Part shown: positions 1-64,000 of the stretch, piece by piece
Layout: every line of letters begins with the position of its first letter
Numbering within the stretch: position 1 is the first letter of the stretch
NCBI GenBank assembly: GCA_026225945.1
Contig: JAMJFZ010001657.1
Location: 1,054,001 to 1,118,000 of the forward strand
Direction: 5' to 3'
Origin: Cricetomys ansorgei
Taxonomy: Eukaryota; Chordata; Mammalia; Rodentia; Nesomyidae
Length of the DNA stretch: 64,000 nt
The notes under the pieces: generated by a model
The model's input: the letters and a program-made list of their open reading frames with translations, nothing else
The model's database searches: none
What the model was told of the DNA's origin: nothing
Program-made: the position numbers and the translations under genes

Positions 1-66
1 CGAACTCACAGAGAACCACCTGCCTCTGCCTCCCAAGTGCTGAGATTAAAGGCATCACCTGGCTAT
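1..66 (-). repeat. B1 SINE fragment
   Basis: The plus strand reads as the reverse complement of the central B1 body (GAACTCACAGAG, then CCCAAGTGCTGAGATTAAAGG). It is cut by the window edge, so only the promoter-proximal half is visible. B1 is a 7SL RNA-derived, non-autonomous retroelement of rodents. Confidence 0.85.
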
Positions 67-140
67 CACTTCTTCTAAGAACACAAGCAGAATGGAATAT
101 TTTTCCCTATAATACTTTATTTTGATGGTGGACAGTAGAC

Positions 141-343
141 ACCCTCAGTAGACAAGAGTACTTACTTTTGCAGAAGACTGGAGTTCAGTTACCAGCACCC
201 ACATTGGGCAGCTTAGATGACCTGTAACTCCAAGGGATCTGATGCCTTCTTCTAGAATCTATGGACACATACATGCAGGTACATATACACAGGCACACTT
301 ACCTACATGCACATAAATAAAAAGTAAAATATTAAAAAAAAAG
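141..343 (+). repeat. B2/B3 SINE
   Basis: A degraded tRNA-derived head leads into the B3 signature (GAGTTCAGTTACCAGCACCC, then a GATCTGATGCC TTCTTCT block). It ends in ACATAAATAAA and an A-rich tail. The first part of the head, including box A, is too worn to place exactly. Confidence 0.75.
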
Positions 344-2754
344 ATTTTTGTAGGAATGTTAGTGCTACAAAGGTTAGCCTTCCAGCGAGGGCAGGCTACA
401 GCATAGCTACACTCTCTTGGAAATGCATAGTGGACACTTGTGTGTTGAAGGCTCCAGATAGCATAGAAACTGCTTCCCTGGCCCCCAAACCTCAGAATTT
501 GATCCACTCTTCTTCATTTCACTTGCTTATTGATTCTGTCTGGACTGCTCCTTCCAAAACGTTAGTGAGCTGGTAGCACTTTGAGACAGTCTTCATGTTC
601 AGCAGCAGAGTTGGGGAGAGTGGGCTCTGGTTGTAAGTGTGGCACACAGACGACTCAGACTCAGCCTGATAGTCACCAGAGGAAAGAAGGTGGAATGTGC
701 AACCACCGTCCCGGGGTCTGCACAATCCTGAGGTCTGACAGCACCAGCGCTGCCCTGGGATGCGGGGGGGCCTTGAAGGAGTCATGCTGCAGGTGGATCT
801 GTATGGGATCTGGAGGAGATGAGCTGGAGGCTGCTTCTGCTTCAGGGAAGCCCAGGGTTCTGTGAGGCCAAGGGTGGCGCGAAACATCCTTGGATGGAGA
901 TTCCGGCACTCAGCCTCTTGGTATGATCCAAGTATTCTGGCTGTATCTTGTCCCACTTTTGGACCATCAGCATCCATCCACCCTGGCATGCATGTTCTCC
1001 ACTTGGTCCTCTGTATTCTAATGACAGTGTGGCCTCTACTATTTATCCCACTGAAGAAGAACCAGAAGTCCATTATTCTTTGCTGATGTTCCACACTTGG
1101 TGGCGAAGGTCTTAGTGTTTGTTACCATCAGTTGATGGAGGAGGGGGAAGAGGAAGGCCAACAAGGAAGGCCAGGTAACTGCTTTCTTGATTCAGTCATG
1201 ATTAGACTCTGAATTTGTGCTTAAAATGGGACAGCAAGAGAACTGCACCCCTAGGGGGGCTAGAAGCAGCCTGGGGCGAGTGACAGATGGAAGGATGGAG
1301 GCCTGGGCACAGATGAGAACAGAATGAGGAGTTAACTGCCTGGCAGATGCCTCTTTGGAAGGAAGATATCAATTATTATCAGTACATTGGCATCCAGGGA
1401 TTGGATATGACTGTGTTCCTTAAGAATGTGGAAGGTGGAGAGGTGGTCTGGGCCCTGATTAGCTAGGGATAGGCCATTTGCTGATTGGAGATCTCATGGG
1501 CACCATGTCAAAGCAGCCCCAGCAGGAGCCCATGTTCCCATGGGACTCCTGGCCACCTGTTTGTCAGGCATAGGCTGGTTTTATGAAGTCTTTCTCTTGG
1601 AGAAAGGCAGAGGGACAGTCTAGTCTAATGCAGATGAAAAGGCACACTGTCCCGATCCACATAAGCATGTGGGTGTGAGGACCCTGGCCAGTGAACATCC
1701 AGAGCACGGAAGCAGACTATAGTACCTGCTGAGGTCCCTGCATAGAGAGGGAAGAAGTGTCATGCAGACAAGAAAAAGAAAACTGTTATCAGATGGCTAG
1801 GCATTGGAGGCAAGAGCAACTGGGAAGCAGCCCTGAAGAGTCAGCACCATGACTACTGACATCAGGACACTGATGGCCAAAGGCCATCCTCCATTACTAT
1901 TGTTTGCTGAAAGAGGTTTACTCTGATGTGTGCCAGGGATGCTCATCACTGGCCATCAGTACAGCCCAAACCATCCACATGCCTGCAGTGCCCCCCTCCA
2001 GGTGCCTCTGGCTGAGGGTAACCACAAGGCTGTTTATTTCTGACATTCTATGATGGCGGAGCTACAGGGGTCCTTCACTGTAGAACGGGCCAGTCCTGGG
2101 GTGTCAGCTGCTATACCGAGAGGGCCGCGAAGACCAGATGGGCAAGGAGAGCAAAAAAAAATTTTTTCCAAGCCAACAAATCACTGTTGATTCAGGAACC
2201 GGCCCTAGAGACATAAGGAAAGCAACTCCACTGGACTTGAAGGTGCTCATATCCAGCTGGGGAGCAGACCATCAGCAGATTGATGTCTGAGTCACTAAAG
2301 CTATAGAGGAGATGACTCTGACTCTTCTAGCAGGGAGAAGGGCAAGAGCCTGGAATGATGGCAGGGGTTTTAACGTTGAACCTTCACCCAAGGATGGGCC
2401 TTCCATCCTTATGTAGACTCTCTCGGATCACTGAGTGCTCACCTAGGTGATCTTGGCCTATTCACATCCTCTTTAAGCATTGGGATCCCCTTAGAATTCC
2501 ATGGTCCGAGGTCACTAATTCTATGCTTTCAAATGCATGAAGACGTGAGGTTATTAACTACATACATAACATTTCTTTTCCTGTGGTAAAAACCAGGCAG
2601 TGGTAGATGTCTCTTTAAAGGTGGGTAACAAGTCCCTCCCATACTCTCCACTCTGCTAGTTCTCTACTTATACATCCTTATAACACCACCCTGCGTCACA
2701 CATGCAGCTGCCTCTCCGGAGGGAGAGTAACAATTCCCCGTGTCCGGCAGCATA
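344..2754. other. Unique sequence, no supported gene
   Basis: I recognise no repeat here. The minus strand is open for about 190 codons at 519-1094, but it starts at GTG, has an in-frame stop just upstream and matches no family I know. A stretch at about 1850-2400 has a coding-like texture, with short open runs broken by stops, and could be an old pseudogene. An A8T6-like run sits at about 2154-2166. No splice, polyadenylation or promoter structure links these parts. Confidence 0.4.
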
Positions 2755-2835
2755 ATAAGACAACCTAGGCTCTGGGGTCTGGTAGGTGCCAATACCTCTG
2801 AGTCCCAGCTTCCTCGTCTAGAAAATGATCATAGG
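2755..2835 (+). repeat. MIR-like relic (weak)
   Basis: CAGCTTCCTCGTCTAGAAAATG resembles, in part, the MIR core where CTCAGTTTCCTCATCTGTAA is expected. Flanking MIR sequence is barely visible, so the call is weak. Confidence 0.35.
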
Positions 2836-3395
2836 TTGTTTTTTGTCTTTTTGTTTTTATGTTTGTTTGTTTTGTGTACCAAAGAGCACTGTTAAAGTGA
2901 AGAGCAAACTGTGAAGTGCCATATGCATGCTTTACAGGGAAGTTAATGATAGCCACTGGCTTTCTTAGCTGTTAGGTCACAGAGTGAGGATGCTCCGAGC
3001 TGGTTCCGATACGTAGCCAAGGACAGAAGAGAGGGGCAGACTTAAGCCTCACCTGACCACATAGGTCTCACTTGGAAGCTGTTGTGAAGCTATGGAGAGG
3101 AAGTTGCAAGAGGTTAGCAGGTAAACTGCAGACTGAATTGGGGACTGAAAACAGAATCTTTAGAACAAACTGATCCCAGTGACAGTTTAGGAAGTGTGAT
3201 CAATGATGGAAGGATGCTCGTGATGCATGATGAGACCTGCTTCAGTGAACTAACATTTAGAAGACTGGGTTGTGTAGGGTCCTGAATAGCTGCTGGTGGC
3301 TAAAGAACTCCTTAGGGGTGACTCTTGGTGGGAGACAGAGCAACAGCAGAAGCCAAGTTACAGTGCATGTAGGAGAATCTACACAGATGGCCATG

Positions 3396-4152
3396 TGTCG
3401 TGCTTACATTTTTGTCAACTTGATATACCCAGAGTTGTCTGGGAAGAGGGAGCATCAATTCAGAAAATGCCTCTGTCTCAGTTACTTTTCTGTTGCTGTA
3501 ACAAAGCACCATGACCAAGGCAACTTGTAAAAGAAAGCATTTAATTGTGATTATGGTTTCAGAGGTTTAGAGTCCATCACAGCAGAATGAAGGCATGGCA
3601 GCAAGATCAGCCGAGAGCTCACATCTTAAAACTCCAAGCATAAGGCAGGGAGCACACTGGGAATGACACAGTCTTTTGAAATGTTAAAGCCTTCCCCCAG
3701 TGACACACCTCCTCCAACAATGCCACACCTCCTAATATTTCCCAAAAAGTTTCATCTACTGGTGTCCAAGTACTCAAAAACATGACCCTATAAGGGTCAT
3801 TTTCATTCAGACTATCACAGCCTCCATCAGATCGCCTGCACGAAAAGCTGTGGGACATTTTCCTGGTTGATGATTGATGTAGAAAGTTACAGCTCACAGT
3901 GGGCAGTGCCCCGCCTGGGAACATGGTCCTGGGGTGTAAGAGAAAGCAAACTGAACAAGCGAGAGGAATAAGCCAGTAAGCAGCACTCCTCTGTGTCTCT
4001 GTTTCACTTCCTGCATCCAGGTTCCTGCTTGAATTCCTGCTTTGCTTTCCCCTAATGATGGACTTTAGCCTCTTAGCCAAATAAACCATTTCCTTTCCAA
4101 GTTGTTTTTGGTCATGGTGTTCTATCACAACAATAAAAATCAAACTAAGATA
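3396..4152 (+). repeat. Solitary ERVL-MaLR-type LTR, split by a second LTR
   Basis: The element starts TGTCGTGC and ends CTAAGATA. It is flanked by a perfect 5-base repeat, CCATG (3391-3395 and 4153-4157). Its body has the familiar rodent order TGTCAACTTGAT, TCTGGGAAGAGGG, AATAAACCATTTCC and a GTCATGGTGT close. Removing the 346-base insert and its duplicated 5 bases leaves about 406 bases, a normal LTR length. No internal retroviral genes flank it, so it is a solo LTR left by recombination. The family name needs a library search. Confidence 0.85.
3474..3819 (-). repeat. MT/ORR1-type MaLR LTR inserted in an older LTR
   Basis: On the plus strand the element runs from TGTCTCAGTTAC to ACTATCACA, the reverse of an MT/ORR1 LTR. 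It is flanked by GCCTC at 3469-3473 and 3820-3824, a 5-base target duplication. Diagnostic blocks are ACCATGACCAAGGCAACTT and CAGTGACACACCTCCTCCAA. It is 346 bases long and interrupts the plus-strand LTR at 3396-4152. Confidence 0.9.
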
Positions 4153-4664
4153 CCATGTTTTCAGATACCCTGAGAAGTTTAACACGGTATCTCAAGGTGA
4201 CGGGGACTTTGTGTGCTCTTACCACTTCCCTTCCTGGCCACTCGACTTCTAGAAACACTGAAGCTTGAAGAGGGAATCAACCAAGAAGCTAGTCTCTCCA
4301 GCCCACATCATAACTCTGCTGCCGTGTTTGCTGGGAATCTGCTCTGTGTCTAGTCACTAGGGATGTGCCCATGAACCTCTGTTGTTTGTGGAAAACTGCT
4401 GTGTCGTATATTGGGAGCAATATTGGTGCTTTGGAATTTCTAGAGGGTAGGTCAGGTTCAAGGTCAAGCTGACAGAAAAAGAGGCCTTCGGATTCAGGTG
4501 AGTTTGGAGGGAGAGCTGGATCGAGGTGAACATGAGGAAGGAGGAAGTTATTCACGAACCAGGAAGGAACGAAAAGGCTCCTGGGAACTACTTGTTTACC
4601 GATCCCTGAATTTCAGAGGTTAAATAAAGTTTACATAAAAATGTTAATGGAGTGAAAGGGGGGA
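4153..4664. other. Unique sequence, nothing recognised
   Basis: No repeat, coding frame or regulatory pattern stands out between the LTR and the next SINE. Confidence 0.5.
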
Positions 4665-4905
4665 ATGGCTGATGTGACTGCTGGGGCAAGTCTTGTGGCT
4701 GTGGTCCCCACATGCCTGAGAAAGAGGACCCAGGTTCAGTTTCCAGCACTCACGTGGCTCACGGGCATCTGTAATTCCAGGTCCAGGAAATCCAAATCCC
4801 TCTTCTGGCCTCCACAGGTACCTGGGAGATACACGGTACACGCATATCCACGCAGACAAAACACTCATACACCTAAAATAAAAGTAAAACAAGAAAAAGG
4901 AAGAT
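4665..4905 (+). repeat. B3 SINE
   Basis: The B3 order is clear: a worn tRNA-like head, GACCCAGGTTCAGTTTCCAG (box B region), CTGTAATTCCAGGTCCAGG, CTTCTGGCCTCCACAGG, then ACACCTAAAATAAAAGTAAA. A short A-rich tail follows. Confidence 0.85.
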
Positions 4906-5039
4906 AAAGGAATTCCAGAGTGGAGATCGAGAGCTGCCTGACAGGAAAAGGCCACTGACAAGCAGGGTCAGACAAGGGTGTTAAGGACTGCATGTTCAAG
5001 CCCCCAGGAAGTTCCTTCTGAAGAATACAGAAACCAAGT

Positions 5040-5120
5040 CATGTACGGGCATGTCACTTCAGCATCAGGGAGGCAGAGGTAGGAGGATCCTGGAGACCCC
5101 ATTTTTAAAAGAGAAAACGT
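5040..5120 (+). repeat. Possible B1-related fragment
   Basis: GGGAGGCAGAGGTAGGAGGATC matches the middle of B1 over about 20 bases, followed by a short A-rich stretch. The flanks do not match, so this may be a truncated copy. Confidence 0.35.
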
Positions 5121-5788
5121 GGACAATTGAAGCTGACAAAGCAGGAGAGAGCCAGCTATCATGGTTTGCAGCGGGGAAGCATTCACTTCTATGCCAGCAG
5201 CCAGGGAGACGCAGGTCTGTTGTGTTTCCATCTCTGCCTTGAATGCTGGGCAGCTCAGAGCTCAATTTTATGCAACGGTGCTCATCCTCTTAAGTCCAGC
5301 CTTTTAGAAAGCTGTTCTAATTATCTCCCTCTACCTGCATATCTTTACTTAGCCTGTCTTCGTCTTTGTTTATATGATAATGATCTTCTTATTTTATGCT
5401 GTGTCACATCCTTTAGTAAACAGGCAGTGTTTCAAAGCATTTCAAAGCCTTTGCAAGAGTAGAAAAGAATACCGCCATGTACACCATGCTTTCCAGTATT
5501 AACCATGGAGAGCCTTGTCTTCGACTCTGTTGTAGCAGCTCCAGTTTTCTGCTCAGTGACGGTATGTTTTCTTAACCCAGGATGCATGCATGTACCCGTA
5601 CATCCTGTCAGTTCCTTAATTGGTTTGTATTCTTTCATGTTGTAGTTTTTATTGTGTGTGTCTCTTCTGTTGTGAGCGACCACAGTCTTTGTTAGGGGAG
5701 AAGAAATGTAATTATAAACGCTAGAGGGAAGAAAGAAACAGAAAGAATAGAAGATGCAAGTGTCTGAAACATCAAGAAATTTGACACA
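5121..5788. other. Unique sequence, nothing recognised
   Basis: Moderately AT-rich DNA with only short open frames on either strand and no repeat I can name. Confidence 0.45.
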
Positions 5789-6003
5789 GGGGGCTGGAGA
5801 GATGGCACAGCAGTTAAGAGTGCTCTCTCGTGTGGCCTGGGTTCAATTCCCAGCACCTACATGGCAGCTCACAACCATTTATAACTCTAATCTCAGAGGA
5901 TCTGACACCTTCTTCTGGCCTTTGCAAGCACTGTGTTCACATGGCACACAGACATACATGTAGGCAAAACACCTACACACATAAAATATAAATAAATAAA
6001 TGT
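5789..6003 (+). repeat. B3 SINE, well kept
   Basis: It starts GGGGGCTGGAGAGATGGCAC with a good box A and GGGTTCAATTCCC as box B. The B3 body and an ACATAAAATATAAATAAATAA tail follow. It is one of the best-preserved tRNA-derived SINEs in the window. Confidence 0.93.
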
Positions 6004-6149
6004 TCAAAGCATTGAAAGAAAACAGACAAAAAGTAACTTATAACAGACAAAGATGGCAGACGGGGTGTTTAAAGAGGTAGAAGATTGCGCTGTGTGATTT
6101 GCAGGTCTTGCAGTATACTTTTATATTTATTTTAATCACATTTTATTCA

Positions 6150-6151
<2 letters not shown>

Positions 6152-6198
<47 letters not shown>
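6152..6198. repeat. (TG)n microsatellite
   Basis: About 23 uninterrupted TG units. It abuts the A-rich or CA end of the minus-strand SINE that follows and probably grew from that tail. Confidence 0.95.
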
Positions 6199-6202
<4 letters not shown>

Positions 6203-6355
6203 ATGCATGCACCTCTATGTGCATGCACATGCCCGGTATGCACATGGAAATTAGAGGGCGACTTGTGGGAGTCAGTTCTCTCTTCCTACCATGTAGGGCC
6301 TGGGGGTTGAAATTACGTCGTCGGGTACCTTTGTTCACTGAGACATCTTTCTGGC
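6199..6355 (-). repeat. B3-type SINE
   Basis: The plus strand reads GACTTGTGGGAGTCAGTTCTC, then TGGGGGTTGAAATTACGTCGTC and a decayed GAGACATCTTTCTGGC head. This is the reverse complement of a tRNA-derived SINE with its promoter at the right end. Confidence 0.8.
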
Positions 6356-7465
6356 TTGCAGTAAAAAAAACCACTATGCTTTCTTTCTCAAAAGTTTTAT
6401 GGCAGACTTCCCCCCTTAGCATGAGAGAGATTATGACATCTACAGTCAGTAAATGGGCTACCACCGCAGGGGGCTCATACTCTTCTGTGAATAGTAGCGT
6501 AGCAGACAACTACTGTCTATGTTTACCATCTGCATGGCTTGACTTAGCTAAGGCAGAGATGGGTATAATGGAGAGGGAGACTTGCTCCCCTCTCTCTTAG
6601 CTGAATGGCTGACAGGAGGGAATGTGCCTCAGAGAATGAGTGGAGCTGTAGTTGGTGCTCTGGGAAAAGAAGAGACACATGGAAAATAAAGGAAACCATT
6701 TATTGGAAAAGAAATAGAAGCAGGGTGCAGCAGAGAGGAGCTGGAGGACTCGAAAAGGCGACGTCGGGAAGTGAGGCGTGAAAGAGGTGGAACCAATAAT
6801 GCAATCTGGAGGGCTGGATTGATGGGCAGTGCTATAAAGAACCTGAGAAGATCGCAGGGAATAGAGGGTATGGGGCATTCGATAAACTTATGTCACACCC
6901 AGCAGTAAGACTAAGGAAAATTAGGAGCTCCAGGGCAAAATTTGAAGACAAAGAGAATCACTCACTCAATTTCTTACTGAAAAAAAAAAAATCCTGGGGC
7001 CATCAATTATGTCCAAATATCTGTCAGAATAGCTACTAAAGGAGAGAGTCTATACACACTGATTCCAGGGCCTGGGTCCAGGTCCAAACTGCAGATGAGG
7101 ATGGGAATAGAGAGAAAGGAGCGGAGGGTCCCAAAATTTTTCCAAGCTCTGTGTACCAGGAGCTCTTACAACTCCTACCTCAGTAATCTTGTCCAGTACC
7201 AGCCCCCTTCCTATGTATTCAAAACGTACCCCACCCAGCTTGGCTTCACACATACTATTCACAGTGTGTGCTTGTGTGAGGCTAATGCTAAGTGTTTCAG
7301 TATGTAAACACCATGATCTTTGCGTTATAGGGGATTGACATTTATTTCTCCCTGAACACAGGACTGCAAACAGAGTCCTGCCTGTGAAGATCCCAGAACT
7401 CCAGGCTGCTCCATGCTCCATTTTCAGGGTTTTCGAATTCATTTCTAGCCTGTGCATAGGGAAAG
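6356..7465. other. Unique sequence, nothing recognised
   Basis: There is no repeat I can name apart from a 12-base A run near 6981. Open frames are short, overlapping and on both strands. Confidence 0.45.
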
Positions 7466-7600
7466 AGGATGGTGGCTCGTGACTGCCATTCCAGCCTTTG
7501 AGGAGCTGAGGCAGGAGAATTGTTAAGAGACTGAAGCCAGCCTGGGTGATAGAGTGAACTCCTGTCTCAGAGAGGGAGGGGGAAGAGAGGCAGGGAAAGA
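7466..7600 (+). repeat. Old B1-type SINE
   Basis: The stretch follows a proto-B1 pattern: ATGGTGGCTCGTGACTGCC, GAGCTGAGGCAGGAGAATTG, GAAGCCAGCCTGGGTGATAG, then TCCTGTCTCAGAG. A GA-rich tail follows. It is diverged, so it is an early B1 rather than a recent copy. Confidence 0.7.
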
Positions 7601-8132
7601 GAGGAGGAGATATAAAACATACATACATGATCATGGGAGAATTTTATAGCTAAGCCCAGTCAGGGTAGGGCTGCTTTCATTTCTCACCAGCTTCGATTCC
7701 TGAACAAGAATGTCCTGATTGCTAAGGAAGCTGAGAAAAACACTACGGCTGGGTTTTCAAGGAAAAGAGGGAACAGTTTTGATAGATACTTACATTGAGG
7801 TTAATAACAGTATTTTATAAAGTGTGCTCCATAAAATAAGTAAAACTCAAACTATAACAACATCACCTCAGAGGGTTATGTTTACTCCTGATGTCTTTAC
7901 TCATTTAAAATATTTGCAAAATTATTGAACTGTACTGAACTTGAAAATCCATCTCTGTTTTGCTTGGGTCCTGAGCATAATTGTTTTGAAGTCCTACAAC
8001 CCTGTGGAGCTGAAGGTGTTGGTTCTTCATATTTCCTTTGTAAAGTCTTTCTAAGAGTTGGGGTGAATGAAGGCACATACAAATAAGGTCATAAGCCTAG
8101 CAGGAACTAGGAGTCCATTTGCACACACTTGG
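7601..8132. other. Unique sequence, nothing recognised
   Basis: A GA-rich run (7565-7612) trails the B1. The rest is AT-leaning unique DNA without a gene. Confidence 0.45.
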
Positions 8133-8478
8133 TGTCTTAGTTAAGGTTTCTCTTGCTGTGAAGAGACACCATGACCATGGCAATTCTTATAAAGGAAAAT
8201 GTGTAATTGGGACTGTCTTACAGTTCAGAGATTTAGTCCATTATTGTCATGGCAGGAAGCATGGTGGCCTGCAGGCAGACATAGTGCTGGAGAGGTAGCT
8301 GGGAGTTCTACAACTGGATCAACAGGCAACAGGAAGAGAGAGTGACACTGGGCCTGGCTTGAGTATCTGAAACCTCAAAGCCCACTCCCAGCGACACACT
8401 TCCTCTAACAAGGTCACACCTTGTAATAGTTCCATTTCCTATGAGTCTATGGGGACCACTTTCACTCAAACCATCACA
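8133..8478 (-). repeat. ORR1/MT-type MaLR solo LTR
   Basis: The element runs from TGTCTTAGTTAAGG to AAACCATCACA on the plus strand. It is flanked by a perfect 5-base duplication CTTGG at 8128-8132 and 8479-8483. Internal marks are GACACCATGACCATGGCAAT and AGCGACACACTTCCTCTAAC. It is 346 bases and has no internal retroviral sequence. Confidence 0.93.
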
Positions 8479-8483
8479 CTTGG

Positions 8484-9135
8484 TTCATAGATCCCAGGTC
8501 ACATTGCCCTTGGCTTTCTTAAGAAGACTGTGACTCTCCCTTAACCCCAGCTTTGTCTCTGTAGACTAATGGGGTATATTATTCTGCCTTGCTGTCTGAG
8601 GCTTGTTTTTCCTAGTGCCTGGGCAATGCTAGCCTGTATCAGGACAGACGCCATGCTTACAGCTTTTTCTGCCTTGTTGGACTTCTGAACTGGACCTGAC
8701 TTGCTTTCTGCTGTCATGTCTAGTTTCCTTCAGCAGGCCTGTTTTCTTAGCCGGTGTGCTCTACGGAATTCTGTGTTTCCAGATCATTTTGCCCTGGATG
8801 TATTACCCCTCTGCTGTCCTGGTTTCACCCCATATGATGTGTGCTTGCTTGCTCTTTAGAGGGAGGAGCTTGGCTAAGGGACCTGCAGGCTGTGAGATAA
8901 GAGCAGTAGCCACTTCTGCTGCGATGTCCTGGTCTGACCCATACACAAACAGATCCCCTTGAAGGGCCTCTGTTACAGACCTAGCACTGTGGCTGCTGGC
9001 AGCCGCTTATCCTCCTCTCCTGTACACCCAGCCCCCTCCTTCTCCATATTTGGGCCAAGTAGGCTTAATGGTCCTGTCTGACCCTTGGGCCCTGCTCCAG
9101 GAAGGTTTCTCATTCTCAGTCCTCCTCTGTGTTTT
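8484..9135. other. Unique sequence upstream of the RE1 array
   Basis: No repeat and no coding frame I can support. It is moderately pyrimidine-rich near 9000-9060. No TATA box or CpG cluster marks a promoter for the array that follows. Confidence 0.4.
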
Positions 9136-9169
9136 CTTGGAACTATGAACAGAACATTTTAGGGGCTTC

Positions 9170-9190
9170 TCCAGCACTCCATACAGAACC
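9170..9190 (+). promoter_or_regulatory. Degenerate RE1/NRSE unit
   Basis: TCCAGCACT + 2 bases + ATACAG matches 11 of the 15 fixed core positions of the RE1 (TTCAGCACC, two free bases, GGACAG). Spacing is canonical. Binding is doubtful, but the unit is in phase with the array. Confidence 0.45.
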
Positions 9191-9203
9191 CTGGCAGTGA
9201 AAT

Positions 9204-9224
9204 CTCAGCACCCTGGACAGACCC
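9204..9224 (+). promoter_or_regulatory. RE1/NRSE (REST site)
   Basis: CTCAGCACC-CT-GGACAG matches 14 of 15 fixed core positions with canonical spacing, and the flank ACCC fits the CGCC end of the 21-base consensus. It is a strong candidate REST/NRSF site. Confidence 0.75.
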
Positions 9225-9236
9225 TCCTACTATTTA

Positions 9237-9257
9237 CTCAGTACCTTGGACAGAGTC
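9237..9257 (+). promoter_or_regulatory. RE1/NRSE (REST site)
   Basis: CTCAGTACC-TT-GGACAG matches 13 of 15 fixed core positions with canonical spacing. It lies 33 bases after the previous site. Confidence 0.68.
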
Positions 9258-9303
9258 AGTGCGTGGACAGCTTCCCCGCCTGGTCAGGGCCTAATTAAAA
9301 ATA

Positions 9304-9324
9304 TTCAGCACTCAGGACAGTGGC
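9304..9324 (+). promoter_or_regulatory. RE1/NRSE (REST site)
   Basis: TTCAGCACT-CA-GGACAG matches 14 of 15 fixed core positions with canonical spacing. Confidence 0.75.
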
Positions 9325-9335
9325 ATGGGGATGGC

Positions 9336-9356
9336 TTCAGCACCAGGGACAGAAAA
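9336..9356 (+). promoter_or_regulatory. RE1/NRSE, perfect core
   Basis: TTCAGCACC-AG-GGACAG matches all 15 fixed core positions. The trailing four bases are A-rich rather than CGCC. By core match this is the best site in the array. Confidence 0.8.
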
Positions 9357-9372
9357 AGCTTTCAAAAGGGTG

Positions 9373-9393
9373 TTTGGCACCCTGGACAGCACT
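9373..9393 (+). promoter_or_regulatory. RE1/NRSE (REST site)
   Basis: TTTGGCACC-CT-GGACAG matches 13 of 15 core positions with canonical spacing, followed by CACT. Confidence 0.65.
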
Positions 9394-9436
9394 CAAAAAA
9401 AAAAAGGAAGGGGGGGGTGGGGGCTCCTGCAAAGTC

Positions 9437-9457
9437 TTCAGCATGCTGGACAGAGCA
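9437..9457 (+). promoter_or_regulatory. RE1/NRSE (REST site)
   Basis: TTCAGCATG-CT-GGACAG matches 13 of 15 core positions with canonical spacing. It is the last unit I can recognise. Confidence 0.68.
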
Positions 9458-10058
9458 AAACCAATCTTTTGTGGGTTTGTGATTTTATTTGCCCACAAAG
9501 GATTCACAATTCTCAAAGGTGACACAGATTTCCAGCTTTGACTAGACAAACCGACTTGTACAGAGATTAACCCAGGCTTGGGGTTGGCCTTCATGAGTCT
9601 GTACTGCTGTCAGCTCAGATAGCTGGGTGGTGGCTTCTATTTGGTCTGTTGCCATTTTTACTAATTTGGAAATTTAAAAACAGCTCTTCAAGTTATTACC
9701 TTAGCTCCAGCTGAGAATCACCATTGTCTCTGTGCTATGGGGCCAGATTTCAGTGTGGTCTTGCAGCCTAGATGTTTCAGGCTGAGCCAGAAAGTAAGTC
9801 ATGGCTCATCCATTCCCTGTGCAGACACCACAGGAAGATCACATACTTTAGGCCTGACTGTCAGTCCTGTCGTGATCTGGGTTAGATTGTTTCTCTTTTC
9901 TGGATCATTTGTAAAATAAAGACATTATTTACTACTCAGAGCTGTTATTATAGTTGATATCAGGACTGGCATATCCCTATGGTACCTGAATTGTCTTTTT
10001 AAATTTTAATTGTCTCCTTGCTTTCATTTGTACTCTATCCTCAAAGGTTCAGTACAGT
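9458..10058. other. Unique sequence after the RE1 array
   Basis: No repeat or gene recognised. The array signal stops by 9460. A GAAAGTAAGT donor-like motif at about 9793 has no convincing acceptor partner. Confidence 0.45.
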
Positions 10059-10102
10059 GGTGTGTGTGTGTGTGTGTCTGTGTGTGTGTGTGTGTGTGTG
10101 TT
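10059..10102. repeat. (TG)n microsatellite
   Basis: About 21 TG units with one TC interruption near 10078. Confidence 0.95.
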
Positions 10103-10159
10103 TTGGGAAGAGCTCACTAGGGATCTATATCAGAAGTATTTATCATCCCTCTCTGCCTT

Positions 10160-10337
10160 ATTTTTGAGGCAGGGTCTCTCCCTGAACTGGAACTCATAGA
10201 TTGGGCTAGGCTGCCTGCAATTGTGCTTCCCCTTCACAGGCTCACCACACTGGCTTTTATGTAAGTGCTAGGGCTTGAAATCGGGTTTTATGCTTACATT
10301 GAAAGAACTTTACCTCACTGAACCATCTCCAGATCCC
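10160..10337 (-). repeat. B4 SINE (ID + B1 fusion)
   Basis: The plus strand reads TTTTTGAGGCAGGGTCTCTC, CTGGAACTCATAG and GGCTAGGCTGCCTG (B1-derived part), then GGGCTTGAAATCGGG and CACTGAACCATCTCC (ID/tRNA-derived head). This is the reverse of a B4. Confidence 0.8.
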
Positions 10338-10955
10338 TATAATGCTTTTATTGTATCAGTAAGTGAATTTTTGTTTTATAGGTGAGTTTTAATCTGGACC
10401 TTGTCAACTGTATCTTTCAACTGTCAAAAAGCGAATGTCCTGAGTTGTGGGGAAAATTGGACTTGAGTGACATTCTATAAGATACTTAAGACCCACATGA
10501 CCTAGAGTGTACCTAGTAGCGTTACCCCATTTCATCCTTCACAAGCCCTTCTATAGATGCTGTTACCTTGGCCAGAGCTCCAGACAGGCCCACTGTGGAC
10601 CCATAGGCCTTTATTGGTGCAGGGTGTGGAAAGGCCAGGTGATAGTGCTCCACCCTACTCATGGGTCTTAGTGCTTGGTCTGCACATCCTGGTCCTCACT
10701 GGCCCCTCCTCCCACCTGGCATTGCACGGTGCCTGGAAGAGGTATGATGTTTCTCTAACATGAAAAGCCCAGTTTGTAAACAAATGCCGGAGCTGATGCT
10801 GCCACCGCCCTCGCAGCAGATGGCTGTGCAGCTGCCCACTGGGTGGGGCTTCCCTGGGAGCAGAACAGACAGGCAGGCTCCAGGCTCTGTGGTGAAGTGG
10901 AGGCGCCCAGTCGGAGCCTAGGGGAGGAGGCGAAGCCACCTAGAAAAGAGGACTG
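10338..10955. other. Unique sequence with a conserved-looking patch
   Basis: No repeat recognised. The segment about 10755-10830 (AAAGCCCAGTTTGTAAACAA, then GGAGCTGATGCTGCCACC) looks like a constrained non-coding element, with a forkhead-like TGTAAACA core. That is an impression from base pattern only. Confidence 0.35.
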
Positions 10956-11147
10956 CACACCTCCTTCCTTTCTTCTAGGGCATGCCCCCGTGTCTGCGTC
11001 TTCCTCCCTCCCTTCCCACTAGGCTCCCTTTTTCCTTTCCTACTTTCCTTCTTCCCTCCTTATTTCCTTCCATCCTTCTCTCCCTTTGCTCCCAACTCCC
11101 CCCTCCCTTCCCAATTTCTTCATTTTTCTTTTTATTCCAGTGAGCTT
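10956..11147. repeat. Polypyrimidine (CT-rich) tract
   Basis: Nearly 190 bases are dominated by C and T on the plus strand, with CCTTCC and TTTCC runs, ending TTTTTATTCCAG. It could form a triplex or serve as a polypyrimidine tract, but I see no exon after it. Confidence 0.75.
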
Positions 11148-11679
11148 CCCCTTCCCGGGACTGGGATGAACATTACCCTCTGCAGTGATGCAGTTCAGCT
11201 GGGTAGTGCTGTGGCAGGGTGTCCATGCCTGGGAAGTAGCTGCGGCCTCTGTCAATAGGTGAAAGAACGCAGATACGCCAGGTGTGTTAGCCCGAGGCAG
11301 CCTCTTGCTCTGTGGGTGAGAGGCTAGGTGGGTTGGCCAGATGGACAGACCTGGACATGGAACTTAGCAAGCTGGGGCGTCTCTCCTCGCATGATTGACT
11401 GTGCAAGAGTTCTGGGCTTCGAGGCCATTTCCTGTCTGCTAAGTAAAAGTTCCGGTGTTAGAAGGACAATTGTCAAGTCAGGAGGAATGCGAGCAGTAAC
11501 TGAAGGCTTGCTTGTAGTAACCTCTACTGTGTCTTCTGTTGAAAGCACCCCAGAGGGCAGGCAGGCATTGTTATGGACTGAATGGGTGCCCTGTGCCTGG
11601 CACTGATGCCATGTGGATGTGCTGGTCTGGTGTGTGTGAAGAGGGGCAAACACTGGCACAACTGGACTACTGCTACTTC
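11148..11679. other. Unique sequence, nothing recognised
   Basis: Short opposing open frames only, with no repeat family. Confidence 0.45.
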
Positions 11680-11835
11680 TCATTCATTCGTTTCTTCATT
11701 TATTAAACATGTGGTTTCTGAGGTCCTACTATGTGCCAAGTCCTGCTAACGTCTCAGCAGTGAACAAAAGAATGGAAATCTCTCCCATGTGCACCCAAGG
11801 TGCCAGTGAGGAGAGGCAAAGAGATTGAGAGAGAG
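11680..11835 (-). repeat. L2 3'-end relic
   Basis: CATTCATTCGTTTCTTCATT, then CCTACTATGTGCCAAGTCCT and GCAGTGAACAAAAG follow the reverse complement of the mammalian L2 3' end, which normally closes in TGAATGAA. Confidence 0.6.
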
Positions 11836-14670
11836 TGCTAACGACAGAACAGCATGCGGGGTTCACGCAGACCACTTGGCTACCACTGCTTCAGGTGTAG
11901 CATGGAGAAAAAGCAGGAGTAGCTTCCCATGAACAGCAAAACTCTAGGGGCATGAGGAAGCTTTTGAACAGTGGCCTGGTGAGTCACGTTTCAGGACCCC
12001 ATAAGGTGTCTGTGATCTCAGGAGCAAAAGGGGTGGAGCCAGATAGTAGCCGGCAGTGGTACAGGAGAGCAGGAAGATCAGATAGGGAGACAAGTCCTCA
12101 GACCTGGGATGTGCGCCAGAGCTGTCATAGGCTCGTAGAAAGTGAGCCAGAGGTACATGAAGGAGCCCGGTGAGGGACACAGAGAATTCAGCCTCTTGCC
12201 TTGTCTTCTGCCTAGATACTTGTGAAGGGCAATGAGGGTTCATGCCTGGGCCACTGGCCAGCATGGGAAAGGAATAAAGGAAAAGAAGAAATGAGTACAA
12301 GGAATTCTGTGTGATTGCCAAGGGTGTTGTCGTATCAGTTCACACTTGCATCTGTCTTTGTGGGCCATTCAGACTCTGGAGGTCAGGGTCCAGGACACCT
12401 GCCCTTTCCCAGGAACTGTGCTGGGCACCCATTCCCCCATGGGCATCACCTAAGGGCAGCTGGGTATTGGTAGACCAAGGGTCAAGATGTGTAGAGAACC
12501 ATGTTCCCACCCTCAACATGCCCCATGAGACTGCAGAGCGTGTGTTCCCAGTGGCTCTCAGAAGTGCTTGTGAGCACCTGGCATTTCTGAGCAGTCAGGG
12601 AACTCAGTGGTTCAGCAATGTGGAGCATGGAGAGGAGATGAAGAAGGGAGGGACTTGTGAGAAATGTGATTGCAGCAATGTAGTATTCCCAGTAGATGCA
12701 TAAATAAAAGCCAGTAGCAATACCCTGGGAATGGTAATTGGGCTGGGCTTGCTCTGCCTCCCTAAGTTAGATGCATACTGCAAGATGCTTCCTGAAGTTG
12801 CGGCCTCTATCTGTCTAAGTGTCTTCCTGTGAGGGCATCCAGCGGGGGATGCTGATAAGAACACAAAGAAGTGGAATACATCAGGCCACAAATAGTGGGG
12901 ATTTCCGGTGTGGTTGCTGTTCTCCTGTGCTTGGCTGGGACACTGCATGGAGAAATGCATGAAAGAAATACTGTATTAACAGGCGGTTGCGTGTCCTGTG
13001 GCCCCTGGGCTGGGAAAGGACAGAGGTCATCTTGTCCCTCAAGGCTTTGATCACTCTCTGTACCATATATTCCCAGCGCCATGATGCCCCTCCCTGTCGG
13101 TAAGGCAGTGCTGTCTGTCTAGGAACCCGTGTTCACTCCAGGCCGGTCTGTCTGATGAATCCGAGAGGTCCCAGCGAAGCAGATGCTCGTTGGGGGCACC
13201 ACTAGCTGTTTGATGTATGGCATGGGGACCTTATGTGGCACATGGAGTAGGGGTGTCAGGCGGAGAAGCCATCGGCATTCACTGCCACGCGAGCTGAGCC
13301 TTGAGTGTACTAGCTACCCCCTCCGAAGCCTTCGAGGCCTGGCTTCACTGGTGCAGTTCTATCAAGATTCTAAGACTCGAGACCTCATCATCGGTCACTC
13401 ACCCTCAATACCTGACCAGATCCATCGCCTCTACCTATATGGCTCCCCACCCTGGCCTACCTCTCTCCCCCACTTCAGAGCCCCCCCCCACAACCTCACT
13501 GTCATCCCCTTGGATAGATTATCGTACTGCTTTACCAGGTATCTGGAGCAGCAGTACCCTTAATGCCATCTCGCACAGACATCCAAGAAAAACTTCTGGA
13601 CGCTGCCCTCCTCCTTCCTGTGGCTCCCAGCCTCCCCTGGGCACTCACCATTCACAGTGAGGAGACAGCTTGGTCCCAGCTGAAGTTTCCACTGGTTCCC
13701 CAAGGTCTTTGCACGCATTAGAGATGGCACCCATACTTGGGACACTCGAGGCTCTATTGGGCAAAAACCGTGGCTGTCCCTACTCTGACTTTGACCTACC
13801 AGTGACAGCATGCCATATTGCCCCGAGTCCTCTGCCTTCTCACCCTCTTGTAAGATGAGGCAGGGATTCCAGGCTGTCCCCGTCAGTGAGGGCAGATATT
13901 AGGCTTGCTAAAGGACAGGCAGGGAAGGTGAATGATAACAGTCCCATTCCAGAGCGTGGTTGACTGTGTACTAAGGAGTTTTTCAGTCAAGTTTGTGAGG
14001 CAGGGGAACCCCTCCTGCATTTGAAGGACTTTGGCCCAGAGGCCTAGGCGGCCCTGTGTCCACCCACATGCTCCAGGTGAGGTTGGTATATGTCTGTGAT
14101 GTAAGCAGTACTGGGAAGTGCCAAAGCCAAGGCAGTGCACAACCTGAACACTGGTCAGTGGTTAAATTTCCTGTCCAGAATAATATAGGCTGTCAGCTGA
14201 GCTTCACTGTTGGTTCTCATGGCTTCTAGCTGTCATAATTGGAGAGTTTAAGACTGAGTTACTCTGAGCTGTTTGTCTCTGCTCCAGCCTTGTTCAACAT
14301 TTACTTTCTGATGTGACTTGCCTGGGCCCACTGGGAAAGGCCATATCCAGAGGAGGGTGGGGTACACTGTCTCTCACATGCTGACTTCCTGTAACCAAGG
14401 CTGCCCTCCAAACACCAGGCCTGTCTTTAGAATTGGATACCTCGACTCCCAACATGAGCTTCCCACCATGCCTTGCTCTTCCTGAAGCAGTATTATTACA
14501 GCTTTGCAAAGAATTTAAGGAGAAAAAGCATGCATCTAGCCTGCACATGTTGTGGCTCAGTGGTTCTGAGGTTCACCATTTCCTGTGTGTCATTTGACAC
14601 CGCCCCCATGTGTACACAGGAAGCGTGGTTGAGGTCACTTGATTCTAGCGAGTAGAGAGACCTCTGGGCT
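11836..14670. other. Long unique stretch without a supported gene
   Basis: No repeat I can name. Several 80-130 codon frames overlap on both strands (for example 13183-13563 plus, 11944-12321 minus). None has a recognisable domain and they contradict one another. The C9 run near 13480-13488 is the only low-complexity feature. Confidence 0.4.
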
Positions 14671-14875
14671 GGTGAGAGAGCTCAGTGAGTAACAACACTT
14701 TCCATCAAGCCTGATGACCTGTGCTCTAGCCTCAGGACTCACATAGTAGTGGAAGAGAGAGCTGGCTCCCTCCCCCACCAACTTGTGTTCTGACCCCCAT
14801 ATGTGCACTATGGTACCCATGTACATGCACACACACACACACACACACACACATACTTGCACATACATACATACA
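14671..14875 (+). repeat. B3 SINE with (CA)n tail
   Basis: GGCTGGTGAGAGAGCTCAGT (head), CCTGATGACCTGTGCTC, GGACTCACATAGTAG and ACTTGTGTTCTGACC follow the B3/B2 order. A (CA)n run at about 14828-14852 replaces the usual tail. Confidence 0.85.
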
Positions 14876-15284
14876 AGTTCCATCCATCTAGTAGGCTGCC
14901 TTGCTCCCACTTCCCCAGTGGGGGCATGTTTATTGGAAAGGAAGCAAAGGGGAAATGAAATTTTGTGGACTTGGAGATGTTTTTATTTCTATCCACAGGG
15001 CTGTGTAAGTGGATCTTGGTCCCTGTGGGAATTCTCAGGACCAGAAGGCTAGAAACAGATTTGATCAATGAAAGCCATTTCCAGACAGAACAAGCCATTG
15101 ATAAATTCTAGCCCTGCCTGGTCAATCCAACTCATCTGTTTCTGGGAGATGTGGAGGGAAAAGAAAGGAAGAGGAAGGAAGGAGGGGTGAGAGGGAGGGA
15201 GGGGAGACAGGAAGGATGGCGCCTACCGGGAGGAGGCTCCTGAGCTGGGCCTCCCTAGAGTCTCTGCAGGCTGTCCCCCTCCTG
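14876..15284. other. Unique sequence with a GA-rich tract
   Basis: A purine tract (GGAAGGAAGGAGG type) fills about 15130-15215. Nothing else recognised. Confidence 0.5.
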
Positions 15285-15400
15285 CCCATGAATCTTTTAT
15301 TTCCGTGTCTGGGAAGGAGGAAGGGATGCAGATTTCTGTCTAATTAGTGTGAGAGGATCCGGGATTGATCTGAACTATGATTGATGGATTCATCCTAGCT
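15285..15400. promoter_or_regulatory. Conserved-looking block with homeodomain motifs
   Basis: The block holds CTAATTAG (15340-15347), a homeodomain core, and TGATTGAT (15378-15385), the classic PBX-HOX composite. It is free of repeats. Enhancer function is inference and rests on motif content alone. Confidence 0.3.
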
Positions 15401-15519
15401 CTGCCAGCAGGGTAGTGGGCGACCCCAGGAAGGGGGAGGAGGACTGGGCTGCTGGCTTCCTTAGCATGGGAGAGACTTTGAAAAGAAAACGGACCCTCTC
15501 TCCCCAACCTTTCCCCTCC

Positions 15520-15533
15520 CCTTTTATAAAAGG
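15520..15533. promoter_or_regulatory. Palindromic TATA-like element
   Basis: CCTTTTATAAAAGG is a perfect 14-base palindrome holding a consensus TATAAAAGG on both strands, preceded by a C-rich CCCCTCCC box. A second TATAAAGGG lies at 15637-15645. No initiator or CpG island supports a promoter. Confidence 0.3.
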
Positions 15534-15724
15534 CTAAGGAGTGAGAGGACCAGAACAAAAAACATGATATCCTAGGGTGGGTGGGGGGGGGGTCCTAGAA
15601 GCACAGTCCCTTAGGCAGTGGCAGGCCCTGCCAGGGTATAAAGGGTAGCAGGAAAGGGGCATGCTGGATTTTGGCCTGTAGGTGGCTCTGTTTGTCCCAC
15701 CCAAGGCCATCTGTTCTCTTCCAG

Positions 15725-15814
15725 CAGCATCGGCCCTGTGACCAAGCTCCCCTGCCGTGGCCGAGTGTGGAACATGAGGAGTGACCTGAAGGTCCCTCTA
15801 GTCACCAGAGTCTA
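15725..15814 (+). other. Exon-like block, 90 bases
   Basis: A good acceptor (TCTGTTCTCTTCCAG, with a tandem CAGCAG choice) and a good donor (CTA|GTGAGTGT) bracket exactly 90 bases. One frame is open throughout for 29 codons. I do not recognise the peptide. It could be an exon of an unannotated transcript or chance. Confidence 0.25.
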
Positions 15815-16560
15815 GTGAGTGTCTGTGTCCGGGAGAGTTTTATCAAGCTTGCCTTCTCACAGATCTTCCTAGAGTTCTAGACTGTCCCATCCAGAGTCTC
15901 TTAGGCCGTCCTTTCTGCTCCTCCCTAGTGCTTTACGCAGATGGGGAGACCTGGCCTGGGAGACGGACGGGTGACACCAGGGGGACATGATGGCCCATGG
16001 TGGACTCTGTCATGGCGCCCTGGCTCTGTCCGGATCTGTCTCTCGGCCCTGCTGGTTGCATCGTATAGCCAGGACTGGCTGATGCCATGCTAATGTTCCC
16101 ACAGGCTGGAGCCCACTCCTGATGTCCCTTTACTAAGATTGACATCCTGCAGGTGAAACTCGCAATAAGCAGTGTGAGTGGATCAAGGTAGTAGCTGGCA
16201 GAGAGCTCCTGTCTTGATGGCCAAAGCAGTTCTGACAAAGGTAAACCGAGGCACATGGCAAAGAGAATGTTCTTTCAGCTGCTCTGCAGTGGGTGCTGCC
16301 CTTGTGTACTAGCCTCGTGCCTGCTGAGCTTGCCCCTTGGTGATAACAGATGGCCTTTTAAACCTAACAAGGAAAGGCCTGGCCTGTGGAGTTGGTTAAC
16401 ATTTTGCTTTCCCATTTCTCACCCATTTCTAGATGCCTTTTGGGTCTAGCAGCTGGATGTGTTCAGTGCCAGCACTGGCATTTCCCTGGGGGGGGTGTTC
16501 TTAAACCTTGGCCTGCTGCCCCTGGATGCCCCTGATGCTGCTGCCACTCTGTTGCATTGT
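15815..16560. other. Unique sequence, nothing recognised
   Basis: No repeat family and no coding frame I can support. Confidence 0.45.
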
Positions 16561-16616
<56 letters not shown>

Positions 16617-16618
16617 GC
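16561..16618. repeat. (TC)n microsatellite
   Basis: About 24 TC units, followed by a short TG-rich patch to about 16637. Confidence 0.95.
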
Positions 16619-16637
16619 TGTGTGTGTATGTGTGTGT

Positions 16638-18339
16638 CTGGCTTCCGGGAAAAACTTCGTGGGTTAGTACGGTCTACCATGGCGGTCCCACAGGTTACTC
16701 TGTTTGAACCAGCCTCATAAAACTGGGGTCTTCAACCCTTCATCCTCTTAAGACTTCATGTCTTCAGCCTCTTTAGATTGGGGTTTTGGGCCCTTCTCCT
16801 CAGGATGGGGCCACCTGTGGAGGATCCTGTCTCTGCCACCCCCACCAACAGGTACTATGTCCACTTGGGCTATGTAATCGGACAGGAGTTTCTGCATACG
16901 AAAAGGCTAAAGAAAAGCCCCCACAGGAGCAGTTAGTTTGGAACCTTCTGTAGTCCAATCCTGACTCAGTTTAGGTGCCTCCCCAAGCTAGAATAAAGAG
17001 GCAGTGGGAGACTCTAGAAGGTTCCAGGCAACCCACAGGTCCTCCTAGCTATCAGACCTCCAGGTGAGGCTTTTTCCAAAAATAGGACACCTTGCAAATA
17101 AAGCACCTAGCCCAGAGAGGCCTCTTGGATGCCACAAAGCCAGACTTCACCTCACAGATGTTTCTGCAACCGAGGCTGGCCACATCTGCCTGCCTGGTGA
17201 CTCTACCCACTTGTCAAGGGAACACACACAGGGCTGGTCCTGATTCTGCCCTGATGGATGGATGCATTGTGCTCCTCTGATATGAGCTGCAGCCTGTGGT
17301 CTCAGGGCACCTGAGTAGCCAGTCACCTGAACCAGTTACTACTGAACCAGTTCTACTGTCAAGGGGATACTTAGGAGGTAAGTGAGGGACTGGGCGGTGG
17401 ATGCAGGACAGGAGGAAATGAAGCTGAGTCCCAGGGTTGGTCCAGGATGGGCAACCAAAGAATACCACCTATTCACCCAAGTAGGTTGGACACCACTGGC
17501 ACATGGAGACATATGTTAAAGTCTATGGGCTTCCAGAGTGACTCAGAAAGCCAGGACCCTTTGCCTGCTGATGCCTGTGGCCTGTATCCAGAATGTCAGA
17601 CACCCAATACCTATTTCTAATGCATCTTCAGGTCCATGCTGTCTGGGTGTGACCCTGGGGAACCTCTACAATGGGCCATAATGTCTTCCAGGAGCTGAAT
17701 GAAAGCCATCTCAGATGATCACATGACTCCATAGCTGCCCCCCCCCCCTGGTCTCTAGAGCAGTTTGCAGGGGGTAAGGGACAGACATCCCGGACTTGAG
17801 AAAGTTGCGTTCCGACCCTGCTCGAGCTGTCACACCACACACAACAAGGGCAGAGGTTGTTGATTTTAGAATTTTCTTACTGCTTGCATGTTGGTGATTT
17901 GTCTTCCACCTACAACTGCAATTTGCTTTTCCTGAGAGGTGGGGCCAGGTCTGCCATGCTTCCTGGTGTCTATCTAACACCCCAAATCCAGCTGGCTTGA
18001 CTCTGCACTTGCTTCCTGCCTACTTGCAGATCTGAATCACAAGGATACAGGTGGCTCTCAGGAACACTTTCAAAGTGTTTTCAGAGATGTTTCTGACCTT
18101 TCCTCTTCCTTTCCCCTCCCTCTAGCACTGCTGCCGGTAGAGCAGGAAGGTGTGATTGGGAGCTTAGATCATCCCAGCGAACAACACTTCCCAACAGGGC
18201 AATACCTGCCATGCAGATCTTCCTTGAGTCTGAAACAAACAGACATTATTTAGCTGCTCCCCCTTCCCAGTTCTTACCTACTCTAGTTAGAAATGGCTTA
18301 TCTATCCTGAGATGCCTGATGAGATCTGACTACATTTGT
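16638..18339. other. Unique sequence, nothing recognised
   Basis: No repeat I can name and no coherent gene. A C10 run lies near 17739. Open frames are under 90 codons. Confidence 0.45.
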
Positions 18340-18629
18340 GGCCTCCTTGGGAGGCAGGGCCTCTAAGAGGAGAGGTCATTAGGAGAGATCAATGCCTTTC
18401 TCACATAACTGGATTCATTCTCACTGGACTGGGGCCGGTTACCTCAGGCATGGGTTGTTTTAAAGGGAGACTGACCTGGTTCTGCTTCACATCATGAACA
18501 AAAGCAGCAAGGGGCCCTTGCCAGCACCAATGCTTCTAGACTAGTCTCCCTAAATAAATAGATCTCTTTCCTTTATAAATGGCGCAGTCTTGTAAATTCT
18601 GTCATAACAACAGGAAGTGAACTAAGACA
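18340..18629 (+). repeat. MLT1/MST-like MaLR LTR
   Basis: The closing half is diagnostic: CACATAACTGGATTCATTCTC, CACATCATGAACAAAAGCAG, a CTAAATAAATAG polyadenylation region, then AACAGGAAGTGAACTAAGACA. The 5' edge is decayed. It is older than the MT/ORR1 copies. Confidence 0.7.
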
Positions 18630-19239
18630 GTACTTCTGCTCTCTAGTACTGAAGTACACATTATGAGATCTCAGCATGGGATTTTGCCAATCTTTAATTC
18701 CCTCAAAGGGCACAGGGGCACTGGTGGAACAGGGGAGATGATAAAGCTTCCACAGAGTGGGGCAAGACCTGGATTCCCCTCTGGGTCATATGCCCTAACC
18801 AATCTATTTCCTTAGAGCTTGTTGGCAAATAGTTAAGACATAGGGCAGGCTACCTCTTGCCAGAGGCACAGTATGTAATATGACCAGCCAAGGAGGTGCA
18901 GAACTCAGCCCCACAGGCCTCAGAGGATCAAGATGTTCACATTGCAATATCCCCAGCTCAACATTGTTACTGGCTGGCTGGCTGCTCGACACAGGGTGTG
19001 TAAGAGACCAGAGGGTCCTGTGGTCCCTTTCTGGTTGCAGGGAGTAAACTGTGCAGCGTGGCCGGGACTACTTCTGAGAGCCTCATCAGCAGGGCGGTGA
19101 GCAATGAGCTCAGTGTTCCAGTCTGTAAAGCTGAGTCCTCCGGCATCACCCAAAAGCCTGTAAAGAGTGAGAAGAATGGTTACCACTGGCGTGTCTCCGG
19201 GGTTATTGTTAGAGCTAGTTATCCTACATTTGCTGCAAT
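18630..19239. other. Unique sequence, nothing recognised
   Basis: No gene. A weak MIR-like patch (GACCTGGATTCCCCTCTGGG at about 18768) is too short to call. Confidence 0.4.
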
Positions 19240-19408
19240 TATGGCTAAAGTTTTTAAAGCTTTAAAAAATTTATCCTTTGACAACGTCATACATATATAA
19301 ATATATAATGTACTTGGATCATATTCCCCCATCATCCTGGCTTATCCTCTCCTCCTCCTGCTGAACCCATTCTTTCCAAGTAGTCCCCCTCCGACTGTAT
19401 GTCTGTGC

Positions 19409-19455
<47 letters not shown>

Positions 19456-19952
19456 GCTGTATTTAATTAGGTTGCTTGCATGAGCATGGGTGTGGAATTT
19501 TACTGAAGCACAGGCAACTGATGGCTACAGTCCCTCTCCTCCTTCTTCCAGCAGCCATGAACTGCATACGGCTCTTCGGGGAGTAGTGGAGCCTCATGAC
19601 CTCCCTCCCCACCCATGTTGGAATGTGGATGGGCCTGGTCTTGTGCAGGTGGCCACAGCTGCTGTGAGTTTGCGAGTGCAATGGCCATTACGAGTGCAGA
19701 AGACAGCATTTCACCAGCACTGTTCCTGGCCCCCCAGCTCTCACAGTCTTTCTGCCTGCTCTCTTGCAGTGTTCCCCACACCTGCACGGCTTGATAACAC
19801 TGCTCCGTATAAGGCTGAACACCCAATGGTCACCTGTTCTCAGCACTTTGTCTAGTTTTGAATATCTGCATTAACTGTTGTCCTCCAAAGAAAGCAACTT
19901 CTCTGACCCGAGCCAGGAATAGCACTGATCTATGGTGTCAACATGAATGTTT
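19240..19952 (-). repeat. Rodent L1 (Lx-like) 3' UTR
   Basis: The plus strand reads the reverse of a rodent L1 3' end: an A/T-rich start, TTTGACAACGTCATACAT, then CTTGTGCAGGTGGCCACAGC, GAGTGCAATGGCCATTACG and AGCACTGATCTATGGTGT. The same family recurs at 45681-46500. Coding sequence of the L1 is absent. Confidence 0.75.
19409..19454. repeat. (TG)n microsatellite inside L1 3' UTR
   Basis: About 22 GT units, preceded by GTGCGC. Confidence 0.95.
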
Positions 19953-20150
19953 AGATTTATTTTTATTTTTAATCATGTGTGATGTATGTGCATGTGTGTG
20001 CAGTGCCTACAGAGGCCAGAAGAGGGCACTAGATCTTCTGGGGCTGGAGTTACAGAAAGTTCTGAGTTACCTCGTGGGTGCTGGGACTCGAACTTGGATC
20101 CTCTGCAAGAGCAGTAAGTGCTTTTAACTGTTGACCATCTCTCCACCCCG
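19953..20150 (-). repeat. B3/B2 SINE
   Basis: Reverse complement of a tRNA-derived SINE: GCCAGAAGAGGGCACTAGAT, GTGCTGGGACTCGAACTTGG (box B complement), and GACCATCTCTCCACCCC (head). It is abutted by the L1 3' UTR on the left. Confidence 0.88.
20016..20032 (+). promoter_or_regulatory. Candidate SINE-borne CTCF site
   Basis: CCAGAAGAGGGCACTAG fits 13 of 14 positions of the CTCF core (CCASYAGRKGGCRS). Rodent B2-class SINEs are known to have spread CTCF sites in this orientation. Other SINEs in the window have lost the GAGGGC core (for example GAAGAAG near 31075). Confidence 0.45.
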
Positions 20151-20224
20151 CCCCCAACACGAGTATTTAGAAAGTGGTTTGACAAGTTGCCTGTTCAGCA
20201 AATCAACGTGGTGAGTGCTTTTGG

Positions 20225-20400
20225 TGGTAAAATGAACATAAAAATGACAGTTTTAGCCATTTTTAACTATGCAGTTCAATGTCATTAAGTCCCCATTATC
20301 ATCTGACCTTCGCTTTGCAGATCTGAAACTGGGCATATGCCATCTGAGCTCCTGCTTCTCCCGTTCTCCTTCCAGTTGCTAGTTTAACTACCCCAAGGTT
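20225..20400 (-). repeat. L1M 3'-UTR relic
   Basis: AAAATGACAGTTTTAGCCA, TTTTTAACTATGCAGTTCA and GTCATTAAGTCCCCATTATC match the reverse of an old mammalian L1M 3' end (CTGAACTGTACACTTAAAAA type). Confidence 0.65.
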
Positions 20401-20426
20401 CATATTAATTTAAAAAAGGAAAATTA

Positions 20427-20566
20427 GCTGGATATGGTGGCATACACCTTTAATCCTCAAACTTGGGAGGCAGAGGCAGACAAATGTCTGTGAGTTCAAG
20501 ATCTGGTATTCATAGTGAGTTCCAGGTCAGCCAGGGCTACGTAGTAGGACTTTATCAAAAGAAGGT
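20427..20566 (+). repeat. B1 SINE
   Basis: GCTGGATATGGTGGCATACACC, GGGAGGCAGAGGCAGACAAA, and CAGCCAGGGCTACGTAG are the B1 order. A short A-rich end follows. Confidence 0.88.
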
Positions 20567-20572
20567 AAACTG

Positions 20573-20800
20573 GCAGCCAGAGAGATGACTCAACCGGTAA
20601 CAGATCTTGTAACGCAAGCCTTACATCTTAAATTCAATCCTGGGATCCACATGGAGGGGAAGAGGGAAGGGAGTAGAAGAGTAGAAGTAGAAAGTAGGAG
20701 AACCAACTCCATGAAGAAGCTTTCTGGCTTTCATAGACACACCATGAAATGCACATGTCCCCTCCACACACAAATAGCAAATACAAAAGATGCTGGAATG
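20573..20800 (+). repeat. B3-type SINE, diverged
   Basis: GCCAGAGAGATGACTCAACC, then AAATTCAATCCTGGGATCC (box B) and a purine-rich insert before CTTTCTGGCTTTCATAGAC. The insert is unusual for B3. Confidence 0.65.
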
Positions 20801-20994
20801 GAAAATTGGAAATGATGCATTTTAAATTTCATTCTATATTTTTTTCTTAGGCAATATAAAAAATGTCCTTAGTGGTAGAAACACCACTCTGCTACAGGAA
20901 ACACACGACTCAACACCAGAAAAGCCAAAACCTGTAGCCAAAGGCTCTTCAGAGCCTTCTGCATCCTCCTCCCTCAGGAATGGACAAAACCTGC

Positions 20995-21135
20995 GTGTTT
21001 AAGGTGCACAACAGAGTGTTTGGATATAAACATACATTGTGAACTGATTACCATAATCAAGCTAATTAGCATACCCATCACCTCAAAGGCTTAATTTATT
21101 TATTTTTCCTCGTGAGAACATTTAAAAGTATGTCT
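20995..21135 (-). repeat. L1M 3'-UTR relic
   Basis: ACATACATTGTGAACTGATTA, CCATAATCAAGCTAATTAGC and CCCATCACCTCAAAGG match the reverse of the L1MA/L1MB 3' region. It may be the same insertion as 20225-20400, split by the SINEs between them. Confidence 0.7.
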
Positions 21136-21140
21136 CAGTG

Positions 21141-21475
21141 GGGCTAGGAAGATGGCCCAGTCAGTGAAGTACTTGCTATACAAGCACAAGGGCCAATTTC
21201 AGGTCCCAGCACCCACAGCTGGGTGTGGGGGTGTGTGCCTGTCATCCGAGTTCTGGGGACTCGGACACCGGAGGATCCATGGTAGTCACTGGCAGCCAGT
21301 CTAGCAGAACTGGTGGGCTCCAGTTTCAGTAAGAAACTTCCATTCAAAAGTTAAATTGGAGAGTATTTAAGGAAGAGACCTGACACTGGCTTCTGGTCTC
21401 TGCACACCTGTACACACACACCCCTCCACACACACACACACATACACACTCACACTCACACACCAAATTTAAATG
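21141..21475 (+). repeat. B4A SINE
   Basis: GGGGCTAGGAAGATGGCCCA head, GGTCCCAGCACCCACAGC, a B1-like middle (GCCTGTCATCCGAGTTCTGG), then CTGGCTTCTGGTCTCTGC and a CA-rich tail. Confidence 0.82.
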
Positions 21476-23224
21476 TGATTTAAAAAAAAACTCAATAAAA
21501 GCAGAAGTATCTTTCTGAAACGAGGTCTCACACAAAGTCGCCACACAAAACAGATACTAGTGACAGGTTTCGTGTAAAGGAGCCTATCAGTCAAAACCTA
21601 GAATGTCCACTATCAAGTTGCTTAAGCCAGAAATACAAGCCCGCGTGGCAGCATAGATTGGGAATCATGGGTTCTAGTGAACAGCTTGCTTGTCTGTCGG
21701 TCTTGGCATGTGATCACTTCTTTTTCCATGGACAGAGCACAGTGTTTGGGAGGTGCTGACCCACCCGAGTGCACAGTTGTCAGTGACAGTTCTCTGAGAT
21801 CAAGTTGTGATTGGTGAGCTCTTCCCTGCTGGGTGACAGCAGACCCAGGTGCTGGACAGAGCAGCCACACTGGTTGCTGTATCAGTGAGGTAATAATGAA
21901 TGGCAGGTCTGGAAGGCTCTGTTACTTGTGGGGTGGCAGTGTCTCCAACAGAAGTAAGTCCATGCCCTGAGTGGACCACGGCAGGCATGCCTCAGTCTGA
22001 CTTATGACCTTACAGAAGACACTACCCAGCTTCCACCATGACTGGCGGCCCTCTCTGCTCACTGAAGTGTATACTTAGTTGCTTAGCTTTGAGGGTGAAA
22101 ATGTGGTTTGAAAACTCAGCTGTATCAACCTAATGGAATTTGTCTCAGCCTTCGGTTGAACCCCTTCCAAATACTCTCGTCCCCACAAATCCTGAGAGGA
22201 AAATTCCTCAGGTTTAGCATCTATCAGATTTAGTGCGATAGAATTTCAAAATTCAATGTGCTGTCTTCCCAAGGGTTTTGCAGAAAGGCAGATTTTTGGA
22301 TGTGAGCTTGGTAGGTCTGAGGTAGGGGGAGGCCTGAGAGTTTTGTTTATGACAAGCTTCCAGAAGTTCTGGTGGCAAGATTCAAGTTCAGCAGTTTGAA
22401 GACTTCTTCACTAGAGCTTTCCTGGGGTTCTCCTCACTTAAAACATATATGACTGCAGGTTCCCTCTAGTCTGCCTCCCTTTCTTCTAAGGTATGATGAG
22501 ACTGGACTCCACACACGTACTGAGGGTGCTCTAAGCTTGGAAACGTTCTCTCTCTGCTGGCCAGGAAGGTCTTCTCAGGTCTGGTACCTCACATGCGTCT
22601 AGTCAGACATAGTCTGGGGCGAGACCTGATTCTTTATGGAGCTGTGGCATTTTAGGGAAACCATTCACCTCCCTTCACCATCCTCAGTTTCCCATCTGCC
22701 ACCTCAAGTCATGCATGTAATTCCACCCATGCCCACAAAGACGATGGATTTGAAAACGACTTGTAAACGATTCACCGACCGCCTGTAACACGTAAGGAGA
22801 GATCGCCATCTGACCGCTCAGGGTTGGACCCACCCCAAGTGACGCCTGTGACAGCGAGCGTCTGTGAAATCATTTGAGATAATCCTGGGCACATCAGGAC
22901 ACTTTAGGAGTAGCTTCAAGGCGTTCTGGGCTCTAGAAGGCTTGAATAGAACTGGGATTCTGGCCTATGGGTCCCACCGTAACTTCCCCCACCCCCACCC
23001 CAGGAATCTCCTCCCTGTGTGTGGGGACTCATGAGCCCTTGCTCACTCCGCTTACGTCCTCGTCCCTGTGGGCCCTGCCCTTTCCTGGAGCCACCCTTTG
23101 CATCTTGATCTCGGGCTCTGCATGGCTGCTGGGGGGTGCCAAGCTGATGCACCGCAAGAGGAAAGCTCCATGACGCTGCTGATGCTGGCGGTGATGCCGA
23201 TGGTGCGAGCTGAGAATGGGCTGC
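21476..23224. other. Unique sequence
   Basis: No repeat recognised. A local CpG cluster lies at about 22740-22860 (ACGATGG, AACGACTT, CACCGACCGCC, ATCGCC), flanked by a C-rich patch at 22986-23002 that could form a G-quadruplex on the minus strand. No gene is supported. Confidence 0.4.
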
Positions 23225-23275
23225 TACGTCATCGTCGTCATCGTTACCATCATCACCAGCACGGCCATCAGATCG
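23225..23275. repeat. Short (CATCRT)n patch
   Basis: ATCGTCGTCATCGTTACCAT, then CATCACCAG. The same trinucleotide texture appears in the larger array at 25060-25470. Confidence 0.6.
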
Positions 23276-23319
23276 CCGGCACCCACGCTGGGCTGGCTGT
23301 TTGCCCTAACTTGTCTCTT

Positions 23320-23400
23320 GAACTTACAACAGCCTCTTGAGGTAAGTATCATCGTGCATGCTTTACCAACGAGGAAACCGAGGCTCCACGAGAACCAGCC
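23320..23400 (-). repeat. MIR relic
   Basis: ACAACAGCCTCTTGAGGTAAG, then ACCAACGAGGAAACCGAGGC, is the reverse complement of the MIR core. A change has turned the MIR TGAGGTAGGTAC into GAG|GTAAGTAT, a perfect splice donor. Confidence 0.8.
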
Positions 23401-23407
23401 GCAGATG

Positions 23408-23800
23408 TGTTTTAGCTTTCCCTCACTGTAACAAAATACCTACGGTGAGCTGCTGCTGAAGAAAAGGGGGCGTATTTAGTTTATCACTTTGGAGACTAAC
23501 AGTCTAGACAGCATGGTGCAGGCTCTGGTGAGGTCACACGGCAGGTGGCAGGAGTAGGTGTGATCACATTGCCAAACAGGAAGTGAGAGGGCTGCGGGAG
23601 GGGCTGGCCGCAAGCTCCATCCCACTCTTCTTGTGGGAATTAACTGAGGTCCAGAGAGAAACATTCTCAGTCGACCTGAGTGCTCTTTCTAAGCCTATCC
23701 CCTTAAGGGTTCCATAGCATCTCTCCAGGTGCCACCTTAGGAGCACCTAGATTCCAACACAAAAACCTCTGGGGTGAGGGAACATCAAAGGTGGCCCAAA
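23408..23800 (-). repeat. MaLR-type LTR, diverged
   Basis: TGTTTTAGCTTTCCCTCACTG begins a reverse-oriented LTR (CTGTAACAAAATACCTACGG, AGCATGGTGCAGGCTCTGG, GTGTGATCACATTGCCAAAC). The right edge is worn and no target duplication is clear. Confidence 0.6.
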
Positions 23801-24764
23801 GGTATCTCAGTACTATGTCTGTCCGTGAAGCACAGAGCCTTTGGGGGTACCAATACCAAGTGCCACCACCTTCAACCACCGTGTGTGTGTGTCCTCTCAG
23901 GGTTGCACCCATTCCCAGTGACGCCTGTCAATTCATAGAGTCTCTGTTGCTAGGAAGTAGATGGAACTGGCAGGATGTAGATAGAGATTACTGTGCTTGC
24001 TGGGTTGGAACAGAGCCCAGAGAAGCCTTACAACGATGGATACCACACAGCCCACTTCAGCCCATCCCCTCTGTATCGTGAGAGTCCGGAGGGGAGCTGA
24101 GAGAAATTTGCAACTGTCCTACTAGGGACTTGACGGTTATGTGCACTGGTACTTCTAGGGGCTTAAGCCTGGGGACAAAGTTGTTACTACTTCCATCCAG
24201 TTGTAGGCTGTTGTCTAGCTGCGCTTCCTAAGTGCCACATCACCCCCTTCCTGGAAAGCCCTCCCCCCCCCAGCACTGCTGCCTGGAGGGGAAACACAAA
24301 CTCCCTAGCTCATCATCAGGGATCTGCTCACTGGCTCCTCACTGGAGCCTCAAGGGCGCATTCCACCTGAGGCTCTGAACCAGCACAGCTTCTTCCTGAC
24401 CCCTGGAAATTCCCAGAGCTTCCCGCCTTGTGCAGTTGTCTCTGCCCTCTTGCTGTTTGGCCAAGCCATGCTTATTCTTCAGAGTTCTAGCCTAGGTCTG
24501 GCTTCCTCAGGCTGTCTTTTTGGGTCTTTGAGACCCAAGGTCTGTTTCAAGTTCCCCACCCAAGCAACATTTCCCACTAAACACCACCCAAAACCCTTCC
24601 TTCCTTCCCCTCACCTAGCACTGACCGCTTCCCATGCATTCATACACCCCACCTAAGAGGCGTGTTCTCTCTGCGGGCACAAGCAGCCCACGTGTCTGTT
24701 TCGTTTTGCTCTCCGAGCATTCTGCATGCTGTTGGCACCTGCCTTGTCACCACCGCTGAATGAA
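23801..24764. other. Unique sequence, nothing recognised
   Basis: No repeat family and only sub-100-codon frames. A C10 run lies near 24262. Confidence 0.45.
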
Positions 24765-24905
24765 GGACACAGGGCGCTGGAGTGATGAGGCACTGTCCTT
24801 GGAATCGGAGGTCCTGGCTCTGCCAGCCCCCGCTGGCCAGCTTGCTCCTCTGCAGCCTCCAGATTCCTCATTTATAAAACAAGGGGTGGAGCACTGGGGA
24901 AGCTC
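24765..24905 (+). repeat. MIR element
   Basis: GGAGTGATGAGGCACTG, GGTCCTGGCTCTGCCAGCC and GATTCCTCATTTATAAAACA follow MIR from the tRNA-derived end into the core. Confidence 0.7.
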
Positions 24906-25059
24906 TGCCTCTAGCACTCGTCAGGACCACTGGAGATCTTGTCAAAATGTGCGATCCTGGGCCCCTCTTGGAGTCATCATCGGACGAACCCAAAGTAGTA
25001 GTCCTGGCTGTCTGCCCCATTCACCCACCACCCGGAGGTTGAGGGGCGTAGGAAGTTGC

Positions 25060-25470
25060 CGGATTATCCTTGTTATCCATGATCACAGTCACCGCCACCA
25101 TCACCAGGACCACCGTCTTTATCTTAATGACCATCGTCGCAATAATTACCATCAACTTCATCACCACTTTATTATGGTCGTCTGAATCCTTACGGCCACC
25201 AACAGGTCGGTAGCCATCACCATATCACAATTATTATCCCCATCATCACCACGATGATTGCTTTCCATTGTACCCTTCATCCCCTGAATCGTGATTACAT
25301 TCATCTCCACCGTGCCTGTCATCTTCTCCGTCACCTTACAGTTAGCATCAATCTCAATGCTGTCCCCACTCGTGACAGTTGACATCACCAGTTACCGTCA
25401 CCATTGTCACCGGGACTGTCACCGTCTCCTTGATCACCGTTGCCGTCTCTCCCGTTAGCAAGGACCCCGC
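25060..25470. repeat. Degenerate CAYCAC/GTCACCRT minisatellite
   Basis: About 400 bases are dominated by ACCATCACC, ATCATCACC and GTCACCGTC words, first CAT-rich and then GTCACC-rich. The later units repeat loosely every 11-14 bases (GTCACCATT, GTCACCGGGACT, GTCACCGTCTCC, ATCACCGTTGCC). CpG is frequent, and both strands have short open frames because the repeat has few stops. Confidence 0.65.
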
Positions 25471-25567
25471 CAAGGAGCACTCTGTGCTCGCTAGGGACCA
25501 TTGTGTTCCCATCTTTACGGTCATTACCTCACCCAGCCTTCTTGGGGGTTTCGTGAGTTAAGTTCTA

Positions 25568-25733
25568 AGGGAGGCTAGGCGTGGTGGTTTACTCTTGTAC
25601 TCCCGGAACTTGTAAAGACGCAGCAGGAGGATTGCTGTGAGTTTAAGGGCAGGTTGGGCTACATAGTAAGTTCTGAGCCAGTCTGGGGTACAGTAAGACC
25701 CTGCCAAAATGAAAAAAAAAAAGAGTCCTAAAG
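25568..25733 (+). repeat. B1 SINE
   Basis: GGCTAGGCGTGGTGGTTTAC, CGCAGCAGGAGGATTGCTGT, GGTTGGGCTACATAGTAAG and AAGACCCTGCCAAAATG with an A11 tail. Confidence 0.88.
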
Positions 25734-25939
25734 GGCACTTTAGTTCTAGAGGCTTGGGCTCCCACTGCCGAGCCATCTGCTGCAGCAGTGACCTGCATCT
25801 TTGGGAGGGGACACGCAGGGAGCTGCCTTCCATCCTCACTCTCTGCTTCTTTACACCAGGCATGCTCCCTGCTTTGAAATTCAATCCAGGCTACATTTCT
25901 CTACTATGTTCATAAAACAAAGATTTTATTTTTTCCTTC

Positions 25940-26275
25940 CCTCCAAACCTCTCCCTGCCCACTCGAACCTCCTGTGAAAACAGCATTCGTAGCCGAGCCT
26001 CGGGCCAATCTGTGTCCTTGTGCTCAGTGCACACGCTCCGTCATTCACACCACAAACGGCTTTGCTCGGGGGAAAAAATATGTTTTCTCTCTGCAAAACT
26101 GCCATTTTTAGGCAATGCAGAGAAGGCAAGAGAGACGACTTCACTTTTCCTTCCCCTGGAAAACCCCACCAAGATGTTGTTTTCCTTTGCTTTCTCTGGA
26201 GGGGAGATATTTTTGACAGCTTTCATCACTAATCTGGCTCTCGGCCTCACAACTAGTGCCAACTTGTAAAGGGAG
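25940..26275. promoter_or_regulatory. Conserved-looking unique block
   Basis: A repeat-free block with alternating AT-rich cores (GGGGAAAAAATATGTTTTC, AACTGCCATTTTTAGGCAA, GGGGAGATATTTTTGACAG) and GC patches. The texture is typical of constrained non-coding elements. No frame holds a known domain. Enhancer status is inference. Confidence 0.35.
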
Positions 26276-27552
26276 CAAAAGAAAGCTTAGATACACAGAC
26301 ATGATTCTCCCAGAGGGGCACAGCACCCCAGAACTTAGCACTCTCAAGGACCCCGTGGCAAGCCCAGCCTCCCACCCCACAGGGACCACCCTCTTCACGG
26401 AGGGGCCTGAACAAGGAAACAGACTGGCTTTGTAAACCTGGGAGCATAGTGACTGGCCACTCTCTGAGGCCCCCAGATCACCATCTTCAACACACATCCT
26501 TCAGGACTTTCATGGAGCAGCATGGAGATGGGTAATGTGTTCAGGGGCTGCAAAACCCCAAACAGATAATGATTCTGCCTCAGCATGGTCCAGCCCAGCT
26601 CTGGGAGGGAGAGCTGAGTGGAATCAGCATCATGGTAGAGTGGAGTATTCATGGGGAAATGTAGGCAAGGTCCTGGTTGCCAGGCAAGGTTCACTAAGCC
26701 AGAGATGCTTGGGGCGGGACCTGGGGCGGGGGTAGGGGTGGGTGGGGGTTGAGGGGAGTGGGAGATGGAGGTAATGCTTGAGCTGACTAACAGGTCAGGA
26801 CACAGGCCTCATCTGAGGCTACTGAAGCCCACTGTCTACACTCCTCTCCTCGTACTAGCCCAGTGCACCTCCTTCTGTGGCTGGAAAGAAAGAGCTCTTT
26901 AGATGCTGGCAGAAGCTTCTGATATGCCTGACATCCGCTTTCCCGAGCTCATTTCTGAGATCCTCCCGGCCTTGCTGTTCCGTTTGCAAGGCCTCAGCTC
27001 CTACACTGCTGCTTGGCGCTGTGGGCCAGTGGGCAAGAGCCAGAAGGACATCGCTGCTTTGCCACTCACATTGCTGTCCTGCCTGCTTCAGACCTTCCTG
27101 CTTATCTGCCTCCTAGATTCCCAGGCTCCCATTGAGCTCGCTCAGCAAAGGGTTGTCTAAGAAGACGCCCACAAGAGTACCATTGGGCCATTGGGCCGTG
27201 TGGGTCAGGTGGTAGAACATCAGAGATCCATGTTATCTCTCTTGGGGGTTTTGGTCTCAGTACCAGGTTCTACTTGGCTTGGCTTGGATCCGGTGTGTTT
27301 ATAAGGGAGCAGGATTCAAAGAGGTGTCTTTAACTGACTTAGCTTGGCTCAGGAGCATTCAACAGCAGTCAGGCTCATCCCGTATGAGGTCATCAGGAGC
27401 CACCCCTTCAGGAGGAGAAGTCAGGAAAGAGACCACTGAAAGCTGAGAAGGAGCTGTCAAGTGCCCCCATGCCCCCCATGCCACTGTGCCTTTAACTCAG
27501 AGTCCTACTTCTCTGAGCCCCAGGTCCACATCTTTACAGCAGCAAGGTTTCC
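26276..27552. other. Unique sequence with a G-rich tract
   Basis: At about 26708-26765 the plus strand has six or more runs of three to five G separated by one to four bases (GGGGCGGG, GGGGCGGGGG, GGTGGGTGGGGG), a strong G-quadruplex pattern. The rest shows no gene or repeat. Confidence 0.5.
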
Positions 27553-27577
27553 TCTCAGCCTTTTAGCCAAGATCAAG
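27553..27577 (+). pseudogene. U2 snRNA 5' fragment
   Basis: TCTCAGCCTTTTAGCCAAG + ATCAAG matches the 5' stem region of U2 snRNA at 22 of 25 positions. Similarity ends by about 27580, so this is a truncated retro-copy with no promoter. Short 5' U2 copies of this sort are common in mammals. Confidence 0.55.
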
Positions 27578-27579
27578 CA

Positions 27580-27874
27580 CAAAATGACAACTAGACTTCC
27601 TGCTCCATTGAGATTACTGTGACCATGCAAAAACATAGGTGATAAAATGACTGTGACTTGGGTGTCCCATGATGGGCCCAAGGGCCTTTCCTCAGCCGCT
27701 CTCCATTTGAGGACTTTCCGGTGAGGGCATGAGAGTGGGAGATCTCACTACTTATCAGTCCCCTCCAGACTTAGGGCACCGGTGAACAAGGTTTGGAGAG
27801 AACCTGGTCCTGTCACGGTCATGGACCCTTACCAGGTTCCCTAATGCTGTTTAGTATTGGGACTCAGAAGATGC
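27580..27874. other. Unique sequence, nothing recognised
   Basis: No feature seen. Confidence 0.45.
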
Positions 27875-28310
27875 ATCTTGCGGGGTTTCCAGGTTCTTGT
27901 GTCCCCGAAGAATTGAGAAGAAACCCGAAGCCAAAGCAGGGACAATTTACTAGGAAAAGGTAGACTTTAAAGGGAAGAAGCCAGCCAGAGCAGGCAAAAG
28001 CAGGGGGAATGTTTCACAAGCCTTGTGGAACTGCTACACAGAGGGTGGCCTTTTCATGTTCGATCATGTGAGCTGTCTGGCTCATTTGCATGGCATGGTT
28101 TTTCCATGCTGGGTCTGTTACGTGTAGTTCTACATATGACATCATATCATCGCATCTTCGATCTCTACTTGTGCGTGGACCTCTTAGTACTACAGTGACC
28201 CTCAGGTTACTCTAGATTGTCTGCAGCTGTACCAGTTAGAAGACAAAGACCTGGTGGATTTCCAGTCTACCTCTTTGCCATCTTGGCTTCTATTCATTAA
28301 TTTTGTAAAG
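27875..28310 (-). repeat. Possible class I ERV LTR
   Basis: GGGGTTTCCAGGTTCTTGTG, GAATTGAGAAGAAACCC and ACAATTTACTAGGAAAAGG resemble the reverse of a gammaretrovirus-like LTR end, with the polyadenylation region read backwards. I cannot name the family and no duplication is seen. Confidence 0.35.
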
Positions 28311-29209
28311 CTTTCAGACCACTGTCTTGACCCCTCTCTCTGCCCTCTTCTCCTACCTCATCTCTACCGCCCCAGAAATAGCCATGTTCTTTTCAGATGG
28401 CTGGCATTTGGCCAGTTAGTAGAGTTCTAAGAGGAGACCTGCATTCTCCTTAGGGGACCCTAGAGTTACTATGTGCTGTCAAGCACACAAAGCCACTCAA
28501 GGCCTCTTGGAAGGAAGGATTTGCCCTTAGTCACCTCTCTGCCTTGCCACCTCTCCCCACAATCCACGTGTCTAGCTCTCAGCTGGCCTTGGTGGATCTT
28601 CAATCATATTTTCTGAATAGACTCCATCAACCAAAGGCTCCAGCTCCAAGAGGAAAGGAGACATTGGGCAGAACAGATTCTGAAGTCAGAGCCTGTAAAA
28701 ATGCGTTGAAAGGCAGCAAGGACATCAAAGGTAACCACAGAATTGAAGTTTCAATTTATTCAGACATGAACCTGGTAGAGGTGAGTACAGGGTGCTGGCA
28801 GATGGATATGTTTGGGAAAAGTGGCTAGAGTGTAATGTCTGGAAATCCGTTCCAGGGTTGGAACTTTTGTGAAACTAATTCTGCTCCAAACCTGTGTGAG
28901 GTCTCCCAGCCACTAGTAGAAGGGGGCATCTGTTCCCCTGATCCCTTAAGCACCCATGCTGGGAGAGAACTGCCTACCACTCCTTTTGTGGGCTTTGTTT
29001 CCTGGAGGATGTGGGGAAGGAATCTTAGAACTGTGTCTATGGAGACAGGTTGGAATCCAGAAGCTAAATGTCAGTCTGGTCGTGTCTGCTCTGGGGAGTG
29101 TGGAATGTCTAGCGGGCAAAACTGAACAGTGACTTCTGGGAGAGTAGGGGCTGAGCAGGCATCTTGAGTCTGCATTCAAAGTGTGTGAGAGTCTTTGAGA
29201 ACCCAGCCT
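28311..29209. other. Unique sequence with exon-like motifs
   Basis: A strong acceptor-like tract (CTCATCTCTACCGCCCCAG, ending 28374) and a strong donor (GAG|GTGAGTAC, 28780) flank a stretch open in one frame from 28544 to 28828. The product would be a polar peptide I do not recognise. No promoter or polyadenylation signal is linked. Confidence 0.3.
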
Positions 29210-29247
29210 ACACACACACACACATACACACATACACACACACACCT
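29210..29247. repeat. (CA)n microsatellite
   Basis: CA units broken by two TA steps. Confidence 0.92.
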
Positions 29248-30256
29248 GGAGGGAGGGACAGGCAGAGCTGCAGGTGGCTCAGCAATGGAGACCTGTGAGC
29301 AGCATGGGAGCAGGGAATGCCTTCTTGGATGCAAATTCCAAGCATACACTCATAGAAGAGGCAGGGAAACATTTGTGCTGCCTTCATCCTAGACTGACCC
29401 AAGAAGCTCCCAAGAAGGAGGTGGAAAGCATGCACTTGGGTATGAAGTAATCCTCAACTCTGTCCTCAGCTGCTCAAGCTAGGACCTGCCTCTGCCCCTG
29501 TAGGGTGACTCGTGTGTCCCAGACCACCAGCATCACACGATGGGCCCACGAAGCACCCAGGCTGTCCTAAGGCAGAGAGGGATCAGGGAGCTTCGGGTTT
29601 CTAGCACGCATTCTGCAAGCTGTTCCTACAGGCAGGAGTGGGAGGCAGGACCCTGGGGGCTGTTCTGCCTAGGAATTAGGAACTGGGGACTCCACAGAGG
29701 CCCAGCCATCCTTCCACCCCCACACTTCTCACTGCCACTCCAATAATTGAGAGAATTCTTGTCTCCCGTTTTTGTTCAGCACATCAGAGACAGTAGCTGG
29801 GCCTTCGGTCAGGAATCTAAGCAAACTGCAGCTGAAATTGTCTCAGTGGGTAAGAGAATGCTCACTGACAGCCCAGTCTCTGTGCATGAGCGGGGTGGGG
29901 GTGTGGGGGGGCACATTTCCCTGTGTATTGATACTGTCCCCTCGCTCCCTGACCCAGGAGCCCAGACCTGTCTTTCTCATTAGAGCCTTAGCTCTGCTGC
30001 AGGATCGGGGCTGATACACAGGTCCAGGGGAACTGAATATAGATTCATTAACAGCTGATGACCAATAGCAATGTGGAAATGGCCTCTCCATTTCTGTAGG
30101 CTGCCTAGCAGAGCTGGGGGAGCCCATGTTTTGGCAATAGCTACCTTGTGCTTGCAGGACTTTGAGCAAGAGAACCCTCCTCAGCCTCGGGCTCTGCACT
30201 GTGAGAAGGTTGCATGGATGACAGCCAGAGAGCACTCAATGAATAAAGTGTCCCTT
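29248..30256. other. Unique sequence, nothing recognised
   Basis: No repeat family and no supported coding frame. A G-rich patch (GGGGTGGGGGTGTGGGGGG) lies at about 29892-29910. Confidence 0.45.
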
Positions 30257-30272
30257 AAGAATGAGGACCAGA

Positions 30273-30429
30273 GCTGGACGGTGGTGGCGCACACCTTTAA
30301 TCCCAGCACTCGGGAGGCAGAGGCAGGTGGATCTCTGTGAGTACGGGGCCAGCCTTGTCTACAGAGTGAGCTCCAGGACAGCAGACAACAGAGAGAGGAA
30401 AAAAACAAAATAAAACAAAACAAAAAACC
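30273..30429 (+). repeat. B1 SINE, best preserved
   Basis: GCTGGACGGTGGTGGCGCAC head, CTTTAATCCCAGCACTCGGG, GATCTCTGTGAGTACGGGGC and a long A-rich tail with AACAAAAT steps. It is flanked by a 16-base duplication (AAGAATGAGGACCAGA at 30257-30272, AAGAATGAGATCCAGA at 30430-30445; 14 of 16 match), as expected for L1-driven insertion. Confidence 0.95.
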
Positions 30430-30469
30430 AAGAATGAGATCCAGATTTTGGAACCCTAGAATCCATGCA

Positions 30470-30695
30470 AAATTAGGCATGTATGGAGGCCTACCTATAA
30501 TCTCAGAGCTTGAGAGGTGGAATTCCCAGAGCAAGCTGTCTGGCTATTCAAATTCAGGAGCTCCAGGTTCAGCCAGAGACTGTACACCAGGAAACAATGT
30601 GGGGAGTGGAGGACACAAACCCTTCCCATGCATATGCACATACTTGTCTGCTTGTATGTGTGTCCATACACATTCAAATATGCATGGAATCTATG
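30470..30695 (+). repeat. B4A SINE, 5'-truncated
   Basis: The B1-like middle (TACCTATAATCTCAGAGC) and the B4A-specific third part (AATTCCCAGAGCAAGC, GAGCTCCAGGTTCAGCC, GGGGAGTGGAGGACAC) are present. The ID head is missing. Confidence 0.75.
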
Positions 30696-30771
30696 GCTCT
30701 CTTTCTGGATCATGTGTGATTAGCCCTTGCTGTCTTTCACATATCATAGGTCCATGAGTGAGATGGGTTGG

Positions 30772-30775
<4 letters not shown>

Positions 30776-30823
<48 letters not shown>

Positions 30824-30830
30824 TGTGTGG
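30776..30830. repeat. (TG)n microsatellite
   Basis: About 26 TG units with one TA step. Confidence 0.95.
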
Positions 30831-30930
30831 CCACACACATGTTCAGATGTGTATGCATGTGTGTGCACATGTGTGGGGACCATATATTGATGTCTGGTGT
30901 CTTCTTGGTTGCTCTTCATTTTATTGACTA

Positions 30931-31310
30931 AGGCAAGATCTTTCATTTAAGCCAAGAGCTTGATTTCGCTTGTCTAGCTACCCAACATTCCATCTCTGCC
31001 TTCCGAGTGCTGGGATAACAAGCAGGCAACACATTTACTTGGCATTTGTGTGTGTGAGTGCCCATGAGACCGGAAGAAGACATTGGATCCCCTGGAGCTG
31101 GAGTTATGGGTAGATAAGGTTCACCATGTGGGTGCTGGGAACAAGGCCAGGTCCTCTGGAGGAGCAGCCAATGCTCTTAACCACTGAGCCATCTCTCCAG
31201 TCCCCCTTCCCTGCTAGGCATTTTATGTCGATTCTTCAGGTCTGAATTGTGGTCATTATGATTGCAGGGCAAGCACTTTACCCACTAAGCAATCTTGCTA
31301 GTGCAGTAGA
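30931..31310 (-). repeat. B4 SINE split by a B3
   Basis: The left part (30931-31047) reads GGCAAGATCTTTCATTTAAGC to CTTCCGAGTGCTGGGATAAC. The right part (31214-31310) reads GGCAAGCACTTTACCCACTA and AGCAATCTTGCTAGTGC. Together they make one reverse-oriented B4. Confidence 0.7.
31048..31204 (-). repeat. B3/B2 SINE inserted in a B4
   Basis: Reverse-oriented tRNA-derived SINE closing in CACTGAGCCATCTCTCCAGTC. A 10-base flank, CTTGGCATTT (31038-31047), recurs as CTAGGCATTT (31214-31223), a likely target duplication. Confidence 0.85.
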
Positions 31311-40890: not shown

Positions 40891-42734
40891 TCTTTTTGTT
40901 CTAGAAATAAAAATGTATGTATACATATAGAGAAAATTCTCTCTAATGAGCTCTCTACCTACAAACCATCTGTCAACATTTCATCTAATTTCATTTTAGA
41001 GTTTTCATTCACATTAATGAGAACATATTGTAAATACAATTCATTTCCAACATTTTCTCTTAACATCTTATCGTGACTGTTTCCTTAGTCGGTCAATAAA
41101 ATCAGACTTGAATGCCCTCATGCTATTTCCCTAGAAGAGGTGAATCATAACAGTCATTTCCTTAATGTTTGACATTAAACTCTCTGCCAGTTTCTCGGTG
41201 GCATGGAAGAATCTCTTCTCCAATGCAGTGACTCCGTGTGACTGTTTTGAGATCACAGCACCGTTGTTGGGATGCAAAGGCCATGACCACTGGGTACAGG
41301 AAGGAGGAAAAAGAAGGGTATGTGTGAAGTATCTGTCTCCTGGGTGTGAAGTGGTGGGCACTTGACACGTCTTGTGTGTTCCCAGCGCCACTGAAAGAGC
41401 TGGCTTCTAAAGATCAGAAATCAAGGCTTATGAGTATTTAGGAGCTGAACCCCAGGCACGCAGTCAGTCAGAGCCCATGTCCAGCTATGGAGCTGGCTTG
41501 TCCCCTGTTAACATGTTCCCAGAAGCTGAAAGATCAGATTCTTGGTGTCCAGTGTGTTTCTATGGAAGGCCTGGAGGGATGAAGCCTGCCCTGGGGGTCA
41601 TGGAGGTAATGAGCAGTAGGATAGCTGGGCAGAATGGACTCTGAGGCTCAGGTTGAGCATCTTACGGCTTCCCAGCCTGCCTCCTGCAGACGGATCTTTG
41701 GCCCTGGCCTTATCCTTGTCCACCACTTCACTCTACCCTCCTAATAAGTCTGAATCAAATTTCTTGGCTTTATATTCATAAATTTGAAGTGGAGTTCTTA
41801 ACAAGCCTGTCAGTAAGATGGAGAAGGGCGGGTGAGAAGGAGAGGTGAATTCGAGGAATCGGGGCTATTTTTAAACACATCCTCATTATTCCAGACTTTG
41901 CAGGTCACCAATGCCAGAGAAGAATTCTACAGACGTGACAGCTGGTGCTAAAACAATTAGGCTCAAAATGACAACCCGGGGCTGCGTGTGCATGGGTGTG
42001 CGAGCATGCGCATATGTGTGCCCGATCCTCTTCTTTCTTCTCCTCAGATTGTGAAGAAGGTTTCCTGGAAATGTCAGGTGCAGGGCCAGCTGTGTTAGTG
42101 GGACCTGGGACACAGGCACTGAGTATGTCAGAGCTGGACTGTCACCCTTCTGCTGTGCATACATACCTCATCCTTCCCTGGCCAGCCCAATCATCTGTTA
42201 ACTATGGATGGAATCAGGACCTCTGTAGGAGCCTCTTCAGTGCTGGAAGGCATCTTGGGTTTAGAGCTCCAAGCACCTCTGACCCTGCTGTTACACAGTC
42301 ACCTTGAAGTCCCATCCTGTCATTCCTTTCTGCCCTCTATCCTGCCTGAGTCTCTTCTTCCTGATGTGGCTGCTTATTAGTGGGGAAGGATGCTTTATTT
42401 GTTTTCATTCATGATCTCAGCTACTTATGTCTCCCGGAACAGAAGTGCCTTTTAATTTCCACTACCCAGCACCCCTGTCCAGTGTTCTTCACCCCACTTG
42501 CTTCCCATTGCCCTCACAGATGTTTACACCAGTGGGACACCACCCACACCCATCCTTCAGGCAGAATGGCCTCCTCTCCCTGAGCCTCCCTCCTTTGTAA
42601 GAACTTCCACAGTGGCAGAATTGTCTGGCATCTGTTCACCCACCGTGCTGGTTAAAAGGAGGAGGCAGGTGTGAGGGATCAAAGAAGAGACTCACATCCA
42701 GAGTTTCCCCTGTCCCCAGCTCTCTTGCTGGTTG
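40891..42734. other. Unique sequence
   Basis: The part at about 40960-41150 is AT-rich and repeat-free. A perfect MEF2-type CTATTTTTAA lies at about 41867. No coding gene or repeat family recognised. Confidence 0.4.
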
Positions 42735-42840
42735 CTATGCAGCTCTGGATTTCCATGTGCCCATCTCCCCGTATACAAGGTGGAGATAGACACAGCTTTA
42801 GTTCCTAGAATTGTTCTGAGGCTCTGAGTTAAAGCTGGCT
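42735..42840 (+). repeat. MIR-like relic
   Basis: TGCCCATCTCCCCGTATACA, GGTGGAGATAGACACAGC and ATTGTTCTGAGGCTCTGAGT keep the MIR order (ATCTGTAAAATGGGGATAAT, then GTTGTGAGGATTAAATGAG) with many changes. Confidence 0.5.
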
Positions 42841-43217
42841 TCGGGTATACAGGAAGAATTAGAAACTCGTAGGAAGTCATTGTTATAGTACCAGGCTGAG
42901 TAGGGTGGCTGGCATGCCAGATTCCCTGAAAATTGTCATAGAAGAGAATCACTCATAATAGAATCGGCTCAGAAGATATGAAGGTCAGTACACTTGAGGT
43001 GGTCTGAGAAAAGAAATATGAGGACATGGGTGTTTTCCTGGAAAAAAGCATATACAGTTAGAAAGGCTGTGGGGTGTGTATGTGTCTGCTTAACTCTGTG
43101 TCTCTGTGTCTGTCTGTCTCATTATTGGAGAACAAAAGTCAGAGTTAAAAGCAGACTCTAATTACGGCCTCTTCCTGTCTTAAAGACAGTTCTTTACTTA
43201 AAAGTAAAAAAAAAAAA

Positions 43218-43218
<1 letters not shown>
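42841..43218. other. Unique sequence, nothing recognised
   Basis: No feature except a TCTG-rich patch at 43085-43120 that leads into the large simple repeat. Confidence 0.5.
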
Positions 43219-43260
<42 letters not shown>

Positions 43261-43490
43261 TGTGTGTGTCTGTGTCTCTCTCTCTGTATATGTCTGTCTG
43301 TCTGTCTGCTGCCTCTCTCTCTGTGTCTCTGTGTATGTCTCTCTCTCTTTGTGTGTGTGTGTATCTCTCTCTTTCTCTCTCTCTGTGTCTGTGTGTGTCT
43401 CTCCCTGTGTCTGTGTCTCTCTCTGTGTATGTCTCTCTGTATGTGTGTCTCTGTCTGTGTGTGTATGTCTCTCTGTGTATCTCTCTCTCC

Positions 43491-43521
<31 letters not shown>

Positions 43522-43525
43522 ACCA
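43219..43525. repeat. Compound (TG)n/(TCTG)n/(TC)n simple repeat
   Basis: About 300 bases: a pure (TG)n at 43219-43259, then mixed TCTG, TGTCTC and TC units ending in a (TC)n. All six frames stay open in places only because the repeat lacks stops. Confidence 0.95.
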
Positions 43526-43594
43526 TGTAGATATGCTTCCCATGTATGCACATCAGTTTCTGATGTCAACTTTGTTCTTCTCCTGTCACTTGTT

Positions 43595-43787
43595 TTGCTT
43601 AGACAGGGTATCTCACTGAGCCTGGAGGTCACCGTTTTGGCTAGACTGGCTTGCTTGCAAGCCCCTGACCAGCACTAGGTCTACAGATGTGCACCACCAT
43701 GCCTGGCTTTTACACTGGCATTGGGGATCCACTCCACTGCTTGTGTAGCAGCAATGCTACCCACCAAACCATTTCCCTAGCTGCAGT
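43595..43787 (-). repeat. B4 SINE
   Basis: TTAGACAGGGTATCTCACTGA, GCTAGACTGGCTTGCTTGC, CACCACCATGCCTGGCTTTT and CAAACCATTTCCCTAGC give a reverse B4 with its ID head at the right. Confidence 0.82.
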
Positions 43788-44358
43788 CCAATCCCTTTCT
43801 AGCTAGAAGAGTAATCACAGAACAACATACACACTCAGGAAGCTAGGGAGGTGTGGAGTGTGGTGTTTTGCCCTTCTTCACAGAAGAAATTTGCAAAGAA
43901 AATCTCTCTGCTAAGTTTCCCCTGTAATTGGGGAAATTCATTTCTTATTCTGCCTCTTCTTTTTATCACCTAACTCCAGTTGCATGTGAAGAGTGTACAG
44001 CAAACAGCAGGGAATGTGGGAAATTATCTCAGAGCTACTGCTCAGCTTAGTTGGGTGGTCAGATAATGCTGTCAGTGCAGGAAAGAAGTCCCTGACAGCC
44101 ACAGACACTGGCCCTGTAGGGTCAATGGCACCAGTAAGAGGGTGACCATGGCCCATGTTTCCAGCAAGTTCTCCTGATAGAAAGTAAGAACAGAGAGCCA
44201 CAAAGAAACATTTTAGGCACTATCTGTAAAAGATGCTATTGATTTGAGAAGAGAACAGAAAATGATTATGGAAGAGAAATGATTTTTTAGTCATTGCTTC
44301 CATTAAATTTTCTCTCTCCATCTGTGCGGATCGGTAGTAAAGAATTTCAGGAGGTTTG
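43788..44358. other. Unique sequence, nothing recognised
   Basis: No repeat family or gene. Confidence 0.45.
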
Positions 44359-44363
44359 GAGAG

Positions 44364-44761
44364 TGTGGTAGTTTGCTTTAGTTGTCAACTTGCCATAACA
44401 TGGAATCACTCCAGAAGAGAGGGTCGATTAGGGATTGTCTACATTGGGTTGGTCTGTATGCATGTCTGTCGGGAGCTGTCATAATTAGTCGATGTGGGGA
44501 CACCTATCTCAATGGGCATGGATAGCACCATTCCCTAGGCAGGGAGGGTCCTGAACTGTGTAGAGTGGAGAAATTCAGCCATGTACAAGCACCCTCTCTG
44601 CTCTTGACTGGATGTGTTGTAAGTAGCTGTTCCTGTAGCCTTGACTTCCCTGCTATGATGGTCTGTAACCTGGAATCATGAGCTAAAATAAACCCCTTCT
44701 CCCCTAAACTGCTTTTCATTGGGGTATTTTTTATCACAGCAGCAGAAATGAAACTAGAACA
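44364..44761 (+). repeat. Rodent MaLR-type solo LTR with intact duplication
   Basis: It starts TGTGGTAGTTTGC and ends ATGAAACTAGAACA. Perfect 5-base flanks GAGAG sit at 44359-44363 and 44762-44766. Inside are ACCATTCCCTAGGCAGGGAG, AGCTAAAATAAACCCCTTC and ATCACAGCAGCAGAAATG. It is 398 bases. Confidence 0.9.
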
Positions 44762-44766
44762 GAGAG

Positions 44767-45044
44767 GATCTGCCTTGGCCTCCCTTTATCATACAGATCA
44801 GCTAACTGGGATCCAAGAGGAGGCGACTTACGAGAGCACAAAGACCATTGGATTCTATCTCTCTCACTCCATCTGCTCCCAATCCAAACAGCAGTCACAG
44901 GAATAGAGTTATTTCCAGAGAAGTTCCAAATCTGTCAGCAAAAGCATCTAAAGGAGAAGGTGTGATATTCGTAAGTAATTCCTGAATAGTGTGTAATAAA
45001 ATTTCACAGGAGGACTGGCTTATGGATGTCAGACATTTCCTTCT
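44767..45044. other. Unique sequence, nothing recognised
   Basis: No feature seen. Confidence 0.5.
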
Positions 45045-45335
45045 TATAGTTTGGAACCTGAGACATCCAAGGTCAAAGTGCTGACAGCGTCTGGTCAGGG
45101 GCTGCTTCCTGGCTCCCAGACAGACATTTTTTTGTTTTGCCTTCACATGGCAGATGGGCAAAGGAACTCTCTGGGGGTATTTTGTAAGGACACTAATCTT
45201 ATCTATAAGGGCTCTGTCCTTAGGATCCAATTACTACCTAAAAAATCCACTTCTAATACTGCCTGTCATCTTGTGGGTGAGGCTTTCACACACGAATTTT
45301 GGAAGGATGCATGTGATGTGTGTGGATATGGAACC
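45045..45335 (-). repeat. MST/MLT1-like MaLR LTR
   Basis: GAGACATCCAAGGTCAAAGTG, CTTCACATGGCAGATGGGCA, TAAGGACACTAATCTTATC, TATAAGGGCTCTGTCCTTAG and ACACGAATTTTGGAAGGATG follow the reverse of an MST/MLT1 LTR. Confidence 0.72.
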
Positions 45336-45488
45336 TGAAAAAGTTCCATCAAACTATCAAATCATGTTCACATTCTAGTCAGCGGTCCCAGTGGTCCAGA
45401 GCTCTCGTTCCCAGTGCCACCAGATGGTACAGTGAGCCCAGCACAGGAAGAGAATGACTTTTTGACAGAGGTAACTGACCTTTAGGGA

Positions 45489-45653
45489 ACTTTTTTTTTG
45501 TCTTGTTTTGTTTTCCAAAACAGGGTTTCTTTGTGTAGCCCTGGCTGTCCCCTGGAGCTTGCTCTGTAGACCAAGCTTGCCTCAGACTCAGAGATCAGCC
45601 TCCCTCTGCCTCCCAAGTGCTGGGATTAAAGGCGTACACACCACTTCCCAGCT
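45489..45653 (-). repeat. B1 SINE
   Basis: T-rich tail complement, then ACAGGGTTTCTTTGTGTAGC, CTGTAGACCAAGCTTGCCTC and CCCAAGTGCTGGGATTAAAG. Confidence 0.92.
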
Positions 45654-45680
45654 CTCCACAACCACCACCACCACCCTTTG

Positions 45681-46500
45681 TTTTTTTTTTTAATTTTTAA
45701 ATTTTATTTATTCCTTGACAATTTCATACATGTACAAATTGGTCACATCCGTTCCCAACTCCCCGCTCCGCACGCTGCTGGACACTCCCAACACAACCTA
45801 CTGCCTTCATGTCCTCTTTCATTTTATTTTTTGTTTGTAACTGAGTCCAGTTAGCACTGCCTGATTGATCCTGTTGACTTGATTTCGTGGAGGTAACAAA
45901 GGCGTCAGTGAGTTCATGTGTGCAATGGTCATGCCGTGCTCAGAAAACAGCTGTACTCCTCTCCATCTTTTAGCTCTCACCGCCCCCCATTCATGATGTT
46001 CCCTGAGCCCTGTAGGGGTTGAGCCCTTGGAGGGGTTGATATAGATGTCCCATTAAGAGACAGGCAGAATATTTACTTATTCTGTATAAGTATATAGTAT
46101 AAGTATAAAGACTGTATAAGTCTTTACAATAACTGCTACCCACTGTAGAAGATGCTTCACTGATCGAGGCTGAGAGCAGCACTAACCTAAGGATATAAAC
46201 ATTAATATTTAGAAGACAACTTGATGATAAACAACCATAGTGGGTTCTGCCCGAGGGTCTACGACTTTCCTAGCCATGGTTTTTGACCAGGTTTACGTGA
46301 ATTACCTCCTGTGGAGTAGACCTCAGATCCAATCAGACAGTGATTGGTTATCCCCATAATCTTCACACTCCTGTTGCACCAGGGAGCATATGGAGATAAC
46401 ATCTATAGACATAATTCTTCTTAATGTTCAGCAGGCATATGGGCCATCCTTCTTACTCCCAGTGCCCAGCCTGCCCTGTTGCATCTGTTTCAATCACTGA
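45681..46500 (-). repeat. Rodent L1 (Lx-like) 3' UTR
   Basis: A poly-T start and CTTGACAATTTCATACATGT mark the reversed 3' end. GTGCAATGGTCATGCCGTGC, GGGTTGATATAGATGTCCC and CAATCAGACAGTGATTGGTT follow the same L1 3' UTR family as 19240-19952. About 820 bases remain and no coding part is seen. Confidence 0.75.
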
Positions 46501-46825
46501 CCAGCATCCAGGCTTGGATAAAAGTCATTTTCATGAGAATCTCAGACCCATATGGGGCTTGAAGAGGATATAAAGAAAGATACCCCTGGTCCTGCTTGAT
46601 GCAGTCCTGGTGATGGAAACAGGGTCTCTTCTCATCATCACTGATATTCCCATGAAGCTCCCTGAATACCAACACTCTCATGAGGCAGAAGCCTGGCTTG
46701 GTCCAGGGCTCACTCAAGAGAGGGGTATTCACCCAACCATGGAAAGTAGATGTTAGGTGGTGGGTGGGCTGATATGATGTTGCAGTCCTGGCTACTTTCC
46801 TGTGACTCTCAAGATATGAGCAACT
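46501..46825. other. Unique sequence or further L1 3' UTR
   Basis: No clear family. It may continue the L1 3' UTR in a more diverged form. Confidence 0.35.
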
Positions 46826-47115
46826 TGCAGAGGTGGAGATGGCTCCATTGGTAAAGTACTTGTCACACAAGCGTGAAGGCTTGAGTTTGTCACATAGATT
46901 AAAAAGAGATGGGGCATGCTGTCTTGTTGTAATCCCAGTGCTTGGAAGGTACAGATAAGATGATCCCTGCGGCTTGCTAGCCAGCTACCCTAGTGGTATC
47001 AGCAAGCCTGGGCTTCCAGTGAGAAACTGTGTCTCAAAAACAAAGTAGATGGCTCCTGTAGATGACTTCTGAGGCTGACCTCTAGCCTCTATTTCTGCAT
47101 CATACATAGATGGCC
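46826..47115 (+). repeat. B4A SINE
   Basis: GGTGGAGATGGCTCCATTGG head, GTAATCCCAGTGCTTGGAAG, GATCCCTGCGGCTTGCTAGC, AGTGAGAAACTGTGTCTC and GGCTGACCTCTAGCCTC cover all three parts of B4A. Confidence 0.85.
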
Positions 47116-47241
47116 TTAGTCGGAAATGTGTCTTATGATCTATGCTCTGCTTCTGCTGCTGTGCCCCTTTCCTGGCATGAAAGGGGGAGGAGTCAGGAGC
47201 TTTGGAATCAGGCAAGTCTTTAATTGCATTCTAGTGGGGCT

Positions 47242-47440
47242 TTTTTTGTTTATTTGTTTGTTGTTTGTTTGTTTGCTTGGTTGCTTGTTTGTTTTTTCTC
47301 CCAAGACAGAGTTTCTCTGTTGTAACTCTGGCTGTCCTGGAACTCACTCTGTAGACCAGGCTGGCCTCGAACTCACAGAGATCCACCTGTCTGCCTCCCA
47401 AGTGCTAGGATTAAAGGCATTTGCCACCACCACCTGGCCC
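47242..47440 (-). repeat. B1 SINE with (TTTG)n tail
   Basis: A TTTGTTTG-rich tail complement, then GAGTTTCTCTGTTGTAACTC, CTGTAGACCAGGCTGGCCTC and GTGCTAGGATTAAAGGC. Confidence 0.95.
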
Positions 47441-48889
47441 TTTATTTGCATTCTTGTACTTATTAGTTCAGTGAGTTGAGACTCCTCGTCTGTAGATGGG
47501 GTGTTTTCCCTCCTGTGAACATCCTGCTGGTTAAGCAGAGCCCTCCAGGTATGAGTGAAGAATGGGCACTTGATGGCCACCAGCTTATGAACCTTGGCAC
47601 AGTCAGGCAAAGGTGACATGAAAATCACTCAAGAGTTACTGATCATAGAGCCAGTTCCTGGTTTCATTCTTGGAGCATTTGTGACCTGGTAGTGGTCAGG
47701 CATGAGTACAGTCACTGGACAGAGCCTCTACCACCATTTCTTCCTGCAGGTGCCCCACTAAGCCTGTGTTCTGAGATGCCCATACCCCACTAATTTCAAG
47801 CCCAACTCCCCCTTAGTCACATGAGAGCATCAGACTGCAGAGGACGCAGCTGAGTCATTCTGCAGGAGAGGAAACCAGACAAGGCTGGGATTGGCTCTGA
47901 AGGGGTTGTCCCTGCAGGTGAAGTGGCATCTCAAACTGACAGGAGTCAGGATTGATTCAAATTGAAGTTGATTTCTTCGGGGGTTTGGTTCTTAGTGCCC
48001 ACCCCTTGTCATGTGACCATGTGGTGCTGATGTCAGTGCTTTGCATGTGAGCATGAGCAAGGAGTTGAAAATATATACCCACAGGCCAATAAGGTCTTCA
48101 GGTCCCAGACAAGAGGGTGTGGTTTCTAGTGATGTCTGGTAAATGAAGTGTTGATTTGTTTCTAGAACCTAGGATATGGATGACTGAGACTTTGCTGAGC
48201 TGGGCTCAGCAGTTGCAGGATTCACTCTGGGAATCACCCTCAGTGGCTGAGGCCGAGTGTGATTCTGTGTGGCAGATCTTGAGGGAGCTGGGCTATCAGA
48301 TGATTGAAAATTGCAGAGAAACATTCTAGAAGACCGTACAGTGGCCTGACTAGGTCAGAAGTCTAGCATGCTTGGGACTAGGGTTGCTGAATGGCAAGAA
48401 TGGGACAAGGCTGAAGCAAGAGGCCAGGAACAAAACAGAGCAGATTCAGAGGGCAACCACTGGTTCTTACCTTGCTACACCCACTCAATACCCCATAAGC
48501 CAATAGCCTTAGGAGCAGGGTCCCTGATCTTGGCACCATGAAGCACTTCATCATGATCTCCCTCAAGATACATGCCCTATGCCAGCTCACAGGTCAACCG
48601 ACCACCTGACTGAGGGAGTACAGTTGGAGGAGGAGCCCAGGAGTACAGGATGGCTGGCCTTTTGCCTTCCCCTCCCCTCCTTGCCAGCTCCTTCTCACCC
48701 ATCTTTCTTTCCTTCCCTCCATGACGTCACCTCTCACCACTGCCCTCACGTCCTCATCCCCTGGCTTCCTGGTGGCTGGGCTGCTGCAGCAAGTGGTAGG
48801 TGCTGATTAAGACGGATGGATTGGTAAGAGGCACTGGATGTGACTTGAGTAAGAAGCGGTGCAGCTTTGCCTGGATGCAAGGGCACACA
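47441..48889. other. Unique sequence, nothing recognised
   Basis: No repeat I can name. Short frames only. Confidence 0.45.
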
Positions 48890-49240
48890 GCCAGCCAGTG
48901 GCGTCACTTGGGAGATGACTTTACTACTGGAGCTTGTCCTTAAATAGCAAGCACCCCCCATTCCCGTTTCAATTGCTATTTATATAAATGTAGACACACA
49001 AACGTACATTGAAAGATAATAGTGCCTCCGTTTCCTCCTTCCGTTTCCTTCTTGTTTCCAGCAGAGATCAAATGCTTATTTTCCCAAGACATGTAAAGTA
49101 CCTTTAGTCCCTGGGAAATGCCAATGACCTTCCGAGGTGGTTTGTCACCTTGGGTTGGCATGGAGTTTGGTTTTGCTCCATCAGAAACCTAATAAAATTG
49201 TGAAGATCTATTTGGTGATGTTCTTCTGTTTCTTTCTGGT
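48890..49240. promoter_or_regulatory. Conserved-looking unique block
   Basis: Repeat-free, with AT-rich cores CAATTGCTATTTATATAAATG and CAGAGATCAAATGCTTATTT (AGATCAAAT is LEF/TCF-like), and CCTAATAAAATTGTGAAG. Regulatory function is inference. Confidence 0.33.
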
Positions 49241-49442
49241 ACCTGGAGGACCAGCCCCTCCCCCCGCCTCCCTTGTCACAGCTGCAGTGGCAAGAGTGCC
49301 TTAGGAGGCTTTTGCTCCAGATACAGAACTAGCTTGGTGTGCAGTCACTTCGTGGTAGCAGGACGGAGGAGGTCAAGGGATCTGCTCGAGGTGAATGGCT
49401 ACAGATCTAGATACAGATCCATTCTCCAGGTGTGTGCTCATG

Positions 49443-49443
<1 letters not shown>

Positions 49444-49474
<31 letters not shown>
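49444..49474. repeat. (TC)n microsatellite
   Basis: About 15 TC units. Confidence 0.93.
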
Positions 49475-49476
<2 letters not shown>

Positions 49477-49772
49477 GAAATGGATGGAATGGACTACAAT
49501 GCCTTTGACATATTAGGTTCACTTAGAGCCCCACAGGCTGTTGTTGGTTCAAGGTCAAGCCTTGATTTCCTTATGGTACAATGAAGTAAAGACCTTGCTT
49601 ACAGACACCTTGGTTAGTGTTTCAAAGGACACATCTGTCCCTCTACATGGACAACATGTTAAGGGCTTCCTAAAGATAAGAGCATAGGCTGAGTCAGGGG
49701 TGGATTTTTAGATTCATGGATTTTTCATTTTAACAATTAGCCACTAAAATCTATTGGCACTAAATCTCAATT
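49475..49772. other. Unique sequence, nothing recognised
   Basis: No feature seen. Confidence 0.5.
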
Positions 49773-49826
49773 TCTCTCTCTGTCTCTCTGTCTCTCTGTC
49801 TCTCTCTGTCTCTCTCTCTCTCTCTG
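49773..49826. repeat. (TC)n/(TCTG)n microsatellite
   Basis: TCTCTG and TC units. The following AAGAGAGACACACAGA could pair with it as a long hairpin. Confidence 0.92.
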
Positions 49827-50396
49827 ATATAAGAGAGACACACAGAAATAGACAGAAATATAGAGTATATATGAGAGTTTATTGTTAAACAATGCTATAG
49901 ATTTTACCACCATCTATTAATTTTTGTAACCTCTGTTAAAAATAAGTGACAGCCGAACAGCAACAGGCTGGAACATGATGATGTCATCTCTGCTATTTAT
50001 AGCACTCCATCCCCTGCAGAGTACAGATCTTGATATTTAGACCGTGAAGGCCTGTGGGTAGGATTCATGCCCAGTTCTGTGTTTCCTGCTGTACCTGTCA
50101 CATGGCTCTCTTATGACATCCGTTGTTAACCACCTGTTTATAGACAGGAAATTAAAATCTGATCCAGGGTCTCAGTGGAGATGGGAGTTGTCCACTTCTA
50201 TTTTCTTAGTTTATTTTTTTTTCCACTAAACCTCACCCATTTCAAATATTTGGAAGCAAAACCGGAGAAGTGTTGTTTGAACCTCCAGTCTGGGTGCATG
50301 GCTAGGAACAAACAAGAAAAATGCTGTCTTGCCCAGAATGGGGAAAGAAAGTTGAAAGGAAGTCCAGGACAGAGCACGCAGGCAAATTACTGAAGC
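49827..50396. other. Unique sequence, nothing recognised
   Basis: AT-leaning DNA. A stretch near 49840-49900 with AGAGTTTATTG may belong to a reversed LTR, but I cannot confirm it. Confidence 0.4.
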
Positions 50397-50620
50397 AGAC
50401 CGTGCAATTCCAGCTTTAATAGATTTATATTATAAATCATGGTTCCAGGCTTGTTTGTGTCTGGAGTACTCTGGCTGCCCACTTGACAGTGCAGTCCATA
50501 ATGGCTGAGAAGTAAAGGTAGCTGGAGCCCTAAAGCAGCTGGCCATGTCACACCCATAGTCAGGAAGCAGACAGCTATGGATGCATGCTGTTGATCCTCC
50601 ATCTTTACAGTCCAGGATCC
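50397..50620 (-). repeat. MaLR-type LTR fragment
   Basis: CAGTGCAGTCCATAATGGC, AGCAGCTGGCCATGTCACAC and AGTCAGGAAGCAGACAG are the reverse of the same LTR type seen at 51571-51936. Only the 3' half is present. Confidence 0.6.
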
Positions 50621-51570
50621 AATGTCAAGTGGACAGGGAACCCTGACTGAACTTGAGCCATTCTTGTATAGAATGTTTCCTGGAGTGTGTGCTCATCGCG
50701 TTGTTCCGCTGCCAATTCAGACTCTAGACAACTCCGAGGAACCAGAAAACAGGAAAAGCTATGTCTACAGCTTGTCTAGACTTTAATATCCAAATAAATG
50801 TTGAACTAGAACCAGATTCTTCGAATTGCCTTTGTGGTCCCCAGGCCAGTCTGTTAGATGATTAAGGAAGAAATAACTAGAATTTCCAAGGCAAAGAGGA
50901 AGTGACCTAACCCAGAGCAAAGGTTCGAGCACTGACAACAGTATGAGCCACAGCCCATGTGACCAGAGGAAGCTACTCTGTGGACCAGAGTAGAATTTTA
51001 GAAGCCTGGTCAGTACATATCTTCACTACAGAGATTCTACTGTGCTGGCGGAGCAGAATTTCAGGACCACGGCCAGTACCTCACGTGGCCCAGAGAGGAG
51101 CCTTGGGCTGTGGATCTCCACTGCATTCAGCCAGAGCAAGGTTTCAGAGCAGATACAAGAAAGCAGGACAAGTACCCTGCAGAAACTTTCTCAAGCCCCT
51201 TGCCATCCCTTTGTGCTGGAGTGCTTCACTGCATTGAAGGTCCCTCACAAGCATAACCACTCCTCATCCATTAAATTGCTCATAAAATGTTTCAATTCAT
51301 TGTAACGCAATAATAGTTTTATTGTTTCCGCAACGTTATGTGATGGGGGCATGTATCTTAGTCTCTGGGCCTGACAAGGAACACTGCTGCCTGGAAAGCG
51401 TGGCCATGTCTGTAGATCACGTGCTGAGGTGTTGATAAGATCAGACCATGCAGGTGGATCACCCGAATGCCAAGCCCGTTACAAAAGGCTCAGTCCAACA
51501 GCACCAGACTACCTCAATCATGTCTTTACATGGCATCCGCGAGACTACTTCCCATTCATAAGGGGGCAGT
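50621..51570. other. Unique sequence between two LTRs of one type
   Basis: No retroviral gene remnants seen between the minus-strand fragment and the plus-strand LTR. Their opposite orientations argue for separate insertions. Confidence 0.4.
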
Positions 51571-51936
51571 TGTTGTGGGGGAAATAGTTGGCATGATCTA
51601 GAATCATCTGGGAGACTGGCTTCTCGGCATGCCTGTTAAGAATACTCGTGATAAGATTATTTTAAGTGGGAAGACACACACACTGTAGGTGGCACTATCT
51701 GCAGGCTGGGATCCTGGACTGTATAAATGGAGAAAAGCATCAACAGCACATATTCCTATCTGCCTGCTTCCTGACTATGGGTGTGACATGGCCAGCTGCT
51801 TTAGGCTCCCGCCGCCTTGACTTCTCCGCCGTTATGGACTGCACTGTCAAACCATGACCGAAGGAAGCCCTTTCCCCTTTAATCTGTGTTTGTCAGAGTA
51901 CATTATCACAGCAACAGGAAATGTAGCTAAGATGAC
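51571..51936 (+). repeat. MaLR-type LTR
   Basis: GATCTAGAATCATCTGGGAG, GGCTGGGATCCTGGACTGTA, TGACATGGCCAGCTGCTTTA, ATTATCACAGCAACAGGAA and TAGCTAAGATGA. No clean 5-base duplication. Confidence 0.75.
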
Positions 51937-52064
51937 TAGTGACCAAGGCAGTCATGTTACTTTGCCCCCTGCACTGCCGTGACATTAGTAATGTCATGGA
52001 ATTTGCTGGAACACACAGTATGCCTAGGCATTATAGGGAATACCCCATATTATTATTTGATATA
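51937..52064. other. Unique spacer
   Basis: No feature seen. Confidence 0.5.
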
Positions 52065-52215
52065 ACTTTTATACCTCTAGTTCTGTGAGGTAGATATTGA
52101 CATGAACCAAACTTTATAGATAAGCCTGAAATGTAGAGATTCAAAACATCATGGTGCATACACTTTGGGTCGTAGAGTAGGGATTGAACCCATTCTTAGA
52201 GCTACCCCTACTACT
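52065..52215 (-). repeat. MIR element
   Basis: CTGTGAGGTAGATATTGACA, ATAGATAAGCCTGAAATGTA, GTAGGGATTGAACCCATTC follow the reverse of MIR from core to the tRNA-derived end. Confidence 0.7.
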
Positions 52216-53294
52216 ATATTGAGAGTGGACATTTTACTTTTTTTTTCCCTTTCTCACTCCACAAATGGATTTGACTTTTAGAACTGGATCTTGTGGTCTC
52301 ATGTCTGGCATGGCTCAGGATTTGGGTCTAGTTTGATCCAATCAACTCTTGCATATTATTGGAAACCATGGTGTGATAACCCTCAAGGTGCCTTGTTTTC
52401 TCACAATCAATCAGTGGGACCATTAGAAAGGTGTTATCCCTTGTTCAATTTGTAGGCTTTGAGCAGTGTCTCACTGCTCATTTTCCTACTGTTCCAAGCA
52501 AGTGAGAATGTAATGCATTCCTGTTTCAATACTGAGCATTCCAAGTAGCTGAAGTCACCTGGATATCATGCCTCATAGACACTACTCAGCTTCCAGGGTC
52601 ACCTCCAGTGCACCTAACTGTAGGATGTCATTCTACTGTACATCTCCTGGTACACAGCCACCAGCACAGATGATGGATAAATCTATACTGAGTAGCTTCA
52701 TTTAATGGCGGGACAGAGTCCCACAGCTAGTGTCAAGCGGTCCTATGTGTGTCCAGGGTACTATCTTCTGCCTTCTGCTGTGAGCCACCTGGAAATATGT
52801 ACCTTATGGCTACCAGGAAACAGTCCACGTGCCACTGGATAGAAGGGCGAATCTGTATCTTCACTCTGCAGGGAGTATAGAACAAATCCCAGTCAATGGG
52901 CCCTCATTTCTGAAAGTATGCTCTGTAGGGAAGAATGGGACCAGCAACTCTCCTTGGTCTCTTTTCATCCTCTGGTGCCCAAGCTTGTCGATTTCTGCAG
53001 TTTTGGTACAATTTTTCTCCCTTGGCTCTGAGCTTCTGGCACATGGTCTGGGGTTGTCAGAACATCATGGAGCTTCTTCAGTCTTACTCCTCCCGGCTCT
53101 CATTTCCGAGTGTACCCACGGGTTTTCATCTTCAGTTACACCGATGTCTGAGGTCTCTCAGTGATGTCTCATCTGGGGACTGCAATATCTACTGAGAATT
53201 TTTAAAGAACAAAAAGAAAGAGCTTATAGAAGAATTCACCAAAGAAGGATGGAGCATCTCAGGGAGAGCTGCTGAATGTGTTCACTTACCTGTT
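52216..53294. other. Unique sequence, nothing recognised
   Basis: Over 1 kb without a recognised repeat. A 111-codon plus frame (52829-53164) lacks any domain I know. Confidence 0.4.
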
Positions 53295-53440
53295 CATTTA
53301 ACAAAGATTCACTGAGTGCCCGCCTGGGACAGATGCTGGATGCGGTAAAGAATGCAATTGCAAGCTTAACAGATCCAGATGCAGTCTACAGGAGAGAAGG
53401 GAGGATTGTAATTGAGAAACAATCAGGAAAATATATCAAG
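53295..53440 (-). repeat. L2 3'-end relic
   Basis: GTTCATTTAACAAAGATTCAC, GAGTGCCCGCCTGGGACAG and GCAGTCTACAGGAGAGAAG match the reverse of the L2 3' end, like 11680-11835. Confidence 0.6.
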
Positions 53441-53635
53441 ATAAGAAGAGGTTGAAGATGTGGGAGGCTATTGTTTGTGTGGGCTGAGCATAAAGCTTCG
53501 CTTGAGATGGCCAAGCGAGGGTCGGGGCCTAGAGAAGCATGGCTTTCTCATTCATGCCACTGTTAGCAGTGAACATGCAGCAGAGAGACGGAATCGATCA
53601 GCTGACAATATCACTGTAGAGGTCCCCGGACTTAA

Positions 53636-53720
53636 CCTGGGCATGAGTTCCAGCCAGGACTACATAGTGATACTTTGTCTCAAAAACAAACAAAATAACC
53701 AAACAAACAAACACTACTGC
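53636..53720 (+). repeat. B1 3' half
   Basis: TGAGTTCCAGCCAGGACTAC, TTTGTCTCAAAAACAAAC and an A-rich tail. The 5' half is missing or unrecognisable. Confidence 0.65.
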
Positions 53721-53734
53721 AGTCCCGGCACAGG

Positions 53735-53937
53735 AATGGAGAAACAGCTCAGTCAATAAAGCTAGGGCCTCAATCCCAATTCTCTAGAACCTAAGTCAAA
53801 AAGCCAAGTGTGGGGTACACTTGGGCCCCAGCTCTGGGGAGGCAGAGAAAGGGAACCCCAGAGCATTGCTGTCTGGCTGGCCTAGCCTCCTTGGCAAGTT
53901 CTAGGCCAGTGAGAGACCCTGTCTCAGAAAACAAGAT
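53735..53937 (+). repeat. B4A SINE
   Basis: GGAATGGAGAAACAGCTCAG head, GGGGCCCCAGCTCTGGGGAGG, TGGCTGGCCTAGCCTCCTTG and CAGTGAGAGACCCTGTCTC. Confidence 0.78.
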
Positions 53938-54110
53938 GAGGAGCTGTAGACATACTGCCTGGGTGAAAGCATTTATCAGAGGACTGGAGTTTGAATCCTG
54001 GCACCCACATTAGGTGGCACACAAGTGCCTGCAGTTTCTCATGTCCCTTTCTGGCCTCCAGTGGCACACATGCATTCACATGTGTGTAGATACACACACA
54101 CAGAGGGGGC
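53938..54110 (+). repeat. B3-type SINE, 5'-worn
   Basis: GGACTGGAGTTTGAATCCTGG (box B), CACCCACATTAGGTGGC, CTTTCTGGCCTCCAGTGGC and a CA-rich tail. It lies directly behind the B4A. Confidence 0.7.
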
Positions 54111-54324
54111 AGGAGACACAGAGACAGGCAGGCAGACAGAGATACTCTGGACTCTAAGCTCCTCTTCACAGCATGTTAGCAGGGCACGCAGCTGCTCGGC
54201 CTATACAGGCACTCATCTCTTCATCTCTTCACTGCGGTATCCTTAGGATCTGAAGCTGTTAAATAAACATCATATCCAACACTCACAAACTGTTCAGATT
54301 GTGATACATGACACACATGGTTAA

Positions 54325-54515
54325 ACCTTCACAGTGCTTCCTTGCAGCCTTACAACAAACCCCTATGAAAAAGATCTTAATGTTCTTACTCCATAGATAA
54401 GGAGACTGAAGTAAAATGAGAAAGGAGTATTGGTCATGCCCCTGACACGTACAGCGACGGTTCAAAGCCAGGTGCATCTGAGTCTAAAGTTTGCTTCCTA
54501 ACCACACTGTAACCC
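54325..54515 (-). repeat. MIR element
   Basis: CCTTACAACAAACCCCTATG, CCATAGATAAGGAGACTGAAG, GGTTCAAAGCCAGGTGCATC and GCTTCCTAACCACACTG run the whole MIR in reverse. Confidence 0.8.
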
Positions 54516-54785
54516 TCCCATACACACATTCCCATGTCCTCCCCACTCCATCACAACACTCTTTCACTGATTAGACGTCCTTTACCTCTGCATAGGAAAA
54601 ATGCTTGCAAATCTTCTCAGGCTTCCTGGAAGGGCGGTGGGCTCTGTCGTCCTTCATACAGTTACAGAGATGATTTTGTTTGTTTGCTTGGTTAGTGGGT
54701 TGTTTTTTTTTTTCTGCTCACTTTTGGTCTTAGTTTCATGATAGTTTTTCAAGAAGATATTATTTTTAAATCAATGTTTGTAGAT
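54516..54785. other. Unique spacer
   Basis: Holds a T10 run near 54702. No other feature. Confidence 0.5.
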
Positions 54786-54940
54786 AAGAAGATATAGCTC
54801 AGTTGGTAGAATGCTTGCCTAGCGTGTCTGAAGCCCAGGATCCCATGCCAGGCACGCACCTGCAGTCTCAGAACTTGGGAGGTGGGAACAGGAGACTCAG
54901 AAGTTTGAGGCCAGTCTAAGACCCGTGAGATATTGTTTTT
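54786..54940 (+). repeat. ID-B1 fusion SINE (RSINE1/B4 type)
   Basis: GAAGATATAGCTCAGTTGGT and ATGCTTGCCTAGCGTGTC are an ID head (tRNA-Ala related). TCTCAGAACTTGGGAGGTGG and TTTGAGGCCAGTCTAAGAC are the B1 part. Confidence 0.8.
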
Positions 54941-54966
54941 AAAGAGATCACATTTGGGATCACCTT

Positions 54967-55130
54967 TGGGCTGGCAAGATGGCTCAGCAGATAAAGGCAC
55001 TTGCTGCCACGCCTGATGGCCAGAGTTTGATCCCAGAACCCTCATGGTGGAAGGATAGTCCCTAACCACACAATTGTCCTCTGACCTTCACATGAACATT
55101 GTAGCATGCGCGTGCACACGAACGTGCGTG

Positions 55131-55167
<37 letters not shown>

Positions 55168-55190
55168 CAAGCAAATAAATAAAATGTAAT
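54967..55190 (+). repeat. B3 SINE with CG/CA tail
   Basis: GGGCTGGCAAGATGGCTCAG head, GCCTGATGGCCAGAGTTTGA, CAATTGTCCTCTGACCTTC, then an alternating GCGCGC-CACACA run (55124-55165) and AAATAAATAAAATG. Confidence 0.9.
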
Positions 55191-55359
55191 AAAATTACCT
55201 TTGTAAGTCCTTCCCCCTCTAGATATTGCATTATATTTAGAAAGGCATAATGCAAATATGAAAACATTCCCCTGTGGGTTTTCTCATTGTGGGCTAATTT
55301 CTTTTTATGTTTAAATATTTTATGCGCCTGAGATTTACTTAGCATACATCACAAAGTAG
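55191..55359. other. AT-rich spacer, perhaps L1
   Basis: AT-rich DNA that may be the worn left edge of the L1 fragment that follows. Confidence 0.4.
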
Positions 55360-55873
55360 GCATCTACTGTTCTTTTCTACTAATGCCAGATGGTCTGTGC
55401 TGTCACAATCAAACAACCCATCCCTCTGCCCATCTTCATTATCTACTGGGTCCCTGCACACTTTGCAGTCTATTTCTGCCCTTTCCAGTCGACCTAAATC
55501 TTATGCATTAGCACTACACTGTCTTACTATTCTTTAGGCTGGTGATAGTTTACCATCTGATAGTAATCTCCTTTTATTACTCCTATTTATTCTAGAAACT
55601 TCCTAAATATTCTTACTTATTTTCTCCCCATGGATTTGAGAACCAGCCTGTCTATTTAAACAAAAATCCATTAGCTTTTATTTGATGGGGGTTCATGCTA
55701 AATTTGTGAATTGAGTCAGGAAGCATTTATATCTTTGCAGTCCTGGTATTTCTTAGCTAAGAACACGAGGCATATGTCTGTTGTTTAAGTCTGTTATTCT
55801 CAGACTAGGGTTTTAATGTTTCCTTCATACATGTTGCTGACTGAATATGTTTCTGTGTATTTTATCTTTTATG

Positions 55874-55878
<5 letters not shown>

Positions 55879-55922
<44 letters not shown>
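55879..55922. repeat. (TG)n microsatellite
   Basis: About 22 TG units at the tail of the reversed B4A. Confidence 0.95.
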
Positions 55923-55924
<2 letters not shown>

Positions 55925-56236
55925 TCATGAGGGTCTATATATGTGTTATGCACATATATTTGTGTATGTAAATTGTGGAGGCCAGAGATTGACATTGGGA
56001 GCCTTCTTCATCTTATCTTTTGGGGAATTATCTCTCGCTGAACCTGGAGCACCCCAATTCATCTAGACGGTCTGGCTAGTGAGCCCCAGGGACCCTCTGG
56101 TCCCTGACTTCCTATGTGCTGGGATTGCAGGGGTGCACCGGTACATCCTCTTTTTAAACATGGGTTCCGTGGAACTGAGTTCAGCATCTTCTGCTTGTAT
56201 TCAGTTTCTTTTTACCAGCTGAGCCACCCAGCCCCC
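55923..56236 (-). repeat. B4A SINE inside the L1
   Basis: GTGGAGGCCAGAGATTGACA, CTCTCGCTGAACCTGGAGC, GGCTAGTGAGCCCCAGGGAC, GTGCTGGGATTGCAGGGG and TACCAGCTGAGCCACCCAGC. Confidence 0.85.
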
Positions 56237-57044
56237 CCCATTTTGTTTTACTTTTCTGTAGCTGTTTTCTTTTGGAAAACTAGCTATTCTTGCTTATTAA
56301 TTCTTAATACTGAACAACTGGTTACACTCCCCTACTGTTTTAGTCACCTGTTAGTCAGTTCTCTGGAGTTTCCAAGTGAAAACTTGTCAATTTTTCCTCA
56401 CCTTTCCGATTCTTATACTTTTTTTTTTTACTTGGATTGATTAGTACCTTCAGATCAATGGTAAAAATATGCGTACTAGGACATGTCCAGTGTGTCCCAA
56501 CAGGCAGCCTATTGTGGCCTTACGAGTTGTGGCGTGTTTGTGTGGGCACATGAGATTCTGTGTCTATGTAAGAATCTTATTTTTAAAATGAAAACAGGAG
56601 TTTTCTCTTGATTGGGAATGGGTGTCACATCTTAATCCGATGCCTTTTCAGTGTCTGTGGTGATGATTGTGCCATCTCTCCGAGGATCCATTAATATGGA
56701 AAGTTATGGTAATGATTTCTCATGCATCCGTGTATTTGTGGAGCTCGTGACTCACTTGTCTAAGATGTGTCACTCTCTCACTCGGCTGCTGGGTTCTGTT
56801 TGCTAATGTTTTATTTAAGCATTTTGCAATAATATTTCTAACATTGGCCTTGAGTTTCATTTATGTTTCGTCTCTGTGGGTTTTGCCATCAGTGTTATGC
56901 TAATTTTACAGAAAGGCTCTGAGTGTGCTCCTTGCTTCCCCGCTCTGGAACAGTCTAAATAAGTTTTGCTCTCATATGTTGCTTAATGATGAGTTACAAG
57001 TTTTCTATAAAACCAATTGTCCGGGCCGGGGGTGCGGGGGGGGG

Positions 57045-57350
57045 GGGGCGACTCAGTCAGTAAAGTGTTTGCCGTGCAAGCATGAGTATCTGAGTTTGAT
57101 TCCCAGAACTTTGGGTAAAGGTGTGGTGCAATGGCTCAGGCTTAAAACCCCAGCCCTGGGGAGGCAGAGACAAGCAGATCCCCGGGCCTCCCTAGCCAGC
57201 CAGCCTAGCAACTCTGCGAACTTGAGGCCAATCAGGGACACTGTGTCAACACACAAGCTGGCTGGCTCCTGAGAAGTGGCGCCCGAGGCTGGCCTCTGGC
57301 CTCCTTCCTCACTCATACACACGTGCACCCCGCGACCATGTACACACAGG
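57045..57350 (+). repeat. B4A SINE inside the L1
   Basis: A G-run start, GCGACTCAGTCAGTAAAGTG, GTTTGATTCCCAGAACTTTG, CCCAGCCCTGGGGAGGCAGA, AGCCAGCCAGCCTAGCAAC, AGGCCAATCAGGGACACTG and GGCTGGCCTCTGGCCTCC. Confidence 0.88.
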
Positions 57351-57567
57351 GAAATCCTAATTTTTATAATTTGACCCAGTTATTTTTTTCCAGCAAGTTT
57401 AGCTCTGAGACAATGTCTTTACTTCTTCTGTCTTTCCAGAGGTTGGCTTTGGGAATCCATAATTCCCTATATCTCAGCTCCTTTAGGCTCACTGTATTAG
57501 CCACATAGAACGACACAGATTAACTCATGCATGGTTCTTTTAGTGATGTCTTCTGTGTCTGTCATTG

Positions 57568-57660
57568 TCTTTTTCCCCCTTCCCCTCTCCCTTCCTCCCT
57601 TCCTCTGTTTCCTTCCCTTCCCTCCTTTTTTCCCCCCCTTCCTTATTTCTTTCCTTCCTA
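57568..57660. repeat. (CCTT)n-like pyrimidine tract
   Basis: Almost pure C and T with CCTTCCTTCC and CTTCCCTTC units. Confidence 0.88.
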
Positions 57661-57765
57661 TGTTTCACAGGGTCTGGTTATAAAATCCAGCTGGCCTTAT
57701 ACTCCCTGCCCCTGCTTCCTGGTTTGAGATTACAGGCATGTGACCCCATACCGGGCCTGCTATTT
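57661..57765 (-). repeat. B1 SINE
   Basis: TCACAGGGTCTGGTTATAAA, CCAGCTGGCCTTATACTCC and GAGATTACAGGCATGTGACC: the reverse of an old B1. Confidence 0.75.
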
Positions 57766-57832
57766 CTGTGTGTGTGTGTGTGCGCGCGTGCGTGTGCGTT
57801 TGCGCGTGCGTGTGCGTGCGCACGCGTGTGCG
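57766..57832. repeat. (TG)n with CG-rich variants
   Basis: TG units pass into GCGCGTGCGTGTGCG units. An alternating purine-pyrimidine tract. Confidence 0.9.
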
Positions 57833-58069
57833 CTTTGTCCCTTTTTTCTTTTATTCATGGATATGTCTAACAATTCATTTTATTTTCTCCCAAGAGCAGA
57901 GATCTTGAATTTATTGATCAGATTCTTTGATTTTTAATTTTTTTTACTCCTTAATTTTTATCAATATTGTTTTTGCGCTTTTGACTTCTCTACATTTATT
58001 TTATTGCATTATTTTTATTCCTGGATCTACCCTAGAGTTTTCAATGATAGAACCCTTTGGTGGGGGGAA

Positions 58070-58130
58070 TCATAAACCAGATCCTCCTGTACATGATGGG
58101 CAAGTTTTTCTACCACTGAGCAGCACTGCC
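58070..58130 (-). repeat. ID-like SINE fragment
   Basis: GATGGGCAAGTTTTTCTACC, ACTGAGCAGCACTGCCAGCCC is the reverse of an ID or B4 head. Confidence 0.6.
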
Positions 58131-58225
58131 AGCCCATGCAGAACACTACTTACCAGTTGGGGGACACTTTCCTGTATATCTTTCATGTAATGATTACAGC
58201 CTTGTAAGTTGGCTGGCAGGAACCC

Positions 58226-58562
58226 TGTGGAGTTTTGAGTAGGAATGTCCTTCATGTGTTTGAATACTTGGTCCCCAGTTGGTGGAACTGTCTGGGAAGG
58301 ATTAGGAGGTGTGGCCTTGCTGAGGGAGGTACGTCACCGGGATGGGGTTATGGGGTGTTGAAGTTTCTAGAGATTTTTGTCATTCCCAGTGTGCTTGTGA
58401 GATGTGAGCTCTCAGCAGCTGCTCCAGCTGCCTGCCACCATGCCTTCACACTGCCTTCATGGACTCTAATGCTCTGAAACTGTAAGATAAATTAAATGCT
58501 TCCTTTTATGAGTCACCTTGGTCACAGTGTCTTATCACAACAATAGGAAAGTAACTAAGACA
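58226..58562 (+). repeat. MT/ORR1-type MaLR LTR
   Basis: GAATACTTGGTCCCCAGTTG, AGGATTAGGAGGTGTGGCC, GATGTGAGCTCTCAGCAGC and GTGTCTTATCACAACAATAGG close with AACTAAGACA. No matching 5-base flank. Confidence 0.85.
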
Positions 58563-58769
58563 GACTCCTGTGGAATAGATCAAGTGCACACAGCTAGGAA
58601 GGAGCAGAAATGGGGTTCCCCTGGGGCCGTCAGCACACCCTGCCCCTGTCACAGTGCAGCCTACTGGCCCTTCAGCCAGTCCTCCCTTGAGTTGTTCCAT
58701 CATGCCAGACTCTCCTTCCTTCGGCTGCTTTGCCAGCAAGGATGAAGTGGTCTTGTGTTGTCACATGTG

Positions 58770-58865
58770 AGGTCTGAGACATGTCAGGGTTTGAATTCCA
58801 GCCATAGTCAGCTTCTGATTATTTTTCTGGACCTCGGTCCAAATTATTTCCTCGCAAAATAAACA
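58770..58865 (+). repeat. MIR element
   Basis: CAGGGTTTGAATTCCAGCC, CTGATTATTTTTCTGGACCT and ATTATTTCCTCGCAAAATAA keep the MIR order. Confidence 0.62.
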
Positions 58866-60761
58866 GGCTCCAGCAAGGTGTCCCCTGCACTGTGGCTTTT
58901 GTACCAACATCCATAATCAGGGCATCTGTCCATTTTCCCTCAGCCACAACAGGGCCACTAAGGTGCCTGCTTAGCCCTGGGAGGGCTGACCATAGACCTA
59001 AGGACCGTGTGTGGATCGAGGGAGAAGCACAGGCCTGACAGAGTGGAGGCAGTGGCTTCCAAGAATGCCACCCTCTCTCCTTTTCACAAAGGTGACACCT
59101 GAAGTCCCAGCAGATTAATGTGACTGTCACTGTGGGCTGTTTCATATTATGATGACTTAGATGAGAAAATCAGGACACAGGAAATTGCCCCAGATTTCCT
59201 TCTTTCCTGGGAAACTAAGCATTTCCTTTGCTTTCTTGGAAATGATTTTCAGTTGGGGGAAATCAGAGAGCAGCCTGACTGGAGCCAGGCTTCCATTTAG
59301 TGTTGCTTTGCTGTCCTGCATTGGCCTTTGAAGCAGAACCCATGGGAGGAGCCTCATTTAGGGGTTGAGGTCGCCTGGGCAGATACCCTGGTTGAAGCTC
59401 TTTCCCTGAGAGTAGCCTCCACTTGGGGAAGCCACTTGAGTCTTTGCAGTGGCCTTGGCCCTCGGTTTAGACGCCATGTGCCTTGCTCTGTAGGAGTCAA
59501 TGGCCTTTGGAATTCTTAGCAGTCATAAAATATTTGCCGTGTTCCTATCTATGGTGTGGATTTGAGGTGCCACATCTCTACCTGGTGATAGGTCCTGTTA
59601 TTGACCACAAAGTGACACTTCCACTGGAGAAAGAATAATAATCAGAGAAAGACTTAAGTCAGGGTGTGAAGGATTGGCTTAGTTCCAAGGAAGAAATTTC
59701 TGGGGCAGTGTTCTAGCGGGCAGCCAGTAGAACAAGCTATGAGGGGAAGATGGGTGTCACTGCTCCCTTACCTGTAGAGGGAATTCTTTTTAGTTGTGTG
59801 GTGTGGCAGGTGCAGTGATTAAACTCCAGAGGTTTACTCTATTCCTCCAGGCCTTTTCTTTTTTCTACTATTAATTTTTGGATTCAGGTGGCTCAGAGAT
59901 TTAAAAAATGGGGGATATCTTTAAAAAAAAAATCCTGCTTCCCTCTGATCCCATCATCAAATGGGGGGGGGGGTTCGGTCGGTTCTAGGATCTTCCTGGA
60001 AACCTCCCCCCAATCCTTTTCCACATCCTGTCCTTGCCCGCACAGCTGCCGCACCTGACAGCCCCATCTTTGGAATGTTCCCTCCGCCGTGTTCTGTGCC
60101 CCTGGTTCAGGCCACTGTGGGCCTAGCCTGGAACATGCAAGACCCCTAACCACACGACCTATATACCATCCCTGCCACAGGAGCTCCTCATTCTCAGAGA
60201 TCCTGGCAGCTCCTTGTCTTTGCACGTGGGTCCACAACCGTGCATGCACACGCCAGTGGGAGCTGGCGTACTTTTCAGCCTCTGGGTTTCAAAGCAAGTG
60301 ACTGACCTCTGCGCGTCCTCATTTATCAAATTGCCTGGGTGTGGCTGACGCCGGATGAGACAAAGCAGATAACAAAAGCTCAGAGGCGGAATGGCGTAGG
60401 AGTTTAAAGATGAGGGCAGCTTGTATTTGCCTAACGACCTGTCCCTATTAATTTAGTAAGGAATAGCATGGGGCTCTTCCCCGCCCCCCTTTCCTCTTGC
60501 CCTACAGTCTCTCACACCTATGGACATGTCATAGGATCCTTGTCTCCAGTCGCTCTAGCCTCTAGGTCTTTAGTCCTGACCTATACAACCTAGGTAGGAT
60601 CGTAGGTGGGTATCCTGAGCCAAAGTGTAATCCAGATGACGTGGGTAGGTGACTTAAGCCATCATGCCTAATCCCTATAACACAGATGGACAGATGATGC
60701 ATATACTCCATCAATCCTAATCCACACATCAGTAGATATTGTAATCTATCAGTCACCATCT
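58866..60761. other. Unique sequence, nothing recognised
   Basis: Nearly 1.9 kb with no clear repeat apart from a short MIR-like patch at 59150-59200 (GATGAGAAAATCAGGACACAG) and a G11 run near 59965. Opposing short frames only. Confidence 0.4.
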
Positions 60762-60850
60762 GATTAACACCATATTGAGCACTTGCTGTATGCGAAACAC
60801 CGTCCTAGTATTGAGTTGGCAGATACAAACACAGAACTGAAAAGCCCAAG
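60762..60850 (-). repeat. L2/MIR 3'-end relic
   Basis: ATATTGAGCACTTGCTGTATG, CGAAACACCGTCCTAGTATT and ATACAAACACAGAACTG follow the reversed L2 3' end. Confidence 0.55.
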
Positions 60851-61789
60851 GAGCCTTTCCCAACATGTGAGCCAGACCTAAGCTACTCTTTGGTTAGCAT
60901 AGGCACATAGCTCCCTCTCCCATCTCTGACACACATGCAGACATCTGCCTTGAATGTGGGGTCCTCTCTCATCAGATGCCTTTCTTCCTCATCTCTGCCT
61001 CTTCTCCCTGTAGCCTCTGGAAGCTGTGTCCTCGCCAGGCTCCTAAGCATCCCTATCCCTGTGGCCACTCTTGTGCCTAGAAGGCTTCTGAATGGTGCCA
61101 TGGTCTTACCCTCAGCATCTAGCTCAAAGGTTTCTAGAAGTGCTGCAGAAGCTGTTCCCTCTCTGTGCCTCTCCCCTTGTAAGTTCCTAGTATATGATGT
61201 CAGGTACAGTCTCCTGGGTCAGAGGTCCTCGTCTGGAACCTGGTAAGATCCAGGGTAGATAGCAGCAGACCTCACCAGCAGGCTGGGGTGGGGTGGATGA
61301 GCCTAGCAGAGATTCCCTAGGCTCATTACAGTGGCCATCCTAAGTATCAGGGGAAGCACTGAGAGGAATAAATTCACCAGGCCTTGAAAAGTCCATGGGC
61401 TGGGCCCCATCTTGAACTAGCAGCTCTGCACCTCCCTTCGAAGGGCACAGGGTTCATGTTCAAAGCCAACATTCGAGGAGCCGAAACAGCTAGCTAAAGG
61501 CTCAAAGTCCAAGTCTTCCATCCTGTACAACTCACAAGGCTCTGCAAACATAGCATTTCCTGTAGCCCCCAGATGGAGATGAGAAGGAGGCAGGATGTTC
61601 AGTTTCTTTTCTCAAGAAGGAAGAGGCTCAGATAGGTGATGCCTTCCCTGTCTCTCTTGGTTGCCTATGTGGCAAGGAGGAGTGATGTCTTGAAAGGCCC
61701 TGAATGAAGTACTACTAAAGGGATTGCTCTGATGTGGTTGGGGCTGCCCTCTGGCCTCTTGGGGTTGGCCAGGGCTCCAGGGATGGCCT
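60851..61789. other. Unique sequence, nothing recognised
   Basis: No repeat family and no supported gene. Confidence 0.45.
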
Positions 61790-62528
61790 GCTAAATAGAC
61801 AGAAGGCCATTGGAGCTCTTGTATCTGTTGTCGCAAGACACCAGTGACATCCAAGACGGAGGAGCATGAGCTCTTTCAGCAAATGTGCATTAGGCTTCAG
61901 GAGGCCCTGCAGGAATGCAAGCACAAGGAGTAGAGAGTGGGGAGGAGCAGGCTGGACTCTAAGACCCCCAAGGAGCCCCCCCATAGGTGAAGTGAGGGCT
62001 TTTTCAGTGGGGGAGCAAAGGGGGAGGTGCAGAAGAGGTGGCGATGAGATGAAGCTGGGCCCTAAATCAAGCAGGACTCTCATAGGGAAAGTTGGACCAT
62101 TGGGGAAGTGAAGCCATTTGTGAAGAGGTGTTCCAGTGTGTGGGACTGAGCCAGACTGTGGCTGAGAAGGGATCAGGATGGTGATCAGTAACTTAGGATA
62201 TTGAGCTAAGGTCATCTGGCCCATGGCAGAAGGGTGACATAGGACAAGGCCATGTGTCAGCCTCTGGTGCAAGATAGTGGTGGAAGCTGAGGGTAAGCAC
62301 CTTGAGCAAAGCAGAGAACCAAGGCAGGGAAGGCAGAGGGTGAGGATAGAAACAGGGTGCCTGGATGGGGCCAAAACCTGTATGCCAGGGTCAGAGAACC
62401 TGGCACCTAGCAAGGCTGTGGCTAGCATGGAAGTGAATGCCTCTCCCCTTCCCTCTCCCTCTCTGGAGGAAAGTGCCTCAGAGACCCCAATAAGAAGCCC
62501 AAGCGAGAGGCTGGACAGTGAAGTTTGA
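61790..62528 (+). pseudogene. Possible decayed coding sequence, identity unknown
   Basis: The plus strand has coding-like runs. At 61837-61933 one frame gives a glutamate-rich, helical-looking run (about TSKTEEHELFQQMC onward) before a stop. At 62277-62528 another frame is open for 83 codons, rich in E, S and P, ending LEESASETPIRSPSERLDSE. Stops and frame changes lie between. I recognise no protein. The minus strand is also open for about 336 codons here, which may only reflect the same codon bias seen from behind. It could be a processed pseudogene or chance. Confidence 0.25.
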
Positions 62529-62790
62529 ATCCCAGTACCTGCACAAAAGCCGAGCACTGGCGCATGTGCCTGTAACCCCAGCATTGTGGGGTAGGCAGAG
62601 ACAGGTGGATCTTGGGAGAAATCCAACTGAAATTGCAGCCTCAGGTTCAGTGAGAGAGTCTGTCTTAAGGGAATAAGGTCAAGAATAATAGAGGAGGGTA
62701 CCCAGTGTCCTTCTCTGACCGGCACATGCTAATGCACAGATGCACTCGCCTATGTCCCACACATGACTACACAACACACACTTAAAAAGA
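62512..62790 (+). repeat. B4A SINE
   Basis: GAAGTTTGAATCCCAGTACC (box B), GCATGTGCCTGTAACCCCAG, GGCAGAGACAGGTGGATC, then the B4A third part (TTCAGTGAGAGAGTCTG, ACCCAGTGTCCTTCTCTG) and CACACACTTAAAAAGA. Its first bases overlap the end of the 62277-62528 open frame, so that frame's last codons are SINE-derived. Confidence 0.8.
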
Positions 62791-62854
62791 GAATACACCT
62801 AGAATACACCTATTCCTATTAAGTCAGCCTTCAACCAATTGTTCCCCTTCCCCA

Positions 62855-63135
62855 TCGTATCACATGTATTATTCAATTTGTTTTAAATGGAGTGCTCGTC
62901 CCAAGATGTAGAAATCCATGGAAATTTATTAAGTCCTGACAAGAGTTATTGAATGTTCTATTAAGTTTTCCAAATTGGCCAGTGTTGGATGGCTTAAAAA
63001 TTATTCATTAAGGCATAACATTAAATACCAATAAATTGCATGGTATATTTATGAACTATCTTTGAAAGTCATTAAATATGGATATCAGGCAATAAATCCA
63101 TTCTCTCCTGTAAGTCTGTTCTGAATGATGGCAAT
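62855..63135. promoter_or_regulatory. AT-rich, conserved-looking block
   Basis: Repeat-free, with dense TAATT/ATTA-type words (AAAATTATTCATTAAGGC, TATTAAGTTTTCCAAATTG, GTCATTAAATATGGATAT, AATAAATTGCATGG). This is the composition seen in long-range developmental enhancers. Function is inference. Confidence 0.4.
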
Positions 63136-64000
63136 TTAGGGTTTAGGTAATAGTCTCTGGGGGAGGGCTAGCTTGCCATGGGATGTCACTAGGACCTCAG
63201 GGGTTACACAGGAGCTAGGGCTAGACCTTTTCTAGTCACCATCCCTGCTACTAGAGTGAAAGGGGGTTAGACCAGGTAGACCATTTTGATTTGTGATATA
63301 TATCAAGGGGGTGAAAATCCAAAGGTTGGAGAGCCATATGGTGGACTAACATTCTGGAATCCCGGCCTGTATTACCACCACTGGCTGCAACAACACCTGC
63401 CATTCACCTAAAATTAACTGTCTGACCCTGGGAGGCAAGTGATCTTAGCTCCGGTCCCCACGGCTCGGTAATTCTCCCACCCTGTGGGCTCTGCTTCTGT
63501 GTGACCCGACACTATCTTCAGACTAGAACTCAGTCTCAGTTACTGCCCCTGCGGGTGAAGGGCTTTAGCACTCGCACACCTGGTGAGTGGGGTGGCAAAA
63601 CTGCACTCAGCCAGGCGTGCGGGGCTCAGCTGTAGATTGTTGGAGACTTCCTGCTGATCTACTGGTGCAGGGGTGGTATCAGCTGTCACCCATTCTGAGT
63701 CACACCAAGGTTGTAATGTAGTCTCCTCCCACACTGCCCAGTAATGGGAGCACTTAGTATCTCCTCGGCTTGCTGTCAGGCTGGTTGCCTTCCTATAAAG
63801 CTGGTTTGGAGCTACGGAATCCCAAGCTGCTCTCCACAGATGTTCTCTAGCTGCCCATGATAGGGCAGAGCGTTCCTGAGGTTCCCAAGGTGGCCGTGAC
63901 TTCTAGACTTTGCTACTGAGTGCTGTCTTGGGTTTTCTGGTTGTGAAACAGGGACGCTTCCCCTGAGTGCCCGTGGGCTGCCAGTCAATGTAACAGGTGA
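63136..64000. other. Unique sequence to the window end
   Basis: No family I can name. The part at 63250-63560 has an ERV-like texture (GGGGTGAAAATCCAAAGG, GGAGAGCCATATGGTGG), but I cannot tie it to a known element. Confidence 0.35.

Follow-up and report, generated by a model that had tools for sequence, protein, structure and literature searches.

REST, which recruits the Sin3/HDAC and CoREST/LSD1 corepressor complexes, keeps nerve-cell genes off in non-neural tissues. Tandem copies of its binding site, RE1 or NRSE, are already known as such. In exon 1 of human CELSR3, four half-sites make up two non-canonical NRSEs within one peak, and a tandem probe gave two shifted bands by EMSA, which the authors took to mean that each NRSE binds one REST, in one orientation (PMC8096226). 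The neural genes Snap25 and Celsr3 carry tandem canonical RE1 motifs no more than 1 kb from the gene and are among the genes most induced under dominant-negative REST (PMC2573930). Human MIR137, a microRNA gene with an internal promoter, is adjoined by a polymorphic VNTR of 15-bp units that contains a potential REST site, and REST has been reported to occupy this tandem repeat (PMC4393679). Synthetic elements with two or four tandem NRSE cores have been used in zebrafish transgenes (REx1, REx2, and REx4, with a 27-bp spacer in REx2): REx2 gave the most neuron-only embryos, and REx4, with four cores, gave stronger suppression in skin and notochord and suppressed brain expression too (PMC3531662).

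The locus described here lies in a 64-kb stretch of DNA, hereafter the window, to which all positions refer unless a contig is named. Within 254 bases (9204 to 9457) it contains six RE1/NRSE cores, all on the + strand, each matching 13 to 15 of the 15 fixed positions of TTCAGCACCNNGGACAG (the core match; the 21-mer match is counted over 18 fixed positions). The array resembles CELSR3 in the grouping of several RE1 half-sites but has six cores with the canonical 2-bp gap and stands far from exon 1, whereas the CELSR3 sites are exonic. It shares with Snap25 and Celsr3 the tandem arrangement of canonical RE1 motifs, although it lies ∼100 kb from exon 1. As at MIR137, potential REST sites in a tandem arrangement lie near a microRNA gene; in contrast to MIR137, its units follow a 33.5-bp lattice with canonical cores and diverged spacers, and the microRNA is 13.7 kb away. 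The REx elements were engineered beside a core promoter, unlike this natural array. In the literature searched on tandem or multiple RE1s, we recognised no account of six canonical tandem RE1s, though a prior description is possible. The features of the window that bear on the array are as follows.

9136 to 9156, + strand: RE1-like unit, very weak and doubtful (9/15 core, a value reached by 3% of 369 control places)
9170 to 9190, + strand: decayed RE1 unit (11/15 core, a value reached by 0/369 control places)
9204 to 9224, + strand: RE1 site 1, CTCAGCACCCTGGACAGACCC (14/15 core, 16/18 over the 21-mer; top score of the six)
9237 to 9257, + strand: RE1 site 2, CTCAGTACCTTGGACAGAGTC (13/15 core, 15/18)
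9265 to 9270, + strand: GGACAG, a right half-site standing alone between sites 2 and 3 (half-site score 9.6)
9304 to 9324, + strand: RE1 site 3, TTCAGCACTCAGGACAGTGGC (14/15 core, 16/18)
9336 to 9356, + strand: RE1 site 4, TTCAGCACCAGGGACAGAAAA (15/15 core, 15/18; right-hand GCC absent)
9373 to 9393, + strand: RE1 site 5, TTTGGCACCCTGGACAGCACT (13/15 core, 14/18)
9437 to 9457, + strand: RE1 site 6, TTCAGCATGCTGGACAGAGCA (13/15 core, 15/18)
23178 to 23257, + strand: mir-598 precursor (Rfam RF01059, 99.3 bits, E value of 1.8e-21)
51060 to 51080, + strand: solitary further RE1, TTCAGGACCACGGCCAGTACC (13/15 core, 15/18)

The coordinates and core counts of the six sites agree exactly with the original prediction. 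That prediction had also named a perfect core at 9336, which holds for the 15-position core and fails at the missing right-hand GCC. All six units have the canonical architecture, with left half TTCAGCACC, right half GGACAGNGCC, and a 2-bp gap between them. All six share GGACAG and the letters T2, G5, and A7. Most have a poor right-end GCC, and the left half contains two mismatches in the unit at 9373 and two in the unit at 9437. Upstream of the isolated GGACAG half-site, TCAG begins at a distance of 9 bases (10 in a canonical RE1). With an approximate REST matrix, the six sites received normalised scores of 0.913, 0.877, 0.875, 0.862, 0.842, and 0.821 and ranked first to fourth, sixth, and seventh in the window, the fifth place going to the solitary site at 51060. 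Five of the six exceed a cutoff of 0.83 (PMC2573930) and the site at 9204 alone exceeds one of 0.91 (PMC2886071), each of which belongs to another matrix. Judged by their sequence, the identity of the six units as RE1 sites is well supported.

This density is far beyond chance, as had been claimed for six RE1s on one strand. An order-3 Markov model of the window was used to generate 20 Mb of sequence, in which cores of at least 13/15 arose at a rate of 2.45e-6 per position, or ∼0.16 per strand of the window; the window itself holds seven on the + strand (six in the array and the one at 51060) and none on the − strand. When the window plus 200 kb upstream was scanned (264 kb, both strands), nine such sites were found, six of them in the array and two (13/15) before the window start, at ∼51 kb (+ strand) and ∼33 kb (− strand). 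Outside the array, no second site of at least 13/15 occurred within any 300 bases of one strand in these 264 kb. The densest 300-bp cluster over the same 264 kb contained six sites for RE1 and at most two for 200 permuted motifs (none for 159, one for 40, and two for a single motif).

RE1 is also a genuine motif of the genome as a whole, which is muroid as judged by its matches to B1 and B2 SINEs. Perfect 21-mers number 35 in 2.53 Gb, and 234 21-mers have at most one mismatch, compared to none for the reversed pattern in either case. Among the 65 matches listed of the 199 one-mismatch RE1s, positions 1, 6, and 19 to 21 account for 55 mismatches; the corresponding figure for the array is 12/17, an agreement weakened by the fact that the units were chosen by a 15-position core that does not include positions 19 to 21. 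We then took 60 of the 234 strong loci (all 35 perfect RE1s and the first 25 listed of the one-mismatch RE1s) and counted cores of at least 13/15 in 1,021 bp around each. One core was present in 54 loci, two in 6, and three in 0; thus, clusters are rare among the strong RE1s of this genome. A second core of exactly 12/15, below the cutoff and hence uncounted, was present in 5 of the 54 single-core loci. Shared 20-mers reduce the 60 loci to 52 distinct ones and the six two-core loci to three. Four loci (L013, L014, L032, and L044) have common sequence around a perfect RE1 and carry another RE1 (13/15) 176 bases upstream of it; this RE1 pair sits in repeated sequence.

RE1-like arrays do occur elsewhere in the genome. 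When near-perfect pairs were sought (CTGTCCNNNGTGCTGA twice, with starts 26 to 56 bases apart), nine matches were obtained, compared to none for the reversed pattern: the array itself (9304/9336), an identical match in contigs C740 and C3446, one each in C978, C3179, and C3860, and three in C1764. The last belong to a 20-bp minisatellite (locus L090; 24 copies by TRF, mean unit identity of 0.92) that carries nine cores of at least 13/15. A relaxed pair pattern gave 52 matches and the reversed pattern 2; of the 52, 26 were listed with letters, and 40 come from six contigs that each hold at least three matches close together. RE1-like words recur at ∼21-bp spacing in C403 (5877130 to 5877644) and ∼39 bp apart in C114 (2193907 to 2194038), in both cases with closely similar units among the matches listed, and at ∼35-bp spacing in C1902 (6137933 to 6138188). 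A loose triple pattern was discarded, as it did not discriminate genome-wide (1,044 + 716 matches versus 881 + 757 for the reversed control). The runs in C1764, C403, C114, and C1902 show that tandem expansion does produce RE1-like arrays.

The array is thus not unique by motif count, since the C1764 minisatellite equals its six cores in 300 bases, a count that also favors the decayed-minisatellite alternative (see below). The notion of a new kind of silencer array, raised in the original prediction, is therefore too strong: a minisatellite of the same genome carries nine RE1-like cores, and tandem NRSEs that each bind one REST have been published (CELSR3, PMC8096226). The array nevertheless differs from the genomic arrays that could be read in that its likeness is confined to the cores. 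The C1764 minisatellite likewise has tandem cores on a single strand (nine, 13 to 14/15), but its whole unit is conserved, without a spacer, and several of its cores lie 20 bases apart, so that neighbouring cores could hardly be bound simultaneously. Neighbouring starts in the array are 32 to 37 bases (or about double) apart, which would leave room for one REST molecule each.

We next compared the cores with the bases between them. When the six units were compared in pairs, their identity averaged 0.84 across the 15 core positions, 0.29 across the 12 bases to the left, and 0.21 across the 12 bases to the right, compared to 0.25 (95% range, 0.19 to 0.33) for random local sets. Of the consensus letters in the six cores, 82/90 are kept. 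Core identity is inflated because units were chosen for intact cores; this choice does not explain flanks at chance level. Gapped alignment of the spacers revealed no similarity beyond that of shuffled sequences (fraction at or above the observed value, 0.70), and shifts of up to 3 bases revealed none in the flanks (0.37 right and 0.44 left, versus a null of 0.43).

Starts from 9204 on are spaced by 33, 67, 32, 37, and 64 bases, and 9170 precedes 9204 by 34. The best lattice period is 33.5 bases, with a P value of 0.0035 for six starts and 0.00025 for seven, both post hoc from a scan of periods from 24 to 60. Along this lattice, the slots from 9137 to 9438 have best scores (of nine positions) of 9, 11, 14, 13, 8, 14, 15, 13, 5, and 13, and those beyond 9438 have scores of 5, 7, 6, 6, and 8, with a control mean of 6.3. 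The prediction of degraded units in phase is borne out at 9170, which falls on the lattice with a score that no control place reached; the unit at 9136 is doubtful, and no RE1 remnant was found at slots 9271 and 9405 or beyond 9438 (scores of 5 to 8). The lattice, the decayed unit at 9170, and the single orientation point to a shared origin of the units. Local repeat expansion, as originally proposed, is consistent with the lattice, which makes a tandem-repeat origin probable; for a common tandem duplication of these particular units, our confidence is moderate. The case for selection on the REST sites, judged from units within one genome, appears fairly strong.

Two other accounts of the spacing were considered and rejected. 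Helical phasing is poor, with vector lengths of 0.16 to 0.34 at 10.4 to 10.6 bp for the six sites; a length of 0.70 at 11 bp was taken as a harmonic of the 33.5-bp lattice. A coding origin is contradicted by at least one stop in each of the six frames over 9136 to 9470 and by the spacings, of which (from 9170 on) just 33 is divisible by three. A short exon within one frame over this interval would still be formally compatible with these data.

Several explanations may account for these observations, of which we lean modestly towards an ancient tandem duplication that has retained its REST sites and would act as a multisite REST silencer. The main competitor is a decayed minisatellite whose unit by chance held an RE1-like word, the array being functionless or bound by REST without consequence. 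RE1-like minisatellites are present in the genome (C1764, with nine cores, as well as C403 and C114), the core array of C1764 arose without sign of REST selection, and the 33.5-bp lattice suits a tandem-repeat origin. Neutral decay would, however, strike core and spacer alike, whereas the spacers are at chance level and 82/90 core letters are kept; were half of the letters ancestral, such retention would have a probability of 7e-17, a value uncorrected for the picking of intact cores. In addition, TRF at a score of 30 called no array over 9136 to 9457, and whole-unit similarity is absent. We regard neutral decay as unlikely, although it retains appreciable weight. Spacers without shared sequence and the uneven spacings (from 9204 on) would also fit a convergent gain of RE1s through point mutations that were selected for recruiting more REST, without duplication. 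This possibility is a distinctly doubtful one, as six of six sites in one orientation on a single lattice, together with a decayed unit in phase, argue for a shared origin.

Dispersed transposable elements are a known source of RE1-like words, as for human L2 and endogenous retroviral copies, and repeats overlap 23.6% of canonical and 25.8% of noncanonical predicted human RE1s (PMC2687797). Here, a 381-base query spanning the array matched itself alone in the 2.53-Gb genome, in a search that skips very common words and so leaves slight room for an ancient element fragment, and the region from 8800 to 9900 had no match longer than 21 bases in the window other than itself. A transposable-element source is accordingly very improbable. 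The original prediction had also offered a decoy role, in which the array would titrate REST by packing many sites into little DNA. An array of six is much too small to titrate a protein for which this genome has 234 near-perfect sites, and thousands of NRSEs are reported in mammalian genomes (PMC8096226); we give this idea almost no credence.

The array probably lies within a gene for an XK-related protein. An XK-related open frame is found at contig positions 961,098 to 962,084, on the same strand as the array and within a CpG island; residues 203 to 328 match Pfam PF09815 (1.5e-23; profile positions 1 to 87 of 337), and its best solved relative is XKR4. The array begins ∼101 kb downstream of this frame (exon 1 of the gene) and is likely to lie in intron 1 of the gene. 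Ten of the 89 open reading frames of at least 100 amino acids in the window were searched against Pfam, with no match. The mir-598 precursor lies 13.7 kb downstream of the array end. In human, miR-598 is listed with the host gene XKR6 at 8p23.1 (table in PMC3744175); because of this synteny, the XK-related gene is probably Xkr6. We regard mir-598 as a candidate co-regulated transcript. A small CpG island (23001 to 23500) overlaps mir-598 and is a possible internal promoter. In a scan of the window with 12 gap sizes, run without a null, the top altered-gap site was at 24789 (− strand, gap of 11, 22.9 bits), followed by 39897 (gap of 3, 19.9 bits), 28946 (gap of 7, 18.9 bits), and weaker ones. 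The first of these (24789 to 24818, − strand) has a perfect right half-site, GGACAGTGCC, and a weak left half 11 bases away, ∼1.5 kb past mir-598, and is a possible noncanonical RE1.

Under the retained-duplication reading, an ancestral unit of ∼33 bases would have been duplicated in tandem, giving the homotypic array of six RE1s at 9204 to 9457. Some units would then have been lost and the bases between sites would have drifted to saturation, while the positions contacted by REST were kept, above all GGACAG. In cells that express REST, several molecules would bind side by side in a single orientation, recruit Sin3/HDAC and CoREST/LSD1 complexes, and hold part of Xkr6 and mir-598 in repressed chromatin; during neuronal differentiation, falling REST levels would release the block. 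With several medium-affinity sites, the response may be steeper or more robust than with a single one. Occupancy of the array by REST is likely, and at least one of the six sites is likely to be bound, since 71.1% of nonrepeat canonical human RE1s are occupied in Jurkat cells (PMC2687797). Silencing of Xkr6 and mir-598 by the array is plausible, and cooperativity among its sites is speculative. Taken as a whole, a platform for six REST molecules in one orientation, with selected sites and replaced spacers, that sets a switch-like silencing threshold for Xkr6 and mir-598 is a tentative proposal that we hold to be somewhat less probable than its negation.

The expected size of the effect is limited by what is known of REST target genes. 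Under dominant-negative REST, the vast majority of genes with REST sites were not derepressed, and the genes most upregulated had very close sites (PMC2573930). Because most such genes do not respond and the array is ∼101 kb from the exon, a large effect of the array is disfavored. A fair alternative would be a local action, either on mir-598 or on an internal promoter, comparable to that at MIR137. In the literature searched, no link between REST and the regulation of XKR6 or miR-598 was found: XKR6 appears as a row of a GWAS table in PMC7979698 and as an entry among potential miR-29a-3p targets in PMC9481579, and neither of these entries carries such a link.

If the proposed silencing is true, it would tie the microRNA host gene XKR6/miR-598 to REST, which the searched literature does not. 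The C1764 minisatellite, whose whole units are alike, supplies a contrast within the same genome. Together with this contrast, the array would make it possible to test whether selection acts on REST site number itself and whether the dose response of REST silencing is graded or switch-like.
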